DNA from: Desulfotignum sp.
GTDB taxonomy: Bacteria; Desulfobacterota; Desulfobacteria; Desulfobacterales; Desulfobacteraceae
Assembly: GCA_011390635.1 (NCBI GenBank)
Contig: JAABSA010000003.1
Span: 62,001-126,000, forward strand
DNA length: 64,000 nt
Reading direction: 5' to 3'
Shown here: one piece after another, positions 1-64,000 of the stretch
Layout of the letters: each line of letters opens with the position of its first letter
Numbering within the stretch: the stretch's first letter is position 1
Translations under genes and position numbers: made by a program
Notes under the pieces: model-generated
What the model saw: the letters and a program-made list of their open reading frames with translations, nothing else
What the model was told of the DNA's origin: nothing
Databases searched by the model: none

Positions 1-1
1 G

Positions 2-439
2 GAAGTCACCCCTGAGACCCGGATCCAGGTGAACAAAAAAACGGGAATGTTGAAAGATGAAACATCCCGTGTGGAGACCGATCCCCAGCTCAAAGGCACC
101 AAGAACATTATTGTCAGGGAAGGCAATGTATATATCGGCAAAGGCCGCAAGGACAAAAAAAGCATCCTGGTGATTCCGGTAATATCCGCATCACCGGCCA
201 CCCCCAATATCATTGAATTCATTTTGTCTTTGAATGTGGATTTCAAACCGTCTGAATCTGTGTCCCTGCTGAAGAAAATCAAGGCTTTGGGCGGAAAATA
301 TACCCGTCTTAAGGACTGGGTTGTGGAAAGCGAAAACATTGCCTGGGATGATAAATTTCTCAACCTGGTACCGGTGGAGACCCTGTTCGGGGATACTGCC
401 GAACAGGTGGTGCAAGCCATTATCAAAAAAATCCAATGA
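2..439 (+). CDS. Hypothetical protein, 5' end cut by window edge
   Basis: The frame is already open at base 2 (Glu-Val-Thr-Pro-Glu-Thr-Arg-Ile-Gln) ahead of the first candidate GTG at 29, so this is most likely the C-terminal part of a longer gene and not a gene starting at 29. The readable part has about 146 residues. It is charged, with Lys-rich stretches, one hydrophobic strand (SILVIPVISA) and a short helix at the end (QAIIKKIQ). No signal peptide or recognised motif is visible in this portion. It converges on the sensor kinase, with 82 bases between the two stop codons. I do not recognise the family. The upstream sequence would be needed to name it. Confidence 0.6.
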   Translation, partial: EVTPETRIQVNKKTGMLKDETSRVETDPQLKGTKNIIVREGNVYIGKGRKDKKSILVIPVISASPATPNIIEFILSLNVDFKPSESVSLLKKIKALGGKYTRLKDWVVESENIAWDDKFLNLVPVETLFGDTAEQVVQAIIKKIQ

Positions 440-521
440 TTATGTCTGCAAACCGGTGTGGAAGACGATACCCGTCATGCAGGCCCGGGACAGCCGCACC
501 ACCGCCGGACTGTGTCCCTTA

Positions 522-2648
522 CTATCTGTACAGGCAGTTGGAAAGGGCCATGGCCAGGTCTGACATGAGAAACGGTTTTTCAATGGCAGCGGTGAAGCCG
601 AAGGTCCGGGGTGAAGAAATGGCTTCATCTTCCGAATAGCCGCTGGCAACAATAACCGGTACCTGCATGTCCAGTTTCCTGATTTCTGCCACTGCCTGTT
701 TTCCGCCCATGCCGCCGGGAATGGTCAGATCCAGAATCACCGCCACAAAAGGGGCCGCTGTTTTCCGGGCGGCAATAAATTGCGTTACCGCATCCTGTCC
801 GTTTGCAGTGGCAGTGACAACAAATCCCATCTGACACAGCATCTGTGCCAGCATATCCCTTATCAGTTTTACATCATCCATGATCAGCACCGGCCCGCTG
901 CCTGAAAATTTTTTTTCTTGTTTTGAAGGTTCTAATCGGGGCTGGCGATCAATGGCCGGCAAAAAGATATGAAACGATGTACCCTCATCCGGGCGGGAGG
1001 CAACCTGTATCACACCTCCGTGGCGCTTGACAATGGAATAGGAAGTGGCCAGTCCCAGGCCGGATCCGGTTTTTTTGGTGGAAAAAAAGGGATCAAAAAT
1101 CCGGTTCAGGTGTTCGGACGCAATGCCTGTTCCTGTGTCTGAAATACTTATTTTCACATATTTGCCCGGATCCAGGGCAACCGGGTCCTTTTCTGTTATC
1201 CGCATGTTTGCGGCGATTATATGGATACTGCCGCCATCGGGCATGGCATGCAGGGCATTGATCACGATATTGTCCACCACCTGGCTGATCTGGTTTCTGT
1301 CATAACGGCATGGCCACAGATCCTGCGCCATATCAAATATACAGGCAACATTGGCACCGCTTAATGCAAATTGCACCGTTTCCTGTAAAAAAGGCAGCAG
1401 ATACCCGTCCGATTTCACTGGCGCACCACCCTTGGAAAAGGTGAGAAGCTGACTGGTCAAGGATTTGGCACGGTCTGATGAGGCCAGTACCCGGGACAGA
1501 TATTCAGCCACTTTTTCATCTGCGGTATCTTTCAGGGCCAGGTCCAGGTATCCGAAAATGCCGCTCAGGTAATTGTTGAAGTCATGGGCAATCCCACCGG
1601 CCAGGGTACCTAAAGATTCCATTTTCTGGGCCTGCTCATATTGGTATTCCAGCAGCTTTTTGCCGCTGATATCCCGCAGATTGACCACCATGCCATAGGG
1701 CAATCCTCTGGCATCTTTTATCACGGCGGCACTCAGATGGATGTCCAGGCGCTTGCGGTCCCGGGTAAACCGCTGGGTCTCAAAATGCAGCGGATTGCCC
1801 TGCTCCATGATGCGGGCAATTTTACGGTCGGTCAATGCTGTCTGGTCATCGGGAACAAAAGGAATGGTGTTGCCTTTAAGTTCAGCCAGGGTCCAGCCGA
1901 ACACTTTGGTAAATGCCGGGTTCAGGTATTGGGGATGCCCGTTGAGATCATACATGACCATGGGATCGGGATTTGCCTCCAGTATGGCCCGCATGCGCTG
2001 TTCGTTTGCCAGCAGGGCCTGCTCCGATGTTTTTTTCCGGGTGACATCCCGGGTAATGCCTTCCACTCCCTGGATGGTACCGTCCACATCCTTATAAAAA
2101 TGGGCATTGGTGGAAGCCCACCAGATGGAATCATTCTTGCGTTTGAACCGGGATTCAAAGTTCTGCACCATCCCATGGATTTGCAGTTCTTCTTTCAGTT
2201 CTGCCCATTGTTCAGGACTTGCAAACACCATTTCCGGCATATCCAGCCCCAGGGCCTCAGACACTGAATACCCGAACAACTGACGTACAGACGGAGATAT
2301 AAACACGATCTGCCCTTTCATATCGGTTCTGAAAAGCAGATCGGGTGTTGCATTGACCACCGCCCGGTATTTTTCTTCGCTGGTTTCCAATTCCTTTCTG
2401 GCAAGCAGGTACAGGTGGATTTCTTTTTGCAGCAGAAAATAGATCAGAACCGCTGTTATCAGAACAAATCCCCACCCTTTGAGGGTTTGAAAGCGGGTTA
2501 AAAGATCCGGATCAGACACCAGCCAGATGAGGAGTCTATCGGAAAAAACGATATACAGAATGGAGACCGCAAGGTAGATCCCGGCAATTTTCCTGGCAGA
2601 TTTTTTCTCCGGGCTGATCTGATGGTTATCCGGCATTTTTGAGCGCAC
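522..2648 (-). CDS. Membrane hybrid histidine kinase (PAS-PAS-HisKA-HATPase-REC)
   Basis: A 708-residue signal-transduction kinase. Two hydrophobic segments near the N-terminus (about residues 20-45 and 58-73) anchor it in the membrane. Two PAS domains follow (about 85-205 and 210-330). The H-box GGIAHDFNN puts the phospho-accepting His at about 355. The ATPase domain shows the N-box (DNIVINALHAMPDGG), DTGTGIA and GSGLGLA. A C-terminal receiver domain has its acidic pair in LIMDD and the likely phospho-Asp at about 640 (VILDLTIPGG). Adding a receiver to the kinase suggests a phosphorelay whose output protein is encoded elsewhere, since no response regulator is adjacent. Start: GTG at 2648 or ATG at 2636; an AGG lies upstream of the latter and neither ribosome site is strong. 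Confidence 0.9.
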   Translation of the reverse strand: MRSKMPDNHQISPEKKSARKIAGIYLAVSILYIVFSDRLLIWLVSDPDLLTRFQTLKGWGFVLITAVLIYFLLQKEIHLYLLARKELETSEEKYRAVVNATPDLLFRTDMKGQIVFISPSVRQLFGYSVSEALGLDMPEMVFASPEQWAELKEELQIHGMVQNFESRFKRKNDSIWWASTNAHFYKDVDGTIQGVEGITRDVTRKKTSEQALLANEQRMRAILEANPDPMVMYDLNGHPQYLNPAFTKVFGWTLAELKGNTIPFVPDDQTALTDRKIARIMEQGNPLHFETQRFTRDRKRLDIHLSAAVIKDARGLPYGMVVNLRDISGKKLLEYQYEQAQKMESLGTLAGGIAHDFNNYLSGIFGYLDLALKDTADEKVAEYLSRVLASSDRAKSLTSQLLTFSKGGAPVKSDGYLLPFLQETVQFALSGANVACIFDMAQDLWPCRYDRNQISQVVDNIVINALHAMPDGGSIHIIAANMRITEKDPVALDPGKYVKISISDTGTGIASEHLNRIFDPFFSTKKTGSGLGLATSYSIVKRHGGVIQVASRPDEGTSFHIFLPAIDRQPRLEPSKQEKKFSGSGPVLIMDDVKLIRDMLAQMLCQMGFVVTATANGQDAVTQFIAARKTAAPFVAVILDLTIPGGMGGKQAVAEIRKLDMQVPVIVASGYSEDEAISSPRTFGFTAAIEKPFLMSDLAMALSNCLYR

Positions 2649-2742
2649 CTGACTAAGACGAATTTATACACTGACATGCAAAAATTTATGATCCTGTCCG
2701 TTTATAAGCACCAACCAGGAACAAAGTCAAGTCCCGGCCGGA

Positions 2743-3549
2743 TCATGCCCGGGCCAAAACCAGCACATCCACCCTGTTGGCACCGGCAGCCAGAAGCATC
2801 CGGGCGGCCTCGGCACAGGTGGCGCCGGTGGTGTATACATCATCCACCAGCAATATATTGCGATTCCGGATGGCAGCAGAATCTGTCACCTGAAACGAGT
2901 TTTTCAAATTTTTGCGGCGGACAGCAACGTCAAACCCGGTCTGGGGATCGGTGTATCTGATCCGCTTCAAAGAGGTGGTATCCACCTGCCACACCGGCCG
3001 CACACCATGGATCTCGTAATATGTTTGTGCAAAACCGCGCACCAGCAGAAAAGACTGATTAAACCCCCTCTGGCGAAGTTTTCTGGCATGCAGGGGGATG
3101 GGCAGTATACGGTCAATGTCTGCGTTTCCAAAAAATTGCTGGAACGATTCAAATATCAGGGGTTCAAAGAAACGGGACAAAGAGAGCCTGGCCTGGTACT
3201 TGAAAAGGGGCAGAATATCCCGCACAAGCCCCTGGTATGACAGAACAGCCCGCACCTTGTGTATCCGGGGCAGATGTTTCAAACAGGTTTCACAGATGTG
3301 GTTTTCCCCCGTATCAAACATATGACCGCATCTGGGACAAAACGGGGGTTCAAACCGGGGCAGTCCCCTGGACATGCAGGATGGACAAAAATATGCCTGG
3401 CTGGTACCGGGTTCTGCATTGACGGTATACAGCAGAACCCGGCAGTTCAGGCACTGGCAGGGAAAAACAAGTTCCTGGAAAAACCGGGCGGTTTTTTTCA
3501 GGAACCGGCCACCAGTTTTTCCCCTATGATGTGTGAAAATCTGGTGCAT
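2743..3549 (-). CDS. comF: ComF family phosphoribosyltransferase-like protein
   Basis: A 268-residue ComF-type protein. An N-terminal zinc-ribbon region has CxxC pairs (CQCLNC, CPSC, CPRC, CETC). The C-terminal half carries the PRPP-binding loop ILLVDDVYTTGAT typical of type I phosphoribosyltransferases, and LPIPLHARKLRQRGFNQS before it is also characteristic. ComF proteins are linked to DNA uptake or recombination, but the reaction in non-competent bacteria is unsettled. The frame stays open upstream to 3657. The ATG at 3549 is preferred because AAGGAAG lies just before it, and it still overlaps the end of icd by 52 bases, so the two are probably co-transcribed. Confidence 0.85.
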   Translation of the reverse strand: MHQIFTHHRGKTGGRFLKKTARFFQELVFPCQCLNCRVLLYTVNAEPGTSQAYFCPSCMSRGLPRFEPPFCPRCGHMFDTGENHICETCLKHLPRIHKVRAVLSYQGLVRDILPLFKYQARLSLSRFFEPLIFESFQQFFGNADIDRILPIPLHARKLRQRGFNQSFLLVRGFAQTYYEIHGVRPVWQVDTTSLKRIRYTDPQTGFDVAVRRKNLKNSFQVTDSAAIRNRNILLVDDVYTTGATCAEAARMLLAAGANRVDVLVLARA

Positions 3550-4724
3550 GAAACTTCCTTGGCCCCCGTGAGGCGGCCTGCCAGATCCGGGGTTACCCTG
3601 CCGCCGGCCAGGGCCCTTGCCACAGCCTTTCGTACAGCATCTCCTGCGGTATGCCACCCCAGATGATCCAGCATCATGGCACCGGATAAAATCATGGAGC
3701 AGGGGTTGGCCATGTCTTTTCCCGCAATATCCGGTGCAGTACCGTGGGTGGCTTCGAATACGGCGCAGGCCTGTCCTATATTGGCCCCCGGCGCAATACC
3801 CAGCCCCCCCACCTGGGCAGCCAGGGCATCTGAAATATAATCTCCGTTGAGATTGGGACAGGCAATGATATCATACTGCTCTGGCTTGAGCAACACATCG
3901 GCAAACACCATGTCTGCAATCCTGTCTCTTATCACCACATGGCCGTCAGGCACGATGCCTTCATATTTTTCATACAACAGATCTTCGGTGATCATCCGGT
4001 CACCAAAACTTTCAAGGGCAGTCTCATATCCCCATCTGCGAAATCCCCCTTCGGTAAATTTCATGATATTGCCCTTGTGCATGAGGGTCACGCTTTTTCT
4101 ATTGTTTTCAAACGCGTATTCACAGGCTTTTTTGACCAGGCGTTTGGTTTTTTCAGGGGACATGGGCTTGACCCCCAGGGCACAGGAACCGGGCAGGTCA
4201 CAGTCCAGGTGGGTTTTGAGCAGGCCCAGCAGCTGCCGGGATTCCCTGGAGCCGGATGCCCATTCAATGCCGGCATACACATCTTCCGTGTTTTCCCTGA
4301 ATACCACCATATCCACTTGTTCCGGATGCTTCATGGGGCTGGGCACCGGCGGGTAATACCGCACCGGCCGGATACAGGCATACAGGTCCAGGGTTCTTCG
4401 GATCTGTACATTCAGGCTTCTGATGCCATCTCCCACCGGGGTTGCCAACGGCCCTTTCATGGCAACTTTCAGAGAGCGCATTGTCTCCAGTGTTTCTTCG
4501 GGCAGCCATTTACCGGTGCGTTCAAAACTGTCTGCTCCGGCCGCAACCGGTACCCAGTCAATTTTTTTTTGGTTGCTGAATACCGCTGCCACAGCAGTAT
4601 CCAGAACCATCCTGGCACCAGGCCAGATATCAGTGCCAATACCGTCTCCCTGGATAAAGGCGATTTTGGGATTATCCGGAACAAGCCAGGTACCGTCAGA
4701 ATCGATTGAAATGTGTGCTGACAT
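3498..4724 (-). CDS. icd: NADP-type isocitrate dehydrogenase
   Basis: A 408-residue isocitrate dehydrogenase converting isocitrate to 2-oxoglutarate and CO2 in the cytoplasm. Visible hallmarks are FIQGDGIG near the N-terminus, the substrate-binding region GGIRSLNV-like segment (GDGIRSLNVQIRRTLDLYACIRPVRYY), FRENTEDVYAGIE, and the nucleotide region ATHGTAPDIAGKDMANP. Length and motifs match the E. coli-like type I enzyme. In a complete oxidiser it would work in an oxidative citric acid cycle. It sits downstream of rlmB with a 110-base gap containing a small hairpin, and its end overlaps comF. The ribosome site is weak (AAGGAT, about 15 bases upstream). The assignment is firm; NADP preference is inferred from family resemblance. 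Confidence 0.93.
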   Translation of the reverse strand: MSAHISIDSDGTWLVPDNPKIAFIQGDGIGTDIWPGARMVLDTAVAAVFSNQKKIDWVPVAAGADSFERTGKWLPEETLETMRSLKVAMKGPLATPVGDGIRSLNVQIRRTLDLYACIRPVRYYPPVPSPMKHPEQVDMVVFRENTEDVYAGIEWASGSRESRQLLGLLKTHLDCDLPGSCALGVKPMSPEKTKRLVKKACEYAFENNRKSVTLMHKGNIMKFTEGGFRRWGYETALESFGDRMITEDLLYEKYEGIVPDGHVVIRDRIADMVFADVLLKPEQYDIIACPNLNGDYISDALAAQVGGLGIAPGANIGQACAVFEATHGTAPDIAGKDMANPCSMILSGAMMLDHLGWHTAGDAVRKAVARALAGGRVTPDLAGRLTGAKEVSCTRFSHIIGEKLVAGS

Positions 4725-4761
4725 ATTGTGTTTTTTCTATCCTTTGCAAAATAATGGTTTT

Positions 4762-4796
4762 ATGAAAGCCGTCAGCTAACAGCTAACAGCTTTCAT
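4762..4796 (-). repeat. Hairpin with tandem TAACAGC heptamer in rlmB-icd gap
   Basis: 8-bp arms (ATGAAAGC / GCTTTCAT) enclose a duplicated heptamer (AGCTAAC AGCTAAC). It lies between the rlmB stop and the icd start on the minus strand. No U-tract follows, so a Rho-independent terminator is unlikely. The same heptamer repeat occurs once more at about 40854-40870, upstream of hcrB. Confidence 0.4.
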
Positions 4797-4834
4797 CATT
4801 TGTTGTGGTCTCTCAGGCCATGGATGTTGTTACA

Positions 4835-5623
4835 TTATCCGACAGAGCATATGGTACGCTGACGCAACCCTTCATACATGGCCATGCCGCCGGCGACAGA
4901 AGCATTCAGGGAATTGACAGGTCCTGTAATGGGAATGGACACCAGAAAATCACACTCCTTGAGAACCCCGGGCCGAATGCCTTTGTGTTCCCCGCCCACC
5001 ACCATGGCCAGATGGCCTGTCAGATCTGCCTGGGACAGCAGGGTATCCGCTTTGGCATCCAGTCCGGCGATCCAGGCCTGATGCTGCTTAAGGGTCCGGA
5101 GGGTGGCTGCCGTATTGGTGACGACAAAAATCCGTGCATGTTCCATGGCCCCGGCAGAAGCCCTGGAAACCCCGGGGGTGGGCAAAGCTGACCGGTCTTT
5201 GGGAATGATGATGATATCCACCCCTGTGCACAGGGCTGTACGGATCAATGCCCCCAGGTTCTGTGGATCTTCTATCTGATCCACCACAAGCGCCCAGTAG
5301 GGGGTCTGGTGCTGTTTGATCCAGGACACGATTTCAGATCCATTGTACACGGGAAAAACCGAAGTCCTGGCGGCAATGCCCTGGTGGCTGTCTGATCCGG
5401 TCAGCTCATCCAGGTATCCTGCATCCGTAACAGACACCTTTATGCCGGCGCTGTCCGCAAGAGATACAATTTTATCCCCCCGTTTACAAGAACGGCTCCG
5501 GGAAATAAAAAGGGTTTCAAACCGCCGTCTTCCTGCCTTCAGTGCCTCATAAACACTGTGAAATCCAAAAAGGATGTCCGTGTTTTTTTCCTTTGTGTTT
5601 TCTTTGCCGCTGTTTTTTGTCAC
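4835..5623 (-). CDS. rlmB: 23S rRNA (guanosine-2'-O-)-methyltransferase RlmB (TrmH/SpoU family)
   Basis: A 262-residue SPOUT-class RNA ribose methyltransferase. After a Lys-rich leader, the substrate-binding domain begins at ILFGFHSVYEAL. The C-terminal knot domain shows the family motifs: motif 1 around DQIEDPQNLGALIRTA, motif 2 at MVVGGEHKGIRP, and motif 3 at VSIPITGPVNSLNASVAGGMAMYE. RlmB methylates G2251 of 23S rRNA in E. coli. The GTG start at 5623 overlaps the gmk stop codon (GTGA), so translation is probably coupled. Another TrmH-group target is possible, but the N-terminal domain and length fit RlmB best. Confidence 0.88.
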   Translation of the reverse strand: MTKNSGKENTKEKNTDILFGFHSVYEALKAGRRRFETLFISRSRSCKRGDKIVSLADSAGIKVSVTDAGYLDELTGSDSHQGIAARTSVFPVYNGSEIVSWIKQHQTPYWALVVDQIEDPQNLGALIRTALCTGVDIIIIPKDRSALPTPGVSRASAGAMEHARIFVVTNTAATLRTLKQHQAWIAGLDAKADTLLSQADLTGHLAMVVGGEHKGIRPGVLKECDFLVSIPITGPVNSLNASVAGGMAMYEGLRQRTICSVG

Positions 5624-6189
5624 GGGGTTTCCATTTCCTTTTCAAAAATTTGACACAACTGCGCAGATGCGGTTTCCAGGTCATCGTTCACCAGCACATA
5701 CCGGAACATATGTTTTTGTGTGATCTCCTGTTGTGCATTTTCCAGGCGCCGGGCAATGGTTTGTGGATCATCGGTGCCGCGGTTTTCAAGGCGCTGGCGC
5801 AATATGGCAAGGGAGGGGGGCATGATGAATACCGATACCGGATTCAGGCCGGATGCCATGATCTGACCAGCTCCCTGGACATCAATATCCAGCAGCAGGA
5901 TGTTGCCCTTTTCTATCTGTTCTGTCACAAAGGCTTTGGATGTGCCGTAATAATGGCCATGGACCCTGGCCCATTCCAGCCAGTGACCGGCATCAATCAT
6001 GTGCACAAACTGGTCTTGGTTGATGAAAAAATAATCTTTGCCGTGAATCTCCCCCGGTCTGGGGGACCGGGTGGTATGGGAAACGGAATAAGACACCCGG
6101 TCAAATCGTGCAAGAACCCGTTTGATCAAGGTGGTCTTGCCGGCCCCTGACGGGGCTGATATCACAAACAACCGTCCGTTCTGATCCAT
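5620..6189 (-). CDS. gmk: Guanylate kinase
   Basis: A 189-residue guanylate kinase (ATP + GMP to ADP + GDP). The Walker A loop SAPSGAGKTTL lies at about residues 11-21. The GMP-binding region has YSVSHTTRSPRPGE and the DYFF segment, and the LLDIDVQGA strand is the Walker B equivalent. Length matches bacterial Gmk (about 190-210). The ATG at 6189 follows a GAGGAA site that overlaps the end of the remA-like gene, whose stop is one base away. Downstream it overlaps rlmB by four bases. The order yicC-remA-gmk is a common bacterial arrangement. Confidence 0.95.
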   Translation of the reverse strand: MDQNGRLFVISAPSGAGKTTLIKRVLARFDRVSYSVSHTTRSPRPGEIHGKDYFFINQDQFVHMIDAGHWLEWARVHGHYYGTSKAFVTEQIEKGNILLLDIDVQGAGQIMASGLNPVSVFIMPPSLAILRQRLENRGTDDPQTIARRLENAQQEITQKHMFRYVLVNDDLETASAQLCQIFEKEMETP

Positions 6190-6190
6190 G

Positions 6191-6463
6191 TTATTCCTCT
6201 TCGTGCAATTCCCCGTCCTGTATCAGGGCTTCAAACCGGGAAGCTACTGTCTCGGCCTGGATGGCCGACAAGATCACATGATTGCTGTCCATGACAATGA
6301 TGGCCCGGGTTTTTCTGCCATGGGTGGCATCAATGAGGAAACGTTCCTCACGGGCTTCATCCTTGATGCGCTTCATGGGGTTTGAGTTGGGAGATAAGAT
6401 GGCCACCACCCGTTCAGCCACAACCGTATTGCCGAAACCGATGTTCAACAGCGCCTGTTCCAT
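6191..6463 (-). CDS. RemA/DUF370-family regulator-like protein
   Basis: About 90 residues matching the DUF370/RemA family: [19 protein letters not shown] at the N-terminus, then [12 protein letters not shown], then a conserved [19 protein letters not shown] core. RemA in Bacillus subtilis is a DNA-binding activator of matrix genes. In proteobacteria the family is encoded between yicC and gmk and its role is not established. The frame reaches a TTG at 6475, but the ATG at 6463 is preceded by GGA at suitable spacing, so I use that. It is likely co-transcribed with gmk. Confidence 0.82.
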
Positions 6464-6501
6464 AGTATTTTCCAATGCCGTAACACATTAATCTGATGGT
6501 A

Positions 6502-7383
6502 CTACTCAATATTCTGCACCTGCTCCCTGATCTTTTCCAGGCGGGATTTTACATCCACCACCATATGGGATAATGCGGCATTGCCTGCCTTGGATCCGAT
6601 GGTGTTGAATTCCCGGTTGAATTCCTGGATCAGAAAATTCAGTTTCTGCCCCTGGGATCTGTCTGCTTTCATGATCTCCCGGAACTGTTGGATATGGCTT
6701 ACAATGCGGACAATTTCCTCGGATACATCACTTTTATCCGCCAGTAAGGCCACTTCCTGGGCCAGACGGATGGGGTCAATGCCGCCCTGTTCTGCTGTCA
6801 GCTTTGCCAGGCGCTCTTCCAGCCGCTTTTTGTAAAGAATGGGGATCTCTTTTGCCTGTTCTTTGACAAGAGCCATCTGGTTTTCAATGGCATCCATTCT
6901 GGCCGTCAGGTCCTGGTAGAGATGGACCCCTTCTTTTTGCCGCATCTGGTCCAGTTCTTTTGCCGCTGTTTCCACACTCCGGGACACCGCCTCCCATAAC
7001 ACGTTCTGGTCCAGTTCCTTTGCTGCCGGCATAATAATGTTTCTTGCGGCCAGGATATGGTCCAGTGACGGATCACCAGAAATATTCACACACTGCTGTA
7101 ATTGCTGTAAGGCCTGAAACCAGGCCCTGGCTTTTGGCTCATCCACCTCAAATTGATCCGGGTCAGGGGCATCGTCCTGAACACTGATGCGGATCTCCAT
7201 GCGGCCCCGCTGGTGGAAGCGGGTAATGATCTTTTTTATATCCTCTTCAAAGGCCTGGCAGGTTTCGGGCAGATACACGGCAAAATCCAGATGCCGGGAG
7301 TTATAGGAACGGACAATCACCTCTGCTGTGATGGTTCCCCGGGTGTGGATCGCTTTTGCAAAAGCAGTCATGCTTTTTATCAT
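6502..7383 (-). CDS. yicC: YicC family protein (putative endoribonuclease)
   Basis: A 293-residue YicC-family protein. The N-terminus [11 protein letters not shown] and the segment SYNSRHLDFAVYLPE are family signatures (usual form MIxSMTGF / NSRxLD). The C-terminal DUF1732 part contains LNFLIQEFNREFNTIGSKAG, which is near-universal in YicC. E. coli YicC has been described as an endoribonuclease; whether this one is active is inference. Two coiled-coil-like stretches rich in Gln/Lys/Glu lie in the middle. Its ATG overlaps the DUF4416 stop (ATGA), and AAGGA precedes the start. Confidence 0.9.
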   Translation of the reverse strand: MIKSMTAFAKAIHTRGTITAEVIVRSYNSRHLDFAVYLPETCQAFEEDIKKIITRFHQRGRMEIRISVQDDAPDPDQFEVDEPKARAWFQALQQLQQCVNISGDPSLDHILAARNIIMPAAKELDQNVLWEAVSRSVETAAKELDQMRQKEGVHLYQDLTARMDAIENQMALVKEQAKEIPILYKKRLEERLAKLTAEQGGIDPIRLAQEVALLADKSDVSEEIVRIVSHIQQFREIMKADRSQGQKLNFLIQEFNREFNTIGSKAGNAALSHMVVDVKSRLEKIREQVQNIE

Positions 7384-7925
7384 TGTTTTTTCCTTTTGCC
7401 GGTCTTTGTATCCAGCAGGTATTTGTCTCTGACCTTTTCCAGAAAACCTGTAATCTCAGGGCCTCCATAATCCGGATAGGTCCAGTCCAGAGAAATGAAC
7501 CCCTGGCGTGTATTATACATCAACGTCAGGTCGGCATATATATTATCTCCAATATAAATTCTGTGGGAGTAGTCTTTTCCCGTGGCCAGAACAAATCTGG
7601 AAGACAGCAGATATCCCGGATCTATATTGATTCTGCGTTTACCATTAACGACAAATAGTTGTTCAATGTCATTGGATGCCAGTTTGATGGATGCCAGGTC
7701 TGTCTGATCAATAAGGGGTTTAAACGCCAGTATCCGCCGGTAAAGAGGAATCCCCATTTCCCGGTGGTAGTAGTCGGTGAAATCAAAATCAAGCCATCTG
7801 GAGAGCAGATCCACGGGCCCGCCAATGGCTTCCAGCCGGGCAAACACCTGTGCAAACAAGGTTTTGTCCTTCATGAAAACCGACATCACCAGCTTGGCCG
7901 GATCCGGGGGTCTGGGAGTACTCAT
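7380..7925 (-). CDS. DUF4416 family protein
   Basis: A 181-residue protein matching the DUF4416 family common in Deltaproteobacteria. Typical features are an opening [12 protein letters not shown], the W[13 protein letters not shown] stretch, [16 protein letters not shown], and [16 protein letters not shown] near the C-terminus. Its molecular function is not known. It overlaps yicC at one end and the Trm112-like mini-gene at the other, both by four bases, which makes co-transcription and translational coupling very likely. A basic tail (TGKRKKQ) ends the protein. Confidence 0.85.
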
Positions 7926-8095
7926 GAGGTATACGGTTTTGCCTCTTCCGGCAGCATGATGGGAATATCATCTTTGATCTCATACACGAGCCTGCAGGTG
8001 TCACACACCAGGCCATCCTGTTTTTCGGTCAAAAAAATCTGTCCTTTGCATTTGGGGCACACCAGAATTTCCAGCAGGTCTTTGGAAATACCCAT
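7922..8095 (-). CDS. Trm112-like zinc-ribbon protein (57 aa)
   Basis: A 57-codon gene read directly from the sequence. The protein starts [16 protein letters not shown] and continues with [10 protein letters not shown], then [11 protein letters not shown]. The two CxxC pairs, LLEILVCP and the IPxMLPEEA ending are diagnostic of the Trm112/YcaR family. These small proteins bind zinc and, in other organisms, activate methyltransferases. GGAG lies upstream of the ATG, and the stop overlaps the DUF4416 start (ATGA). Neighbouring lipid A and KDO genes fit the common YcaR-type location near msbA and lpx/kds genes. Confidence 0.85.
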
Positions 8096-8110
8096 TTTTT
8101 GTCTCCTTTT

Positions 8111-8150
8111 ATGATCCTGTGTTTTTTATGATGATCCTGAATTTTTTATG
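8111..8150. repeat. Tandem 20-bp duplication
   Basis: Two head-to-tail 20-base units (8111-8130 and 8131-8150), each beginning ATGATCCTG and ending TTTTTTATG, differ at two positions. They fill most of the 92-base gap between msbA and the Trm112-like gene. This is probably replication slippage; no coding or regulatory role is evident. Confidence 0.7.
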
Positions 8151-8187
8151 TGGTAATCGCTTTTGCATATGATGTTTTCAACCGGCT

Positions 8188-9984
8188 TTATGCCTTGCGT
8201 GACAGGACGGTTTCAGGGGATGTGACCTGGATACCGGGTGCTGTCTGCAAAATGGCCAGGTTATAAAACACCCCCTTTTGGGCCATCAACTGGTCTCTTG
8301 TGCCCTGCTCCACAATGGTGCCGTTTTTGAGCAGGATGATGCGGGAGGCATAATCAATGGTAGACAGCCGGTGGGCAATGACAAAGGAGGTTCTGCCCTT
8401 CATCAGGTTTTCCAGGGCTTTTTGCACCACATGCTCCGCCTGGGAATCCAGGGCGGATGTGGCCTCATCCAGGATCAGCACCGGTGCGTCCTTGATCAAG
8501 GCCCTGGCAATGCAGATGCGCTGTTTTTCCCCGCCTGACAGCCGGGAGCCCAGCTCTCCGATCAACGTATCATAGCCTTTGGGAAATCCGGTGATAAAAT
8601 CGTGGGCATAAGCGTCTTTGGCAGCGGCGGCAATTTCCTCATCTGTTGCATCCATTCGGCCATACCGGATATTGTCTTTCACGGTTTCATTGAACAGAAT
8701 AGGCTCCTGGGTGACAATGGAGATTTTGTCCCGCAACGATTTTATGGACAGGTCCCGGACATCCTTTCCCCCTATGGTCACCCGGCCTGATGTCACATCA
8801 TAGAGCCGGGGAATCAGGTTCACCAGGCTGGTTTTGCCGCCCCCGCTCATGCCCACGATGGCCAGAACTTCACCGGGCGCTGCAGTAAGATTGATATGTT
8901 GCAATGCCGGTGCTTCCTCCGGACCATAGGTGAAACAAACCTCTTCAAATGCCACGTCCAGGGATTTGCCGGAGAGCATCCCGGGGTTGGGGGCCTCTTG
9001 AATAGTCTGGTCTTCCTCCAGGACATCAAAAATCCGGGATGCGGCTGCCACCCCTTCCTGGATGGTGTTGTTCAATTTGGATAACTTTTTTACCGGATCA
9101 TACAGCATAATCACAGCGGCTAAAAAGGAAAAAAAGATTCCCGGGGTAGAGGTTCCGTTGATGACCCGAAGTCCCCCGAACCAGATGATAAAGGCAATAC
9201 CCAGTCCCCCCAGAAACTCCATGACCGGGGAAGACAGGGCTTTGACAAAGGTTTTTTTCATTTCCAGCTGGAACAGAAGCCGGGTTTTATGCCGGAACCG
9301 CTGTTTTTCAAAGGCCTGGAGATTGAAAATCTTGATAATTTTGCTGCCGGTAAAGGTCTCATGGAGAAAAGAATTCAATTCCGCCATGGTTTCCTGTGTA
9401 CCGGTGGAAAACCTGCGTACCCTGCGGCCGAACACCAGGATGGGATAAAAAGCCAGGGGCAGGACAAGAAAGGCACCGCAGGCCAGCTGCCAGTCCCGGT
9501 AAAAAATCACGAATAAAAATGCAATGATGGAAAAAAAATCCCGGAATATATTGATCACGGCCGTGGACACCATGCCTTTAACAATATTCACATCATTGGT
9601 GATCCGGGACATGAGGGCACCGGTTTTCTCCTTGTGGATAAAGGCCAGGGGCAGATCTGTGATCCGTTCATACAAAGACTCTCTGAAAAACCGGATGATG
9701 CGCTCCCCGATATAGTTCATCAAATATTCCGATCCGAATGTGCCCAGACCCTTGAGCAGGAACACCAGTACAGCCAGCCCCGGAATCAGCATCAGCATGT
9801 CTTTGTTTTTTGCCACAAAAATATCATCGATCACCGGTTTGACCAGAAACGCCATAGCCCCGTTGGCTGCAGCCACAACGATCATGCACAGGGCCGCAAT
9901 GATCAGGTATGTCCGGTATTGCAACACCTGATCCAGTATTTTTCTGCGCCGGGATCCGGACAGATTTGCCTGTTTTTTCTCCAT
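8188..9984 (-). CDS. msbA: Lipid A export ABC transporter, MsbA-type
   Basis: A 598-residue fused permease-ATPase that flips lipid A-core across the inner membrane. The N-terminal half is a six-helix exporter domain starting at about residue 20 (YLIIAALCMIVVAAANGAMAFLV). The C-terminal ATPase has Walker A IVGMSGGGKTSL, Q-loop VTQEPILF, signature LSGGEKQRICIARAL, Walker B VLILDEATSALD and the H-loop IAHRLST. The frame extends to 10023, but the ATG at 9984 (MEKKQANLSG) gives a usual-length protein and avoids crowding the divergent waaA start. The adjacent KDO transferase gene supports a lipid A role over a generic drug exporter. Confidence 0.88.
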   Translation of the reverse strand: MEKKQANLSGSRRRKILDQVLQYRTYLIIAALCMIVVAAANGAMAFLVKPVIDDIFVAKNKDMLMLIPGLAVLVFLLKGLGTFGSEYLMNYIGERIIRFFRESLYERITDLPLAFIHKEKTGALMSRITNDVNIVKGMVSTAVINIFRDFFSIIAFLFVIFYRDWQLACGAFLVLPLAFYPILVFGRRVRRFSTGTQETMAELNSFLHETFTGSKIIKIFNLQAFEKQRFRHKTRLLFQLEMKKTFVKALSSPVMEFLGGLGIAFIIWFGGLRVINGTSTPGIFFSFLAAVIMLYDPVKKLSKLNNTIQEGVAAASRIFDVLEEDQTIQEAPNPGMLSGKSLDVAFEEVCFTYGPEEAPALQHINLTAAPGEVLAIVGMSGGGKTSLVNLIPRLYDVTSGRVTIGGKDVRDLSIKSLRDKISIVTQEPILFNETVKDNIRYGRMDATDEEIAAAAKDAYAHDFITGFPKGYDTLIGELGSRLSGGEKQRICIARALIKDAPVLILDEATSALDSQAEHVVQKALENLMKGRTSFVIAHRLSTIDYASRIILLKNGTIVEQGTRDQLMAQKGVFYNLAILQTAPGIQVTSPETVLSRKA

Positions 9985-10049
9985 AAACCTTATATCTTTG
10001 GTTCCAGACCTATTGTCAATCATTTAAAAACATGAGAGCATATGTTTCC

Positions 10050-11324
10050 ATGACAAAGACCGCCTTTATACCCAATTTTATGGCATTTTACAACATCGTC
10101 TGGACAGCGGCCCTGCCTTTTTTGCAAAAAAGCCCCAGACTGGCTGATTCTTTTGACCAGCGCATCTGTGAAGCGCATCTTGTACCGGCGGATCTGTGGA
10201 TCCAGGCCGCATCAGCAGGAGAAGCCTTTCTTGCCGCAACTCTGGTCCGGCACCTTTCCCCTGCAAAACCTGTCCGGGTGCTGGTCACCACCACCACAGC
10301 CCAGGGCATGCAGATTCTGAAGGCAGAACAAAAAAAACCAATTTTCCACCCCAATGTATCTTTGTCTCTGGCATGGTTTCCCTTTGATAAGCCTGCGGTG
10401 GCAAAGGCAGCAGTGAAGGCGGTGCATCCAAAGGTCATGGTACTGCTGGAAACCGAATTATGGCCGGCCCTGCTGCATTTCCTCAAACAGAACCGCACAC
10501 AGATTCTGGTGGTCAACGGCCGCATGTCCCATGGCAGCGGCCGGCGGTACCGATGGACCAGAATATTGTGGTCCCGTGTCAGCCCCCATGAGGTCCTGGC
10601 CATCTCGGCCCGGGATGCTGCCAGATATAAGCAGGTGTTTCACCGGGCAAAAATTTCTGTGATGCCCAACATCAAATTTGACATATATTCCCCTGAACCC
10701 CATGAAACAGGGGCAGGGTTTCCGGCAGGCATATTTCCCTGCCCCCTGCCGTTATCCATTCTGGCATCCATCAGACGTCAGGAGGAAAACCAGGCCCTTC
10801 GGATGATCCATCACATGCTGGACAAATTTCCAGAACAGGTGGTGGCGGTTTTCCCCAGGCACATGCACAGAATAACATCCTGGAAACATCTGCTGGCCAA
10901 GACCGGACATCCATTTTATCTGCGGTCCCAAATGGCATGCCCCCTGAGCCGGCCCGGTATCATCCTCTGGGACCGGTTCGGAGAAATGCACGCCGCCTTT
11001 GGCCATGCTGCCGCGGTGTTCATGGGCGGCAGCCTGGCACCTTTGGGCGGACAGAACTTTATGGAGCCGCTCCTCCAGGGAGCCCCTGTGGTGACAGGTC
11101 CTTTCTGGGATGATTTTTTCTGGGTGGGAACTGCCGTGTTTGACACAGGACTTGTGGCAAAAAAGCCAGACTGGCAGACAGCCGCCGATACCATGGTCCG
11201 ACACCTGGAACACCCCGGGGACAGAAACAAACAGCGGCAAAAGGCCATAGATTATGTTACTGCCCGGGCCGGGGGAACTGACCTGGCCTGTCGGGCCATA
11301 CTGAATGCGTTATCAAAAGCATGA
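10050..11324 (+). CDS. waaA: 3-deoxy-D-manno-octulosonic acid (KDO) transferase
   Basis: A 424-residue KDO transferase that adds KDO from CMP-KDO to lipid IVA at the inner membrane. An N-terminal membrane-associated segment (FMAFYNIVWTAALPFL) is followed by the conserved WIQAASAGE motif, which contains the putative catalytic Glu. Next come VLVTTTTAQGM, LLETELWPALL and NGRMS. The C-terminal GT-B half has GGSLAPLGGQNFMEPLLQGAPVVTGP. All are family hallmarks. Start: the frame opens at ATG 10032, with ATG 10050 next; neither has a strong ribosome site. It is divergent from msbA, so the promoters of both must lie within about 65 bases or overlap coding sequence. It ends four bases before the patatin-like gene. 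Confidence 0.93.
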   Translation: MTKTAFIPNFMAFYNIVWTAALPFLQKSPRLADSFDQRICEAHLVPADLWIQAASAGEAFLAATLVRHLSPAKPVRVLVTTTTAQGMQILKAEQKKPIFHPNVSLSLAWFPFDKPAVAKAAVKAVHPKVMVLLETELWPALLHFLKQNRTQILVVNGRMSHGSGRRYRWTRILWSRVSPHEVLAISARDAARYKQVFHRAKISVMPNIKFDIYSPEPHETGAGFPAGIFPCPLPLSILASIRRQEENQALRMIHHMLDKFPEQVVAVFPRHMHRITSWKHLLAKTGHPFYLRSQMACPLSRPGIILWDRFGEMHAAFGHAAAVFMGGSLAPLGGQNFMEPLLQGAPVVTGPFWDDFFWVGTAVFDTGLVAKKPDWQTAADTMVRHLEHPGDRNKQRQKAIDYVTARAGGTDLACRAILNALSKA

Positions 11325-11327
11325 TGG

Positions 11328-12410
11328 TTACGACAGGGGCCGGACCATATCCTGAATACGGCCGGTTTTTGTGGCTTCAAGAAATGCATCCCCCAGAACC
11401 CGGCCCATGTCAGCCGCCTTTTCCCAGGCGTTTATCCGCACCCCATCCTGTCCCATGAGACGGGTAAAATCTTTTCTGTCCGGGATCCGGCCAAAGGGAA
11501 GGCGTGACACAAATTTTTCTGACGGTGCCAAAAGTATGATCCGGTCGGCAGCTGATCCTTTGATGCGGCGGTTGACATCTTTTTTATCAAACCATCCCGG
11601 AATGAGATACGGATAAAAATGGGGATAGAGAATAAACCCTTTCTTGCCTGAAGACAAGGCAAAGGAAGGGTGATAATCCAGTATCCCGCCGTCTCTGTAC
11701 ATGCCTGTGGGTGCGCCGGGAATATCAGCCACCCCTTCCATGACATAGGGAATCGCACCGGATGCGGTCAGGGCGGGCTGCAAATTTTGCGTTCCCAACG
11801 GCACAAACCGGGTGGGAAAATCAGAGAAATCCACGGCCCGGGTGTCAAATTCCGGGTGGTGAAACACAAACCGTTCCAGATAGATCTGCTGCAGATTCCG
11901 GGACACCCGGTTCACGCAGGCCCCTGCAAAAATGCCCAGCAATTGGACCGGCCGGTGCCTGGAAGCAAGCAGATACCGGCACCTGACCGCCCCGAACGCG
12001 ATGCGGATAAACGGATGGCACAGGATATCATCCACCCGGGTCTGGTCAAGAAACGCCTGCATGATGCGCACCGATTCACGGGTGACCCGGGCAGGGGTCA
12101 CCCGGCCCTGGTAATACTGATGGATATAGGCATATTTTAAGGCACCAAATGCCAGGGCCGGATTTTTTTGGGCTGCTGCGGCAAGTTTCCAGGCACCGAT
12201 GGAGGTGCCCAGAACCAGCAGCGGATCTTTGCGGTCTTTGAACCAGTGGGAGAATATGGCACTGTCCAGGCCGTGGATCACCAGCCATTTGGCAGCGCCT
12301 GATGCCCCCAGTACCAGGCGGATGTCATCCGGGGACAGCCCGTTCTTTCGTATATGTTCATAAGCGGTTTTTCCCGCCAGCACCACCAGATCGCCTGTTT
12401 TTTCAACCAT
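11328..12410 (-). CDS. Patatin-like phospholipase family protein
   Basis: About 360 residues with patatin-type features. LVLGASGAAKWLVI forms the early glycine-rich oxyanion-hole region. LVLGTSIGAWK supplies the nucleophile elbow (G-x-S-x-G, Ser near residue 70), and MYRDGGILDY supplies the catalytic Asp of the Ser-Asp dyad. This suggests a lipid acyl hydrolase; the substrate is unknown. The start is placed at ATG 12410 because AAGGAGG lies 12 bases upstream, although the frame continues to 12530 across the palindrome region. It converges on waaA with only three bases between stops. Confidence 0.75.
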   Translation of the reverse strand: MVEKTGDLVVLAGKTAYEHIRKNGLSPDDIRLVLGASGAAKWLVIHGLDSAIFSHWFKDRKDPLLVLGTSIGAWKLAAAAQKNPALAFGALKYAYIHQYYQGRVTPARVTRESVRIMQAFLDQTRVDDILCHPFIRIAFGAVRCRYLLASRHRPVQLLGIFAGACVNRVSRNLQQIYLERFVFHHPEFDTRAVDFSDFPTRFVPLGTQNLQPALTASGAIPYVMEGVADIPGAPTGMYRDGGILDYHPSFALSSGKKGFILYPHFYPYLIPGWFDKKDVNRRIKGSAADRIILLAPSEKFVSRLPFGRIPDRKDFTRLMGQDGVRINAWEKAADMGRVLGDAFLEATKTGRIQDMVRPLS

Positions 12411-12523
12411 GCTGCTGCCATGCCTCCTTATGTCATACAGATAAAAAAAGACAGTTTTAAAGTGTAAAGATGTATAGCAGGCAGGTACTATACCATTGAC
12501 TGTTTCACCATTCAATGACCGTT

Positions 12524-12587
12524 TTCCCACCCTGGATATTTGTTATAGTAGCGTGCACGCTACTATAACAAATATCCAGTTCCCACC
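12524..12587. repeat. 48-bp perfect palindrome flanked by 8-bp direct repeats
   Basis: Bases 12532-12579 form a perfect inverted repeat with 24-bp arms and no spacer (arm begins CTGGATATTTGTTATAG; centre GCGTGCACGC). TTCCCACC lies immediately on both sides (12524-12531 and 12580-12587). An 8-bp direct repeat around abutted 24-bp ends looks like a target duplication around a mobile element whose interior is gone. The 343-base gap 12411-12753 that holds it separates the divergent patatin-like and PLP-lyase genes. A short hairpin (TACCCGC-agggg-GCGGGTA) follows at 12599-12617. Confidence 0.9.
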
Positions 12588-12753
12588 GGTCACACCGCTA
12601 CCCGCAGGGGGCGGGTATCAAGCAGCCGAACAGGATGTGGTAACATGCCATGGCCCCGGGATTGTGCCGGATTGTCTGGACTTATGGCTGCAAATTCTGT
12701 ATACAGCCCATTTAATTAAATAAAACATGATCAAAATATGGACAGGAGAAACC

Positions 12754-13935
12754 ATGGACAATGCAATACACGCCGGTACACTGGCGGTCTGGGGAGGAGA
12801 AGCGCACTCTTTGATGCAGGGTGCCACCCAGGTGCCGGTGGTTCACAGTGTGTCTTTTGGATACAAAGATCTGGATGAATGGATCCAGGTGGCACAGGGG
12901 GAAAAACCCGGCCATATCTACGGCAGGAACACCAATCCCACAGTCCAGGCATTTGAAGAAAAAGTGCGGCAGATGGAAGGGGGTGAAGCCGCCACCAGTG
13001 CCGCCACCGGCATGGGCATCATCAGCAGCGCCCTGTTCGGCCTGCTTTCTTCCGGGGACCGGGTGGTGTCTGTAAAAGACACCTATGGCGGAACCAACAA
13101 GCTGTTTATCGAGTTTCTGCCCCGTTTCAAGGTGGATGTGACATTATGCGACACCACGGACCATGAAGCCATTGAAGCGGAAGTGGCAAAAGGGTGCAGA
13201 CTTTTGTACCTGGAAACCCCCACCAATCCCACCATCAAGGTGGTGGATCTGGAACGGCTGATCACGGCCGCCAAAAAGGCGGGAGCCATTGTGATCGTGG
13301 ACAACACCTTTGCCACCCCCATCAACCAGAATCCGCTGCAGTACGGGGCGGACCTGGTGCTCCACAGTGCCACCAAATTTCTGGGGGGCCATGCCGATGC
13401 CCTGGGCGGGGTGATCTGCGGAGACAAGCACCTGGTGAAGCAGATCTACCATTTCCGGGAAATCAACGGCGCCACCCTCCACCCCATGGCAGCCTACCTG
13501 CTGCTGCGGGGAATGAAAACCCTGCACCTGAGAGTAGCCCAGCAGAACAAAAGCGCCCTGGAAATCGCCCGGTTTCTGGCAGATCATCCGGCCGTGGGCC
13601 GAGTACACTACCCGGGCCTGGAATCCCATGAAAATCATGAGATCGCAAAACAGCAGATGCGCGGGTACGGGGGCATGCTCAGTTTTGAGCTGAAACAAAA
13701 CTCTCTTGAGGCGGTAAAAAAATTCCTTCCCCGGCTGACATTTGCCCATTCAGCAGCCAACCTCGGGTCGGTGGAAACCATTGTGGGACCGCCGGCCACC
13801 ACCAGCCATGTGGAATGTACCGCACAAGAGCGGGCTGCCATGGGGATTCCAGAAGGGCTGATCCGGTATTCCACCGGCATTGAAGATACCCGGGACCTGA
13901 TTGCCGATCTGCAACAGGCACTGGAAGGCATATAA
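12754..13935 (+). CDS. PLP-dependent Cys/Met metabolism enzyme (cystathionine gamma-synthase / methionine gamma-lyase family)
   Basis: A 393-residue fold-type I PLP enzyme. The PLP lysine sits in LHSATKFLGGHAD (about residue 205), the cofactor Asp in VIVDNTFATP, and YGRNTNPT and YLETPTNPT are gamma-family signatures. TGMGIISSAL supplies the phosphate-binding turn. Family members act in cystathionine synthesis or cleavage, O-acetylhomoserine sulfhydrylation, or methionine gamma-elimination; sequence alone does not decide among these. The start at ATG 12754 is preferred over 12727 because AGGAG precedes it. It appears monocistronic, with a palindrome upstream and a hairpin element downstream. 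Confidence 0.85.
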   Translation: MDNAIHAGTLAVWGGEAHSLMQGATQVPVVHSVSFGYKDLDEWIQVAQGEKPGHIYGRNTNPTVQAFEEKVRQMEGGEAATSAATGMGIISSALFGLLSSGDRVVSVKDTYGGTNKLFIEFLPRFKVDVTLCDTTDHEAIEAEVAKGCRLLYLETPTNPTIKVVDLERLITAAKKAGAIVIVDNTFATPINQNPLQYGADLVLHSATKFLGGHADALGGVICGDKHLVKQIYHFREINGATLHPMAAYLLLRGMKTLHLRVAQQNKSALEIARFLADHPAVGRVHYPGLESHENHEIAKQQMRGYGGMLSFELKQNSLEAVKKFLPRLTFAHSAANLGSVETIVGPPATTSHVECTAQERAAMGIPEGLIRYSTGIEDTRDLIADLQQALEGI

Positions 13936-13990
13936 CGGACAGCCAGTGAACAAGTGATGGAACGTATCACGTCCCAGCTGTAAAACAGGA

Positions 13991-14067
13991 GCCCCCTGTG
14001 GTTGCTTCCTGCAGGACTGTCAGAGCCTCCAAGGATCTCAGGCCGGCAGGAAGCAACCACAGGGGGC
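13991..14067 (-). repeat. Conserved-loop hairpin element, copy A
   Basis: Perfect 22-bp arms at 13991-14012 and 14046-14067 (outer sequence GCCCCCTGTGG / CCACAGGGGGC) enclose a 33-base loop starting AGGACTGTCAGAG and ending ATCTCAGGCCG. The same loop recurs in copy B (26057-26133) and, reverse-complemented, in copies C and D. It lies in the 341-base gap 13936-14276 between the PLP lyase and the IclR gene, which also holds the iclR promoter. Orientation is called minus by comparison with C and D. Unlike the others, this copy has no large element beside it. Confidence 0.9.
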
Positions 14068-14166
14068 GGCCTTTCTGCAGCATTGGTTACGCCACACTCC
14101 CCGCTGCCCGGCACCGGAAAGGCCTCCGACAGTCTTTTGCGGGAAACCAGCGGCAACGGTTTATCC

Positions 14167-14234
14167 TTGACATGGCCGGTAAAATTGCCATAATGGGTGT
14201 CACTTTATGCAACACGTGTCTTTTAATGTGTGAC
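14167..14234 (+). promoter_or_regulatory. Promoter and candidate operator of the iclR-type gene
   Basis: TTGACA (14167-14172), a 16-base spacer and CATAAT (14189-14194) form a good sigma-70-type promoter. Just downstream, GTCAC (14099+100 = 14199-14203) and GTGTGAC (14228-14234) form facing half-sites that match the half-sites in front of the PanB-like gene, suggesting autoregulation by the IclR protein. Confidence 0.6.
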
Positions 14235-14276
14235 GTATAATCTGGAATGACCCATGCCAGGATGGGTGAAACAACC

Positions 14277-15038
14277 ATGACTGAAAAAAAATATTACAAC
14301 ATCGCCTCCCTTGAAAAAGGCATCCGGATGCTGGAGCTTCTGGCTGCCCACGGGGAGTTGAGCGTGAGTGAGGCAGCCCGGCTCATGGACACCAACCGGG
14401 CCGGCAGCCACCGGTTCATCTCCACCCTCAAAGACCTGGGGTATGTGGAAAAAAACAGCAGCAACAAGTATCAGCCCACATTGAAAATCATGACTCTGGC
14501 CCAGAAGGTGGCAGACCGGTTCGAGATCCGGCGCATGGCCAAACCCCATATGCACCGGCTGTCCATACTGTACAAGGAAACCATCAACCTGGGGCTGTTC
14601 AAGAACCAGGAAATCATCCACATAGACAAAATCGACAGCCTCGAGGTACTCCGCATGGACTCGGCCTTAGGGGACAAGGCCCCGGCCTACTGCACCGGAC
14701 TGGGCAAGTCCATCCTAGCCTTTCTGCCGGACCATGAACTGGATCACTATCTGAACACGGTGGACCGCCGGCCTCTGGCCCCCAACACCATCACGGACAA
14801 GGATGAGTTTCTGCAGGAGCTGTCCCGGGTCCGCCAAAACGGCTATGCCATTGATGATGAAGAAATGACTATCGGGCTGCGCTGCATTGCGGCCCCCATC
14901 TTTGATCACAACCATTATCCTGCCTATGCCGTCAGCATTTCCGGGCCGGCCATGCGCCTGACCCACCGGACTCTGGAAGAAATAAAACCCCAGATCCTCA
15001 AGGTGTCTGAAGACCTGTCCCATAAAATGGGCAGTTGA
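14277..15038 (+). CDS. IclR family transcriptional regulator
   Basis: A 253-residue IclR-type regulator. The N-terminal winged helix-turn-helix reads YNIASLEKGIRMLELLAAHGELSVSEAARLMDTNR, with GSHRFISTLKDLGYVEK as the recognition part. The C-terminal ligand-binding domain shows TINLGLFKNQEIIHIDKI, YCTGLGKSILAFL and CIAAPIFDHNHYPAYAVSISGP, all family signatures. It heads the plus-strand catabolic unit at 15.2-24.4 kb and probably controls it in response to a small carboxylate. Shared GTCACA/TGTGAC half-sites in front of both transcripts support this. Start: ATG 14277, although ATGs at 14247 and 14262 are in frame; 14277 gives the typical N-terminus. Confidence 0.9.
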   Translation: MTEKKYYNIASLEKGIRMLELLAAHGELSVSEAARLMDTNRAGSHRFISTLKDLGYVEKNSSNKYQPTLKIMTLAQKVADRFEIRRMAKPHMHRLSILYKETINLGLFKNQEIIHIDKIDSLEVLRMDSALGDKAPAYCTGLGKSILAFLPDHELDHYLNTVDRRPLAPNTITDKDEFLQELSRVRQNGYAIDDEEMTIGLRCIAAPIFDHNHYPAYAVSISGPAMRLTHRTLEEIKPQILKVSEDLSHKMGS

Positions 15039-15141
15039 TCCAGGACTGATTCCCCATCCTGTTTCTCTTTTATTTTCCCGTCTTCTCTCTTAAACTTCAA
15101 AAACCCCACCCTTCAAACCTCAAAAAATATGTAAAAAATCC

Positions 15142-15214
15142 TTGACAAAGCCAGGGGATTTTTTTTATCACTAAAATGTCACACTATAAAAACAATAGTC
15201 ACACTATATGTGAC
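15142..15214 (+). promoter_or_regulatory. Promoter with repeated GTCACACTAT operator before PanB-like gene
   Basis: TTGACA (15142-15147) and TTATCA (15165-15170) are 17 bases apart. From the presumed start site onward lie GTCACACTAT (15178-15187) and the palindrome GTCACACTATATGTGAC (15198-15214). Placement downstream of the promoter suggests repression, most simply by the adjacent IclR protein. Confidence 0.6.
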
Positions 15215-15241
15215 ATATCCTGAATATTTTTTGGAGGCAGC

Positions 15242-16096
15242 ATGAAAAAGAAAAAACTGACCCGATGGGACCTGCAGAACAAAAAACAGGCCGGGGAAAA
15301 GGTCGTCTGGATCACGGCCTATGATTACTGGAACGCCACCTTTGCCGAAGCCGCCGGCATGGACATGATCCTGGTGGGAGATTCTCTGGGCATGTGTGTA
15401 TACGGCTATGAAGGCACGGTGCCGGTAACCATGGACCAGTGCATTGTCCACAGTGAAGCGGTGCGGCGGGGCGCTCACGACACATTTGTTATCGGCGACA
15501 TGCCGTTTTTGTCCTACCAGGTCAGTGTGCCGGAGGCGGTGCGCAATGCCGGGCGGTTTCACAAGGAAGCCGGCGTGGATGCCATCAAACTGGAAGGCGG
15601 CAAGCGGGTATGTCCCCAGATCCAGGCCATAGCCGACGGCGGTATGCTGGTCATGGGCCATATCGGTCTGACCCCTCAGAGTTCAGGACAGCTGGGGGGG
15701 TTCAAGGCCCAGGGCAGAACCGCTGAAGCTGCCGCTGAACTCATTGCCGATGCCGAATCCATCCAGGAATCCGGGGCCTTTGCCCTGCTGGTGGAGGCTG
15801 TTCCCCCGGAGGTGTGTCAGATCATCACAGAGACCCTGACTATTCCGGTATACAGCATCGGGGCCGGCATTGATGCTGACGGCCAGCTGATGATCTCATC
15901 TGATGTAGCCGGGGTGTTCCAGGCATTTACCCCCAAATTTGTCAAAAAATATGAAAATCTGGGGGAAAAAACCATCCAGGCATTTTCCGCATACCGGCAG
16001 GATGTACTGGAGAAAAAATTTCCCGCACCAGAACATACCTATAAAATGAAAGAAGGCGAACTGGCAAAACTGAAAACACTTTTACAGCAAGGATAA
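15242..16096 (+). CDS. 3-methyl-2-oxobutanoate hydroxymethyltransferase-like (PanB) protein
   Basis: A 284-residue PanB-family TIM-barrel aldolase. The family signature is clear: ITAYDYWNATFAEAAGMDMILVGDSLGM, then HSEAVRRGA, DMPFLSYQV, KLEGG, MGHIGLTPQ, and IPVYSIGAG near the C-terminus. Authentic PanB transfers a hydroxymethyl group from methylene-tetrahydrofolate to 3-methyl-2-oxobutanoate for pantothenate. Here no panC or panD is adjacent, and the gene opens a catabolic unit with peptidases and a TRAP transporter. It may therefore act on another 2-oxo acid, possibly in the retro-aldol direction (inference). GGAGG precedes the ATG. Confidence 0.82.
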   Translation: MKKKKLTRWDLQNKKQAGEKVVWITAYDYWNATFAEAAGMDMILVGDSLGMCVYGYEGTVPVTMDQCIVHSEAVRRGAHDTFVIGDMPFLSYQVSVPEAVRNAGRFHKEAGVDAIKLEGGKRVCPQIQAIADGGMLVMGHIGLTPQSSGQLGGFKAQGRTAEAAAELIADAESIQESGAFALLVEAVPPEVCQIITETLTIPVYSIGAGIDADGQLMISSDVAGVFQAFTPKFVKKYENLGEKTIQAFSAYRQDVLEKKFPAPEHTYKMKEGELAKLKTLLQQG

Positions 16097-16101
16097 TAAA
16101 A

Positions 16102-17049
16102 ATGAGCGACGTATTGAACACAATCAGAGATTTCATGGAAAAACAGGGGATCCCGGGAAGGGATGGATATGATCTGGCAGCATCCGGCAAGGCCTTTGCC
16201 GACGGTGCCAATTTCAGAATTGAAATTGCGGGTGTGGAACGGGCCACCACCATGGCGTCCATGATCAAGGAAGCTGACCGCAGAAATATTGTCATCCACC
16301 GGGCCATTGCCGCGGTGGGCGGCTCCACCTACTGCGATTTTGCCGAACTCAAGGACATGGCCCAGATGGCAAAAGACGCCCAGATTGAAGTGATCATGAC
16401 CGTGGGCCACCGCAAGGGCTGGGATACCGGCGCCAAGGAGATGGCGACCAGTGAAGGCCAGATGCAGGGGTTCCGCCTCAGAGGATCCGACAACATCTCA
16501 TTTCATATAGCTGACATCATGCGCAATATCGAGGCAGGGTTCCGGGGATTTCTGGTGTATGACGAAGGGGTGCTGTTTCTCCTCAACAAGATGCGGGAAC
16601 AGGGCCTGATCCCCAAAGAGACCATATTCAAGTTTTCCGTGTTCGGCGGATACTGCTCTGCTGCCGGCGCCAAGGTCGTTGAAAGCATGGGGGCCAACTC
16701 TTTGAACCCCATTTCCGATGTATCCCTGCCCATTTTGTCATCCATCAGAAAAGCGGTTAACATTCCGCTGGATATCTACACCATTATCGTGAACGCCTTT
16801 GGCGGGAACTTTAGGGGGTATGAATGTCCGGAAATTGCAAAAGTGGCTTCTCCGTGCTATTTTAAATTCGAGCCCGGCACCTCGGAGGGTGATATTTACA
16901 TGCCCTGGGTGACAGAAGCGTGGCATGCCGGTTTTATCAAGGAAAAAGTGAAGATCGCCTCCATTGTCATGGAACTGATGGAACGGCATGCACCGGAGAT
17001 GAAAACCTCTCCAAAAGGGGCCAAAGATCTGGTTTTAACCAAACCCTGA
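16102..17049 (+). CDS. Unassigned TIM-barrel-like protein (resembles proteins annotated as U32-type peptidase-like)
   Basis: 315 residues, six bases after the PanB-like gene, with AAGGATAA before the ATG. Segments such as FRIEIAGVER, IVIHRAIAAVGGSTY, EVIMTVGHRKGW, GFRGFLVYDEGVLFLL and IPLDIYTIIVNAFGG alternate strands and helices as in a beta/alpha barrel. The opening IPGRDGYDL with later YRIEI-like and PLDIY segments recalls a family some databases label U32-like peptidase, but I see no convincing catalytic motif. It is probably a cytoplasmic enzyme acting on the same substrate as its operon neighbours. Function unknown. Confidence 0.8.
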   Translation: MSDVLNTIRDFMEKQGIPGRDGYDLAASGKAFADGANFRIEIAGVERATTMASMIKEADRRNIVIHRAIAAVGGSTYCDFAELKDMAQMAKDAQIEVIMTVGHRKGWDTGAKEMATSEGQMQGFRLRGSDNISFHIADIMRNIEAGFRGFLVYDEGVLFLLNKMREQGLIPKETIFKFSVFGGYCSAAGAKVVESMGANSLNPISDVSLPILSSIRKAVNIPLDIYTIIVNAFGGNFRGYECPEIAKVASPCYFKFEPGTSEGDIYMPWVTEAWHAGFIKEKVKIASIVMELMERHAPEMKTSPKGAKDLVLTKP

Positions 17050-17069
17050 ACCATAGCAGGATACCAGTC

Positions 17070-18233
17070 ATGGATATAGAAAAATTATTTGCAGCAAGAA
17101 ACCAGGGGGTGGAATGGTCCGGCATCCGCATCATGTTTGCCATGGCAGACAAGATCGACGGTGTGGTGAACTTGGGGATCGGCCAGCCGGATTTCGACAC
17201 CCCGGAACATATCCGGGATGCGGCCAAAACTGCCCTGGACCAGGGATACACCCGGTACCCCCCGGCCAGCGGATTTGTCGATCTGAGACAAGCAGTGGCA
17301 AAAAAACTGGCCAAAGAAAACAAAATCCAGGCAGACCCGGATGCGGAAATCTTTATCTCCGTGGGCGCCATGCAGGGGATATTCAACATCATGCTCCATC
17401 TGTTGAATACCGGGGATGAGGTACTGGTGGTGGACCCGGGATATGATTACTACTCCCAGATCCGGCTGTTCGGCGGAGTGCCGGTGCGCATTGCTGCCAG
17501 AGAAGAAAACCGGTTCAAGATCGACCCCGAAGAGGTGGCCCAGGCCATCACCCCGAAGACCAAGGCCTTTATCCTCAATACCCCCTCCAACCCCACCGGT
17601 GCCATATTTGACAGGGATATCCTGGAGCAGGTGGCTGCCGTCTGCCAGAAGCACGGTGTTATCGTCATTTCCGATGAACCTTATGAACACATCCTGTTTG
17701 ACGGCAACAACCATGTATCCATCGGCAGCCTGGACGGAATGCAGGATCTCACCGTCTCCATCTACACCCTGTCCAAATCCTATGCCATGACCGGGTGGCG
17801 TGTGGGGTATGTGGCAGCCCACAAAACCATTATTGCCGAAATGGAAAAGCTCATGGAGCACATGGTATCCGGGGTCACCAGTGTGGCACAACGGGCGGCC
17901 CTGGCCGCCATTGACGGATCCCAGGAGTGTGTCCGCCAGATGGTGGAAAAATATGCCAAACGCAGAGATCTTGTGATCGACGGATTGAACAGCATCAAGG
18001 GTATCTCCTGCATCACACCGGAATCCACGTTCTACGCCTTTGCCAACATCTCCTCATTCGGCATGTCCTCCTGGGAGTTTGCCCGGCATATGGTGGAAAA
18101 CCACAAAGTGGCCATGGTGCCGGGATCCATTTTCGGTGAAAACGGCGAAGGATATGTAAGAATTTCTTTTGCCACCAGCTCCGAAAACCTCCAGGAAGCC
18201 TTAAAACGTATAGAAAAAGGAGTGGCAAAATGA
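17070..18233 (+). CDS. Class I/II PLP aminotransferase
   Basis: A 387-residue fold-type I aminotransferase related to aspartate/aromatic aminotransferases. GIGQPDFDTPEHI near the N-terminus, YPPASGFVDLRQAVA, ILNTPSNPTGAIF and VISDEPYEHI are typical. The PLP lysine lies in YTLSKSYAMTGWRVGY (about residue 235), and VRISFATSSENLQEAL carries the Arg that binds the substrate carboxylate. The start is ATG 17070 with AGGA at good spacing; the longer open frame to 16920 overlaps the upstream gene. Its last bases overlap the M24 gene start (ATGA), so it belongs to the operon and probably removes the amino group released by the two hydrolases. Confidence 0.9.
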   Translation: MDIEKLFAARNQGVEWSGIRIMFAMADKIDGVVNLGIGQPDFDTPEHIRDAAKTALDQGYTRYPPASGFVDLRQAVAKKLAKENKIQADPDAEIFISVGAMQGIFNIMLHLLNTGDEVLVVDPGYDYYSQIRLFGGVPVRIAAREENRFKIDPEEVAQAITPKTKAFILNTPSNPTGAIFDRDILEQVAAVCQKHGVIVISDEPYEHILFDGNNHVSIGSLDGMQDLTVSIYTLSKSYAMTGWRVGYVAAHKTIIAEMEKLMEHMVSGVTSVAQRAALAAIDGSQECVRQMVEKYAKRRDLVIDGLNSIKGISCITPESTFYAFANISSFGMSSWEFARHMVENHKVAMVPGSIFGENGEGYVRISFATSSENLQEALKRIEKGVAK

Positions 18234-19405
18234 CCCTGTTTTCCCGCACCGAATATATGGACCGCATCACAAGGACCAAGACAGCCATGGCAGACCGGGG
18301 CATTGGGCTTCTGGTGGTGTGTGATCCTGCCAACATGAACTATCTCACCGGATATGACGGCTGGTCCTTTTATGTGCCCCAGGCAGTTCTGGTGATCGAC
18401 GACCAGGAGGAACCGGTGTGGATCGGCCGGAACATGGATGTCAACGGGGCGGTGCATACCGCGTTTATTAAAAAAGAAAACATGATCGGGTACCCGGATG
18501 ACTATGTCCAGTCCCCGGTCAAGCACCCCATGAACTTTGTGGCCGACGTTATCAAACAAAAGGGGTGGGACAAAAAAAACGTGGGCGTGGAAACCGATGC
18601 CTATTACTACACAGCCAGAAGTGATGCGGAACTGAAAAAAACCCTGGGCAAAGACACACTGACAGATGCGAATCTGCTGGTGAACTGGGTGCGCATCATC
18701 AAGTCTGAAGCAGAGATAGCCCTGATGTGCCAGGCAGGCAAAATTGCGGAAAAGGTGATGGCCACGGCATTGGAAAACCTGGTGCCCGGCCGGCGGGAAT
18801 GCGATGCCGTGGCTGCGGTGTTACAGGCCCAGGCATCGGGCACCCGGCAGTTCGGCGGTGATTACCCGGCCATCGTGCCCATGATGCCCACAGGAGAGAA
18901 AACCTCTGCCCCCCACCTGACCTGGACTGACGAACCCTACCAGGCCAACCAGGCCGTGAACCTGGAGCTGGCCGGATGCCGGCACCGGTACCACTGCCCC
19001 ATTGCCCGTACCGCGTTTCTGGGACCCAATCCGCCGCAGAAACTGTCGGATCTGGCAGACATCACTGTGGAGGGATTGAACCTGACCCTGGACACCATCA
19101 CACCGGGCATGACCGGCGAAAATGTGGAACGGGTATGGCGGGAGCATATCGCAAAAAAAGGGTTTGAAAAAGAATCGCGCATCGGCTATTCCATGGGCCT
19201 GAACTATCCGCCGGACTGGGGGGAGCACACCGCCAGCCTGCGGCCCGGAGACAAAACCGTTCTGGCACCGGGCATGACCTTTCACATGATTCTGGGCATG
19301 TGGATGGACAATTTCGGGTTTGAGTGCTCGGAATCTTTCCGGGTCACAGCCACTGGTACCGAAACCTTTGCCACGTTTGACCGCAAACTGTTCGTCATCA
19401 GGTAA
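18230..19405 (+). CDS. M24-family hydrolase, ectoine hydrolase (DoeA/EutD)-like
   Basis: A 391-residue creatinase/prolidase-fold protein. The signatures I associate with ectoine hydrolase DoeA are present: PANMNYLTGYDGWSFYVPQ, YVQSPVKHPM, GGDYPAIVPMMPTG, SAPHLTW, RYHCPIARTAFLG, and LNYPPDWGEHTASLRPGD. DoeA opens the ectoine ring to N-acetyl-2,4-diaminobutyrate. The metal ligands of true M24 aminopeptidases are largely replaced, as in creatinase-type members. An ectoine or ectoine-like substrate is supported by the amidohydrolase, aminotransferase and TRAP genes alongside. AAGGAG lies before the ATG inside the previous gene. Confidence 0.75.
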   Translation: MTLFSRTEYMDRITRTKTAMADRGIGLLVVCDPANMNYLTGYDGWSFYVPQAVLVIDDQEEPVWIGRNMDVNGAVHTAFIKKENMIGYPDDYVQSPVKHPMNFVADVIKQKGWDKKNVGVETDAYYYTARSDAELKKTLGKDTLTDANLLVNWVRIIKSEAEIALMCQAGKIAEKVMATALENLVPGRRECDAVAAVLQAQASGTRQFGGDYPAIVPMMPTGEKTSAPHLTWTDEPYQANQAVNLELAGCRHRYHCPIARTAFLGPNPPQKLSDLADITVEGLNLTLDTITPGMTGENVERVWREHIAKKGFEKESRIGYSMGLNYPPDWGEHTASLRPGDKTVLAPGMTFHMILGMWMDNFGFECSESFRVTATGTETFATFDRKLFVIR

Positions 19406-19416
19406 AAGGGGCGCCC

Positions 19417-20616
19417 ATGACTCAGGACCCGGCAAATATGGCATGGATAGACCAGGAGATCACAAAACTGGAACCGGAAATCATCCGGTTGTACCGGCAT
19501 TTTCACCAGCACCCGGAAACGGGATTCAAGGAGTTCCAGACCGCTGCGTTCATCGAAACCTATCTGACTGACCTGGGCCTCGCCCCTTTCCGGGTGGCCG
19601 GCACCGGTGTGGTGGCCGTGCTGGACTCTGGACGGCCCGGTCCCACCCTGATGCTCAGGGCCGACATGGATGCCCTGCCTGTTACCGAAGCCACCGGCCT
19701 TTCCTATGCATCCCGGAACCCCGGAGTGATGCATGCCTGCGGCCACGACGCCCACATGGCCATGCTCCTGGCAGCGGCCAGCGTGCTTTGCCGGCACAAG
19801 GATGCCTTTTTGGGCCGGATCAAACTGGTATTCCAGCCCAATGAAGAAGTGGCCGGCGCCATTCACATGATCCACCAGGGGGTCCTGGAAAATCCGAAAG
19901 TGGATGCAGCCATGGGCATTCACATTTGGAGCCAGATCCCTTCGGGCCGGGTGGGCATCTCTTCGGGCACGGTCATGGGGGGCCTGGATGTATTTAAAAT
20001 CAGAATCACCGGCAAAGGCGGCCACACCGGATATCCCCACAAGGCGGTGGACCCGGTGATTGCCGCCGCCGGCGTGATCCAGGCGGTCCAGGCGGTCCAG
20101 ACCCGGCAAATAGATGCCCAGGAACCCTGCGTCATCATGTTCGGTAAAATTGCAGCCGGAGAAAAAGCCAATATCATCCCCTCCCATGTGGATCTGGAAG
20201 GCACCATCCGGTTTTTGCATGCCGCACCTGAAGAAAGCCCGGAAAACCCCACCCGGAAATTCATCCGTATCTGCCGGCACATCTGTGATGCCCACATGTG
20301 CACCTGCAAAATTGACATTGACCATGAAAACATCCCGCTGGTCAATGACAATGCCATGGTATTGCTGGCCAAAAAAACAGCTGTTCAGGTGTTCGGCAGC
20401 CCGGATGTCATTGTGCCTGCCCGGTATATTCCCAGTGAAGATTTCAGTGAATTCACATCCCGGGTACCCGGGGTGTTTGTGTTTTTGGGATGTGCGGATC
20501 CTGAAAAAGGAACCGATATCCCCCACCATAACCCGGGATTCAAAATCGATGAATCCATACTCAAGAAAGGAGCGGAATTTCATGTCCATGGTGCCCTCAC
20601 ATATCTGAACGGATAA
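19417..20616 (+). CDS. M20 family amidohydrolase/deacetylase
   Basis: A 399-residue M20D-type metal amidohydrolase (HipO/AbgB-like). RHFHQHPETGFKEFQT is the family opening. Metal ligands are visible in LRADMDALP, HACGHDAHMAMLL, QPNEEVAGA and the final PHHNPGFKIDE. A dimerisation domain sits between (GLDVFKIRITGKGGHTGYPHKAVDP). Family members remove acyl groups from amino acids. Next to a DoeA-like protein, a deacetylase for an N-acetyl diamino acid is the natural reading (inference); classical DoeB belongs to a different zinc-enzyme family. AAGGGG lies just upstream, 11 bases after the M24 stop. Confidence 0.85.
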   Translation: MTQDPANMAWIDQEITKLEPEIIRLYRHFHQHPETGFKEFQTAAFIETYLTDLGLAPFRVAGTGVVAVLDSGRPGPTLMLRADMDALPVTEATGLSYASRNPGVMHACGHDAHMAMLLAAASVLCRHKDAFLGRIKLVFQPNEEVAGAIHMIHQGVLENPKVDAAMGIHIWSQIPSGRVGISSGTVMGGLDVFKIRITGKGGHTGYPHKAVDPVIAAAGVIQAVQAVQTRQIDAQEPCVIMFGKIAAGEKANIIPSHVDLEGTIRFLHAAPEESPENPTRKFIRICRHICDAHMCTCKIDIDHENIPLVNDNAMVLLAKKTAVQVFGSPDVIVPARYIPSEDFSEFTSRVPGVFVFLGCADPEKGTDIPHHNPGFKIDESILKKGAEFHVHGALTYLNG

Positions 20617-20673
20617 GGTACCCTGGAAACCCGAAAACAATTTATCCAACATTTTTTTACGAAGGAGAACGCC

Positions 20674-21729
20674 ATGAAACAGACACTTTCCAAACTGGCA
20701 ATCATTTTTCTGGCAGGAATTTTCTGCCTGACAGCCTCCCATGCCTTTGCTGCCAACTATGCAGGCAAACCCATCAAGGCAAAACTGGCATCAGAAGAAC
20801 TTGAAGGCGATTTTATGACCGTGTGGGCCAGAAATTTTTCAGATCACATGAAAAAATGGTCCGACGACAAAATTGATATCAATGTCTATCCATACGGCAC
20901 CCTGGGGACTCTCGGCGATATCAATGAACTGGCCCAGATGGGGGTGGTGGAATACGTATTCTCCGATTATGCCTGGATCAGCGCGTTTGTTCCCCAGGCC
21001 CAGGTACTGACCCTCAACTACATCTTTCCCACAGAAGACGTCCCTGAAACCATTGACTGGATCGTGCGCAACGGAGAATTTTTCCCCCTGCTGGAAAAAG
21101 CGTTCCGGAAAAACGGGCTGGTGCCCCTGGCTGTCATGTTTGAAGGATGGCAATGGGTGACATCCAACAAAAAAATCACCTCGCTTTCAGACGTCAAGGG
21201 GCAAAAACTGCGGGTCATGTCCTCCAAACTGCTGGTGGAAGGCTACAAAGCCTATGGTGCGGTTCCCACCCCCATGGATTACGGCGAGGTATACTCCGGT
21301 CTGCAGATGGGGCTTATTGACGGACAGGTCAATCCGCTGTTCGCCATTAACAGCATGAAATTCTATGAAGTACAAAAATACTGCACCCAGCTCAAGAGTG
21401 AGCCTTTTTTAGGCATTCCCACCGTGAACCAGGAGTTTTTCGACAGCCTGCCCCAAAATGTCCAGGATGAAATGAAAAAATTCTGGGTGGATGCCATTAT
21501 TCCGGCCGGTAAATGGATCATGGAAAAAAATGCAGCAGACAAGGAAAAGATGCTGGCAGCCAAACCCGAACTGGAATTCAATGTGCTGGATGATGCCGCC
21601 ATCACCGAATTCGAGGCAGCAGCTGAAACCGTATATCCCAAATTCACCGAAATTGGCGGGGAAGGGGCTGATGAGATTCTGGCAGCCCTGCTCAAGGATG
21701 TGGAAAATGCCAAAAAAGCCCTGAAATAA
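20674..21729 (+). CDS. TRAP transporter periplasmic substrate-binding protein (DctP family)
   Basis: 351 residues with a signal peptide (basic MKQTLSK, hydrophobic AIIFLAGIFCLTA, probable cleavage after SHAFA), so it is exported to the periplasm. The mature part follows the DctP fold: NVYPYGTLGTLGDINELAQMG near the start, GQKLRVMSSKLLVEGYKAYGAVPTPM as the conserved central Arg-containing motif, and GLIDGQVNPLFAI. The Arg in LRVMSS normally binds the substrate carboxylate. It captures the substrate for the DctQM permease encoded next. AAGGAG precedes the ATG. Confidence 0.92.
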   Translation: MKQTLSKLAIIFLAGIFCLTASHAFAANYAGKPIKAKLASEELEGDFMTVWARNFSDHMKKWSDDKIDINVYPYGTLGTLGDINELAQMGVVEYVFSDYAWISAFVPQAQVLTLNYIFPTEDVPETIDWIVRNGEFFPLLEKAFRKNGLVPLAVMFEGWQWVTSNKKITSLSDVKGQKLRVMSSKLLVEGYKAYGAVPTPMDYGEVYSGLQMGLIDGQVNPLFAINSMKFYEVQKYCTQLKSEPFLGIPTVNQEFFDSLPQNVQDEMKKFWVDAIIPAGKWIMEKNAADKEKMLAAKPELEFNVLDDAAITEFEAAAETVYPKFTEIGGEGADEILAALLKDVENAKKALK

Positions 21730-21793
21730 AACTTGAAAAAAAGGCAGCCCTGTCAACCGGGGCTGCCCCGCACCTTAACACCAGAGGCACACC

Positions 21794-22369
21794 ATGAACC
21801 CTTTGCAGCAAAAACCCACCCGGACCCGGCTCCAGCAGTTCAACCATATTATCGGGGTTCTGGTCAACGGACTGGAGGTCTCCATCCTGGTATCCTGCGT
21901 GGCTGCCCTGGCCATCCTTCTCATGGCCAATGTGTTTGCCCGCACCTTTTTTCAAAGTCTGTATTTTGCAGAAGAAGTCTCCATGTTCCTGGTCATGCTC
22001 ATCACCTTTACCGGGGTGAGCTACGGGGTGAGAAAAGCCCGCCACATACGCATGGGCGCATTTTTAGATGCCATGCCACCGAAAATGGAAAAAACCTTTA
22101 TCATGATCATTTGTCTTGTTTCTGCTGTTGTCATGGGCATCATGTGCATCTCTTCCTGGGATTACCTGATGAATGCCATGTCCAGGGGACACATGACACC
22201 GGCGCTGCGGGTGCCCAAATGGACATTTTATGTGATCATGCCCATCGGTTTCGGCCTGGCCGGTATCCAGTATTTTCGCACCATCATCAAAAATTTCACG
22301 GAACCGGATCCCTGGCAGTCTCCGGACCAGCAAAGCGAATATGAAGATGAAATCACAGGAGGACCATAA
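21794..22369 (+). CDS. TRAP transporter small permease (DctQ family)
   Basis: A 191-residue membrane protein with about four transmembrane helices (SILVSCVAALAILLMANVF; SMFLVMLITFTGVSYGV; TFIMIICLVSAVVMGIM; FYVIMPIGFGLAGIQYF). The pattern FAEEVSMFL...YGVRKARHIRMGAFLD is the standard DctQ signature. It pairs with the large DctM subunit, whose gene starts four bases after its stop. The acidic tail is cytoplasmic. The subunit is required for Na+-driven uptake, but its exact role in transport is poorly defined in the family. Confidence 0.92.
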   Translation: MNPLQQKPTRTRLQQFNHIIGVLVNGLEVSILVSCVAALAILLMANVFARTFFQSLYFAEEVSMFLVMLITFTGVSYGVRKARHIRMGAFLDAMPPKMEKTFIMIICLVSAVVMGIMCISSWDYLMNAMSRGHMTPALRVPKWTFYVIMPIGFGLAGIQYFRTIIKNFTEPDPWQSPDQQSEYEDEITGGP

Positions 22370-22372
22370 ACC

Positions 22373-23662
22373 ATGATGCTTTTCGGACTCAGTCTTCTGG
22401 TTATGCTGTTGTTCGGGTTTCCCTTTATGGTCACCCTGCTGGGGTCTTTGATTCTCTATATCGCTGTGTACATGCCCGAATTTGCCCCAAGAATGCTGGT
22501 CACCATGGTTCAGCAGGTCATCACCGGGGTCACCCCGCCGGCCCTGGTCTGCGTGCCCATGTTTATTCTGTCAGCATCCATTATCACCTCCGGGGAATCG
22601 GCGTTTCGACTGATCCGCATGATCAAGGTGTTTGTGGGCCACCTGCCCGGGGGTCTGCCCATAACCACCAACGCATCCTGCACCCTGTTCGGAGCGGTCT
22701 CCGGGTCTACCCAGGCCACGGTGGCCGCCATCGGCGGCACCATGCGGCCCATGCTCCTGGATGCGGGCTATAAAAGCTCCTTTACCCTGGGGCTGATCAT
22801 CAATTCCAGTGACATTGCCTTTCTCATCCCCCCCAGTATCGGGTTCATCGTATACGGGGTAGCCACCTCCACCTCCATCGGCATGCTGTTTCTCGCAGGT
22901 ATTCTGCCGGGATTAATGATACTGGTGATGTTCTCCATCTACTGCTATTTTTATTCAAAAATCAACCATGTGGGGACCCTGCCCAAAGCAACCACTGCCG
23001 AACGGATCGATGCCATCAAAGGGGGCCTGCCGGTAATGGGATTTCCCTTGATCATTGTCGGCGGTATTTACACCGGGATTTTCAGTCCGACGGAAGCGGC
23101 GGCTGCCGCTGTTTTTTACGCCCTGGTCCTTGAAACAATTATTTACAAAAGCCTGACCTTTGAACGGATTCTGGATGCCTTTCTCCAGACAGGGGTGATC
23201 ACCGGGGTGGTATTCATCCTGGTGGGGGCGGGCCAGGCATTTTCCTTTCTCATTGGATTTCTCCAGCTGCCGGACCAGTTTCTGCCCCCGCTGTTCGGCA
23301 CCGATCCCTCCATGCTCCGGGTGATCACCATCGTGGTGGTGGTATATTTTGTGGCCTGCATGTTTGTGGACCCCATTGTGGCTATCTTTATTTTAAGCCC
23401 AATATTTCAGCCCTATGTGGTGGGTGCCGGTGTGGACCCTATTCTGCTGGGCACCCTGGTTACCCTCCAGGCAGCCATCGGATCCGCCACCCCGCCGTTC
23501 GGCTGTGACATCTTCACGGCCCAGCTTATTTTCCGGCGGCCCTACCTGGAAGTCATCGGCCATGCCCTGCCATTTTTGCTCATCCTGATTCTGGCCACAG
23601 CACTGCTCATCACCTTTCCCCAGATCGCGTTGTTTTTGCCCAGCCTGGCCATGGGGGGATAA
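22373..23662 (+). CDS. TRAP transporter large permease (DctM family)
   Basis: A 429-residue polytopic permease with about 12 hydrophobic segments. Family motifs include VTPPALVCVPMFILSASI, GAVSGSTQATVAAIGGTM, INSSDIAFLIPPSIGFIVYGVATSTSIG, FSPTEAAAAAVFYAL and GSATPPFGCDIFTA. These form the Na+ and substrate path of the elevator transporter. Together with the upstream P and Q genes it makes a complete uptake system for the unit's substrate, probably a small carboxylate or zwitterion. It is followed after 29 bases by the racemase-like gene. Confidence 0.93.
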   Translation: MMLFGLSLLVMLLFGFPFMVTLLGSLILYIAVYMPEFAPRMLVTMVQQVITGVTPPALVCVPMFILSASIITSGESAFRLIRMIKVFVGHLPGGLPITTNASCTLFGAVSGSTQATVAAIGGTMRPMLLDAGYKSSFTLGLIINSSDIAFLIPPSIGFIVYGVATSTSIGMLFLAGILPGLMILVMFSIYCYFYSKINHVGTLPKATTAERIDAIKGGLPVMGFPLIIVGGIYTGIFSPTEAAAAAVFYALVLETIIYKSLTFERILDAFLQTGVITGVVFILVGAGQAFSFLIGFLQLPDQFLPPLFGTDPSMLRVITIVVVVYFVACMFVDPIVAIFILSPIFQPYVVGAGVDPILLGTLVTLQAAIGSATPPFGCDIFTAQLIFRRPYLEVIGHALPFLLILILATALLITFPQIALFLPSLAMGG

Positions 23663-23691
23663 CCAAAAAACAGATAACCGCCGGAGATCAG

Positions 23692-24417
23692 ATGAAATAC
23701 ACCATCAAAAATCAGCAGGTATCCTATGGAGAAGCCATGGGCATACTGCTGCTGGACTCGGTCATCCCGTTTATTCCGGGGGATGTGGCCAATGCCACCA
23801 CCTATGACTTTCCCGTGCGGTTCAAAAAAATACCCGGGTTCAGCGTGGCCCGGGCCGTGGGCAAAGACGACACCGTTTATGAAGATCTTCTGACGGCAGC
23901 CCGGGATCTGGCTGCCAACGGGGTTCGGGCCGTCACCGGAGACTGCGGATTCATGGCCCTGCACCAGCAGCGGCTGCAGCAGGACCTGGGGCTGCCGGTG
24001 TTTTTATCTTCGCTGCTCCAGATCCCCTTTATCCGGCACCTGGTGCCTGTCGGAACCGGCATCGGCATCATCACAGCTGACAGCCAGGGCCTGACCCCGG
24101 CCTTTCTGGAAAAGATCAAAATCCCCCCCGGCCCGGATCTGGTGATCCAGGGCCTGGAAACCTGTCCGGAATTTGCCGCTGCCGTTCTGACGGAAAAAGG
24201 CAGCCTGGATGCGGATAAAATCCAGGATGAGGTAACGGCAGCTGCCCGGAGTCTTCGGACACAGGGAGTGGGAGCGATCTTACTGGAATGCAGCGTATTG
24301 CCCCCCTATGCCCGGGCCGTACACCAGGCCACGGGCCTGCCGGTGTTTGATTACATCACCATGATCAATTATGTGTTCCATGCCCTGGAACCACACCGCT
24401 ACCGCGGGTTCATGTGA
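23692..24417 (+). CDS. Aspartate/glutamate racemase-like protein
   Basis: 241 residues of the Asp/Glu/hydantoin racemase superfamily, cofactor-independent enzymes with two facing cysteines. The first is in VTGDCGFMAL (about residue 86) and the second in LLECSVLPPYARAV (about residue 202). ATTYDFPVRFKK and the GTGIGIITADSQ strand also fit. The superfamily covers racemases, maleate isomerase and arylmalonate decarboxylase; with both cysteines present, racemisation or isomerisation of an operon intermediate is plausible. GGAG precedes the ATG. It is the last gene of the plus-strand unit. Confidence 0.82.
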   Translation: MKYTIKNQQVSYGEAMGILLLDSVIPFIPGDVANATTYDFPVRFKKIPGFSVARAVGKDDTVYEDLLTAARDLAANGVRAVTGDCGFMALHQQRLQQDLGLPVFLSSLLQIPFIRHLVPVGTGIGIITADSQGLTPAFLEKIKIPPGPDLVIQGLETCPEFAAAVLTEKGSLDADKIQDEVTAAARSLRTQGVGAILLECSVLPPYARAVHQATGLPVFDYITMINYVFHALEPHRYRGFM

Positions 24418-24483
24418 CAAAGCGATTCATCCATCCGGTCTTCAAGAACTGCCGAAGGTGACTGATGAATGGTATTCAAACCT

Positions 24484-24530
24484 TTACTTTAAGATATTTC
24501 AAAGTTATAATTCGAAATATCTTAAAGTAA
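24484..24530. promoter_or_regulatory. 17-bp-arm inverted repeat in the leader of the DUF4143 ATPase gene
   Basis: Perfect arms TTACTTTAAGATATTTC (24484-24500) and its complement (24514-24530) enclose 13 bases. The right arm abuts the AAGGAGG ribosome site of the ATPase gene (start 24541). It could be a repressor operator or an RNA hairpin limiting ribosome access. Confidence 0.75.
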
Positions 24531-24540
24531 GGAGGCCGAT

Positions 24541-25734
24541 ATGTGGATTGAACGTCAGATCAAAGACCGGGTGAACCGCTGTGTACAGTCCCGACCGGCT
24601 ATCCTTGTAACCGGTGCCAGGCAGACGGGAAAAAGCACGCTGCTTCAGCACATGTTCCCTGACACCACCTATATCACCTTTGATCATCTGCAACAGGTGG
24701 AAGCAGCCAGGGAAGCACCGGAACAGTTTCTTTCCCGGTTTCTGGATCCGGTGATTCTCGATGAAATCCAGTATGTCCCTGAATTGTTCCGGGAGTTGAA
24801 AATTGTCATCGATAATCATCGAGAGCGTTACGGCTGGTGGATGATGACCGGCTCCCAGCAGTTCTCACTCATGGAACAGGTCAGCGAGAGTCTGGCCGGA
24901 AGAATCGCCCTGCTCCGCCTTGAAACCCTGAGCGCCATGGAACTGCGGCAGGCAAAGGTCCCTGATCCGGACCGGTTTCTTTTCCGGGGCGGATATCCGG
25001 AACTGTGGGCCAACAAACACCTGACCATGACCGATTTTTTTGAAAGTTACGTCCGCACCTATGTGGAACGGGACCTGAAAACCATTATAGATGTAAAAAA
25101 CCTGAGCGATTTCAGACGGTTTTTCAGGGTGGCTGCCACCCGGACCGGCCAGCTGCTCAATTACCGGGGTCTGGCTGCAGATGTCGGGGTTTCCGACGTC
25201 ACCATCAAAAAATGGATCCACGCCCTGGAGATCAGCGGCCTGATTTACCTGCTGCCGCCCTTTTACGCCAATATCGGCAAACGCCTGGTCAAATCCCCGA
25301 AACTGTATTTCGGTGATCACGGTCTGCTGTGTCACCTGCTGGGCATTGACAGTGACGCGCAATGGCATGACCACCCCCTTAAAGGCAGCCTCTGGGAAAA
25401 TCTGGTGATGATGGAACTGATCAAAACCATGGACCTTCATCCGGGCACAGACCTGTTTTTCTACAGGGACCAGAACGGAGTGGAGATCGATTTTCTCATT
25501 GAAAAAAATGACCGCCTGATTCTAATGGAAGCAAAAGCCGGGGAGCGGTTTGCCCCGGAAAAACTGCACTTCAGCCGGGTCACCCCCCTGCTGGGCAACC
25601 GGTACCAACAGGTTCACAACCTGCTGGCCCTGAACATGCCGGGAAAAGAGATATTGCCCCGAAAACAGTTTGTGTGTTTCAACCCGCTGCATACCAGCCC
25701 GGCCGCTGCGGCCGACAGTCCGTCATCTGCCTGA
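24541..25734 (+). CDS. AAA (AAA_14) ATPase with DUF4143 domain
   Basis: A 397-residue protein of the AAA_14/DUF4143 family. Walker A VTGARQTGKSTLL lies at residues 23-35, Walker B VILDEIQYVPELF follows, and MMTGSQQFSLM is sensor-like. The C-terminal DUF4143 part has YVRTYVERDL, a winged-helix-like region (LAADVGVSDVTIKKWIHALE) and a nuclease-like ending FYRDQNGVEIDFLIE...LMEAKAG that resembles PD-(D/E)xK folds. The cellular role is unknown; such genes are often accessory. It is isolated, with a strong inverted repeat in its leader and two repetitive hairpin elements downstream, consistent with an acquired locus. Confidence 0.88.
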   Translation: MWIERQIKDRVNRCVQSRPAILVTGARQTGKSTLLQHMFPDTTYITFDHLQQVEAAREAPEQFLSRFLDPVILDEIQYVPELFRELKIVIDNHRERYGWWMMTGSQQFSLMEQVSESLAGRIALLRLETLSAMELRQAKVPDPDRFLFRGGYPELWANKHLTMTDFFESYVRTYVERDLKTIIDVKNLSDFRRFFRVAATRTGQLLNYRGLAADVGVSDVTIKKWIHALEISGLIYLLPPFYANIGKRLVKSPKLYFGDHGLLCHLLGIDSDAQWHDHPLKGSLWENLVMMELIKTMDLHPGTDLFFYRDQNGVEIDFLIEKNDRLILMEAKAGERFAPEKLHFSRVTPLLGNRYQQVHNLLALNMPGKEILPRKQFVCFNPLHTSPAAAADSPSSA

Positions 25735-25826
25735 AAACATCCGCATGTATTTGGAATCCTTTCGTGGACCTGAAACAATTCGATGCAGGTGTTCTGTGGT
25801 CCGCTTGTACTCTTTGGGTTCGACCC

Positions 25827-26015
25827 GTGGGGGGCGGTGCTGGTTGCCCTTACCCGTCTGTCCCGGTTGACAGGGTGTAGGGCATGCTGCACTAAACGGC
25901 AAAAACTGCGGGCAGGTATGTCCTCAAACAGTTTGCCGTTCTTAACGCTCCGCATGCCCACACCCTGTAACAACCGTCCCAGAATGGGATTCGAGCAACC
26001 AGCACCACCCCCCAC
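25827..26015 (-). repeat. Large ~190-bp nested-hairpin element, copy B
   Basis: Outer arms 25827-25847 and 25995-26015 (21 bp, one mismatch; GTGGGGGGCGGTGC / complement) enclose a core shared almost base for base with copies C and D, here on the minus strand. The core makes its own long stem (ACAGGGTGTGGGCATGC / GCATGCCCTACACCCTGT) and an inner one (AACGGCAAA / TTTTTGCCGTT). It lies in the 424-base gene-free stretch 25735-26158, which otherwise holds only small hairpin B. Confidence 0.9.
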
Positions 26016-26056
26016 TAGCCGAGGAAATAAAGCTGACGGCCCATGGCAAGGCGGGA

Positions 26057-26133
26057 GCCCCCGGTGGTGCCTTCCTGCAGGACTGTCAGAGCCCCCAAGG
26101 ATCTCAGGCCGGCAGGAAGGCACCACCGGGGGC
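26057..26133 (-). repeat. Conserved-loop hairpin element, copy B
   Basis: Perfect 22-bp arms (26057-26078 / 26112-26133; outer GCCCCCGGTGGTGCC) enclose a 33-base loop identical to copy A except at one position. The arms differ from copy A at three places, each with the matching change on the other side. It lies 41 bases from large element B, in the same orientation. Confidence 0.9.
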
Positions 26134-26158
26134 GGCATACATGCCAAGCGGTTCAATG

Positions 26159-26647
26159 TTATCCCAGGGCCACTGCCTGTCTCTCAGCGGCCGACTGCCG
26201 GGCGGCGCCTTTGCGCTTCTTCCGGGCCGTGACACGGTCTACGGAGACAAAATCCACGGCTTTGACATCGCAGAACCGCACGCACTGGGGATCACCACCG
26301 CACAGATCACATTTGAACACTTGGTGGGTGGTCATATTGTACCCCATGGCACCGAATGGACAGATACCCACACAGGAACGGCACCCGATGCACACCTCAT
26401 GGTCCACTTTTACAAATCCGAAGTCCGGGTCCCTGGAAATGGCCCGCACAGGACACACATTCATACAGGGGGCATCTTCACACTGCTTGCAGATCACCGG
26501 GATGTAGATTCCCTCCTGTTCCCATTTCACCACCTGGATCCGGCTTTTGGCCGGGTTGGACACCCCTTCGTGCATGACGGAACATACCTGTTCACACAGA
26601 CGGCAGCCCGTGCATTTATCCGCATCAACTGTCAGAAATTTCTCCAT
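26159..26647 (-). CDS. Polyferredoxin subunit (4Fe-4S dicluster, HycB/AorA-like)
   Basis: A 162-residue electron-transfer protein. Cysteine motifs are CTGCRLCEQVC, CKQCEDAPCMNVC, CIGCRSCVGIC and CDLCGGDPQCVRFC, enough for about four [4Fe-4S] clusters in the HycB/DmsB pattern. A basic tail (TARKKRKG) follows. It is encoded 20 bases downstream of the aldehyde:ferredoxin oxidoreductase, so it probably takes electrons from that enzyme. ATG 26647 is preferred over 26665 because GAGGAG lies before it. A paralogue with the same layout is encoded at 29165-29656. Confidence 0.9.
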   Translation of the reverse strand: MEKFLTVDADKCTGCRLCEQVCSVMHEGVSNPAKSRIQVVKWEQEGIYIPVICKQCEDAPCMNVCPVRAISRDPDFGFVKVDHEVCIGCRSCVGICPFGAMGYNMTTHQVFKCDLCGGDPQCVRFCDVKAVDFVSVDRVTARKKRKGAARQSAAERQAVALG

Positions 26648-26667
26648 TGTTTTCTCCTCATACATAT

Positions 26668-28608
26668 CTAGAGCAGACGGGTGGGTTCATTTTCCAGACC
26701 CAGCCGCTGTAAGGTTTCAGAAGTGGGCACCCCGTGTTTATCCCATCCGTGATGTTCGTAAAATTCATCAATCATGGTGTTGAACTTGTCTCTGTCAATT
26801 TTTTTACCGATCACATCCGGGGCGCCTCTGCGGCAGGGTTCATCAAAATACCGGTGGTTCAGGGTATCGCCTTTTTTAAGATCATTGCGGGTCAACCCTT
26901 CTCTCAGGTTGAACAGCCGTTCCAGGTTGTTGCACCGTTCTGCTGCATCCCAGATCTCTTTGGGGGTGAATTCAAGCCCGGTATTGTAATAAATCACCTT
27001 GGGCCAGTCTTCAAAGTTCGGAAGTGTGGCGCCCAGAAACACGGTGTGGTATTTACAGATCCCCAGACAGTCCACTGCCATATATACATTTTCCTGCCAG
27101 AACACCTGCCAGGGTTTTCCTATATATTCGGTGTGTTCGGAAGACAAGGGCCCGTCATAGGGAACCGGAGAACCATAGATCTTACGCAGCACAGGTTCGG
27201 GCAGGTGGTACAGATCAATGGCCGGCCGGGAACGCAGATGGTCCGATCCCCTGGAGGCGGTGGCGATGTTCAGGGCCAGGCCCGGGGTGGCCCGCTCATC
27301 CGAGTGCAGGTTGTTCATGCCCTTGACCTGGATCAGGTAGTCAAAGGAATTTTTTCCGATCTTTTCAGCAGCCGGAATCCCGCCGTCCGCCAGGACATTG
27401 CCCAGCCAGCCTGTGCGGGTGCAGATGTTGTGCACCATCTGGAGCAACGCCTCATCATTGCCGAACCGCAGGTCGAGGCCTTCGGTCTCCTTGCTTGTGA
27501 GAATCCCCAGCTCGTAAAGCTCCATGGCCCAGGCGATCATGCTGCCGATCTCCAGGTTGTCTACTCCGTATTGGTTCACCAGGTGGTTGCCTGTCAAAAC
27601 GGTTTCCGCGCTCTTGCAGTCCGGTTCCGCACCGAATGCTCCCAAAGAGGTGTATTCCGGGCCTTCATCATATTTGCCGGCATACAGCCCGGACTGGATC
27701 TTGTACTGGGCACGGCAATGCACCTGGCACCCGAAACATCCGGTCATGTGGTGGGGGCCGATGGTTTCGGTGGCAATATCGTCAATGGCTTCAGGCTCTA
27801 TTTCATCGGCATATTCCATCTGGTTGTACTGAAAATTTCTGGTACGCACTCCGCCCCAGCAGTTGGTGGCCCCCCAGATAAACGGAGTCCCCAGGGCGCC
27901 CTGGATCTGATTGACTTTGGCGCTGGTGATCTGTTCGATGAATTTTTTATTGTGCTCCAGGGCATCCACGGGATGGGCGATCTTCACATCCATGGTACCC
28001 CTGACAGCCACGGCTTTAAGATTTTTGGATCCCATGACGCAGCCCAGGCCGGTGCGGCCCCCGGCATTTTTGATACCGGTCATGACGCAGGCATAGGTCA
28101 CCAGGTTTTCACCTGCCTGGCCAATGACCATGCTTTTTATTTCCTGGTCATCGAGTTCTTCCCGGATGGCCCACTGGGTATCTGTACTGTTTTTTCCCCA
28201 CAGATGACCGGCATCCCGGATCTCGATGTCTCCATTGTGGATCCACAGATACACGGGTTTGTCCGCCTTGCCCGTGATCACCAGGTGGTGAAATCCGGCC
28301 CATGCCATTTCAGGGGCAAAAAATCCCCCCATGTTGCACGATCCCAGAAGATTGGTCAGCGGGGATTTGGCCATCACATGGGTGCGGGCCGTGGCAGATG
28401 CACAGGTGGCGGTCAACAGCCCGCCGCTGACAATCAAGGGGTTTTCAGGCCCCACAGGATCGCAGCCTTCGGGTGCGTGGTTGTAAAGCAGATAAGCATC
28501 CATACCCCGGCCGCCGATGAATTTTTTCCTCAGTTCCAAAGGGATGGGTTTGATCTCCACCTCACCGGTTGACAAGTTGATATAGGCTATTTTACGGTCC
28601 AATGCCAT
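26668..28608 (-). CDS. Tungsten aldehyde:ferredoxin oxidoreductase
   Basis: A 646-residue member of the AOR family, which oxidises aldehydes to carboxylic acids with a tungsten bis-pyranopterin and one [4Fe-4S] cluster. The N-terminus MALDRKIAYINLSTGEVE and FIGGRGMDAYLLYN are typical. Cluster cysteines appear in CFGCQVHC (about residues 291-298), and the pterin-binding LGCVMGSKNLKAVAVRG lies at about 188-204. ATG 28608 has a strong AAGGAGGG site and sets the usual length. In this context aromatic aldehydes such as indoleacetaldehyde are plausible substrates (inference). The AOR family also includes BamB of benzoyl-CoA reductase, which I consider less likely. Confidence 0.9.
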   Translation of the reverse strand: MALDRKIAYINLSTGEVEIKPIPLELRKKFIGGRGMDAYLLYNHAPEGCDPVGPENPLIVSGGLLTATCASATARTHVMAKSPLTNLLGSCNMGGFFAPEMAWAGFHHLVITGKADKPVYLWIHNGDIEIRDAGHLWGKNSTDTQWAIREELDDQEIKSMVIGQAGENLVTYACVMTGIKNAGGRTGLGCVMGSKNLKAVAVRGTMDVKIAHPVDALEHNKKFIEQITSAKVNQIQGALGTPFIWGATNCWGGVRTRNFQYNQMEYADEIEPEAIDDIATETIGPHHMTGCFGCQVHCRAQYKIQSGLYAGKYDEGPEYTSLGAFGAEPDCKSAETVLTGNHLVNQYGVDNLEIGSMIAWAMELYELGILTSKETEGLDLRFGNDEALLQMVHNICTRTGWLGNVLADGGIPAAEKIGKNSFDYLIQVKGMNNLHSDERATPGLALNIATASRGSDHLRSRPAIDLYHLPEPVLRKIYGSPVPYDGPLSSEHTEYIGKPWQVFWQENVYMAVDCLGICKYHTVFLGATLPNFEDWPKVIYYNTGLEFTPKEIWDAAERCNNLERLFNLREGLTRNDLKKGDTLNHRYFDEPCRRGAPDVIGKKIDRDKFNTMIDEFYEHHGWDKHGVPTSETLQRLGLENEPTRLL

Positions 28609-28627
28609 GTTGTATTCCCTCCTTAAT

Positions 28628-28903
28628 CTAATTGGAATCGCCGTCAGACGCTCCGGTTTTTTTCTCCAGGATGTCCTGGGCCAGTTTACGGTTAACATCC
28701 CAAACAGGACCACGGATTCTGGGCAGTTGCGGTGTCACCCAGAACAGGCGGTAGGTCATGCCGCAGGTGGGGCATGAGATCTGCTTGCTGCCGGGAGCCG
28801 GTGAGAGCCGTCCCATGCAGCTGGGGTTGTGGCACCTCACTTTACCGAAGGTTCGGGTGCTGCGAAGCGATTCAGAGGAAGAAACTCTTTGTTGTTCAGC
28901 CAT
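28628..28903 (-). CDS. Small zinc-ribbon protein of AOR cluster
   Basis: About 91 residues. A Ser/Arg-rich start (MAEQQRVSSSESLRSTR) is followed by RCHNPSCMGRL and ISCPTCGMTYRLFW, giving two cysteine pairs of a zinc ribbon or rubredoxin-like knuckle. It is 19 bases upstream of the AOR gene and in the same transcript; AAGGAG precedes ATG 28903. Its function is not known. A role in maturation or assembly of the tungsten enzyme is suggested only by location. Confidence 0.7.
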   Translation of the reverse strand: MAEQQRVSSSESLRSTRTFGKVRCHNPSCMGRLSPAPGSKQISCPTCGMTYRLFWVTPQLPRIRGPVWDVNRKLAQDILEKKTGASDGDSN

Positions 28904-28973
28904 GGTACACTCCTTGACAAATGGTTGGGACAAATTTTATCCAGACCCTTAAAAACGATACATACCGTTTCAG

Positions 28974-28987
28974 TTCATTATAATGAA
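28974..28987. promoter_or_regulatory. 14-bp palindrome between divergent AOR-cluster transcripts
   Basis: TTCATTATAATGAA is a perfect palindrome in the AT-rich 261-base gap 28904-29164, which must hold the promoters for the minus-strand AOR unit and the plus-strand ferredoxin unit. It could be a shared operator. Nothing else is clear in this gap. Confidence 0.4.
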
Positions 28988-29164
28988 TTTTTATATCAGA
29001 GAATCATCAAAAGTCAACTCTTTTTTTTACTAAAATACCTATATATATCAAAGCTTTTATTTTTAATTTGACATATCGGCCGTTTCAGTATAAAAATATT
29101 GGTAACCATTTTTGTTCGCCATGTTGAATTTTTCATGCAAACCAACTTGTAAAGGGACCATAAT

Positions 29165-29656
29165 ATGCAATTACGGCGAGAACAACTGGAAATCAATCCA
29201 GAAAAATGCACCGGGTGCAGGCGATGCATGATTGCCTGCTCCATGAAGCACCATGGCCGAATCGATCCCGGCCTTTCCAGAGTGGACGTGATCCGGCTTA
29301 CCCCCCAGGAACTTGATGTGCCGGTCATCTGCATGGCCTGCGACATTGCCCCCTGCATCAAGGTGTGCCCCATGAACGCCCGGATCCGGCAGGCCAACGG
29401 TACGGTGGTTACAGATGCTGATGTATGCATCGGATGCCGGGCCTGCGTGTACATCTGTCCTGTGGGCAGCCCGAAAATAAATCCTCACACAGGAAAGACA
29501 ATGACCTGTGATATGTGCCAAGGTGAAACCGAACCCTGGTGTGTGGCCGCCTGCCGGCAGGAAGGCGCCTTGAAGATGTGTACAGATGGCGCCATATCCA
29601 AAAACAGTGCAAGACAGGCCGCTGACCGGTCCAGAAAAACATACCCCCGCAAATAA
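29165..29656 (+). CDS. Polyferredoxin subunit (AorA/HycB-like)
   Basis: 163 residues, paralogous to the protein encoded at 26159-26647. Cysteine motifs are CTGCRRCMIAC, CMACDIAPCIKVC, CIGCRACVYIC and CDMCQGETEPWCVAAC, again four clusters in the HycB pattern, with a basic C-terminus. It is followed after 33 bases by an FAD-dependent reductase. The pair resembles the AorA and AorC subunits of the Aromatoleum-type NAD-coupled aldehyde oxidoreductase, which chain electrons from the tungsten subunit to FAD and NAD+. AAGGGA precedes the ATG. Confidence 0.88.
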   Translation: MQLRREQLEINPEKCTGCRRCMIACSMKHHGRIDPGLSRVDVIRLTPQELDVPVICMACDIAPCIKVCPMNARIRQANGTVVTDADVCIGCRACVYICPVGSPKINPHTGKTMTCDMCQGETEPWCVAACRQEGALKMCTDGAISKNSARQAADRSRKTYPRK

Positions 29657-29689
29657 TGCGTAACAATTTTATATAAAGGCAGGCGTGTT

Positions 29690-30949
29690 ATGAAACTTGT
29701 CATCATTGGAAACGGCATTGCCGGCAACCAGGTGGCGTTTGATGTCCGCAAAAAAGACAAAAACGCCGAGATTGTTATTCTTTCTGCAGAAAATGTTCCT
29801 GAATACGACCCCTGTTCTCTGCCCTATTATCTCGGGGGCGAATGCAGGCACGCGGATGTTTTCAGAAGAAAACCAGGCGACTATGCGGCCAGCAGCATTG
29901 ACCTTGTGTATGACAGCCAGGTGTTGTCCATCGACCCCGAATCAAAAACCGTCACTACCCGCACCGGCGAAAATATCAGCTATGACACCCTGGTGCTGGC
30001 CCATGGCGGTGACCTGTTCATCCCCCCCATTCCCGGCATTGACAACCAGGGGGTGTTTTCCTGCAAACAGCTTGCGGAAACCGAAAAACTGGCGGCCCAC
30101 AACGGCCGCAGTGCAGTGGTCATCGGATCGGGTGCCATCGGTATCGAAGCGGCAGAAGCATTAAAGAGAAAAGGATATGCCGTATATGTCATTGAACTGA
30201 TGGACTGGATTCTGCCCTCCCTGTTTGATGAAGCAACCGCCGGACGACTGGAAACCGAATTAACCGGTTACGGGATTCATGTGTTTACCAAAGAAAAGGT
30301 AATTAAAATCAAAGGCGCGGGAACAGTCACTGCCGTGGTGACAAACCTGCGCACCATTGACTGTGACACCGTGGTGGTGGCCACCGGTGTGGTACCGGGA
30401 ACGGCCCTTGCCCGGACTGCTGGTATCGACACCGGCCGGGGCATCCAGGTGAACCGGCAGTTGCAGACCAGTGTACCCGATATCTATGCCTGCGGCGACT
30501 GCGTGGAAACCATTGACGCCTGCACCGGCGAAACCGCCATGTTCCAACTCAAGCACAACGCCATTGAACAGGCCCAGGTGGTTGCCAGAAACATCACGGG
30601 AGAGCCCGCCCGTTACCTGGGGGCCTATGCCTTTGCCCGTGCCCATTTTTTTTCCACCCATGCTGCCACTTTCGGCAAAACCCAGCGTGCCACCGACTGT
30701 ATCCTGGGAGACAAACGCATCATTGAAAGAGAAGACGGCAAAAATTACCTGCGGGTGGTGCTGCTGAACAACCAGATAGTGGGGGGCCAGGCCATCGGCA
30801 CATTTGCCGACGGTTTAGGCCTTCTCATCGGCGCCATGTGGCGCAAGGATGACATCATGGAGATTGCCGCAAAAATGCGAAAGACCCCCAAAGGCGGAGC
30901 GGTTCACAGCTGGCCCATGCTGCGGCTGGGGAACCTGCTGGGATTTTGA
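29690..30949 (+). CDS. FAD-dependent pyridine nucleotide oxidoreductase (AorC-like)
   Basis: A 419-residue flavoprotein. The N-terminal FAD fold is KLVIIGNGIAGNQVA (a G-x-G-x-x-G variant), the second NAD(P)-binding fold is SAVVIGSGAIGIEAAEAL, and DIYACGDCVET is the FAD-contact motif. YDTLVLAHGG also fits the NADH oxidase/CoA-disulfide reductase class. I see no redox-active CxxxxC pair of true disulfide reductases, so the partner is more likely the ferredoxin encoded upstream. In AorABC enzymes a comparable subunit reduces NAD+. That role here is inference from context. Confidence 0.85.
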   Translation: MKLVIIGNGIAGNQVAFDVRKKDKNAEIVILSAENVPEYDPCSLPYYLGGECRHADVFRRKPGDYAASSIDLVYDSQVLSIDPESKTVTTRTGENISYDTLVLAHGGDLFIPPIPGIDNQGVFSCKQLAETEKLAAHNGRSAVVIGSGAIGIEAAEALKRKGYAVYVIELMDWILPSLFDEATAGRLETELTGYGIHVFTKEKVIKIKGAGTVTAVVTNLRTIDCDTVVVATGVVPGTALARTAGIDTGRGIQVNRQLQTSVPDIYACGDCVETIDACTGETAMFQLKHNAIEQAQVVARNITGEPARYLGAYAFARAHFFSTHAATFGKTQRATDCILGDKRIIEREDGKNYLRVVLLNNQIVGGQAIGTFADGLGLLIGAMWRKDDIMEIAAKMRKTPKGGAVHSWPMLRLGNLLGF

Positions 30950-30986
30950 TATCGGGTTTTTTGACACAGTCTTTCAAAAACCTGGA

Positions 30987-31259
30987 TCACCCCCCGGCCA
31001 GGAAGGTGACGATCTGGATATCATCCCCGGGCTTCACCGGTTTTTCCAGCTCACCGGGAAACGCGCTTTCCGCGTTCAGATAGATTTCAATATGACCATG
31101 CAGCTGCCCCTTTTTATTGAACAGTTCCTTTTCCATGTCCGGATATTGGCTGACCAGATCCGCCAAGGCCCGGCCCACGGTATCCCCCTGGGCAGTGATG
31201 TCCTTTCTGCCGTCGGTATGCTGCCGGTGCACCAAATGAATATGAATATTTACCGTCAT
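30987..31259 (-). CDS. MoaD/ThiS-like ubiquitin-fold sulfur carrier
   Basis: A 90-residue beta-grasp protein ending in the Gly-Gly that is activated and thiocarboxylated in the MoaD/ThiS family (FLAGG). PGDDIQIVTFLAGG is the typical C-terminus. It lacks a recognisable MoaE neighbour. AOR operons commonly contain an additional MoaD-like gene, so it may serve the tungsten cofactor of the AOR encoded nearby. It converges on the FAD gene with 37 bases between, where a short AT-rich hairpin (about 30954-30982) could end transcription. AAGGGA precedes the ATG. Confidence 0.82.
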   Translation of the reverse strand: MTVNIHIHLVHRQHTDGRKDITAQGDTVGRALADLVSQYPDMEKELFNKKGQLHGHIEIYLNAESAFPGELEKPVKPGDDIQIVTFLAGG

Positions 31260-31325
31260 GCTTATCCCTTCCGCTTACAGCTTTTTTTAATCCATCTATC
31301 ACTTATTTTGATATTGGTCCCATTA

Positions 31326-31523
31326 TCAATTCTTGTTGTTTATCAGGTAACTTCCATCCAATCGTTTCCACATTTGTTCAAGTTTTTTATCCAGGATCTC
31401 AACTGCTTCATCATACTCATCCTGTTTTATTTTACCGGTTTTTAATCGTGATTGAATTATAAACAATTCGTTGTCATACCATTTATCCGGATCAAAATTA
31501 TAGGTCATGGTAATTTCACTCAT
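31326..31523 (-). CDS. Small hypothetical protein (65 aa)
   Basis: 65 residues, acidic-amphipathic: MTYNFDPDKWYDNELFIIQSR followed by KQDEYDEAVEILDKKLEQMWKRL, which suggests two helices or a short coiled coil. No cysteines, signal peptide or known motif. The ATG at 31523 has a poor ribosome site; ATG 31508 is an alternative. Codon use and the helical pattern look protein-like, but I recognise no family. Confidence 0.5.
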   Translation of the reverse strand: MSEITMTYNFDPDKWYDNELFIIQSRLKTGKIKQDEYDEAVEILDKKLEQMWKRLDGSYLINNKN

Positions 31524-31582
31524 CCAAAACGCATTTTTGTACCTGTTAAAAAATTTGGTGGAGATGGCCTTTGCCCTTTTTT

Positions 31583-31888
31583 CTATACCTGTTTCAAAAT
31601 TCTGACAGATATTTTTTCAACAAGGGTTTTTGTTTTTTCCTTGTAAGCAAGCATATGTGGTGCGGACAAATGTGCCGTCAAATCCCCCAAACTGTTCCAC
31701 TTTTCGATGACCGTGACAACATGATCATTTTTCTCCTGGGGAGGCAGACCTGTCGGAACGTCGACGGTCGGGACATATTCGATACACCCCTTTTCTTTGA
31801 GCACTGCCGGCATATTGGATGTAAAAATTTCCAGAAATCTGGATACCTGCCCTTGCTTTATCTGTATTGACGCAATGACATGGATCAT
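31583..31888 (-). CDS. Antibiotic biosynthesis monooxygenase (ABM/YgiN-like) domain protein
   Basis: A 101-residue ferredoxin-like alpha/beta-barrel protein. MIHVIASIQIKQGQVSRFLEIF, EKGCIEYVPTVDV and VVTVIEKWNSLGDLTAHLSAPHM match the ABM superfamily, where dimers oxidise or bind quinols without a metal cofactor. The EKW and H..AP.. elements are characteristic. A strong GAGGAG site precedes ATG 31888. It lies at the end of the minus-strand group of aminotransferase, saccharopine-dehydrogenase-like and thiolase genes. The physiological substrate cannot be named. Confidence 0.78.
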   Translation of the reverse strand: MIHVIASIQIKQGQVSRFLEIFTSNMPAVLKEKGCIEYVPTVDVPTGLPPQEKNDHVVTVIEKWNSLGDLTAHLSAPHMLAYKEKTKTLVEKISVRILKQV

Positions 31889-31930
31889 TTCGTTATCTCC
31901 TCATATAATTTCTTAAATTGTCACCTCAAA

Positions 31931-33187
31931 CTATCCCTGATATTTGGCCTTGAGGAACGCCAGAGATTCATTGATGGCGGTCATGGCCAGGTCCAGGTCC
32001 GCCCGGGTGTGGCGGAACGATATATAGGCGTGGTGGAAGGGTGTGAAAAAAAACCCCTTGCGGATGAGCTGGGTGTAGAAATCGGTACGTTTGGCCTTGT
32101 AGGTGCCTTCCGGATCCTTGTCAAAGGTGATATAGAACATCGGGGGAATGCCGGTGAGTTTTGCTCCCACATCATGGGTGTCGATGGCCTGCTGGATTTT
32201 GGCCATGAACGCTTCCCCCTTTTGCCAGATATCTTCCAGAACCTGGTCCCGCTCCAGGATCTCGATGGTTTTCAGGGCTGCCACGAATGCATCGCTGTTG
32301 GGAAAGAACGTGGAGGAGATGAACAGCTTGTGGGATGCGGCCATCATGATCTCCTCTTTTCCCGTGACCACAGAGATGGGATATCCGTTGGCAATGGCCT
32401 TGCCCAGGACACTGATGTCCGGAGTGACCCCGTAGTACTTCTGGGCACCGCCCATGGACACCCGGAACCCGGTGCGGATCTCGTCATAGATCAGGACCGC
32501 GCCGTATTTACGGGCGATCTCCTTGACCCCTTCCAGAAATCCGGGCACCGGGACCTGCATCTCCTGGTGGTTGGGGTGGCCGAAGGGGGTCATGATAATG
32601 GCGGCGGTGTCGGATCCGTGTTCAACCATGAGCTGTTCCAGCTGATCCAGACGGTTGTACTGGAACTCGAACACATCTTCAAAAAACTTGGACGGGATCC
32701 CGCCCTTCATCTCCACACACCAGTCATGCCATCCGTGATACCCGCACCGCATCACCTTGAGTCTGCCGGTGTGGGCCCGGGCGATGCGGATACTGGCGGT
32801 GGTGGCGTCCGACCCGGTTTTCAGAAAAATGCTCATCTCTGCCGAGGGCACCAGATCCCGGATTTTCTCCGCCAGCCGGTTCTGAAATTTCTGGGTCAGG
32901 GTGAAACAGAACCCTTTGCTGCTGACCTGGTCATACACGGCCCTGTCCACTTCTTCTTCTCTATACCCTAAGATAATGGGGCCGTATCCGCACAGAAAAT
33001 CGACAAATTCGTTGCCGTCCACATCGGTAAGGCGGCAGCCTTTGCCGGATTCCAGAAAAATGGGATATTCCCCGTTGATGAAATCCGTGGGTTTTCTGGC
33101 TCCCAGGACCCCGCCCGGCACCAGTGTGCATGCTTGTTCAAACAGTTCAAGGCTTTGGCTGATATTCAGCCTGGGTGTCTCTTTCAT
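31931..33187 (-). CDS. Class III aminotransferase (glutamate-1-semialdehyde aminomutase-like)
   Basis: A 418-residue PLP enzyme. FLCGYGPIILGY, FLKTGSDATTASIRIARAHTGR and CGYHGWHDW match the GSA-aminomutase branch. YDEIRTGFR carries the cofactor Asp, and the PLP lysine is in SVLGKAIANGYPISVVTG. It is not the housekeeping HemL: it sits in a catabolic group beside a saccharopine-dehydrogenase-like gene and a thiolase. It more likely transaminates an omega- or beta-amino acid, or acts as an aminomutase. ATG 33187 is chosen over the longer frame to 33253 because AGGAG precedes it. Confidence 0.85.
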   Translation of the reverse strand: MKETPRLNISQSLELFEQACTLVPGGVLGARKPTDFINGEYPIFLESGKGCRLTDVDGNEFVDFLCGYGPIILGYREEEVDRAVYDQVSSKGFCFTLTQKFQNRLAEKIRDLVPSAEMSIFLKTGSDATTASIRIARAHTGRLKVMRCGYHGWHDWCVEMKGGIPSKFFEDVFEFQYNRLDQLEQLMVEHGSDTAAIIMTPFGHPNHQEMQVPVPGFLEGVKEIARKYGAVLIYDEIRTGFRVSMGGAQKYYGVTPDISVLGKAIANGYPISVVTGKEEIMMAASHKLFISSTFFPNSDAFVAALKTIEILERDQVLEDIWQKGEAFMAKIQQAIDTHDVGAKLTGIPPMFYITFDKDPEGTYKAKRTDFYTQLIRKGFFFTPFHHAYISFRHTRADLDLAMTAINESLAFLKAKYQG

Positions 33188-33215
33188 GGCATATCTCCTG
33201 TGACAGGTAAGCTCT

Positions 33216-34364
33216 TTATTTGTCCGGTGTAAACATGGATTCGATTTTCTCACTCTGGTGGATCTTCGCCCCCCGGCCCAGGAAAATCTTCAAAAAGATA
33301 TCCGGGTCGATGCAGCCTTCCGGTGCCACCACGCCCTTGACCGTGACATGGCCGTCATCCATCATCAGGGCGGCAATGGAGGCCGGCAGTCCGGTGCCCG
33401 GTGCCATGCGGCCCACCATGTCCGCAGTATAGGTGACACGATTGCCCGCCCGCCTGCCCTTTACAATCACTTTCAGGCCCGAAGACTGTGGTCCGTTATC
33501 CCGGCCCCGGGGAATTTTCTCCCACAGTTTCAGCGCCAGGTCATAGGGGGCAACCTCGATCCCCTTGAGGTCCAAAGGCTCTGTGCTCAACAGCCCGGTG
33601 GCTTTTTGTTCTGCAATCAGTTCATCCACCCACAACGGGATCAGGGCGCCTTTGATGATCACGTTTTTGACCCCCTTGATATATCTGGGGAGGGTCAGGG
33701 GCTGGGGATGGCCCACATACCGGACATGGCAGATACCAAGGGGGTCCAGAAACTGTTCGGCCACCACCTCCGTACCCCCTTCCACCTGCACCAGCTCGCC
33801 GTTGATATACTGGGGAATGTTGCCCAGGGTCATGTGCAAGGAATGGTCCCAGGCGGCCCCGGCCAGCTCGGCAATGCTCACCACCCAGTAAAGATAGATG
33901 TCATCCACCTCATCTAAGCGGTCCGCATACCATTTCACCAGAACATTGTTGGTGCCGGGATCAGAGCCCATGCCGGTGAGCACGGTGATGCCGGCTTCTT
34001 TTGCAAGCTGGTCAATGTCTGATTCAAACAGAATCTGGGTGCCTTCATAATCATCACAGATATCAATATAATTTTTTTTAGCCGCCACCGCCGCCTTTGC
34101 CACGGGCACAGCGGTCTTGTAGAACGGGCCAGCTGTGTTGATGACCACATCGGTATTTTTGAATGCCCTTACCATCCCATCATGGTCATTGACATCCATT
34201 TTCACCAGTGTGGTTTTATCACTTTCCCGCAACTTTTTTGACAGACGTTCCGGGTCCGGGTACAGGTCTGCCAGAACAATCTCCGTAACCTTGTCCTGTT
34301 TTACAAGATCCCGGGCAACCCCCTGACCCATTCCACCAACACCGCCGATAATCAATGCTCGCAT
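33216..34364 (-). CDS. Saccharopine dehydrogenase family oxidoreductase
   Basis: A 382-residue NAD(P)-dependent protein. The Rossmann start is MRALIIGGVGGMGQGVARDL, followed by VVINTAGPFYKTAVPVAKAAV and YIDICDDYEGTQILFE, which are signature segments of this family. GMGSDPGTNNVLVKWYADRL follows. The family covers lysine metabolism enzymes and many uncharacterised reductases. With an aminotransferase downstream and a thiolase upstream, conversion of an amino acid or imine intermediate is plausible. ATG 34364 has a GAGGAGG site; the longer frame to 34403 lacks one. Confidence 0.85.
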   Translation of the reverse strand: MRALIIGGVGGMGQGVARDLVKQDKVTEIVLADLYPDPERLSKKLRESDKTTLVKMDVNDHDGMVRAFKNTDVVINTAGPFYKTAVPVAKAAVAAKKNYIDICDDYEGTQILFESDIDQLAKEAGITVLTGMGSDPGTNNVLVKWYADRLDEVDDIYLYWVVSIAELAGAAWDHSLHMTLGNIPQYINGELVQVEGGTEVVAEQFLDPLGICHVRYVGHPQPLTLPRYIKGVKNVIIKGALIPLWVDELIAEQKATGLLSTEPLDLKGIEVAPYDLALKLWEKIPRGRDNGPQSSGLKVIVKGRRAGNRVTYTADMVGRMAPGTGLPASIAALMMDDGHVTVKGVVAPEGCIDPDIFLKIFLGRGAKIHQSEKIESMFTPDK

Positions 34365-34460
34365 GTAATCTCCTCCTCGTTTGGGGCCAGCGTGGTGGGG
34401 CAACCACTTATACTGTTGCTGATCCCACCTCAGGATCCTTTTGTTGACCCCCTTGTTGTG

Positions 34461-35648
34461 TTATATTTTAAGGATCAGGGCCGCGGCGGTATCGCCGGCA
34501 GCACAGCCCGTGAACAAAAGGTACCCGCCGCCCCTGGCTGCCAGTTCCTCAATGCCTTCAATGATCAGGCGCCCGGCTGTGGGAGCCTGGGGATGGCCGA
34601 AGACCAGCGATGACCCATAGTTGTTCATGGTGGAAAGATCGATGTTCATCTGGTCTGCCATATAGATGTCATTGGCGGAAAACGGATTGTGGGTCTTGAT
34701 CGCTGTCACATCCTCAATCGTTATGCCCGCCTTTTCCAGGGCCATTTGGGCCGCCGGAACCACCGCCATGGCCATGAACCCTTTTTTGGCCCGGGCATAT
34801 CCATAGGACACCACCCCGGCATCCAGGTCCGGGTTGTGACTCAAGCGGGCCGCCTGCTCCTTTGTGGTCACGATCAGGCCGCAGCTTCCGTCCGCCGGAT
34901 GGGTCTGGGACCCGAAGGTATGGGCCCCGTCCGGCAGCACCGGCCTCAGTTTGGACAAGCCTTCCGCCGTGGTGGGCATGATGCCTTCATCTGCCTCAAT
35001 GGTCACGCTTTTCTTTTTCGACACCTGCAGGGTCACCGGAAACATAAACTGTTTCTGAAACGCCCGGTCGTCTGCCAGGGCATCCTGGTACTGGGCATAC
35101 CGCATCAGGGCCACCTCGTCGCACTGTTCTCTGGTGATGCCGGCTTCCTTTGCCACATTTTCAGCGGTCTGGATCATGGCGTTTTTGGCCCAGGGGTCAT
35201 GGTTGAACTGGTCCATGACCCAGTTTTCACTGATCACCTGGCCGCCGGGACCGTTGGGGTTGGGCCAGATCGTATGGGGCCCGTTGGAGCACCGGTCCGT
35301 CATCAGGGTGAACACACAGGCATAACACCCGGTTTCGATCCCCATGGCCGCCTGGAACACGGCGGTGGTGGAGGTGGAGCAGGCCTGGGAAAGCCAGGCA
35401 CCTGAGATGGTGTCCGCTCCCACCAGTGCCGCAGCCCAGGGACCGCCGTAAAAGATATGGGGCTGTCCCACCGTAGCCCCAAGGATCAGGTAGTCAAAAT
35501 GATCCGGAGCGATGTTCCGGGATGCCAGCCAGGATCTGGCGGTAGCCGCCCCCAGCACAATGGCGTGTTCATTGGCAAAACTGCCCTGCCACCGGGCAAA
35601 CGGTGAGGAATAATACCCTTTATAGGGAATGAATGCATGGGTCAACAT
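34461..35648 (-). CDS. Thiolase-family protein
   Basis: A 395-residue thiolase-fold protein. The acylated nucleophile is in SQACSTSTTAVF (about residue 90), the histidine in KTHNPFSANDIY replaces the usual NEAFA block, and the second cysteine is in FTGCAAGDTAAAL. FGHPQAPTAGR is the conserved loop before it. The HNPF version occurs in thiolase-like proteins of anaerobes whose substrates are not settled. It might perform the last thiolytic step of the aromatic acyl-CoA pathway encoded further on, but no evidence fixes this. ATG 35648 has AGGA upstream; ATG 35666 is also in frame. Confidence 0.82.
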   Translation of the reverse strand: MLTHAFIPYKGYYSSPFARWQGSFANEHAIVLGAATARSWLASRNIAPDHFDYLILGATVGQPHIFYGGPWAAALVGADTISGAWLSQACSTSTTAVFQAAMGIETGCYACVFTLMTDRCSNGPHTIWPNPNGPGGQVISENWVMDQFNHDPWAKNAMIQTAENVAKEAGITREQCDEVALMRYAQYQDALADDRAFQKQFMFPVTLQVSKKKSVTIEADEGIMPTTAEGLSKLRPVLPDGAHTFGSQTHPADGSCGLIVTTKEQAARLSHNPDLDAGVVSYGYARAKKGFMAMAVVPAAQMALEKAGITIEDVTAIKTHNPFSANDIYMADQMNIDLSTMNNYGSSLVFGHPQAPTAGRLIIEGIEELAARGGGYLLFTGCAAGDTAAALILKI

Positions 35649-35688
35649 AATGGATTTTCCTGACATGTCTGGTTTATATATGAGGTTA

Positions 35689-36552
35689 TCACTGATTGTA
35701 CCGCTTCAATATGGCTTCCAGCACCGCACCGCCGACAGCCCTGGCTTTTTCAGAAATGGTGTTATGAACTGCTGCGGAACCCCGGGGATCGATATCCCCG
35801 ATTTTGCATCCTGCCGGCACCCGGGTGCGGTTGCGGATCATACCGCGGATCATACCATCGATTTTTGCTGTCACCGCTATACCATCCACTTGACCCAGGA
35901 TCTCATTTTTTTTCACCAGATCACCGATAACCCGTATGGATTCAAATTGGCCGTCACAGGGGGACCGGAGCACCCGGTCCGCAGACACCCCGCAGATGAT
36001 GCCGGGGATACCGGTATCTGCCTGGGCCGACCCCTTTTCGATAATCCGGCCCAGATCATGCCCCCGGTTGGTCTCGATGACACAGTGCACATCCTCTCCG
36101 GCACAAAACCCGGGTCCCAGTCCAATGACCAACGGGGCTTCCCCCATACCCGTACCCAGATTTTTTTTGGCAATAATGGCATCGATCACCACATGGGGGA
36201 CAAGATCCGAAATCACAACCCACCCCGGATCCACCAGTACCGGAATCTCCCCGGCATCCCAGATCCGGGATATTTCGGAAAGGTTACCCGCATTGCGGGC
36301 GGTGATCCCTTCCACCGTGATGGCTCCGTCATACACTGCCTCGCAGAAACTCACACACCGCCGCACCGCCATGGGCATATCTGTTTCCAGCATTACCAGG
36401 TGCCGAAAATTGGCCCTGAAAAGCCGGCAGGCCAGGCCGGTGGCCATCTCCCCGGCCCCCTTGATCACGATGACCAGATCTTTGAGAGACGGTACATGGC
36501 CTCCCTCATTTACCTGCGCGGCATCGGTCATATTGTTTTCAATGGCATCCAT
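35689..36552 (-). CDS. yqeB: Selenium-dependent molybdenum hydroxylase accessory protein (YqeB/EF2563 family)
   Basis: A 287-residue protein matching the EF2563/YqeB family. An N-terminal LVIVIKGAGEMATGLACRLF is followed by ETDMPMAVRRCVSFCEAVYDG, IPVLVDPGW, and LVIGLGPGFCAGEDVHCVIETNRGHDLGR. Members are linked to maturation of selenium-containing molybdenum hydroxylases. Here the gene lies beside two molybdenum hydroxylase operons (37.0-40.8 and 43.9-47.6 kb), so one of them may receive a labile selenium (inference). The upstream gap 36553-37026 contains only repeat elements. It probably leads the transcript containing the thiolase gene. Confidence 0.83.
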   Translation of the reverse strand: MDAIENNMTDAAQVNEGGHVPSLKDLVIVIKGAGEMATGLACRLFRANFRHLVMLETDMPMAVRRCVSFCEAVYDGAITVEGITARNAGNLSEISRIWDAGEIPVLVDPGWVVISDLVPHVVIDAIIAKKNLGTGMGEAPLVIGLGPGFCAGEDVHCVIETNRGHDLGRIIEKGSAQADTGIPGIICGVSADRVLRSPCDGQFESIRVIGDLVKKNEILGQVDGIAVTAKIDGMIRGMIRNRTRVPAGCKIGDIDPRGSAAVHNTISEKARAVGGAVLEAILKRYNQ

Positions 36553-36590
36553 ATTTTTTGCAAACCATCCTGTTCAGCTGTTTTATACCC

Positions 36591-36664
36591 GCCCCCTTCG
36601 GGTGCCTTATGACCGGCCCGAGATTGGCATCTGACGGTCCTGTCATACGGCACCCGAAGGGGGC
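36591..36664 (+). repeat. Conserved-loop hairpin element, copy C
   Basis: 23-bp arms (36591-36613 / 36642-36664; outer GCCCCCTTCGGG) with one mismatch enclose a 28-base loop starting CGGCCCGAGAT and ending ATCTGACGGTCCT. TATACCC before and GTCAATATAT after the hairpin are also shared with copy D. It lies in the 474-base gene-free gap 36553-37026, 132 bases before large element C. Confidence 0.9.
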
Positions 36665-36796
36665 TATGTCAATATATGTGACGCTGCATCTACATGTGAG
36701 TACCCTGTATCCGGCCAGGGATCCCCGAAGCCCTGACAATTCGAATAGAGATCTCCCCGGAGGGCTCCGACTGTTCAATCAGATTGACAGCGTCCA

Positions 36797-36986
36797 GTGT
36801 CGGGCGGGTCTTGTGGGTCGAATCCCATTCTGACGCGGTTGTTACAGGGTGTTGGGCATGAGGAGTGTAAAGAACGGCAAACTGTTTGAGGACATACCTG
36901 CCCGCAGTTTTTGCCGTTTAGCGCAGCATGCCCTACACCCTGTCAACCGGGGAAGACGGGTGAGACACACAAGACCCGCCCCACAC
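36797..36986 (+). repeat. Large ~190-bp nested-hairpin element, copy C
   Basis: Outer arms 36797-36815 and 36968-36986 (19 bp, one mismatch; GTGTCGGGCGGGTCTTGTG) surround the shared core. The stretch GGGTCGAATCCC after the left arm resembles a tRNA T-arm. Same orientation as small hairpin C. The last 40 bases of this gap hold nothing I can identify. Confidence 0.9.
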
Positions 36987-37026
36987 GGGTCCCACACAGG
37001 ATGGCCGGATCTGCCGTGGAGGCGGA

Positions 37027-39309
37027 TCATTTTACCGCCTGCCGCTTCTCCCGGATGGCCGCCACAATCTTGTCCGGCGTCAACGGAAAACTGTCCATAT
37101 ACACCCCGATGGCATTGGAAACCGCCCCGGCATAGGCCTGGGCCGCAGACATGGCAATGGACATGCCCGCCTCCTTGGCACCGTACGGCCCCCTGGGATC
37201 CACCGATTCCACGATGATACCGGTGATCTCCGGCATGTCACAGGCCAGGGGCACCTTGTACTCCAGCATGGTGGGGTTCAGGCACCGTCCCTCCCGCCAG
37301 TCATGGTATTCGGTAAGCATACCCCCCTGCCCGCCCATGGCCACGGACCCTTCAAACTGCCCTTCCAGCACCAGGGGATTCAACGCTTTTCCCACATCCT
37401 GGCAGGCCACGGCATTGAGCACGGTCACCTGTCCGGTGTCCGGATCCACCTTCACCTCGATAATGGTGGTACCGAAGGAGAACGCCTCGCACATCTGGCC
37501 ATAGGGGTTGGACACCCATTCCCGCTTCATGTCCACCCTGGGCCAGTACCCGCCTTCCGCATTCACCGAGGTGAAATTGAGCAAGGCCACCCGCACCGTC
37601 TTTTTGATGGACACAGATTTTTCCGGGTGATCTGTCACAAAGATCATGCGGTTTTTGGCGGTCAGTTTGTCCGGATCGGTCTTCAGGATTTTGGCCGCCA
37701 CATCAAACAGTTTTTTCCGGCAGTTGGCCGCCGCATTCTTCACCGCCTGGCCCCCCACAAAGGTGGACACCTGGGAATAGGACCCGGGATCCGAAGAGGT
37801 AGTTTCCGTGTCCGCAGATACCAGGTGGATATCCTCAGGCAACAGCCCCAGTTCTTCGGCCGCGATCTGCACCAGCATGTTTTCATTGCCCTGGCCGTTG
37901 TCCACCACCCCGGACATCACCGTGGCCTCACCGTCTTCATTGAACTTGATAAAAGACTGGGATCCGCCCCGGATCCCCATGGGAAAGCCTGTCTGCACGG
38001 AGTTGGTGCCGATACCGATGCCGTGGAACGGCGGCAGTTTGCCGAATTTCTCGTGCCAGTTGGCTGCGGCGGCCGCCTTTTTGATGGTCTCATCCATGGC
38101 GCAGGACCACACCTGGGATCCGGTACTGGTGAACTCTCCGGGCTGCCGGGAATTTCTCAGGCGCATCTCTACCGGATCGATCCCTAAGTGTTCGGCGATC
38201 ATGTCCAGCTGGGTGTCCAGGCCGCAGGCAAACCCGCGGCCGTGGACCCGGATCATGCCCCGGATGGGCTTGTTGGTGTAAATCCGGTACCCGTTGTACC
38301 GCACCGATTCCATGCGGTAGGCCTGCTCCATGGACAAAAACGGCACGGACGTGGCAATGGGACCGGTGGAAGAGTAGGCCCCGCCGTCCATATAGCAGGT
38401 GGTTTCTCTGGCCAGAACCCTGCCCTCCTTGTCCACCCCGGTCTTATGGGTGGTGATCATGGCATGGCCCTGGCGGGTGGCAATGGTGTTCTCCTCCCGG
38501 GTAAACACGATCTTCACAGGACATCCGGTTTTTTTGGCCAGCAGCGCACAGATATAGTCGGCCGGGCAGATCTCGGACCGGCCCCCAAAGGCACCACCGA
38601 TGGTGATCTTTCTCACCTTGACCTTGTGCAGCGGAATCTTGAAGGCATTGGACAGCGGCTTGGATTTCATGTGGGGCCCGCCATTGGGCATCCAGATCTC
38701 CAGGCAGTCGTCAGCATCAAACCGGGCCGCCACAGCATAGGGCTCCCCGTGAAAATAGGATTCCTCAGGCGCGGTAAAGGTGTCCTCCCGGATGTAGTAC
38801 GCTTTCTTGAAATTCTCATCCACGGATCCAGTATCGATGTTGACATGGATGTTGATGTTGTTGGGGAACTCCTCGTGGATGGGTTCTGCATCCGTGGTCA
38901 TGGCGGTCATGGGATCGAATACCGCAGGCAGCACCTCATATTCCACATGAATCAGGTCCAAAGCGGCCAGGGCGGTTTCCTCATCCACGGCAGCCACGCC
39001 GGCCACCTCATCACCGATGTACCGTACCTTTTCGGTCTGGATGAACTGCTGATCCCTTGTATAGGCAAACACCCCCCATTTGACCCCTTCGGTGTCCGCG
39101 CCCGTTACCACGGCCTTGACCCCCGGCAGGGCAAGAGCCTTGGATGTATCAATATTTACAATTTTTGCATGGGCATGGGGGCTGCGCAAAATTTTTCCCA
39201 CCAGCATGCCCGGCAGCTTGAGATCGGCCGTATACCGGGCCTTTCCCATGACCTTGGCCCGGGAATCCACCCGGGGCATCCGTTTTCCAATAATGGAATA
39301 ATCAGTCAT
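37027..39309 (-). CDS. Molybdenum hydroxylase large subunit (4-hydroxybenzoyl-CoA reductase alpha / HcrA-like)
   Basis: A 760-residue xanthine-oxidase-family catalytic subunit carrying the molybdopterin cytosine dinucleotide cofactor. RVDSRAKVMGKARYTADLKLPGMLVGKILRSPHAHAKI is the standard N-terminus. Cofactor loops include GGAFGGRSE and RGFACGLDTQLD, and AKEAGMSIAMSAAQAYAGA near the C-terminus has the catalytic Glu. With the adjacent HcrB-type FAD subunit containing an extra iron-sulfur loop, a reductase role such as hydroxybenzoyl-CoA dehydroxylation is likely. The true start is ATG 39309, after AGGAGGGG; the frame runs further upstream. It overlaps the 2Fe-2S gene by eight bases. Confidence 0.87.
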   Translation of the reverse strand: MTDYSIIGKRMPRVDSRAKVMGKARYTADLKLPGMLVGKILRSPHAHAKIVNIDTSKALALPGVKAVVTGADTEGVKWGVFAYTRDQQFIQTEKVRYIGDEVAGVAAVDEETALAALDLIHVEYEVLPAVFDPMTAMTTDAEPIHEEFPNNINIHVNIDTGSVDENFKKAYYIREDTFTAPEESYFHGEPYAVAARFDADDCLEIWMPNGGPHMKSKPLSNAFKIPLHKVKVRKITIGGAFGGRSEICPADYICALLAKKTGCPVKIVFTREENTIATRQGHAMITTHKTGVDKEGRVLARETTCYMDGGAYSSTGPIATSVPFLSMEQAYRMESVRYNGYRIYTNKPIRGMIRVHGRGFACGLDTQLDMIAEHLGIDPVEMRLRNSRQPGEFTSTGSQVWSCAMDETIKKAAAAANWHEKFGKLPPFHGIGIGTNSVQTGFPMGIRGGSQSFIKFNEDGEATVMSGVVDNGQGNENMLVQIAAEELGLLPEDIHLVSADTETTSSDPGSYSQVSTFVGGQAVKNAAANCRKKLFDVAAKILKTDPDKLTAKNRMIFVTDHPEKSVSIKKTVRVALLNFTSVNAEGGYWPRVDMKREWVSNPYGQMCEAFSFGTTIIEVKVDPDTGQVTVLNAVACQDVGKALNPLVLEGQFEGSVAMGGQGGMLTEYHDWREGRCLNPTMLEYKVPLACDMPEITGIIVESVDPRGPYGAKEAGMSIAMSAAQAYAGAVSNAIGVYMDSFPLTPDKIVAAIREKRQAVK

Positions 39310-39817
39310 GGTCCCCTCCTGAGTCTTTAGTATGGCAGTCCGGGCAACCGGATTCGGGCCGGGCCGCATGGGCCACGGCATCCACGATCTTGGCATACCC
39401 GGTGCACCGGCAGATGTTGCCGGAAAGTGCCTGGCGTAACTTCTGCCGGTCCGGGGAAGGATTTTCATCCAGCAGGGCTTTGGCCGAAATGAGCATGCCC
39501 GGCGTGCAGAATCCGCACTGCACCGCCCCGTGATCGATAAAAGACTGCTGCAAAGGGGACAGGGTGTCCTCATCTGCCAGGCCTTCCACCGTGGTCACGG
39601 CACAGCCGTCCGCTTCCAGGGCCAGGGTCAGGCAGGCCCGCACCGGGTGTCCGTCCAGCAGCACGGTGCAGGATCCGCAAACCCCTTCGCCGCACCCTTC
39701 TTTGGACCCGGTCAGGTCCAGGTAATCCCGAATCACCTCCAGCAGGGTGTCATTTGACTTTACCGGAAGGGTCTGCTGCTGGTCGTTTACTGTCAATGTT
39801 ATATCAATGGTCTGCAT
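39302..39817 (-). CDS. Molybdenum hydroxylase 2Fe-2S subunit (HcrC-like)
   Basis: A 171-residue electron-transfer subunit with two [2Fe-2S] domains. The plant-type domain has GSKEGCGEGVCGSCTVLLDG plus the later ACLTLA cysteine. The helical domain has CGFCTPGML and GNICRCTGYAKI. The C-terminus is longer than usual and has an extra CPDC pair (ESGCPDCHTKD), which is unusual. It transfers electrons between the Mo and FAD/4Fe-4S subunits. Its end overlaps the large-subunit gene and its start lies two bases after the FAD subunit gene, a tight three-gene operon. Confidence 0.9.
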   Translation of the reverse strand: MQTIDITLTVNDQQQTLPVKSNDTLLEVIRDYLDLTGSKEGCGEGVCGSCTVLLDGHPVRACLTLALEADGCAVTTVEGLADEDTLSPLQQSFIDHGAVQCGFCTPGMLISAKALLDENPSPDRQKLRQALSGNICRCTGYAKIVDAVAHAARPESGCPDCHTKDSGGDHD

Positions 39818-39819
39818 GA

Positions 39820-40839
39820 TTACCTCGCTATTTTCATGGATGCCTGCGCTGCTGCCAATTCCAGAGCCCGGATCACCATTGTTTCGACCATGGCCTGGCG
39901 GTAAGGCAGAGCGGCCCCGGCATTGTGGGCCGCAAATGCGGCAGCCGTGTTCATGGCATCTTTACCGGCCTGTGCAACGGCGGCAATGTCATCGAACCTT
40001 TTACCGGCCAGGGACTGGGATACCTTGGCCAGGAACAGGGGAGATCGGCCCATGGCCCCCACCACGATCCGGGCCGACTTGATACACCCGGCATCATCCG
40101 GGTCCGGCACCAGCCGCACTCCGGCGCAAACAATGGGATAATCGATGGCAGATCGAAAGGAGAGCCGCTGATAGACGGACACCGCCCCCGGCACTATAGG
40201 AATATCGATTCTGGTCAGCAGTTCATCGGGCTGCATGTCAAAGGGATGAATCCCGTCCGTGGTGTAAAAGGCATCCAGGCTCACCTGGCGCTCCCCTTTG
40301 GAACTGCACAGGTTCAATTGCGCCCCCAGCGCCATCAGAGCCGCTGCACCGTCAGACTGGCAGGTGGAATTGCACCGGTCCGCCTCCTCCCTGGCATAGC
40401 AGATCTTGCCCCCGTCCTTGTGGCAGGGCTGTCTGCCGGTCCGGTGAAATTGTGACTGGTTGTAATGGATGCACCGGTTGTCCTGGAGAATATTGCCGCC
40501 GATGGTGCCCCGAAAATGCTGGATGGACACCGCGCCGATACGCTCACAGGCCTGGCCCAGGGCCGGGGCCTGCTGCTGCACCCGGTTCGACCGGATCACA
40601 TCGATGATGGGTGTTTTGGCTCCGATGGACACCATTTCGGACGTTTCTTTGATATACGACAAGGTATCCAGGTGTTTGAGGCTCACCAGGACTTTCGGGA
40701 CAGCCAGCCGATGTTTCATGCGCACCAGCAGATCAGTGCCTCCGGCCAGAACCCCGGCATTGTCCCGGTGTTCATCTAAAAGCGCCAGCACCCCTTCCAG
40801 GGTGTCGGGGCTGTGGTATGTAAACTGTGGTAGCCGCAC
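39820..40839 (-). CDS. Molybdenum hydroxylase FAD subunit with extra 4Fe-4S loop (HcrB-like)
   Basis: A 339-residue FAD subunit of the xanthine dehydrogenase family. LAGGTDLLVRMK and FRGTIGGNILQD are the FAD-binding motifs. Inserted after the second is a cysteine-rich loop, NRCIHYNQSQFHR, PCHKDGGKICY, RCNSTC (Cys at about 123, 139, 147, 156, 160). The order and spacing match the [4Fe-4S] cluster loop of 4-hydroxybenzoyl-CoA reductase beta subunit (HcrB), which lets that enzyme run as a reductase. The start is GTG 40839 with AAGGAG upstream. The substrate may be 4-hydroxybenzoyl-CoA or a related ring. Confidence 0.88.
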   Translation of the reverse strand: MRLPQFTYHSPDTLEGVLALLDEHRDNAGVLAGGTDLLVRMKHRLAVPKVLVSLKHLDTLSYIKETSEMVSIGAKTPIIDVIRSNRVQQQAPALGQACERIGAVSIQHFRGTIGGNILQDNRCIHYNQSQFHRTGRQPCHKDGGKICYAREEADRCNSTCQSDGAAALMALGAQLNLCSSKGERQVSLDAFYTTDGIHPFDMQPDELLTRIDIPIVPGAVSVYQRLSFRSAIDYPIVCAGVRLVPDPDDAGCIKSARIVVGAMGRSPLFLAKVSQSLAGKRFDDIAAVAQAGKDAMNTAAAFAAHNAGAALPYRQAMVETMVIRALELAAAQASMKIAR

Positions 40840-40934
40840 GTGTCTTTCTCCTTTGTTAGCTGTTAGCTGTCAGGTCCCGGTCTGCGGCAGGGAAATACGT
40901 CTGTCCTGGCAGCCGCCTCTACCGAGACGCTGGC

Positions 40935-42239
40935 TCATTTTAACAGACCTGGCAGATACAATACAATCTGGGGGAACAGCATCATCAAAATCACGCAGAG
41001 GATATAGGCCGGCAGAAAATAGGCCACCCCCTGGAACACCCGCTCCAGAGGCACATCCTTTGCCATCCCCCCCACCACATAGGTGGTGGCCCCCACCGGC
41101 GGGGTCACCGCCCCCAGGGTAGTGACGATGGTGATGGTCACCCCGAACCAGATGGGGTCATACCCCAGCTCCATGGCCACCGGAAAAAAGATGGGTATGG
41201 TAATGAGCAAAAGGGCCAGGGCATCCATTACCGCACCGCCCACAATGTAAATCAAAAAGATAATGGCCATGATCGTGACCTTGGAAAACGGCAGCGCCAC
41301 TACCCAGTCGGCAATATTGAAGGGAATCCTTGTGATGGCGAGAAAACGGCCGAAAACCATGGCACCGGTGATGATCACGATCACCATGCAGGAAATTTTC
41401 AACGTGTCGAACACGGCATTGTAAAAATCCTCCCAGGACAGGCTTTTCTGCACCACGCCGATGACCACTGCAAAGAACGCGCCGATGGCCCCGGCTTCTG
41501 TGGGGGTGAACAACCCGAAATACAGCCCCAGCATCACCACCATGAACAGCACCAGCATCTCCACAGCCCCGGACAGTGAGCGGATTTTCTCCTTGAAACT
41601 GGTGGCCTCGCCCGTGGGGCCCCAGGAAGGATAAATATGGCACACCACCCACACTGTCAGGGTCAACAGCAGGGCCAGCAGGATCCCGGCCCCCAGTCCG
41701 CCGTAAAACAATTGGGCAATGGACTGTTCCGTGGACAAACCGATGATGATCAGCACCACCGAGGGCGGGATCACCACGCCCAGGGTAGAGCCACAGGCAA
41801 TGGCCCCGGTGGACAGCATGGGTTCATACTTGTATTTTGTCATCTGGGGCAGGGCAACGGTTGTCATGGTGGCGGCGGTGGCGGCATTGGACCCGCAGAT
41901 GGCGGCAAAGGCAGCACAAGCCATAACCGTGGCCATGGCAATCCCGCCCTTTACATGCCCCACCCAGGTGTAGGCGGCCTTGTACAGTTTTTCATTGACC
42001 CCGGAGTAAAACGCGATCTGGCCCATGAAAATAAACAAAGGGATCACGGTGAGGCCGTAACTGGAAAAGGTGTCCCAGATCACCGCCCCCAGCATGTTGA
42101 ATCCGGCATTCAGATTGATCACATAGGAAAACCCGACAAACCCCACCAGCCCCATAGCAAACCCCACCGGGATACCGAACACGAACAGGATGAACAGCAA
42201 CACCACAATACCGATAATGCCCACCAGGGTAATACTCAT
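40935..42239 (-). CDS. TRAP transporter large permease (DctM family)
   Basis: A 434-residue polytopic permease. GIIGIVVLLFILFVFGIPVGFAMGLVGFVGF opens the protein. ACAAFAAICGSNAATAATM, YKYEPMLSTGAIACGSTLGVVIPPSVVLIIIG, FTPTEAGAIGAFFAV and GAVTPPVGATTYVVGGMA are DctM signatures. The start is ATG 42239 with AAGGAGAG, overlapping dctQ by four bases; the longer frame to 42437 is inside dctQ. It lies between two molybdenum hydroxylase operons, so the substrate is probably an aromatic or heterocyclic carboxylate (inference). Confidence 0.92.
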   Translation of the reverse strand: MSITLVGIIGIVVLLFILFVFGIPVGFAMGLVGFVGFSYVINLNAGFNMLGAVIWDTFSSYGLTVIPLFIFMGQIAFYSGVNEKLYKAAYTWVGHVKGGIAMATVMACAAFAAICGSNAATAATMTTVALPQMTKYKYEPMLSTGAIACGSTLGVVIPPSVVLIIIGLSTEQSIAQLFYGGLGAGILLALLLTLTVWVVCHIYPSWGPTGEATSFKEKIRSLSGAVEMLVLFMVVMLGLYFGLFTPTEAGAIGAFFAVVIGVVQKSLSWEDFYNAVFDTLKISCMVIVIITGAMVFGRFLAITRIPFNIADWVVALPFSKVTIMAIIFLIYIVGGAVMDALALLLITIPIFFPVAMELGYDPIWFGVTITIVTTLGAVTPPVGATTYVVGGMAKDVPLERVFQGVAYFLPAYILCVILMMLFPQIVLYLPGLLK

Positions 42240-42724
42240 GGTCTCTCCTTTTGGGGAAACAGGGCTTTTAAAAAATCTGTGAACAAAGCCAGGCACAGGA
42301 TCAGGCACCCGAAAGCCACGGCCAGGGTAAAGGGGTAATAAATAATTCGCAGGGTCTCGGACAATTCTCCCACCCGCATCAGTGTCAGGGCCTTCTGCAT
42401 CACATGCCAGGCAGCAAGAGCGAAAAAGACGCAGCACACCCCGGTATTTATCAGGATTACCAGGCGTTTTACGGGCCTGGGGTACATATTCACCAGCACA
42501 TCCACACTGATGTGGCCGTTGGTGAACTGGGTATAGCCCAGGGCAAAAGCGGTGACCACAGCCCCGGCATATCCCATCAATTCAAAGGTGCCGGGGATGG
42601 GCACAAAGATCTGGCGGCTGAAGATGTTGGCACAGGTCAGCAGGATCATACCCACCAGAAACACCCCGCCAGTGAGGGTCAGGGCCATGTTCAAATATTT
42701 ATTGATGCGGGACAGCATCTCCAT
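42236..42724 (-). CDS. TRAP transporter small permease (DctQ family)
   Basis: A 162-residue membrane protein with about four helices (ALTLTGGVFLVGMILLTCANIF; YAGAVVTAFALGYTQ; LVILINTGVCCVFFALAAW; FTLAVAFGCLILCLALF). FSRQIFVPIPGTFELMGYAGA and TNGHISVDVLV are typical DctQ segments. GGAGG precedes ATG 42724. Its end overlaps the dctM start. It forms the permease with the large subunit and works with the periplasmic binding protein encoded 54 bases upstream. Confidence 0.92.
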   Translation of the reverse strand: MEMLSRINKYLNMALTLTGGVFLVGMILLTCANIFSRQIFVPIPGTFELMGYAGAVVTAFALGYTQFTNGHISVDVLVNMYPRPVKRLVILINTGVCCVFFALAAWHVMQKALTLMRVGELSETLRIIYYPFTLAVAFGCLILCLALFTDFLKALFPQKERP

Positions 42725-42778
42725 TTGCAGCCTCCAAACCTGTCCGGCACCCCGGCCGGACAGGCGGTTTAATAAACG

Positions 42779-43789
42779 CTATTGGATGAACGTCTTGATG
42801 TCGTTGATGATCTCCTCTGCCGGAAACCCTTTGGCCTTGGCATTTTCAATCCAGTCATCCACCATAAAGGTAATTTTTTCATCCCATTCGGCCTTTTCAT
42901 CCGCCGGCAGGGTGATCACCTCCACGCCCTGCTCCTCTTTGGACCAGGCCACGGCATCTTTGATCTGCTGGTCCATGTATTCTCCGGTCCAGATGGCCTG
43001 TTCCTCTTTGAGATCCATCATCACCTGCTGGACATCTGCCGGCAGTTTGGCCCAGGAGTCCTTGTTCATGATCACGGCAAAGGGGTAGATCCCGGCATCC
43101 ACCATGGTGATGTACTTGCAGTTTTCGGCAAATTTGAAATCCTTCATCACCTCCAGAGAGGAAAACAATCCCTTGACCGTGCCTTTCTGCAGGGCTTCCA
43201 CGGTGGCGGGCATGGGCATGCCCACCGGGTTGGCGCCCCAGGCCTTGAGGATGGTGGCGGAATCTCCCGAGGCCCGCAGGTCCATGCCTTTGAGGTCTGA
43301 CATGTTCCGCACCGGCTGCTTGGACATAATATTGCCCGGTGCATTGGTGAACATGGTGAGCACCACCACATCCTTGAACGCCTCGGGTTTGTATTTTTCA
43401 TACAGCTTGAGCAGAGCGATGGATCCTGATCTGGCATCTGCAATACCTAAAGGCAGGCTGGTGGCATTGGTGACAATGAACCGGCCCGGCTGATAGGCCA
43501 TGCAGATATTGCCGATGTCGGCCTGGCCGGCAATCACCCCGTCCATCATCTCCTTGGCCCCTAAAAGAGTGCCGCCGGGAAAGGTTTTCACCTCCACCTG
43601 GCCGCTGGTGCGTTTTTCCACTTCTGTTTTCCACCGTTCCATCTGGACACAGGGAAAGGTGGGGGCCGGCGGGAAATTGGCATAGTTCAGGGTGATTTTG
43701 CCTGCCACGGCAACAGTTGCAAACAGGGAAAGGCAGGTGACGATAACGAAAACAAAGATTGTGCCAAACAGCATGGTTCGTTTGATCAT
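42779..43789 (-). CDS. TRAP transporter periplasmic substrate-binding protein (DctP family)
   Basis: 336 residues with a signal peptide (MIKRTMLFGTIFVFVIVTCLSLF, probable cleavage after VAVA). The mature protein has NYANFPPAPTFPCVQMERWK, VKTFPGGTLLGAKEMMDGVIAGQADIG and the Arg-containing LKGMDLRASGDSATILKAWGANPVGM, corresponding to the conserved carboxylate-binding region. It shows only distant similarity to the DctP at 20.7 kb, so a different ligand is expected. GGAGGTG lies before the ATG, and the 83-base leader has a duplicated 12-mer. Confidence 0.92.
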   Translation of the reverse strand: MIKRTMLFGTIFVFVIVTCLSLFATVAVAGKITLNYANFPPAPTFPCVQMERWKTEVEKRTSGQVEVKTFPGGTLLGAKEMMDGVIAGQADIGNICMAYQPGRFIVTNATSLPLGIADARSGSIALLKLYEKYKPEAFKDVVVLTMFTNAPGNIMSKQPVRNMSDLKGMDLRASGDSATILKAWGANPVGMPMPATVEALQKGTVKGLFSSLEVMKDFKFAENCKYITMVDAGIYPFAVIMNKDSWAKLPADVQQVMMDLKEEQAIWTGEYMDQQIKDAVAWSKEEQGVEVITLPADEKAEWDEKITFMVDDWIENAKAKGFPAEEIINDIKTFIQ

Positions 43790-43829
43790 GACTTCACCTC
43801 CAAAAAATTAGTGTGTTAAAAAACAATAA

Positions 43830-43856
43830 TGTATTACAAAATGGTGCATTACAAAA
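43830..43856 (-). promoter_or_regulatory. Duplicated 12-mer (15-bp period) upstream of TRAP genes
   Basis: TGTATTACAAAA (43830-43841) and TGCATTACAAAA (43845-43856) differ at one base and are 15 bp apart, in the leader between the Mo subunit gene and dctP. Direct repeats at this spacing may bind a regulator. No clear promoter boxes are visible nearby. Confidence 0.4.
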
Positions 43857-43872
43857 GTATACTCCCAGCTTT

Positions 43873-46149
43873 TCAGCTGCCCTTGCTTTGTTCCTGGATC
43901 GCCGCCAGCACCTTTTCCGGGGTGATGGGCAGATCCTTGATGCGCACCCCCACGGCATTGTAAATGGCATTGGCCACGGCCGGTGCCGTGGGCACGCACC
44001 CTGGCTCTCCAATACCCTTGGCACCGAAGGGGCCGTCGGGATCATGGGTCTCGATGACCGGGGCCATGATGGGCACGGCATCCTTTGCGGTAAACAGTTT
44101 ATAGTCCCTGAAGTTGGGGTTCTTGATCTGGCCGTCTTTTATCATCACCTCCTCGGACAGGGCATACCCCAGGCCCATGATCACCCCGCCATAGACCTGG
44201 CCTTCCAGCAGCATGGGGTTGATGGCCCGGCCCACATCATGGGCTGCCACATAGTTTTTCACCAGGACTTTGCCGGTTTCCTTGTCCACATGGACCCGCA
44301 CCCCGTGTACGCCAAAGGAGTAGGTCACCGACAGGTTGCACCTGAAATCCTTGCCCATATTTTCATTGGGAGGATCATAAAAATAATCCGCCATTAGCAT
44401 GGTGCCGCCGGGGGAAAAATGGGCCTTGCGCAGCAGCTTGTCCACGGGCATGGTTTTTTCCGGGTCATTTTTCACTGACACTGTCCGGTTCTCCATAACC
44501 AGGTCTTCGGGTGCCACTTCAAACAATTTGGCCCCGAATGCCAGCAGGGTCTGCTTTGCCCGTCTGGCTGCCCCCAGGGCCGCATTGCCCGCCACAAAGG
44601 TGGAGCGGCTGGCATGGGCCCCCACATCCCAGGGACACACATCAGTATCGGAATGCACCACGTTGATATCTTCAGCCAGCAGCCCCAGTTCCTCGGCCAC
44701 GATCTGGGCGATCATGTTGTCCAGGCCCTGACCCATGTCGGTGCCGCCGGTAAAAATATCCACCCGGCCGTAATCATCCATCTTGAGGATGGCGCCGCAT
44801 CCGTCGGATTTATAAATTCTGGCCCCCCCGCCCACATGGATGAGAGAGGCATATCCGATGCCTTCCCCGTCTTCCAGCGGGCTGCCCTGGGTCAGTTCCT
44901 TTTCCACGGCATCAATGCACTGCGCCAGACCGCAGGAGGTGATTTTGAACCCCTGGGGGGTTTCATCGCCGGGTTCATTCTGGTTGATGCGCCGGAATGC
45001 CACCGGATCGATTCCCGCTTTTTGGGCCAGCATGTCCATGCAGGACTCGATGGCAAAGGTGGCCTGGGGATTGCCGTACCCCCGCATGGCCTGGGAATAA
45101 GTATTGTTGGTGTATACGCACTTGGCATTATATCGTACATTGGGGACCCGGTAAAGGGATGTGATGGGCATCATCATCACCGACGGAGTGGTGGCCCCCC
45201 AGGAGGTCCTTCCCCCGTTGTCCAGCACCATGCGGATATCCCGGAAGGTGAGATGTCCCTCTTTGTCACACCCCTGGCGGATATAGATCACTGTGGGCTG
45301 GCGGGTGGAGGTGGCCTCGAACTCCTCTTTTCTGTCAAAAAGAATTTTCACCGGTTTTCTGCACTTGTGGGCCAGCAGAATGGCGATGTGTTCATAGGCA
45401 TAGGTGTCCAGCTTGGAGCCGAACCCACCGCCGATGACCGGCTTGATCACCCGGACCCGCTTACCCTTCAGCCCCATGGCCCCCAGGGTTTCCAGAAAAT
45501 CCTTCTGGGCCAGGGACGGAATCTGGGTGTTGGAATAGACGGTCAAATTGTCTGATGCATCGAACAGGGCCACGGCCCCGGAGGTGGACAGACAGCAGTG
45601 GGTGACCCAGGTGGTGGTGAACCGGTCCTCCACCACAAAGGCGGAATCTTTTTCCGCTGCTTCCACATCCCCGTAATGCAGTTTCCAGGGCAGCTTGAGT
45701 ACGTTGGTCTTGTGGGCTTCATGCACCAGGGTGGCATCTTTTTCCATGGCCGCCTCCGGATCGAACACCGCCGGCAGCACTTCGTATTCCACCTCGATGA
45801 GGCTGACGGCTTTTTTTGCGACTTGCTCTGATACCGCAGCCACGGCTGCAACTTCATCCCTGAAGCAGCACACCTTGTCCGCTTTTAAGGGCGGGTTGTC
45901 CTTGTAAAACCCCATGCGCATTTTGGGGGGGATATCTTTTCCCGTGAGCACGGCATGAACCCCGGGCAGGGCAAGTGCTCTGGAGATATCCATGGCCGTG
46001 ATTTTTGCATGGGCGTATTTGCTGTACAGAATCTTGCCGTACAGCATGCCCGGCAGTTTGACATCCTGGATATATTCCGCCCGGCCCATGGCTTTCTGGG
46101 CCGCATCCAGCTTGGGGACCCGCTGTCCCACTATGTTGTATCCGCTCAT
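43873..46149 (-). CDS. Molybdenum hydroxylase large subunit (xanthine dehydrogenase family), second set
   Basis: A 758-residue molybdopterin-binding subunit. Start YNIVGQRVPKLDAAQKAMGRAEYIQDVKLPGMLYGKILYSKYAHAKI. Cofactor segments include GGGFGSKLDTYAYEH and MRGYGNPQATFAIESCMD. GIGEPGCVPTAPAVANAIYNAVG carries the catalytic Glu. Unlike the set at 37.0-40.8 kb, its FAD partner lacks the 4Fe-4S loop, so oxidative hydroxylation with water is expected. In the indoleacetate scheme this would oxidise C2 of the indole ring (inference). GGAGG precedes the ATG, and the start overlaps the 2Fe-2S gene stop (ATGA). Confidence 0.87.
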   Translation of the reverse strand: MSGYNIVGQRVPKLDAAQKAMGRAEYIQDVKLPGMLYGKILYSKYAHAKITAMDISRALALPGVHAVLTGKDIPPKMRMGFYKDNPPLKADKVCCFRDEVAAVAAVSEQVAKKAVSLIEVEYEVLPAVFDPEAAMEKDATLVHEAHKTNVLKLPWKLHYGDVEAAEKDSAFVVEDRFTTTWVTHCCLSTSGAVALFDASDNLTVYSNTQIPSLAQKDFLETLGAMGLKGKRVRVIKPVIGGGFGSKLDTYAYEHIAILLAHKCRKPVKILFDRKEEFEATSTRQPTVIYIRQGCDKEGHLTFRDIRMVLDNGGRTSWGATTPSVMMMPITSLYRVPNVRYNAKCVYTNNTYSQAMRGYGNPQATFAIESCMDMLAQKAGIDPVAFRRINQNEPGDETPQGFKITSCGLAQCIDAVEKELTQGSPLEDGEGIGYASLIHVGGGARIYKSDGCGAILKMDDYGRVDIFTGGTDMGQGLDNMIAQIVAEELGLLAEDINVVHSDTDVCPWDVGAHASRSTFVAGNAALGAARRAKQTLLAFGAKLFEVAPEDLVMENRTVSVKNDPEKTMPVDKLLRKAHFSPGGTMLMADYFYDPPNENMGKDFRCNLSVTYSFGVHGVRVHVDKETGKVLVKNYVAAHDVGRAINPMLLEGQVYGGVIMGLGYALSEEVMIKDGQIKNPNFRDYKLFTAKDAVPIMAPVIETHDPDGPFGAKGIGEPGCVPTAPAVANAIYNAVGVRIKDLPITPEKVLAAIQEQSKGS

Positions 46150-46706
46150 GTGATCACCTCCCCGGCCTTTTTATTCATACTTTGCTGGGTTATGGTCCCT
46201 GGATCTTTGGCAGCAGCGGCACCTTTCCCCTGATTTCCGGCCATCTGCCTTCCGGCCGCTTCCACGGAGTCCAGGATCTGGACATACCCGGTGCACCGGC
46301 AGATGTTGCCGGCAAGGGCGTGTTTGATGGCTTCTTTGTCCGCCCGGGCATTCTTGTCCAGCAGGGCTTTGGCCGACATGATCATGCCGGGTGTGCAGAA
46401 CCCGCACTGGATCCCGCCGTTGTCCACAAAGGACTGCTGGATGGGATGGAGGCTGCCCGTATGCACGGCCAGGCCTTCGATGGTCTGGATCTGTTTTCCC
46501 TGGACATCGGCTGCCAGAAACAGGCATGAATTGATGGCGAGCTGGTCCACAATCACGGTGCAGGCACCGCATTCACCATTGCCGCAGCCTTCCTTGGTAC
46601 CGATCAGGCCCAGTTCTTCTCTGAGCAGGTGCAAAAGGGTCCAGTGGTCTTGAATATCACAGGAAATCTCATCCCCGTTCAAGATAAAGGATATGGTTTT
46701 TGTCAT
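46146..46706 (-). CDS. Molybdenum hydroxylase 2Fe-2S subunit, second set
   Basis: A 186-residue subunit with two [2Fe-2S] domains: GTKEGCGNGECGACTVIVD, then CLFLAA, and CGFCTPGMIMSAKALLDK with GNICRCTGYVQIL. The C-terminal tail (about residues 160-186) is Gly/Ala-rich and beyond the usual length. The ATG at 46706 is preferred to the GTG at 46712 because AGGAG sits five bases before it. It overlaps the large subunit gene and lies 29 bases after the FAD subunit gene, forming the same medium-small-large order as many CoxMSL-type operons. Confidence 0.9.
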   Translation of the reverse strand: MTKTISFILNGDEISCDIQDHWTLLHLLREELGLIGTKEGCGNGECGACTVIVDQLAINSCLFLAADVQGKQIQTIEGLAVHTGSLHPIQQSFVDNGGIQCGFCTPGMIMSAKALLDKNARADKEAIKHALAGNICRCTGYVQILDSVEAAGRQMAGNQGKGAAAAKDPGTITQQSMNKKAGEVIT

Positions 46707-46735
46707 GGTCACTCCTGTTTGGTCACTGTGTATGG

Positions 46736-47638
46736 TTATACCTGACGGCCTGTCTGTTGCGCCTTTTGGTTAATGATATCCAGGCATTTGATCCCCATGC
46801 GCCGCACCTGAACCCGGATCATTTCTTTTCGGTGCCAGGCCTGTCCCCGGACACTGTCTCTCACCTGTGATTCTTCGGCCGCCAGTGTACCGGCCTCGGT
46901 CAACAATGTTGCTGTGACGGGCTTGCCTTCCAGCAGATCTTCCGCCTTCTGCGCCCGCCTGGGGGTCGGGCCGGCCACCCCCAGGCAGATCCTTGCCCGG
47001 GTACAGGTCACAAGATCCTCATCCACCACCAGCAGCACGCCGATACCGATGAGGGGCAGTTCCATGGCAGCCCGACGTCCGAATTTGATATAGGCGCTGC
47101 CGGTGCGCTTTGCCTGGGCCGGGATGGTGATTTTTCTCAAAATTTCACCCGGTGTGAGAACGGTCTCATAGGGCTTTACAAACAGGTCTTTGACCGGAAC
47201 AGACCGCTCGCCGGCTGGCCCGGCAAGCAGGGCGGTTCCGTCCAGGGCGATGAGCGGTATGGCTCCGTCCGCAGATGGCACGGCATTGATGAGGTTGCCG
47301 CCGATGGTGCCCATGTTGCGCACCTGCAAAGATCCGATATTGGAGACCGCATCGTAAATAATGGGATATTCGTTGCGGATGAGCAGGGACTGCTCCAGCA
47401 TGGCATGGGTGACCAGGGACCCGATGGTCAATTCTCCAGTATTTTCGTTTTTATGCAGTTCATCCAGGCCCGGTATCTGCTTCAGGTTGATCAGATAATC
47501 CGGTCCCATCCATCCTTCCTTGACCTTGACGATCACATCGGTTCCACCGGCCATGTACCGGGCGGTCTCTTTGTGCTGCCCGAACATTGCCACCGCCTCT
47601 TCCACGGTGGCAGGTGTCAGGAGTGTAAATGGTTTCAT
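46736..47638 (-). CDS. Molybdenum hydroxylase FAD subunit, second set
   Basis: A 300-residue CoxM-type FAD subunit. MKPFTLLTPATVEEAVAMF, YMAGGTDVIVKVKEG and VRNMGTIGGNLINAVPSADGAIPLIALDG are the standard motifs. There is no cysteine-rich insertion after IGGNL, in contrast to the HcrB-like protein at 39.8 kb, so electrons pass from 2Fe-2S clusters to FAD and on to an acceptor. A basic C-terminal helix (RVQVRRMGIKCL) is present. AAGGAAAGG precedes the ATG, and the gene starts 14 bases after the CoA ligase stop. Confidence 0.9.
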   Translation of the reverse strand: MKPFTLLTPATVEEAVAMFGQHKETARYMAGGTDVIVKVKEGWMGPDYLINLKQIPGLDELHKNENTGELTIGSLVTHAMLEQSLLIRNEYPIIYDAVSNIGSLQVRNMGTIGGNLINAVPSADGAIPLIALDGTALLAGPAGERSVPVKDLFVKPYETVLTPGEILRKITIPAQAKRTGSAYIKFGRRAAMELPLIGIGVLLVVDEDLVTCTRARICLGVAGPTPRRAQKAEDLLEGKPVTATLLTEAGTLAAEESQVRDSVRGQAWHRKEMIRVQVRRMGIKCLDIINQKAQQTGRQV

Positions 47639-47652
47639 ATGGTTTCCTTTCC

Positions 47653-48942
47653 TTACCCTCTGTTATCAAATATTCGCCGGGCTTTTCCCGGCACCCGGGG
47701 CAGTTCGCCATAAGCTACCACCCGGGCCTCGCATGAGACCATGATCTTTGCCCGCACCGCCTGGCGGACCCTGTCCCGGATCCCGTCGGCATCGGAGGCA
47801 AACCCCTGGCTGCCTGCCTCCACCATAATGGTCATGGTTTCTTTACCGTCATGGGTGCGTGACAGGTGCAGCTGGTATTCACTGCCCATACCGGGGATGC
47901 CGGACAGCACCTCATCGATCTGGCCGGGATAGATGTTCACCCCCTTGAGGATGATCATGTCATCGGACCGGCCCAGGATACTGTCGTGCAGAAACAATGG
48001 ATGGCCGCAGGAGCAGGTGCTGGGAATTTTGCGGGTGAGATCCCGGGTCCGGTATCGGATCAGCGGGGCCGCCTGTTTGCACAGGGTGGTGACCACCATT
48101 TCTCCGACTTCTCCGTCTGCCACCGGCTGCAGGGTATCTGGATCCAGAATTTCCAGAATATACCTGTCCGCCCAGTAATGGATCCCTTCGTGTTTGTGGC
48201 AGTCCAGACCCATGCCCGGCCCGTACAGTTCGGTCATGCCGGTGATATCGAACATATCTTCCAGGCCCAGCAGATGTTTAATCCGCTCCCGCATGGCGGC
48301 CGAGCTGCGTTCGGATCCGAAAATCACCTTTTTCAGGTTGATCTGGTCCCGCAACCCCCGTTTGTGGACTTCTTCCGCCATGAGCAGGGCCATGGACGCG
48401 GTGCAGCAGAACACCGTGGGGGCCAGATCCACCAGAAACTGACACTGCATGTCAATGTTGCCCGGTCCCACGGGAATGGCCATTGCCCCGAACCGCTCGC
48501 ATCCCAGCTGAAATCCCATGCCCGCTGTCCACACCCCGTATCCCACTGCGATCTGGACCCGGTCTTCTCTGGTGAGACCTGCCATTTCATAGCACCTGGC
48601 AAACATATCGATCCAGTCATCCAGGTCCTTTTTCGTATAGGCCAGAATCTTTCTTTTTCCGGTGGTGCCCGACGATGCATGGATGCGCACCACATCGATT
48701 TCCGGCACGGATAGCAGCGGCAGAGGATACCCGTCTTTGAGATGGGTGGACGTGGTAAAAGGCAGGCGGGACAGGTCATCCAGAGACTGAATGTCGTCCG
48801 GGGTAACACCGGCGGACGACAGGTGCTGCCGGTAAAAAGCGGAACCATTCCAGGCATGATTCACCGTCCACTTAAGACCGGCCAGCTGAAGGTCCAGCAG
48901 GGTCTGAACATCCGGGATATCCGGGATAAACCGTTTTTCCAT
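47653..48942 (-). CDS. Phenylacetate-CoA ligase (PaaK)-family aryl-CoA ligase
   Basis: A 429-residue adenylate-forming enzyme of the PaaK family. The ATP-binding loop is HASSGTTGKRKILAYTKKDL (about residues 88-107). GMTELYGPGMGLDC is the aromatic-acid pocket and acyl-adenylate motif. APLIRYRTRDLT, LGRSDDMIILKGVNIYPGQID and LPRVPGKARR at the C-terminus are also family signatures. Family members activate phenylacetate, indoleacetate and related acids to CoA thioesters with ATP. Next to hydantoinase and molybdenum hydroxylase genes, indoleacetate or a ring-opened product is a candidate. GGGAG precedes the ATG. Confidence 0.88.
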   Translation of the reverse strand: MEKRFIPDIPDVQTLLDLQLAGLKWTVNHAWNGSAFYRQHLSSAGVTPDDIQSLDDLSRLPFTTSTHLKDGYPLPLLSVPEIDVVRIHASSGTTGKRKILAYTKKDLDDWIDMFARCYEMAGLTREDRVQIAVGYGVWTAGMGFQLGCERFGAMAIPVGPGNIDMQCQFLVDLAPTVFCCTASMALLMAEEVHKRGLRDQINLKKVIFGSERSSAAMRERIKHLLGLEDMFDITGMTELYGPGMGLDCHKHEGIHYWADRYILEILDPDTLQPVADGEVGEMVVTTLCKQAAPLIRYRTRDLTRKIPSTCSCGHPLFLHDSILGRSDDMIILKGVNIYPGQIDEVLSGIPGMGSEYQLHLSRTHDGKETMTIMVEAGSQGFASDADGIRDRVRQAVRAKIMVSCEARVVAYGELPRVPGKARRIFDNRG

Positions 48943-48943
48943 T

Positions 48944-50680
48944 CTACACTCCCTTGGGTTTATGTCTCAGGATCCTGGTGGCATCCAGATCCAGTGTCAG
49001 TGCATCCGGATCAATCACCACCTTGTAATCTGTTTTGGCCTTTTCCACACTCACATACCCGTATTGTACATCACACAGCACCGCCTGCGGATCCCGTTCC
49101 ACAGGATCGCCGTATCCACCGCCCCCGGCGGATACAAAAGTGATGCTGTCTCCGGGATCCAGAAAGGTTAACCCGCTGGGATCAGCCGGCTCTGTGTTTT
49201 TCAAAAAACGGGCGCAGGCCCCGGGTTTTCCACCGAAAATTCCGTCCGGGGGATACACAAACCGGCCTGCCTGGACCGCGATGGTGGTCCTGGAGGGGGG
49301 ATGGCCACCCGATTCTTCGACCGTGGGCACCCGCAGGGTCATCAACCGGCCGATGCCGCCCCGCTGCCTGCCGGGTCCGCCTGAATCCGTGACCAGTCCC
49401 CGTTCTGTCACAATGAGCGGGGTATCGCTTTCCAGGATCTCCACCGGGGTGTTGGCCCCGTTGGCCGGAAAGATGGCGCAGTGGTGGCCGTCCATGTTGC
49501 GGGATGCCCCCATGCCTCCCCCCCGGATGATCATGGTATGCCAGGGTTTGCCGTTTCCCCGTTTGCCATAGAGAATATTGGTCTGGGCCGGGGTCCCGCC
49601 GGAGCCGGCGATCACCCGGTCCGGTGTGGCCGGTGCCAGGGCATTGAACACCATCTCGGTCATGAAATGACCCACCTGCATCCTGGCGGCAACAGCCGCA
49701 GGAAATCTGCAGTTGATGATGGACCCTTCGGGTGCGGTCATGTGCACCGGCCGGATAGCCCCTTCATTAATGGGAATATCCGGATCAAATGCGGATTTTA
49801 TGGCCATGAACACATAGGCATAGGTGAAATTGTACACCACATTCACCCCCCAGTCCACCTGGCTCGATGTGCCGGCAAAATCCACATGGATGTCGGATCC
49901 GTCCACGGTGACGGCAAGCTGGACATGAATGTCGGGCCGGGACCCGGCACCCTCGATGACCCCTTTGTGGTCATAGGTGCCGTCAGGGATCTTTTCAATG
50001 GCAGCGCGCATGGAGGTTTCGGTGCGGGTGATGATCTCGTCGGCCAGATCATCCAGGGTGGTGAGATTCTCCTCTGTCATCATCTCGATGATTTTTTCGG
50101 CGCACACATGGTTGGCCGCCACCTGGGACCGGATATCCCCTGTCACCTCTTCCGGGGTGCGCACATTCCACCGGATCATGTTGAGCAGATCCTGGTTGAG
50201 CACCCCGGCATCATACAACCGTGTCACCGGGATATAAATGCCTTCTTCAAACACCTCCCGGTTGTCCGACGACACCCTTCCTCCGATATCGGAATGGTGA
50301 AACACGCATGCGGTGAACGCCACAGGACGTTCCTTGAAAAAAATCGGGCTGAGCACGCACACGTCATTGAGGTGACCGGCCAGAAGCCAGGGATCGTTGA
50401 CAATGAACACATCCCCCTCTTTATAGGAGTCCAGGGGCATGGACTGGATGATCTTCTTGACCCCCAGGGCCATGGCACCGGCCTGGCCCGGGGTGCAGAA
50501 GGTTCCCTGCACAAGTTCCTGGCCCCGGCTGTCCGTGAACATGCAGGTATAGTCATGGGCATCTCTGAGCAGGCTGGAAAAAGCGGTCCGGGCCACGGAT
50601 GCGTCTGCCTCGTCCACGATGGACACCAGACGGCGCCACAAAATTTCAAGGGTGATGGGATCAAAGTGTTGTTTTTTCAT
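48944..50680 (-). CDS. Hydantoinase/oxoprolinase subunit B (HyuB family)
   Basis: A 578-residue HyuB-family protein. FDPITLEILWRRLVSIVDEADASVARTAFSSLLRDAHDYTCMFTD is the diagnostic N-terminus. GDVFIVNDPWLLAGHLNDVCVLSPIFF, ACVFHHSDIGG and INEGAIRPVHMTAPEGSIINCRFPAAVAARMQ follow, with a glycine-rich C-terminal VSAGGGGYGDPVERDP. With HyuA these enzymes open lactam or imide rings using ATP. In the anaerobic indoleacetate pathway a HyuAB-type enzyme opens the oxindole ring. ATG 50680 has GGAGGAG upstream and overlaps the HyuA stop by four bases. Confidence 0.9.
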   Translation of the reverse strand: MKKQHFDPITLEILWRRLVSIVDEADASVARTAFSSLLRDAHDYTCMFTDSRGQELVQGTFCTPGQAGAMALGVKKIIQSMPLDSYKEGDVFIVNDPWLLAGHLNDVCVLSPIFFKERPVAFTACVFHHSDIGGRVSSDNREVFEEGIYIPVTRLYDAGVLNQDLLNMIRWNVRTPEEVTGDIRSQVAANHVCAEKIIEMMTEENLTTLDDLADEIITRTETSMRAAIEKIPDGTYDHKGVIEGAGSRPDIHVQLAVTVDGSDIHVDFAGTSSQVDWGVNVVYNFTYAYVFMAIKSAFDPDIPINEGAIRPVHMTAPEGSIINCRFPAAVAARMQVGHFMTEMVFNALAPATPDRVIAGSGGTPAQTNILYGKRGNGKPWHTMIIRGGGMGASRNMDGHHCAIFPANGANTPVEILESDTPLIVTERGLVTDSGGPGRQRGGIGRLMTLRVPTVEESGGHPPSRTTIAVQAGRFVYPPDGIFGGKPGACARFLKNTEPADPSGLTFLDPGDSITFVSAGGGGYGDPVERDPQAVLCDVQYGYVSVEKAKTDYKVVIDPDALTLDLDATRILRHKPKGV

Positions 50681-52776
50681 CTTGTCTCCTCCCCGATGCG
50701 GATCCACACAAACCCGGTATCATCCACTGTAGCGGATGCATCTTCTCCCATGACAATGGTGGATTCCCGTTCCTCGATAATGGCCGGGCCGGCGAAACCG
50801 GCCCCGGCAAACAGAAGGGATCGGTCATATACGGTAAAATCAATATAGGTTTTATTCACCACGGAAAATGCTTTTCGCTGTCCTTTGATACAGGCCGCAA
50901 GGGTGTTTGCCTTTCCGGTGAGCCTGGGCATGGAAAACGGCTTTTGGGGCAGGCTGGCCCGCACCTTGAAAGTAACGAATTCCACCGGGGTTTCCGGATA
51001 AGTCCGACCGTACAGCCTTTTGTATTCTGTATCAAACCGGTCTCTGATCTCTTTGTGGGACCATTGGGTAAAAGGCTTGGGATCAATGACCAGATCGGTC
51101 TCCGCACCCTGGCCCACAAACCGCATGAGCAGGGTACGCTGGAACATGACCCGGGTGTCTTTGGCTGCATCCGCCAGTATGGCGGCCCCTTCTTTTTCCA
51201 GCTGGGCGAACAGGTCTTCGATATCACCAAAATCCGCCTCTCCCAGGGCCAGACGGTGGCTGCGGGACAGATCGAATGCCACCGGGGCTGTAAAAAACCC
51301 CAATGCCGATCCCACCCCGGCCAGAGGGGGCACCAGGATCGATTTTGCCCCGATCTTCTTTGCCAGGCCATAGGCATGCACCGGGCCGGCTCCGCCGAAT
51401 GCAGACATCACCACGGAGGAAGGGTTGCCCCCTTTTTCCGCAATATGGGTCTTGGCGGCTGCTGCCATGGTCTCGTTGATGAGATCATGAATCCCGAAGG
51501 CCGCTTCGGTGACCGAAGTGCCTAAAGGATTCGCAATTTTCTCTTCAATGGCGGTGCGGGATTTTCCGATATCCAGGGCCATGGTGCCTCCCAGGAAAAA
51601 ATCCGGGTCCAGATATCCCAGCACCAGGTCTGCATCCGTGACAGTGGGGTTCTCTCCCCCCTGGTTGTAACAGGCAGGGCCGGGATCGGCCCCGGCACTT
51701 TCAGGTCCCACCGCCAGAAGTCCCAGGCTGCTGATTTTGGCGATACTGCCCCCGCCGGCACCAATTTCCATCAGATCCACCACCGGCACCTGGATGGGCA
51801 GGCCGGAACCTTTTTTAAACCGCTGGACCCGGCCCACTTCAAAGGTGGAGACCAGCCCGGCGTTGCCTTTCTGGATCAGACAGGACTTGGCCGTGGTACC
51901 CCCCATATCAAAGCAGAACATGTCCTTGATATGAAACATTTTCCCATAATGCTGGGACGCGATCACGGCAGCTGTGGGGCCGGATTCAATGATGCGAACA
52001 GGAAATTTTCTGGCGGTTTCCACCGAGGTGATGCCGCCGGAAGAAAGCATGATGTACAACCGTCCCAAAAATCCCATGTCAGCCAGGCGAAGGGTAAGTC
52101 TTTCCAGGTACTGGAAGGTGATGGGTTTGACATATGCGTTCACCGCTGTGGTGCAGGTGCGCTCATATTCCCTGATCTGGGGCAGTACCTCAAAGGAAAA
52201 CGAGGTGGACAGATCCGGGTCCGCATCCTGGATAATTCTTTGCAGCACCTGTTCATTCACCGGGTTTTCATAGGAGTTGATGCAGCACACGGCCAGGGAC
52301 TCGATACCCTGTTTTTGAAAATCGGTCACCAAAGCCCGTACCTGTTTTTCATCCACAGGCGCAAGGACCCGTCCGTCAGCGGTCACCCGTTCATCAATCT
52401 CTTTTCTCAGGGCCCGGGGCACAATGGGTGCCGGGTACTGGCTGAAAATATCATAGGCATCGTACCGGATTTCCCTGCCCAGTTCCAGCACATCCCGAAA
52501 TCCTTTGGTGGTGATAAGCCCGGTTTTTGCCCCTTTGCGCTCAATAATGGCATTGATGACCAGGGTTGTGCCATGGATCACATCCTCCACCTGGTCCAAA
52601 AATCCCGGCTTCACCTGCAGCAGTTCTTTGATGCCCTTTTCCACGGCATCAGACGGGTCATTCGGGGTGGTCAGGCACTTGTTGGTGAAAAATTCCCCGG
52701 TCCGGGTGTTCACCAGAACAAAATCCGTAAACGTGCCGCCGATATCACACCCCAGTCGAAAACCTGATTGATCCAA
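50677..52776 (-). CDS. Hydantoinase/oxoprolinase subunit A (HyuA family), TTG start
   Basis: A 699-residue HyuA-family ATP-binding subunit. FRLGCDIGGTFTDFVLV near the N-terminus is the phosphate-binding loop of the actin-like ATPase fold. HGTTLVINAIIERKGAKTGLITTKGFRDVLELGREIRYDAYDI, SGGITSVETARKFPVRIIESGPTAAVIA, FDMGGTTAKSCLI and FGGAGPVHAYGLAKKIG are all signatures. The ATG-started frame at 52815 would overlap the mutase gene. A TTG at 52776 with AAGGAGG six bases upstream gives a normal N-terminus 14 bases after the mutase stop, so I choose it. It forms the ring-opening enzyme with HyuB. Confidence 0.9.
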   Translation of the reverse strand: MDQSGFRLGCDIGGTFTDFVLVNTRTGEFFTNKCLTTPNDPSDAVEKGIKELLQVKPGFLDQVEDVIHGTTLVINAIIERKGAKTGLITTKGFRDVLELGREIRYDAYDIFSQYPAPIVPRALRKEIDERVTADGRVLAPVDEKQVRALVTDFQKQGIESLAVCCINSYENPVNEQVLQRIIQDADPDLSTSFSFEVLPQIREYERTCTTAVNAYVKPITFQYLERLTLRLADMGFLGRLYIMLSSGGITSVETARKFPVRIIESGPTAAVIASQHYGKMFHIKDMFCFDMGGTTAKSCLIQKGNAGLVSTFEVGRVQRFKKGSGLPIQVPVVDLMEIGAGGGSIAKISSLGLLAVGPESAGADPGPACYNQGGENPTVTDADLVLGYLDPDFFLGGTMALDIGKSRTAIEEKIANPLGTSVTEAAFGIHDLINETMAAAAKTHIAEKGGNPSSVVMSAFGGAGPVHAYGLAKKIGAKSILVPPLAGVGSALGFFTAPVAFDLSRSHRLALGEADFGDIEDLFAQLEKEGAAILADAAKDTRVMFQRTLLMRFVGQGAETDLVIDPKPFTQWSHKEIRDRFDTEYKRLYGRTYPETPVEFVTFKVRASLPQKPFSMPRLTGKANTLAACIKGQRKAFSVVNKTYIDFTVYDRSLLFAGAGFAGPAIIEERESTIVMGEDASATVDDTGFVWIRIGEETR

Positions 52777-52790
52777 ATCTGACCTCCTTA

Positions 52791-54419
52791 TCAATAAAAA
52801 CCCGGTTCCTGCCATTCCCCGAATGTCTGGCGGAACACATCCGCCATTTCTCCCACCGTGGCAAACGCCTTGCAGCAGTCCACCAGATACGGCATGACAT
52901 TGTTTTTGTTTTTTGCCGCCTTTTCCAGGGACCGCAAGGTATCTGTCACCGCTTTTTCATGCCGGGTCCGCTTGAGTTCTGCCAGACTGTCCTTTGATGA
53001 CTGGGCCCATGCCCGGTTGTACTGATGCAGTTCCACATCTGCGGCATCATCTTCTTTGCCCGGTGTTCTGCCTACTTTTTTGTATTCTCCGGACTGGAGC
53101 CCTTTTTCAAATTCATAGGCCTGCTGAGACACCTTTTTCTGGATCACCCCTTCGGAAATGCCGGACACAATGCCCCCCATGTTTCTTACCCAGGCCATTT
53201 CCTCTCTGATCTTATCTGCCATCTCAAGGGTCAGGGTTTCAATGAAATAGGACCCGGCCAAAGGATCCACAGTATCTCTGAGTCCCACCTCATCCATGAG
53301 CAGCTCCAGGGTCTTGAGGGACAGCAGCGCGGACCTGGGGGTGGGTATGGTATAGGCTTCGTCAAAGGAGCACAGCGCCGTGGTCTGGGCCCCGGACAGG
53401 GCCGCCCCCAGGGCATAAAACGCACCTCTCATGATATTGTTTTCCGGCTCTTCCTTGGTCAAACCGGACCCGCCGCCCCCGAACAGGCCCCGCAGAAACA
53501 GTTTTTTCTTTTCCGTGACCTTGTAGTCTTCTTTAAGCATCTGTGCCCAGATTTTTCTGGCGGCCCGGAACTTGGCAATCTGTTCCCACAGGTTGCCGTA
53601 CACATTGAAATTAAAGGAAAACCGCCCCACAAAATCGGACGGGTCAATACCCCGCGCTGCCACGGTGTCGATATAGGCCCGGGCGATCTCAAAGGCATAG
53701 GCAATTTCCTGGGCCGGGGTGGCGCCGGATTCTCTGATATGGTATCCGCAGATGCTCACCGGGTTGGACCGGGGCAGTTCCCTGACCGCATATTCAATGG
53801 TGTCCCCCACCAGATGCACCCCGTGCTCCACCGGAAAAATCCAGGCCCCTCTGCCGATCATCTCTTTGAGGATATCGTTCTGCGGGGTGCAGGAGATTTT
53901 TGTTTTATCAAACCCTTTGGTTTCTCCTAAGGCCTGATACATGGCCATCATGATGGAGGCCACCGCATTGATGGTCAACCCTGATCCGATGCGGTCCAGG
54001 GGGATCCCGTCAAACGCGGTGAGAAAATCCTTCAGCGAATCCACGGCCATGCCCACCCGGCCCACTTCTCCTTCCGCCAGGGGATGGTCCGAGTCATACC
54101 CCATCTGGGTAGGCAGGTCAAAGGCCACATTCAACCCGTTCTGGCCGTTGGCAATCATGAGTTTAAACCGCTCATTGGTCTGCTCCGGTGTGCCGAACCC
54201 GGTATACTGCCGGGTGGTCCAGGCCCGGGACCTGTACCCCATCGGATGCAGGCTCCGGGTAAATGGATATTCACCGGCCTCCCCGAGATCTTTTTCATAA
54301 GTAAACCCGGCATCAGCCAGTTCCTCTGGTCCATACACGGGTTTAATTTTTATGCCTGACTGGTAGACCACCTCTGTGATGGCCCCTTTTTCATCCTTGA
54401 TATATCTGGCAACGCCCAT
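52791..54419 (-). CDS. B12-dependent acyl-CoA mutase, large subunit (methylmalonyl-CoA mutase-like)
   Basis: A 542-residue TIM-barrel subunit without the B12 domain, paired with the small subunit encoded upstream. SRAWTTRQYTGFGTPEQTNERF, GLNVAFDLPTQMGYDSDHPLA and SICGYHIRESGATPAQEIAYAFE are the family core. By eye, the methylmalonyl-CoA mutase residues Tyr89, Arg207 and His244 correspond to Tyr72, Arg190 and His227 here, so a carboxylated (succinyl/malonyl) substrate is expected. The mutase motif with His328 and Gln330 is replaced by LFGGGGSGLT. That fits a bulkier substrate such as an arylsuccinyl-CoA. GGGAG precedes the ATG. Confidence 0.9.
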   Translation of the reverse strand: MGVARYIKDEKGAITEVVYQSGIKIKPVYGPEELADAGFTYEKDLGEAGEYPFTRSLHPMGYRSRAWTTRQYTGFGTPEQTNERFKLMIANGQNGLNVAFDLPTQMGYDSDHPLAEGEVGRVGMAVDSLKDFLTAFDGIPLDRIGSGLTINAVASIMMAMYQALGETKGFDKTKISCTPQNDILKEMIGRGAWIFPVEHGVHLVGDTIEYAVRELPRSNPVSICGYHIRESGATPAQEIAYAFEIARAYIDTVAARGIDPSDFVGRFSFNFNVYGNLWEQIAKFRAARKIWAQMLKEDYKVTEKKKLFLRGLFGGGGSGLTKEEPENNIMRGAFYALGAALSGAQTTALCSFDEAYTIPTPRSALLSLKTLELLMDEVGLRDTVDPLAGSYFIETLTLEMADKIREEMAWVRNMGGIVSGISEGVIQKKVSQQAYEFEKGLQSGEYKKVGRTPGKEDDAADVELHQYNRAWAQSSKDSLAELKRTRHEKAVTDTLRSLEKAAKNKNNVMPYLVDCCKAFATVGEMADVFRQTFGEWQEPGFY

Positions 54420-54466
54420 ATTCCGCTCCCTTATAAAAACAGCCGGTCTCTGTACCAGCCGGCCGG

Positions 54467-54865
54467 CTATTGAAACAACGCATGAATGCCTGACACGATG
54501 GTATCAAAAGAGGCGCCGCCGGGAAACACCGCTGCAACGCCCATGTCCCTGAGGGGCTGGATATCCTGCTGGGGAATCACCCCCCCCACCACCAGGTGTA
54601 CATTGTCAAGTGTGTGTTCTTTCATCATGGCTGTCAGTTTTTCACAGATGGGCAGATGGGCCCCGGACATGATGGACAGGCCGATGACATCCACAGACTC
54701 CTGAACAGCAGTGGATATGATCTGGTCCAGGGTCTGGTGGAGCCCGGAATAGATCACTTCCATGCCCGCATCCCGCAGGGCCAGTGCCACAATCTTGGCC
54801 CCTTTGTCATGACCGTCCAGGCCCGGTTTTGCCACCAGCACCCGGATCTTGTTTACTGTTTCCAT
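54467..54865 (-). CDS. B12-binding small subunit of acyl-CoA mutase
   Basis: A 132-residue cobalamin-binding domain. VLVAKPGLDGHDKGAKIVA contains the DxHxxG motif (Asp17, His19, Gly22) in which His displaces the lower ligand of B12. VDVIGLSIMSGAHL (the SxL region) and VVGGVIPQQD with the GG turn complete the fold. It pairs with the large subunit encoded 47 bases downstream, as in two-component mutases. The start is ATG 54865, where an AAGG sits upstream; the frame extends to 54910. Upstream lies a gene-free stretch of 704 bases (54866-55569) holding two repeat elements. Confidence 0.92.
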   Translation of the reverse strand: METVNKIRVLVAKPGLDGHDKGAKIVALALRDAGMEVIYSGLHQTLDQIISTAVQESVDVIGLSIMSGAHLPICEKLTAMMKEHTLDNVHLVVGGVIPQQDIQPLRDMGVAAVFPGGASFDTIVSGIHALFQ

Positions 54866-55013
54866 ACGCCTTGGTTTCCTTTCTTTATGTTGCAGGTCAC
54901 AGACAGACATGCAACATCAAACAGTCCGTACAACGATTATCTTCAACGACTCCCCCGACTCTTTGAGCAGTGCACTTGCATATAACCAATTCTTATTCGG
55001 TTGATTGATACCC

Positions 55014-55088
55014 GCCCCCTGTGGGTGCCTTGTGACCGGCCCGAGATGACCCATCTGACGGTCCTGTCACAAGGCACCCACAGGGGGC
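55014..55088 (+). repeat. Conserved-loop hairpin element, copy D
   Basis: Perfect 23-bp arms (55014-55036 / 55066-55088; outer GCCCCCTGTGGGTGCC) enclose a 29-base loop, CGGCCCGAGAT to ATCTGACGGTCCT. Flanks GATACCC and GTCAATATAT match copy C. The 241 bases between this and large element D contain no feature I can name. Confidence 0.92.
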
Positions 55089-55329
55089 TTGGTCAATATA
55101 TTGTTACATCGCTATGCGCTTGTCCCTCCAAAACCGATCAAACTTGCTCCATGAATCGGATATCTCCAACATTTTTATATCCCCTGTGTAAATAATCCCC
55201 TTTTGTAAAGAGGTGGGGCCCCTGCTGTGCAACTTAATTTCCAGTCCTGATTCATCCCTTTTCGCGCCGGGTGAATAGCCAAGCCCCTGGTTTGTGTCAC
55301 CCGATAATGATAATTCGGGGCAGGGTCCA

Positions 55330-55519
55330 GTGTCGGGCAGGTCTTGCGGGTCGAATCCCATTCTGCCGCGGTTGTTACAGGGTGTTGGGCATGCGGAGCG
55401 TTACGAACGGCAAACTGTTTGAGGACATACCTGCCCGCAGTTTTTGCCGTTTAGTGCAGCATGCCCTGCACCCTGTCAACCGGGACAGACGGGTGAGGCC
55501 TGCAAGACCTGCCCGACAC
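55330..55519 (+). repeat. Large ~190-bp nested-hairpin element, copy D
   Basis: Perfect 18-bp outer arms GTGTCGGGCAGGTCTTGC (55330-55347 / 55502-55519) enclose the conserved core with its stem ACAGGGTGTTGGGCATGC / GCATGCCCTGCACCCTGT. Same order and orientation relative to its small hairpin as at the C locus. It ends 50 bases before the meaB stop codon. Confidence 0.92.
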
Positions 55520-55569
55520 GGGTATCTCCCGGGTTTCTGTCCGGTTTGGCGCCAAATCGGCCAAAAAAT

Positions 55570-56589
55570 TCACTCCCCCTCCCGGTCCACACTGCCAGGC
55601 TCCCCCAGAGACCGGGTCAGGCGGTCTGCCAGCTCCCGGGCCGCCCGGTAAGGATCTGCCGCCACCTCTGCCTGCTGTGCCGCTGTATCCAGAAATGCCC
55701 CCACCTGCCTGTCAATCCATGGATCGATCCGGTCCATCACCATCTGCCGCACCAAGGTGGTAAAATAATCCCTGGCCTGGGCGGTCTGCTTTTTTTCCAG
55801 CACCCGGTTCTCCTTCATGAACTGCCGGTGGTCTAAAAACAGGTCTGCCAGCCGGTCCACCCCTTCTCCGGTTCTGGCACAGGTACTCACCACCAAAGGC
55901 TGCCAGTCGTTTGGTGCCGATGACCGCATGGCCCCCAGATTTTCCAGGGTCAACTTTTCGGTCTGTGCGCCGGGCAGGTCATTTTTGTTGACAACAAACA
56001 GATCCGCCGCCTCCAGAACTCCTGCCTTCACCGACTGGATGCCGTCTCCGGTGCCGGGAATGGCCACCAGGCACAGGCTGTGAACCATGGTGCCGATATC
56101 GATGTCTGCCTGGCCGGAACCCACCGGCTCCACAATGATGATGTCATATCCCATGGCATCCAGTACCAGACAGGTATCTCTGGTTGCCCGGGCCAGACCG
56201 CCCCCAGCACCCCGAGCTGCCATGGAACGGATAAACACCCCCGGATCACCGGCATGGGCCTGCATGCGCACCCGGTCTCCCAAAATTGCCCCGCCGGTCT
56301 TATGGGAGGACGGATCCACTGCAACCACCCCCACGGTGAGGTCTTTTTTGCGAAACACAGTGATCAACGCGCTGATCAAAGTGGATTTGCCGGCACCGGG
56401 CGGGCCGGTAATACCGATAATAAAAGCGTTTCCTGCATGGGGATGCAGCTGTCCCAATATCCGGGCAGCTGCGGGATCGCCCGCTTCAATACGCCGGATC
56501 AACCGGGCCCCTGCCATGACATCGCCATCCAGAATATGGTTTATCCCGGATGGGATATCACAACGTATGTCAGGCGCTTTTTCTGGCAT
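55570..56589 (-). CDS. meaB: MeaB/ArgK-family GTPase, acyl-CoA mutase chaperone
   Basis: A 339-residue G3E GTPase that loads or protects B12 on acyl-CoA mutases. Walker A GITGPPGAGKSTLISAL lies at about residues 59-75. VVAVDPSSHKTGGAILGDRVRMQ is the switch region with the conserved Asp-Pro-Ser-Ser. DIIIVEPVGSGQAD and VVNKNDLPGA (the NKxD guanine motif) complete the GTPase. Pairing with the mutase subunits encoded 700 bases downstream supports a dedicated chaperone. The start lies within the end of gntR (20-base overlap), with AAGGAGG before the ATG. Confidence 0.93.
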   Translation of the reverse strand: MPEKAPDIRCDIPSGINHILDGDVMAGARLIRRIEAGDPAAARILGQLHPHAGNAFIIGITGPPGAGKSTLISALITVFRKKDLTVGVVAVDPSSHKTGGAILGDRVRMQAHAGDPGVFIRSMAARGAGGGLARATRDTCLVLDAMGYDIIIVEPVGSGQADIDIGTMVHSLCLVAIPGTGDGIQSVKAGVLEAADLFVVNKNDLPGAQTEKLTLENLGAMRSSAPNDWQPLVVSTCARTGEGVDRLADLFLDHRQFMKENRVLEKKQTAQARDYFTTLVRQMVMDRIDPWIDRQVGAFLDTAAQQAEVAADPYRAARELADRLTRSLGEPGSVDREGE

Positions 56590-57250
56590 CTTCCTCCTTG
56601 AGCCGGCTGATCACTGCCTGCTTGCCCTTGAGAATATGGGCCCGCACCAGGGATTCCACCTGGTCTGCATCCCGCTGCCGCATGGCTGCAAGCATTTTTA
56701 TATGGTCCTGGCAGGATTCCACGGCAAAGGCCTCCTGCCTGAGGATGATCTGCCTGAACCGGGAAATCTGGGCCTGAAGCTGGCTGATCATCTTTATCAG
56801 CCGGGGGCTGTCGCTCATGGCATAGAGCAGGTCATGGAAATCGGTGTTGATGTCCGGCAGCAGGGCCGTGTGTTTTTTGTCCAGGCAGTCCTGGAAAAGG
56901 GTCATGACCTTTTCCAGAGGCGCCAGGTCAGACGGCCGGTGTTTTTCAGCAGCCAGCCTTGCTGCATAGGCCTCCAGCACGGCCCGAATGCCAAAGGTTT
57001 CTTCGATATCTGCACGGGTGAGCACCACCACCTTGAACCCGCCGGAGGGAATTTTTTCGATCCAGTCTTCGCGCTCCAGCTTGTGCAATGCCTCCCGAAG
57101 GGGGGTGCGGCTGATACCCAGCATCCTGGCCATACGGCTTTCCACCAGTCTTGCACCAGGGTCAATATCCTGGTCGATGATGGCCTGCTTCAGGTGGTCA
57201 TACACATCCTGTCCCAGAGATTTTCGTTCTGCTATGGCATTGAGTTTCAT
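56570..57250 (-). CDS. GntR family transcriptional regulator (FCD domain)
   Basis: A 226-residue regulator. The N-terminal winged helix is SLGQDVYDHLKQAIIDQDIDPGARLVESRMARMLGISRTPLREALHKLEREDWIEKIPSGGFKVV. The all-helical FCD ligand domain follows, with ETFGIRAVLEAYAARLAAEK and metal-binding residues in FHDLLYAMSDSPRL. It is in the middle of the aromatic block and downstream of a promoter carrying a GTATAC-type palindrome, the kind of site FCD regulators bind, so autoregulation is likely. The effector is probably a pathway acid or CoA ester (inference). It overlaps meaB by 20 bases. Confidence 0.9.
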   Translation of the reverse strand: MKLNAIAERKSLGQDVYDHLKQAIIDQDIDPGARLVESRMARMLGISRTPLREALHKLEREDWIEKIPSGGFKVVVLTRADIEETFGIRAVLEAYAARLAAEKHRPSDLAPLEKVMTLFQDCLDKKHTALLPDINTDFHDLLYAMSDSPRLIKMISQLQAQISRFRQIILRQEAFAVESCQDHIKMLAAMRQRDADQVESLVRAHILKGKQAVISRLKEEDARKSA

Positions 57251-57253
57251 CTT

Positions 57254-58444
57254 TCAAATGATTCCCTTTTCACTGAATCGTGCCAGCGTGTCCGGTGTGT
57301 ACTTAAGGACATCTCCGTAAATGGCCTGATTATGCTCCCCGAACCGCGGTGGAAAGGTCAGGTTACGGTTGCAGTCTTCCAGAAACGGGGTCATGTTCGG
57401 GGGCGGAGCCAGGGTCAGTGAGATGCCGGTGGCAGCATCTTTTGATGACAGCAGCCTTTTTTTCACCAGGGGATCCCCCGTCACCTCCTCCACACCCTTG
57501 ATGGGGGAGATGGGGACGGTGATGGCCGTGAACAGGTCAACCAGCTCGGCCGTGGTGTGCTGTTGGGTAATATCATTGATGGCCTGGTTCAGGTTGGCCA
57601 CATCCTTGATCCGGCCCTGGTTTTTCTTGTATGCTTCTTTGTTCAGGGACGTGAACATCTCCTGGGAGGTCATGGCGGCCCACTGCCGGTCATTGCCCAC
57701 GGCCAGGTACACGAACCCGTCTTTGGTTTTGTACACCGACACCGGGCAGAAAAACTCATGGGTGTTGCCCCGGCGGGTGATGGGGGTCCCGAAACTTTTT
57801 CCCAGGGCAATGGGTACGGTGAGCCAGGACACTGAGGATTCAAACATGGACATGTCCAGGCGGGAGCCCTCTCCGGTTACGGCCCGTTTGAACAACGCTT
57901 TCATGAGCAGACCGTAGCCGTGCTCGGAGGTGCCCATGTCCGGCAGGGGAATCCCGATCACCTGGGGATCGCCGTCCGCCTCACCGGTGAGGTCCATGAG
58001 TCCGGACCGGGCCTGGAGAATGGGGTCATAGGCCCCTTCATTGGAATCAGGGCCGAATCCCGTGACCCCCAGCCAGATGATATCCGGTTTGATTTCTTTC
58101 ATAATCTCATAGGCAATGCCCAGTTTTTCATAATTTTTGGGCAGCTGGTTGGTGATGAAGATGTCCACAGAAAGTTTCTGGATCAATTCCTTGAAAAGCT
58201 GTTTGCCTTCGGGCTCGGCCAGGTTCAATGTCAAGGCTTTTTTCCCGGCGTTGATGCACAGATAATAGGCATTCATGCGCTCCTCATCCATCACCTTTTC
58301 CCCGATGAACCGGTTGGGATCACCATACACCGGATGTTCCAGGCGGATGACATTCATGCCGTCCTGGGCCAGGCGATAGGTCAGATAGGGTGCCACAGTG
58401 GCCTGTTCAAGGGACAATACCGTCAGGTTCTTAAAAAGTTCCAT
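57254..58444 (-). CDS. Class III CoA-transferase (CaiB/BaiF family)
   Basis: A 396-residue family III CoA-transferase. NLTVLSLEQATVAPYLTYRLAQDGMNVIRLEHP opens the protein, LTLNLAEPEGKQLFKELIQKLSVDIFITN follows, and QARSGLMDLTGEADGDPQVIGIPLPDMGTSEHGYGLLMKAL contains the region of the catalytic Asp (likely PLPD). In anaerobic indoleacetate degradation a transferase of this class forms the CoA ester of the ring-opened arylsuccinate, a likely role here. It starts 13 bases after the iorB stop, with AAGGAG before the ATG, and ends three bases before gntR. Confidence 0.88.
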   Translation of the reverse strand: MELFKNLTVLSLEQATVAPYLTYRLAQDGMNVIRLEHPVYGDPNRFIGEKVMDEERMNAYYLCINAGKKALTLNLAEPEGKQLFKELIQKLSVDIFITNQLPKNYEKLGIAYEIMKEIKPDIIWLGVTGFGPDSNEGAYDPILQARSGLMDLTGEADGDPQVIGIPLPDMGTSEHGYGLLMKALFKRAVTGEGSRLDMSMFESSVSWLTVPIALGKSFGTPITRRGNTHEFFCPVSVYKTKDGFVYLAVGNDRQWAAMTSQEMFTSLNKEAYKKNQGRIKDVANLNQAINDITQQHTTAELVDLFTAITVPISPIKGVEEVTGDPLVKKRLLSSKDAATGISLTLAPPPNMTPFLEDCNRNLTFPPRFGEHNQAIYGDVLKYTPDTLARFSEKGII

Positions 58445-58456
58445 ATTTTCTCCTTA

Positions 58457-59020
58457 TCAACACAATTTTCTCCCTTCATCATGGCAGACATCAAATATCT
58501 TCAAATTGATCTGTTTTACGCTGTCAGGGCTCGCTGCTTCCACTGTGGTCCTCAGGGCTTCTGCTTCCAGTGGGCCTTGGCCGAAGGCGGAAAAAAACGC
58601 CACCATGGCCAGGTTGGTGGATCTGGGTGCCCCCAGTTCCAGGGCAGTTTTACCGGCTTCCATGGCAAAACAGGTAATGTGGTGTTCTGCCAGAAAGGGT
58701 GTCACACGCTCATCTGGAAACCTGTCGTTCGATCCATTGACAAACACCATCCCCCCGGGCCGAACCCAGGGCAGAAACCGGTAGGCTTCCGCCGCATCCA
58801 TGGAGATGAGAAAATCCCCTGCCCCGGCCCGGATCAGGCTGGACCCGGCATCTCCGATTTTCAGGTGGGAGACCACAGATCCCCCCCGCTGGGCCATGCC
58901 GTGGGTTTCCGCCCCCAGAATGTTGTATCCCTTGTTCAGGGCGGTCTGGGCCAGGATCTTGGTCATGAACAATATGCCCTGCCCCCCCAGGCCGCTCAGT
59001 ACGAAATTACAGGTTTTCAT
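58457..59020 (-). CDS. iorB: Indolepyruvate:ferredoxin oxidoreductase beta subunit
   Basis: A 187-residue subunit of the pyruvate/2-oxoacid oxidoreductase gamma type. NFVLSGLGGQGILFMTKILAQTAL and LGAETHGMAQRGGSVVSHLKIG are diagnostic. It combines with IorA to convert arylpyruvates to aryl-acetyl-CoA while reducing ferredoxin. The true start is ATG 59020 (AAAGGAGAGG upstream), 11 bases after the iorA stop; the frame runs on to 59053. Adjacent pathway genes suggest indolepyruvate or a related arylpyruvate from tryptophan as substrate. Confidence 0.93.
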   Translation of the reverse strand: MKTCNFVLSGLGGQGILFMTKILAQTALNKGYNILGAETHGMAQRGGSVVSHLKIGDAGSSLIRAGAGDFLISMDAAEAYRFLPWVRPGGMVFVNGSNDRFPDERVTPFLAEHHITCFAMEAGKTALELGAPRSTNLAMVAFFSAFGQGPLEAEALRTTVEAASPDSVKQINLKIFDVCHDEGRKLC

Positions 59021-59030
59021 ATCCTCTCCT

Positions 59031-60893
59031 TTACGAAACGGTCTGCACTGCATTCTTGGGACAGATGTTCAGGCATACCCCGCAACCGGAACACAGCACC
59101 GGATTGATTTCCGTTTTTTTCTTATCCGGATTTCTCACCATGGCCGGGCATTCAAAACGAAGATGGCACAGCCCGCAGTCATCGCATTCATCTGTGATTT
59201 CCACTTCAAAAATTTGCGGCAGGGCCTGGTCCCGCAGTCCAATGACACACGGGTGTCGGGAGATGATCACGGCAATGCCCCCTTCCGGTGACAGGGCCCA
59301 CTCATGGGCTTTTTTGATTTCAGCGATGGTATGGTCCACATCATAGGGGTCCACCACCTGAAGATAATCGACCCCGCAGCCTTTGACAATGGTTTCCAGG
59401 GCAATGGCATTGCCTTTTCTGCCATCCACCCGGGCTCCCTGGGTAATGGCCGGCTGCATGCCGGTCATGGCCGTGATGCCGTTGTCCAGTATCACCAGGA
59501 CAAATCGTGCGTCATTGTACACTGCATTGATCAAGCCGGTGGTGCCGGAATGAAAAAAGGTGGAATCCCCCATGGTGGCAATGATGGGTTTTGCTTTTCC
59601 ATCCTGCTGAAATGCGTGCCAGAAACCCGAGGCCATGGTAATGCCGGCGCCCATGTCCAGAACCGTATCCACGCCCCCCAGGTTGGATCCCAGGGTATAA
59701 CACCCGATGTCAGATGGATAGATCGCTTTGGGAACCGCCTTGCGGATGGCGTAAAAAGAGGCCCGGTGTGGGCAGCCCGGACACAGGGTGGGCTTGCGGA
59801 TGGGCAGGTCCAGAGAAGCGGTCAGTGCAAAGGCTTGTGTAGCAGTATCAGTGGTGGACAACGGTGGGAGACCGCTTTCGGACAGAGCCTGGTTCACCAA
59901 GGCCAAAATTTTTTCCGGCACCAGTTCCCCTTCCATGGGCACATGGCCGGTGAGCCGTCCCCAGGTTTTGTGCCGGTCCCGCAGCATATATTCAATCACC
60001 GTATCGGTCTCTTCAATGACCAGAACCCGGTCGCAGGCATCCATGAATTGATTGGCCAGGTTTTCCGGAAACGGATATGGCGCTCCCAGCTTGAGCATGG
60101 GAATATCATCTCTGTTGAATTCTGCAAACAGATCTTCCACCACGGCCGACGGTACGCCGCCCACCACAATGCCCAGAGCAAATGTTTGTTCCGGCTGGAT
60201 GGTGTGCCGGTTGTAGGGTACCAGCGTGTTGAATTTTTCAGCGATTTTTACATGTTTTTCATTGAGGGCCTTGTGCTGGAGAAAACGAAATTTCGGGGTG
60301 GATGCCCATCGGGTGGGCTCTCTTGTAAAGACAGCCGGGGTCAGGTTGCTTTTCAATTCTTCATAGGAAATATTTTGCCTTGCGTGGCAGATGCGGATGG
60401 CCGGCCGCACCAGCACCGGTACCTGAAATTCTTCTGAAATATCAAATGCGGCTTTGATCATGGCCCGGGCTTCCTGGGGACTGGCCGGGTCCAGCACCGG
60501 CACCTTGGCAATCCGGGCCATGAACCGGGAATCCTGCTCCGTCTGGGAAGAATGGGGGCCGGGATCATCACAGGAAATCACCACAAACCCCCCGATATTG
60601 CCTATATAGGCCGCAGACATGAAAGAATCAGCCGCCACATTCAACCCCACCATTTTCATGCAGCAGGCGGCCCGTTTTCCGGAAATGGCAGCAGCAAACG
60701 CATTGTCAAAGGCCACTTTTTCATTAACGGACCATTCAATAACGGTATTGAGATCTGCCGCCTTTGAAAACCGCACCGTCTCGGGCAGGATTTCCGAACT
60801 CGGGGTACCCGGGTAGGAGGTCAGCACCTGGCAGCCTGCCTCTAAAAGTCCCAGGGCCATGGCACCGTTTCCCAGTAAAAACGCTTGTTTCAT
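59031..60893 (-). CDS. iorA: Indolepyruvate:ferredoxin oxidoreductase alpha subunit
   Basis: A 620-residue subunit with thiamine diphosphate and iron-sulfur clusters. GNGAMALGLLEAGCQVLTSYPGTPSSEI begins the pyrimidine-binding domain. CPGCPHRASFYAIRK and the ThDP motif IATMGDSTFFHSGTTGLINAVYN (GDS...N) lie in the second half. The C-terminal ferredoxin-like domain has CDDCGLC and CSGCGVCLNIC. It catalyses oxidative decarboxylation of arylpyruvates with CoA and ferredoxin. It is the first gene after a promoter with a GntR-type operator (60917-60946). Length matches IorA. Confidence 0.95.
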   Translation of the reverse strand: MKQAFLLGNGAMALGLLEAGCQVLTSYPGTPSSEILPETVRFSKAADLNTVIEWSVNEKVAFDNAFAAAISGKRAACCMKMVGLNVAADSFMSAAYIGNIGGFVVISCDDPGPHSSQTEQDSRFMARIAKVPVLDPASPQEARAMIKAAFDISEEFQVPVLVRPAIRICHARQNISYEELKSNLTPAVFTREPTRWASTPKFRFLQHKALNEKHVKIAEKFNTLVPYNRHTIQPEQTFALGIVVGGVPSAVVEDLFAEFNRDDIPMLKLGAPYPFPENLANQFMDACDRVLVIEETDTVIEYMLRDRHKTWGRLTGHVPMEGELVPEKILALVNQALSESGLPPLSTTDTATQAFALTASLDLPIRKPTLCPGCPHRASFYAIRKAVPKAIYPSDIGCYTLGSNLGGVDTVLDMGAGITMASGFWHAFQQDGKAKPIIATMGDSTFFHSGTTGLINAVYNDARFVLVILDNGITAMTGMQPAITQGARVDGRKGNAIALETIVKGCGVDYLQVVDPYDVDHTIAEIKKAHEWALSPEGGIAVIISRHPCVIGLRDQALPQIFEVEITDECDDCGLCHLRFECPAMVRNPDKKKTEINPVLCSGCGVCLNICPKNAVQTVS

Positions 60894-60916
60894 AAGAATC
60901 CTCGTGATTTATTTGA

Positions 60917-60946
60917 TGTATACAGTATACAATTTTACCCTGTCAA
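60917..60946 (-). promoter_or_regulatory. Promoter with GntR-type operator upstream of iorA
   Basis: On the minus strand TTGACA (60946-60941), an 18-base spacer and TATACA (60922-60917) form the promoter. The palindrome TGTATACAGTATACA (60917-60931) covers the -10 box and part of the spacer. The same arrangement occurs at 63876-63905. The adjacent GntR protein is the likely repressor. Confidence 0.7.
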
Positions 60947-60963
60947 GCACAAATATGAATTTT

Positions 60964-62109
60964 CTACCGCCCCACAATGGTGCGGCCGATGATCATTTTT
61001 TCGATCTCCTTGGCCCCTTCATAGATCTCCAGCACCTTGGCGGCCCGGTAAAAGCGCTCAATATCATAATCATCAAAATACCCGTATCCGCCGTGGAGCT
61101 GCAATGCCTCATCCACCACTTCCACGGCAATGCGAGATGCATACAGCTTTGCCATGGCAGTGACATGGGTGTCCGGCGTACCGTTGTCCAACAGCCAGGC
61201 TGCCTTGTACATGATGTTTCTGGCCAGTTCGATCTTCACCGCCATGTCCGCGATCTTGAACTGCACCCCCTGAAAACTGCCGATGGGTCTGCCAAACTGT
61301 TTTCTGCCCTTTACGTGCTTCACCGCCATATCCAGTGCCCCCTGGGCGAGCCCCACCCCATGGGCGGAAACATAGGCCCGGCTGCGGTCAAAGAATGCCA
61401 TAAGCTGATGAAACCCGTTGCCGGGCGTGCCGATAAGGTTATCTTCAGGCACCCGGACATTGTTCAGATACACCGCAGCCGTGTCGGAACACCGCAGCCC
61501 CATTTTGCCGTGCATGGGCTCGGCTTTGTAGCCGTTGCGGTCTGTTTCTACGGCAATGATGCTGTGGCGTTTGGACCGGGACGGGTTGTCCGGATCCGTC
61601 AGGCAGAAAATGAGCAGAAAGGATCCTTTGGTGCCGTTTCCGATCATCACCTTGGAGCCGTTGAGCACCCATTCATTGCCGTCTTTCACTGCAGTGGTGG
61701 CTGCCGCAAGGGTATCGGACCCGGCATCCGGTTCGGTAATGGCAAATCCCATGACCCCGTCTCCGTTGAATATGGGGTCTAAAAACCGTCTGCCCTGTTC
61801 ATCGGTGCCGAAAAGCAGAAACTCTTCCGCACCGAATGTCAAAGAGCACAACTGCTGGCTGATGCCGGGATCCACCTTCCACAGTTCTTCGAGCACAATG
61901 GCCTGTTCCAGATACCCCAGTCCGGGACCCCCGAATTTTTCCGGGACAAACAGCCCGATAAGACCCAGTTCCTTTGCTTTTTTCACAATTTTGTCCGGAT
62001 AGGTTTCTGTCAGGTCAAGTTCACGGCCCACAGGGGCCAGTTCTCCTCTGGCAAATTCCCTGGCTGCTTTTTGAATTGATTTCTGCTCTTTTGACAATAA
62101 AAAATCCAC
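60964..62109 (-). CDS. Acyl-CoA dehydrogenase
   Basis: A 381-residue flavoprotein of the acyl-CoA dehydrogenase family. MGFAITEPDAGSDTLAAATTAVKDGNEWVLNGSK carries the FAD and substrate contacts, and GLAQGALDMAVKHVKGRKQFGRPIGSFQGVQFKIADMA and LYASRIAVEVVDEALQLHGGYGYFDDYDIERFYRAAKVLEIYEGAKEIEK are signature segments. The catalytic Glu is in IYEGAKE. It could oxidise (and perhaps decarboxylate) a benzylmalonyl-CoA-type intermediate to a cinnamoyl-CoA type, as proposed in the indoleacetate pathway; this is inference. The start is GTG 62109 with AAGGAGGGG just upstream. Confidence 0.92.
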   Translation of the reverse strand: MDFLLSKEQKSIQKAAREFARGELAPVGRELDLTETYPDKIVKKAKELGLIGLFVPEKFGGPGLGYLEQAIVLEELWKVDPGISQQLCSLTFGAEEFLLFGTDEQGRRFLDPIFNGDGVMGFAITEPDAGSDTLAAATTAVKDGNEWVLNGSKVMIGNGTKGSFLLIFCLTDPDNPSRSKRHSIIAVETDRNGYKAEPMHGKMGLRCSDTAAVYLNNVRVPEDNLIGTPGNGFHQLMAFFDRSRAYVSAHGVGLAQGALDMAVKHVKGRKQFGRPIGSFQGVQFKIADMAVKIELARNIMYKAAWLLDNGTPDTHVTAMAKLYASRIAVEVVDEALQLHGGYGYFDDYDIERFYRAAKVLEIYEGAKEIEKMIIGRTIVGR

Positions 62110-62217
62110 TGATCCCCTCCTTGTCCATACCGTTTTTCATATGATTGTCTGTATCGTATCGCTGAACTCCCATATCCTGCAGGACCTGCATCATTCCATC
62201 CATAGCGCCCATGGCCG

Positions 62218-63777
62218 TTACAAGGGGATATTTCCATGCCGCCTGAAAGGTAAGGGACGTTTTTTATTTTTCAGCATGGCCAGACCCCTGATGATCTGAT
62301 CCCGGGTGTCAGAGGGTTCAATAATTTTGTCCACCAGCATATTGGAGGCTGCATGAAATGGATTGGAATATCGATAATCATATTCCTGAATCTTTTGGTC
62401 CTTGAAACTTTTTGGATCATCGGCTTCCTGGATCTCTTTGCGATAGATGATATTAATGGCTGCAGTGGTATCCAGCACCACCAGCTGTGCCACGGGCCAG
62501 GCCATCATCAGGTCCACCCCCATGCCGGCACAGCACATGGCCATGACCGCACCGCCGTATTCTTTTCGCAGGGCCAGGGTGATCTTTGGCACGGTGGCTT
62601 CAGCATAGGCATACAGCATTTTGGCCCCGTGCCGGATAATGCCGGCATATTCCTGGCCAATCCCGGGAAAATATCCCGGCACATCCACCAGATTGATCAA
62701 GGGAATATTGAAGCAATCACAGAACCTTATGAACCGGGCTGCCTTGTCTGCGGACTGGTAATCCAGGCACCCGGCCATGACCTGCGGCTGGTTGGCCACA
62801 ATGCCCACAGAGCTGCCGTCCATGCGGGCAAATCCGGTGATGATGTTCTGTGCAAATTCCGGTAACACTTCTAAAAATGCATGGTTGTCCACAATTTCTT
62901 CAATCACCTTGTGCATGTCATAGGCTTTTTTAAAATCTGCAGGCACAATATCGGTAAGTACATTGTTTTTACGCAACGGGTCATCATCACAGGGAAAATC
63001 GGGCGGCCTCTGTTCATGGTTGGCCGGCAGAAAGCTCAACAGATACCGGATGAGGCTGATACTTTGTTCCTCCGTCCGGGTGACAAAATGGGCCTGGCCT
63101 GTAATTTTGCTGTGAACTCCCGTTCCCCCCAATTCTTCAAGGGTGACGGTTTCCCCTGTCACATCATGGATCACCTTGGGACCGGTGATCACCATCTGGC
63201 TCTGCTTTTCAATCATGACGATAAAATCGGTCAGGGCCGGGGAATACACCGACACCCCGGCACACGGCCCCATGATGCAGGAGATCTGGGGAATCACCCC
63301 GGATGCGGCCGTGTTTCTGAAAAACATGCCTGCCACCCCTTTGGAGGCAAAAAAACCTTCGTGGAGCCTCCCGCCGCCGGAATCAAAAAGCCCCACCACC
63401 GGGGCTTTGACTTTCAATGCCTCATCCATGATCCGGCAGATTTTCTGGCCGTGGATGGTGCCCACAGATCCCCCCAGAACCGTTACGTCCTGGGCATAGG
63501 CAAACACCAGGCGGCTGTCGATATTGCCATATCCAATGACCACACCGTCTCCGGGAACCTTTCGTTTTTCCATACCGAATTCCATGCACTGGCTTTCGGC
63601 CAGATCATGTAATTCAACAAAACTGCCGGCATCGAACAACATATCCAGGCGCTCTCTGGCGGTAAGTTTTCCGGCAGCATGATGACGGGCCACAGCTTTT
63701 TCCCCGCCGCCCATCAATGCTTTTTGCTGAAGGTTTTTCAGCCTTTCCCGTTCTTTTTCATGTGTTTTTGCAGTCAT
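62218..63777 (-). CDS. Acyl-CoA carboxylase/decarboxylase carboxyltransferase subunit
   Basis: A 519-residue carboxyltransferase like the beta subunit of propionyl-CoA carboxylase or methylmalonyl-CoA decarboxylase. RHHAAGKLTARERLDMLFDAGSFVE opens it, VVGLFDSGGGRLHEG and GPCAGVSVYSPALTDF form the acyl-CoA oxyanion hole, and LVDVPGYFPGIGQEYAGIIRHGAKMLYAYAEATVPKIT and LRKEYGGAVMAMC follow. No biotin carboxylase or biotin carrier gene lies within the window. It may use partners encoded elsewhere, or act as a decarboxylase. ATG 63777 has AAGGA upstream; the frame continues to 63837. Confidence 0.9.
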   Translation of the reverse strand: MTAKTHEKERERLKNLQQKALMGGGEKAVARHHAAGKLTARERLDMLFDAGSFVELHDLAESQCMEFGMEKRKVPGDGVVIGYGNIDSRLVFAYAQDVTVLGGSVGTIHGQKICRIMDEALKVKAPVVGLFDSGGGRLHEGFFASKGVAGMFFRNTAASGVIPQISCIMGPCAGVSVYSPALTDFIVMIEKQSQMVITGPKVIHDVTGETVTLEELGGTGVHSKITGQAHFVTRTEEQSISLIRYLLSFLPANHEQRPPDFPCDDDPLRKNNVLTDIVPADFKKAYDMHKVIEEIVDNHAFLEVLPEFAQNIITGFARMDGSSVGIVANQPQVMAGCLDYQSADKAARFIRFCDCFNIPLINLVDVPGYFPGIGQEYAGIIRHGAKMLYAYAEATVPKITLALRKEYGGAVMAMCCAGMGVDLMMAWPVAQLVVLDTTAAINIIYRKEIQEADDPKSFKDQKIQEYDYRYSNPFHAASNMLVDKIIEPSDTRDQIIRGLAMLKNKKRPLPFRRHGNIPL

Positions 63778-63875
63778 GACATATCCTTGAAAGATGAAAT
63801 TCGGGCAACCTGCTGCTGCAACAAGGCCATAAAACAATTCGCTTTACCAATGTTTCATGACAGGCGGCATGATAT

Positions 63876-63905
63876 TGTGTACTGTATACAATTATCCGGT
63901 GTCAA
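63876..63905 (-). promoter_or_regulatory. Promoter with GntR-type operator upstream of the carboxyltransferase gene
   Basis: Minus-strand TTGACA (63905-63900), an 18-base spacer and TACACA (63881-63876). The near-palindrome TGTGTACTGTATACA (63876-63890) lies at the same position relative to the -35 box as in the iorA promoter, differing by one position in one half-site. The rest of 63778-64000 shows no gene. Confidence 0.68.
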
Positions 63906-64000
63906 GCATATAATGAAAAAACTGCACTATCTGCCATAATGGATGGTGTATTGGAAGGATCTATGTACTGCCCTGAACATCAGTGAGTTTTGTCTGTTTT

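Follow-up and report, generated by a model that had tools for sequence, protein, structure and literature searches.

A small hairpin of one type (type II), the spacer beside it and a large hairpin probably form one gene-less mobile element, a passenger resembling REP dimers and MITEs, in Desulfotignum sp. and its genus. The composite is multi-copy, intergenic and genus-wide, its parts keep a fixed order and orientation, and it decays by deletion, leaving either large hairpins with remnants of the left module or left modules alone. The window, the whole stretch of DNA that was analysed, comprises 64,000 nucleotides (G000:C39:62001-126000) of genome G000, an assembly of 4.09 Mb in 98 contigs.

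Hairpins in the window and in their own genome

The hairpins described in the initial annotation of the window are all present, and they fold far beyond shuffled sequences, with z values of -9.4 to -11.5 for the large hairpins of loci B, C and D and of -6.2 to -9.5 for the small ones. The features of the four loci are listed here by position.

13955-14074, minus strand: locus A, left module, made up of a type II small hairpin and the start of the spacer, with no large hairpin; left-module profile E 4.2e-19
13988-14071: locus A, small hairpin
25822-26021, minus strand: locus B, large hairpin of about 200 nt, forming the right part of the composite; fold z -11.5, family of 117 hits in 13 genomes, covariation
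26022-26053, unstranded: locus B, spacer; left-module profile match 26162-26021, E 1.7e-30 (B is among the training copies)
26054-26137, plus strand (strand of model R1): locus B, small hairpin of type II, forming the left part of the composite; fold z -7.8/-6.7, R1 match (B is among the training copies)
26138-26150, unstranded: locus B, conserved outer (upstream) edge of the left part
26151-26154, minus strand: locus B, proposed target tetranucleotide GAAC at the left junction, at a distance of 14 nt from the hairpin foot; two other empty sites have a native AAC
36588-36665, minus strand: locus C, type I small hairpin, regarded as a neighbouring element in its own right
36755-36780, plus strand: locus C, probable type II right-edge remnant directly 5' of the large hairpin; weak profile match 36700-36779 (E 0.033) and sequence
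36792-36991, plus strand: locus C, large hairpin; fold and family match
55011-55089, minus strand: locus D, type I small hairpin, regarded as a neighbouring element in its own right
55215-55261, plus strand: locus D, possible type II right-edge remnant; profile E 0.58, not significant alone, and sequence
55325-55523, plus strand: locus D, large hairpin; fold and family match

At loci B, C and D the small hairpin lies 5' of the large one in the same relative orientation, in agreement with the initial annotation. Locus A, which had been suggested to be a solo end, matches the left-module profile with no large hairpin beside it, as a left half would. Locus B is likely a complete copy of the composite and A its left half, with C and D as decayed copies, each next to a type I element that is separate from them. 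The genome that holds the window has 8 large copies (9 rows, one being the other arm of a counted copy), 5 of which are preceded on the 5' side by a small hairpin of the same relative orientation, and at least 28 distinct small loci (46 rows, with both-strand hits merged by hand and 150 of 1808 first-look candidates scored).

Two types of small hairpin

When aligned, the small copies split into type II (loci A and B of the window) and type I (loci C and D). The edges of type II read (G)AAC-CTGTTYGGCAGGAG-stem on one side and stem-CTCCGCTGTACAAAT on the other. Those of type I continue on both sides into inverted ends of about 17 nt close to CAGGGYAATCGCATGTA, and type I thus resembles an ordinary MITE of about 170-175 nt; it is probably an element separate from type II and the large hairpin. 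All 23 type II pairs are concordant in order and orientation, compared with 6 of 8 type I pairs (one of the two exceptions lies at a contig edge). The strict rule of order and orientation therefore belongs to type II, and the pairs at C and D may be partly coincidence. As examples of concordance the three loci of the window stand for order, but C and D are not clean ones, since the small hairpin there is type I with ends of its own. Independent distribution and random orientation, named at the outset as the observations that would speak against a unit, are not seen for type II, with its 23 concordant pairs out of 23.

A perfect 48-bp palindrome (CTGGATATTTGTTATAGTAGCGTG and its complement) occupies positions 12532-12579 of the window, and a half copy of type I, consisting of one arm and its end, adjoins it at 12600-12652. 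Near copies of this palindrome lie 3' of large elements at L150 and L214, and a further copy, at L316 (G006), is apparently split by a hairpin of the small type. The 48-bp palindrome may be a target or a further palindromic family.

Distribution and pairing across the genus

Model R1, built from the four small copies of the window, matched 13 of 59 genomes at E 0.001, namely all 13 of the genus (G000-G012), and the small hairpin was absent at this threshold from all 46 genomes outside it. The large hairpin was matched in 15 of 36 genomes: the same 13 and, by its core only, G016 and G018. These last two represent two other genera of the same family, in which the large apex (CTGTTTGAGGAC...CCGCAG) sits within otherwise different long palindromes, in several copies each (L110-L118); the apex-bearing palindromes of G018 have ends near CCCTGTAC/GTACAGGG.

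Within the 13 genomes we count 117 large hits and at least 225 small ones, both-strand hits having been merged by hand and a single weak R1 hit of G004, the rows of G016 and G018 and one self-inverse hit excluded; nine G006 rows among the 117 are halves of interrupted copies, so the true number of large hairpins is somewhat lower. A small hairpin lies within 400 nt of 31 of the 117 large hits, where 0.5 such pairs are expected from uniform placement and 4.3 if copies are placed only in the 12% of the genome assumed to be intergenic. In 29 of these 31 close pairs the small hairpin is 5' of the large one and on the opposite model strand. The remaining 86 large hits lack a small hairpin at 400 nt or less, and many small hairpins, type II among them, are solitary. 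Clustering by flanks reduces the 117 large hits to 52 clusters; type II pairs fall into 12 of these (one containing two G000 loci), and type I pairs are concordant in 4 clusters and discordant in 2.

Usable flanks are available for 95 large copies; 2 of these overlap a predicted ORF, and another 2 reach one if 40 nt of tolerance is allowed. The 95 copies are randomly oriented relative to the neighbouring genes (++ 22, -- 22, -+ 21 and +- 15), which shows that gene direction does not account for the pairing; we therefore rejected it as the source of the concordance. Comparisons with plasmids, phages and viral contigs led nowhere.

The composite as a probable single insertion

Complete copies of the composite measure about 340-500 nt, and the right boundary may lie somewhere about 7-40 nt beyond the large hairpin. 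The spacers, initially annotated as unrelated in sequence, are in fact alike at both edges in well-kept copies, and some copies share the whole spacer. A profile of this left module (small hairpin plus spacer) was trained on 19 pairs and 4 unpaired copies and run at E <=0.05 over 500 nt of flank on either side of the large copies without a concordant partner, 20 of 88 being excluded for short flanks. Left-part remnants were detected on the 5' flank of 33 of the 68 copies scanned, always on the same strand (29 of 64 when the four that had served as training copies are left out), and on the 3' flank of none of the 68; no remnant was detected in the other 35. Solo ends thus exist, as large hairpins with left remnants and as left modules alone.

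Syntenic comparison at three loci (X, Y and B) revealed that the whole interval from small to large is present or absent. Locus X carries the pair in G008 and G010 and deletion derivatives in G011, G004 and G009, and is empty in G012 and G001; it is also empty in G000, G003, G005, G006 and G007, where the junction is too diverged to be read. Locus Y is filled in G008 and G011, has a partly deleted large hairpin in G009 and is empty in G012. A further locus, L141, offered no readable junction. Locus B has both parts in G000, G003, G005 and G006 and the large hairpin alone in G010, the small one having been lost; G012 and G004 have neither part beside the same racemase-side neighbour, the interval is lost in G002 beside a DUF4143 gene, G001, G008, G009 and G011 have a different neighbour and no element, and G007 gave no match. 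Two large copies of G010 are each 97.5% identical to a third copy at another locus, an identity that points to recent spread.

For type II the evidence favours the proposed mobile unit of two parts, with a structural end on either side; it supports neither loci C and D as clean examples of this unit nor genes as its cargo.

Genes beside and between the hairpins

A DUF4143/AAA_14 ATPase gene lies at 24541-25734 of the window; among the genomes compared, it occurs at this locus in G000, G002 and G006 only. The initial annotation had called it the only obvious accessory gene in the window, with locus B directly behind it. As an accessory gene of the unit we rejected it on account of its independent presence and absence: it is not adjacent to locus B in G003, G010, G004 and G012, and G002 has the gene without the element (in G005 the contig ends). 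The gene is a separate presence/absence gene and not part of the unit.

Whether pairs enclose genes had also been raised. Three long-gap concordant pairs, with gaps of 1.3-2.6 kb, do: a TacA-like antitoxin and GNAT gene pair lies between small and large hairpin across a 1.3-kb gap (L187, 820-1800), a BsuBI/PstI-type restriction-modification pair lies between them in G009 (L155, 421-2852), and the remaining pair encloses a Cys/Met PLP enzyme. Because uniform placement, when scaled, predicts about 0.8 concordant pairs at 0.4-3 kb, and because two discordant pairs were observed at these distances, we do not claim gene cargo and set it aside as unproven.

Structure, covariation and strand preference

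Both hairpins retain their pairing through changes on both arms. In the large alignment (58 rows of 93 distinct copies, of which row L126 is chimeric), 97.0% of cells are paired, two-sided changes occur in 37 of 61 pairs, and the covariation score is 0.286, compared with 0.107 after shuffling and at most 0.061 with slid partners. In the small alignment (50 rows of 70) the corresponding values are 95.2%, 15 of 20 pairs, and 0.397 against 0.129 and at most 0.110; related rows inflate the counts for both hairpins. The asymmetric internal loop and the apex are conserved, and some arms carry short inverted swaps. Such swaps are the expected footprint of template switching, a published way of keeping stems paired that is described in part of PMC8794818, and covariation alone is therefore no proof of RNA function.

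The two hairpins favour opposite strands. Among pairs predicted on both strands, G-T and A-C cells on the D strand number 53:17 in the large and 9:23 in the small hairpin, and fold energy is better on the D strand for 54 of the 58 large copies and on the opposite strand for 35 of the 50 small ones; the asymmetry of the small hairpin rests on type II (7:20; type I 2:3). The favoured strands thus face outwards, like an inverted pair of ends. The large and the small apex both contain CTGTYWGAG, followed by CAG about 13 nt on, a likeness that may reflect common descent or chance. The apex may also resemble Geobacter-type palindromes, a likeness that we do not use as evidence. Searches against Rfam returned no match in the window or in 8 loci.

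An IS110-family element in the large apex

In G006, four large copies (contigs C66, C51, C36 and C17) stop behind GGCAAACT or GGTAAACT; a further five (contigs C8, both ends of C55, C4 and C64) start at CTGTTTGAGG. One pair of tails recurs at all of these breaks, with 4 junctions on the left and 5 on the right (L099-L109), and both tails match one element in G008:C16 (L361:1103-2783), with 91 of 94 and 66 of 68 letters identical. The L361 element has inverted ATGAGAAGGCT near its ends and encodes a 348-aa protein of the DEDD_Tnp_IS110 plus Transposase_20 type; we call it IS1111-like on the basis of subterminal repeats of the IS1111 kind, as a passage of PMC11187229 describes them. The G008 copy is not located in a large hairpin. 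Judged from the junctions in G006, an IS110-family element has entered one exact spot of the apex repeatedly, at CT. We had considered plain assembly breaks as the origin of the half-length large hits in this genome and rejected them in favour of this insertion at a single apex site; 9 of the 22 G006 large hits are halves of copies so interrupted, and the contigs probably end at the apex because the element is multi-copy. Excerpts of the literature describe recombination of IS621 at a CT core in REPs (PMC11208160) and the residence of several IS110-family elements in REPs (PMC1525189).

A further large copy of G006 (G006:C54:155430-155632; L103, L201) is cut at the apex beside T-rich unrelated sequence, which is not the IS110-family element.

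Insertion site and proposed mechanism

At both clean empty sites (X and Y), filled and empty sequences diverge directly after AAC, which is native in 2 of 2, and no target duplication was seen at these two empty/filled pairs. At 13 of 35 left edges exactly 14 nt separate the end of AAC from the stem, and at 10 the motif is GAAC (the set counts orthologues, and the flank marks at least one of its rows, L235, as type I); GGAC or GCAC occurs at 14-15 nt in some of the remaining left edges, and (G)AAC is missing at about half of the type II left edges. IS801, of the IS91 family, uses GAAC, GGAC, CAAG and CGAC, and GCAC also borders fragments of it, according to a portion of PMC3189936. Together, the (G)AAC-like left edge and the lack of a visible target duplication suggest an HUH mechanism, in which a transposase acting in trans would move the composite. 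Such an enzyme would recognise both hairpins as single-stranded DNA, the conserved apices and the internal loop being its putative recognition sites, and would insert the composite 3' of a GAAC-like tetranucleotide without target duplication. Pairing within the hairpins would be preserved by selection for mobility, by template switching between the arms, or by both.

Neither hairpin profile matched at 30 Y1 loci (PF01797; 47 hits in all, in 15 genomes) or at 23 IS91-type loci (PF04986), with flanks of up to 1.5 kb where the contigs allow. The short apex motif is present at 2 of the 30 Y1 loci, outside any such hairpin, and IS91-type genes were found in 6 of the 13 genomes and in none of G000, G003 and G006. 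A scan with end motifs for autonomous relatives gave no support and was weak, its controls recovering the left motif in 1 of 5 cases and the right motif in 5 of 5. With the loci tested devoid of hairpin profile matches, Y1/RAYT and IS91 genes are not supported as autonomous relatives in cis.

Tentatively, and as an idea that we think rather doubtful when taken whole, the composite could stand for a new class of non-autonomous single-strand (HUH-type) transposon. Its members would have unlike, oversized and outward-facing hairpin ends (about 80 and 200 nt), would insert after GAAC-like tetranucleotides and would depend on a transposase not yet linked to such ends; they would belong to a family-wide system, with related apices in G016 and G018, in which the apex serves as the landing site of an IS110-family, possibly RNA-guided, element.

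Alternative explanations

It is unlikely that two independent palindromic families merely favour the same intergenic sites and hence are frequent neighbours. Small hairpins are more numerous than large ones (at least 225 against 117), both families are intergenic, and type I has its own ends and a concordance, 6 of 8, that is compatible with chance; against this stand the 23 of 23 type II pairs with the same order and orientation, the conserved spacer, the remnants confined to the 5' side and the empty sites at which the whole interval is missing, and for type II this explanation already stands largely refuted. A succession of two insertions into a single site, in place of one composite insertion, might conceivably have produced the pairs. 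A cassette with two ends and genes between its hairpins, empty in most copies, is very improbable: the three concordant pairs at 1.3-2.6 kb (TacA/GNAT, Cys/Met PLP enzyme and BsuBI/PstI-type restriction-modification) would suit it, but about 0.8 such pairs are expected by chance, 2 discordant ones were seen, and the end of the restriction gene also lies beside a large hairpin in G008 and G011 with no small hairpin within 6 kb among the matches listed.

The covariation, which is strong, and the strand-specific wobble pairs, together with the conserved asymmetric internal loop and apex and the retention of several copies at one site across many species, could be expected of a pair of structured non-coding RNAs, or of a regulatory module at 3' ends (terminator or attenuator), retained for a host function. 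We regard this as quite improbable, given that orientation relative to genes is random, that copies appear and disappear at orthologous sites, that Rfam has no match in the window and the 8 loci, that the two parts favour opposite strands and that an insertion sequence interrupts the apex in G006; two RNAs acting together, as the initial annotation had also offered, are less economical than one mobile unit. It is also improbable that the hairpins belong to the REP/RAYT system in the strict sense and owe their movement to a Y1 RAYT. An inverted hairpin pair with a variable spacer and singletons as remnants recalls REP dimers (as portrayed in parts of PMC3733652 and PMC2817692), RAYT-sized Y1 genes are present in these genomes, and an IS110-family element targets the apex as others target REPs (on the evidence of a passage in PMC1525189); however, the Y1 loci tested lack flanking hairpins of either kind, no GTAG tag is evident on the large hairpin, and both hairpins are several times REP size. 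A single gene-less composite of type II hairpin, spacer and large hairpin remains our preferred reading.

Significance

The composite provides a bacterial case in which syntenic presence and absence shows two different hairpins forming one mobile unit, whose decay, to right parts with remnants or to solitary left parts, is readable across 13 species. If an HUH enzyme is responsible, the REP/BIME idea would extend to hairpins several times larger, and the conserved apex and internal loop would make end recognition testable. With their covarying arms, the hairpins offer a test case for selection on structure versus repair by template switching, and the IS110-family insertions in the apex an instance of one mobile element using another as its target.

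Comparison with known systems

No prior description of the composite was found in the open-licence literature, and literature on Desulfotignum repeats led nowhere; excerpts of PMC4046663 mention transposases and give no instance of "palindrom".

Bacterial MITEs share with the composite the character of small, non-autonomous intergenic elements, and type I, with its inverted ends of about 17 nt, fits among them. Unlike MITEs, type II plus large has no matching outer repeats (by eye) and no visible target duplication at two empty sites. As in IS91-family derivatives and one-ended fragments (IS801 of Pseudomonas, as covered in part of PMC3189936), the left edge of the composite lies at GAAC-like tetranucleotides, a hairpin lies near the left end and no target duplication is visible, but none of the 23 PF04986 loci carries the composite hairpins.

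The closest known structures are hybrid or hetero REP dimers, BIME-1 and REPINs, as presented in sections of PMC3733652 and PMC2817692 (see also PMC3116915). REP dimers, in the sections concerned of PMC3733652 and PMC2817692, are inverted and often hetero or hybrid, have spacers mostly of 20-100 bp and can leave singletons as remnants. Like REP dimers and BIME-1, the composite is gene-less, intergenic and multi-copy and consists of two imperfect palindromes, inverted about a short spacer (23 of 23 type II pairs, on opposite model strands). Like REPs, so far as those sections and a passage of PMC1525189 go, it retains its palindromy through complementary changes, leaves singletons as remnants and is hit by an IS110-family element. 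In examples, the inner edge of type II reads CGGAG before the stem and that of the large hairpin CTAG, where REP tags are GTAG, CGTC or GGAG. The composite differs in several respects: the hairpins of the composite measure about 80 and 200 nt and not 20-40, its two partners belong to different families, no RAYT was found flanked by them (0 of 30 PF01797 loci), and it occurs in tens of copies or fewer. Because of the size of its hairpins and the missing RAYT we do not file the composite as a REP member; it is an oversized new variant, closest to hybrid REP dimers and BIME-1.
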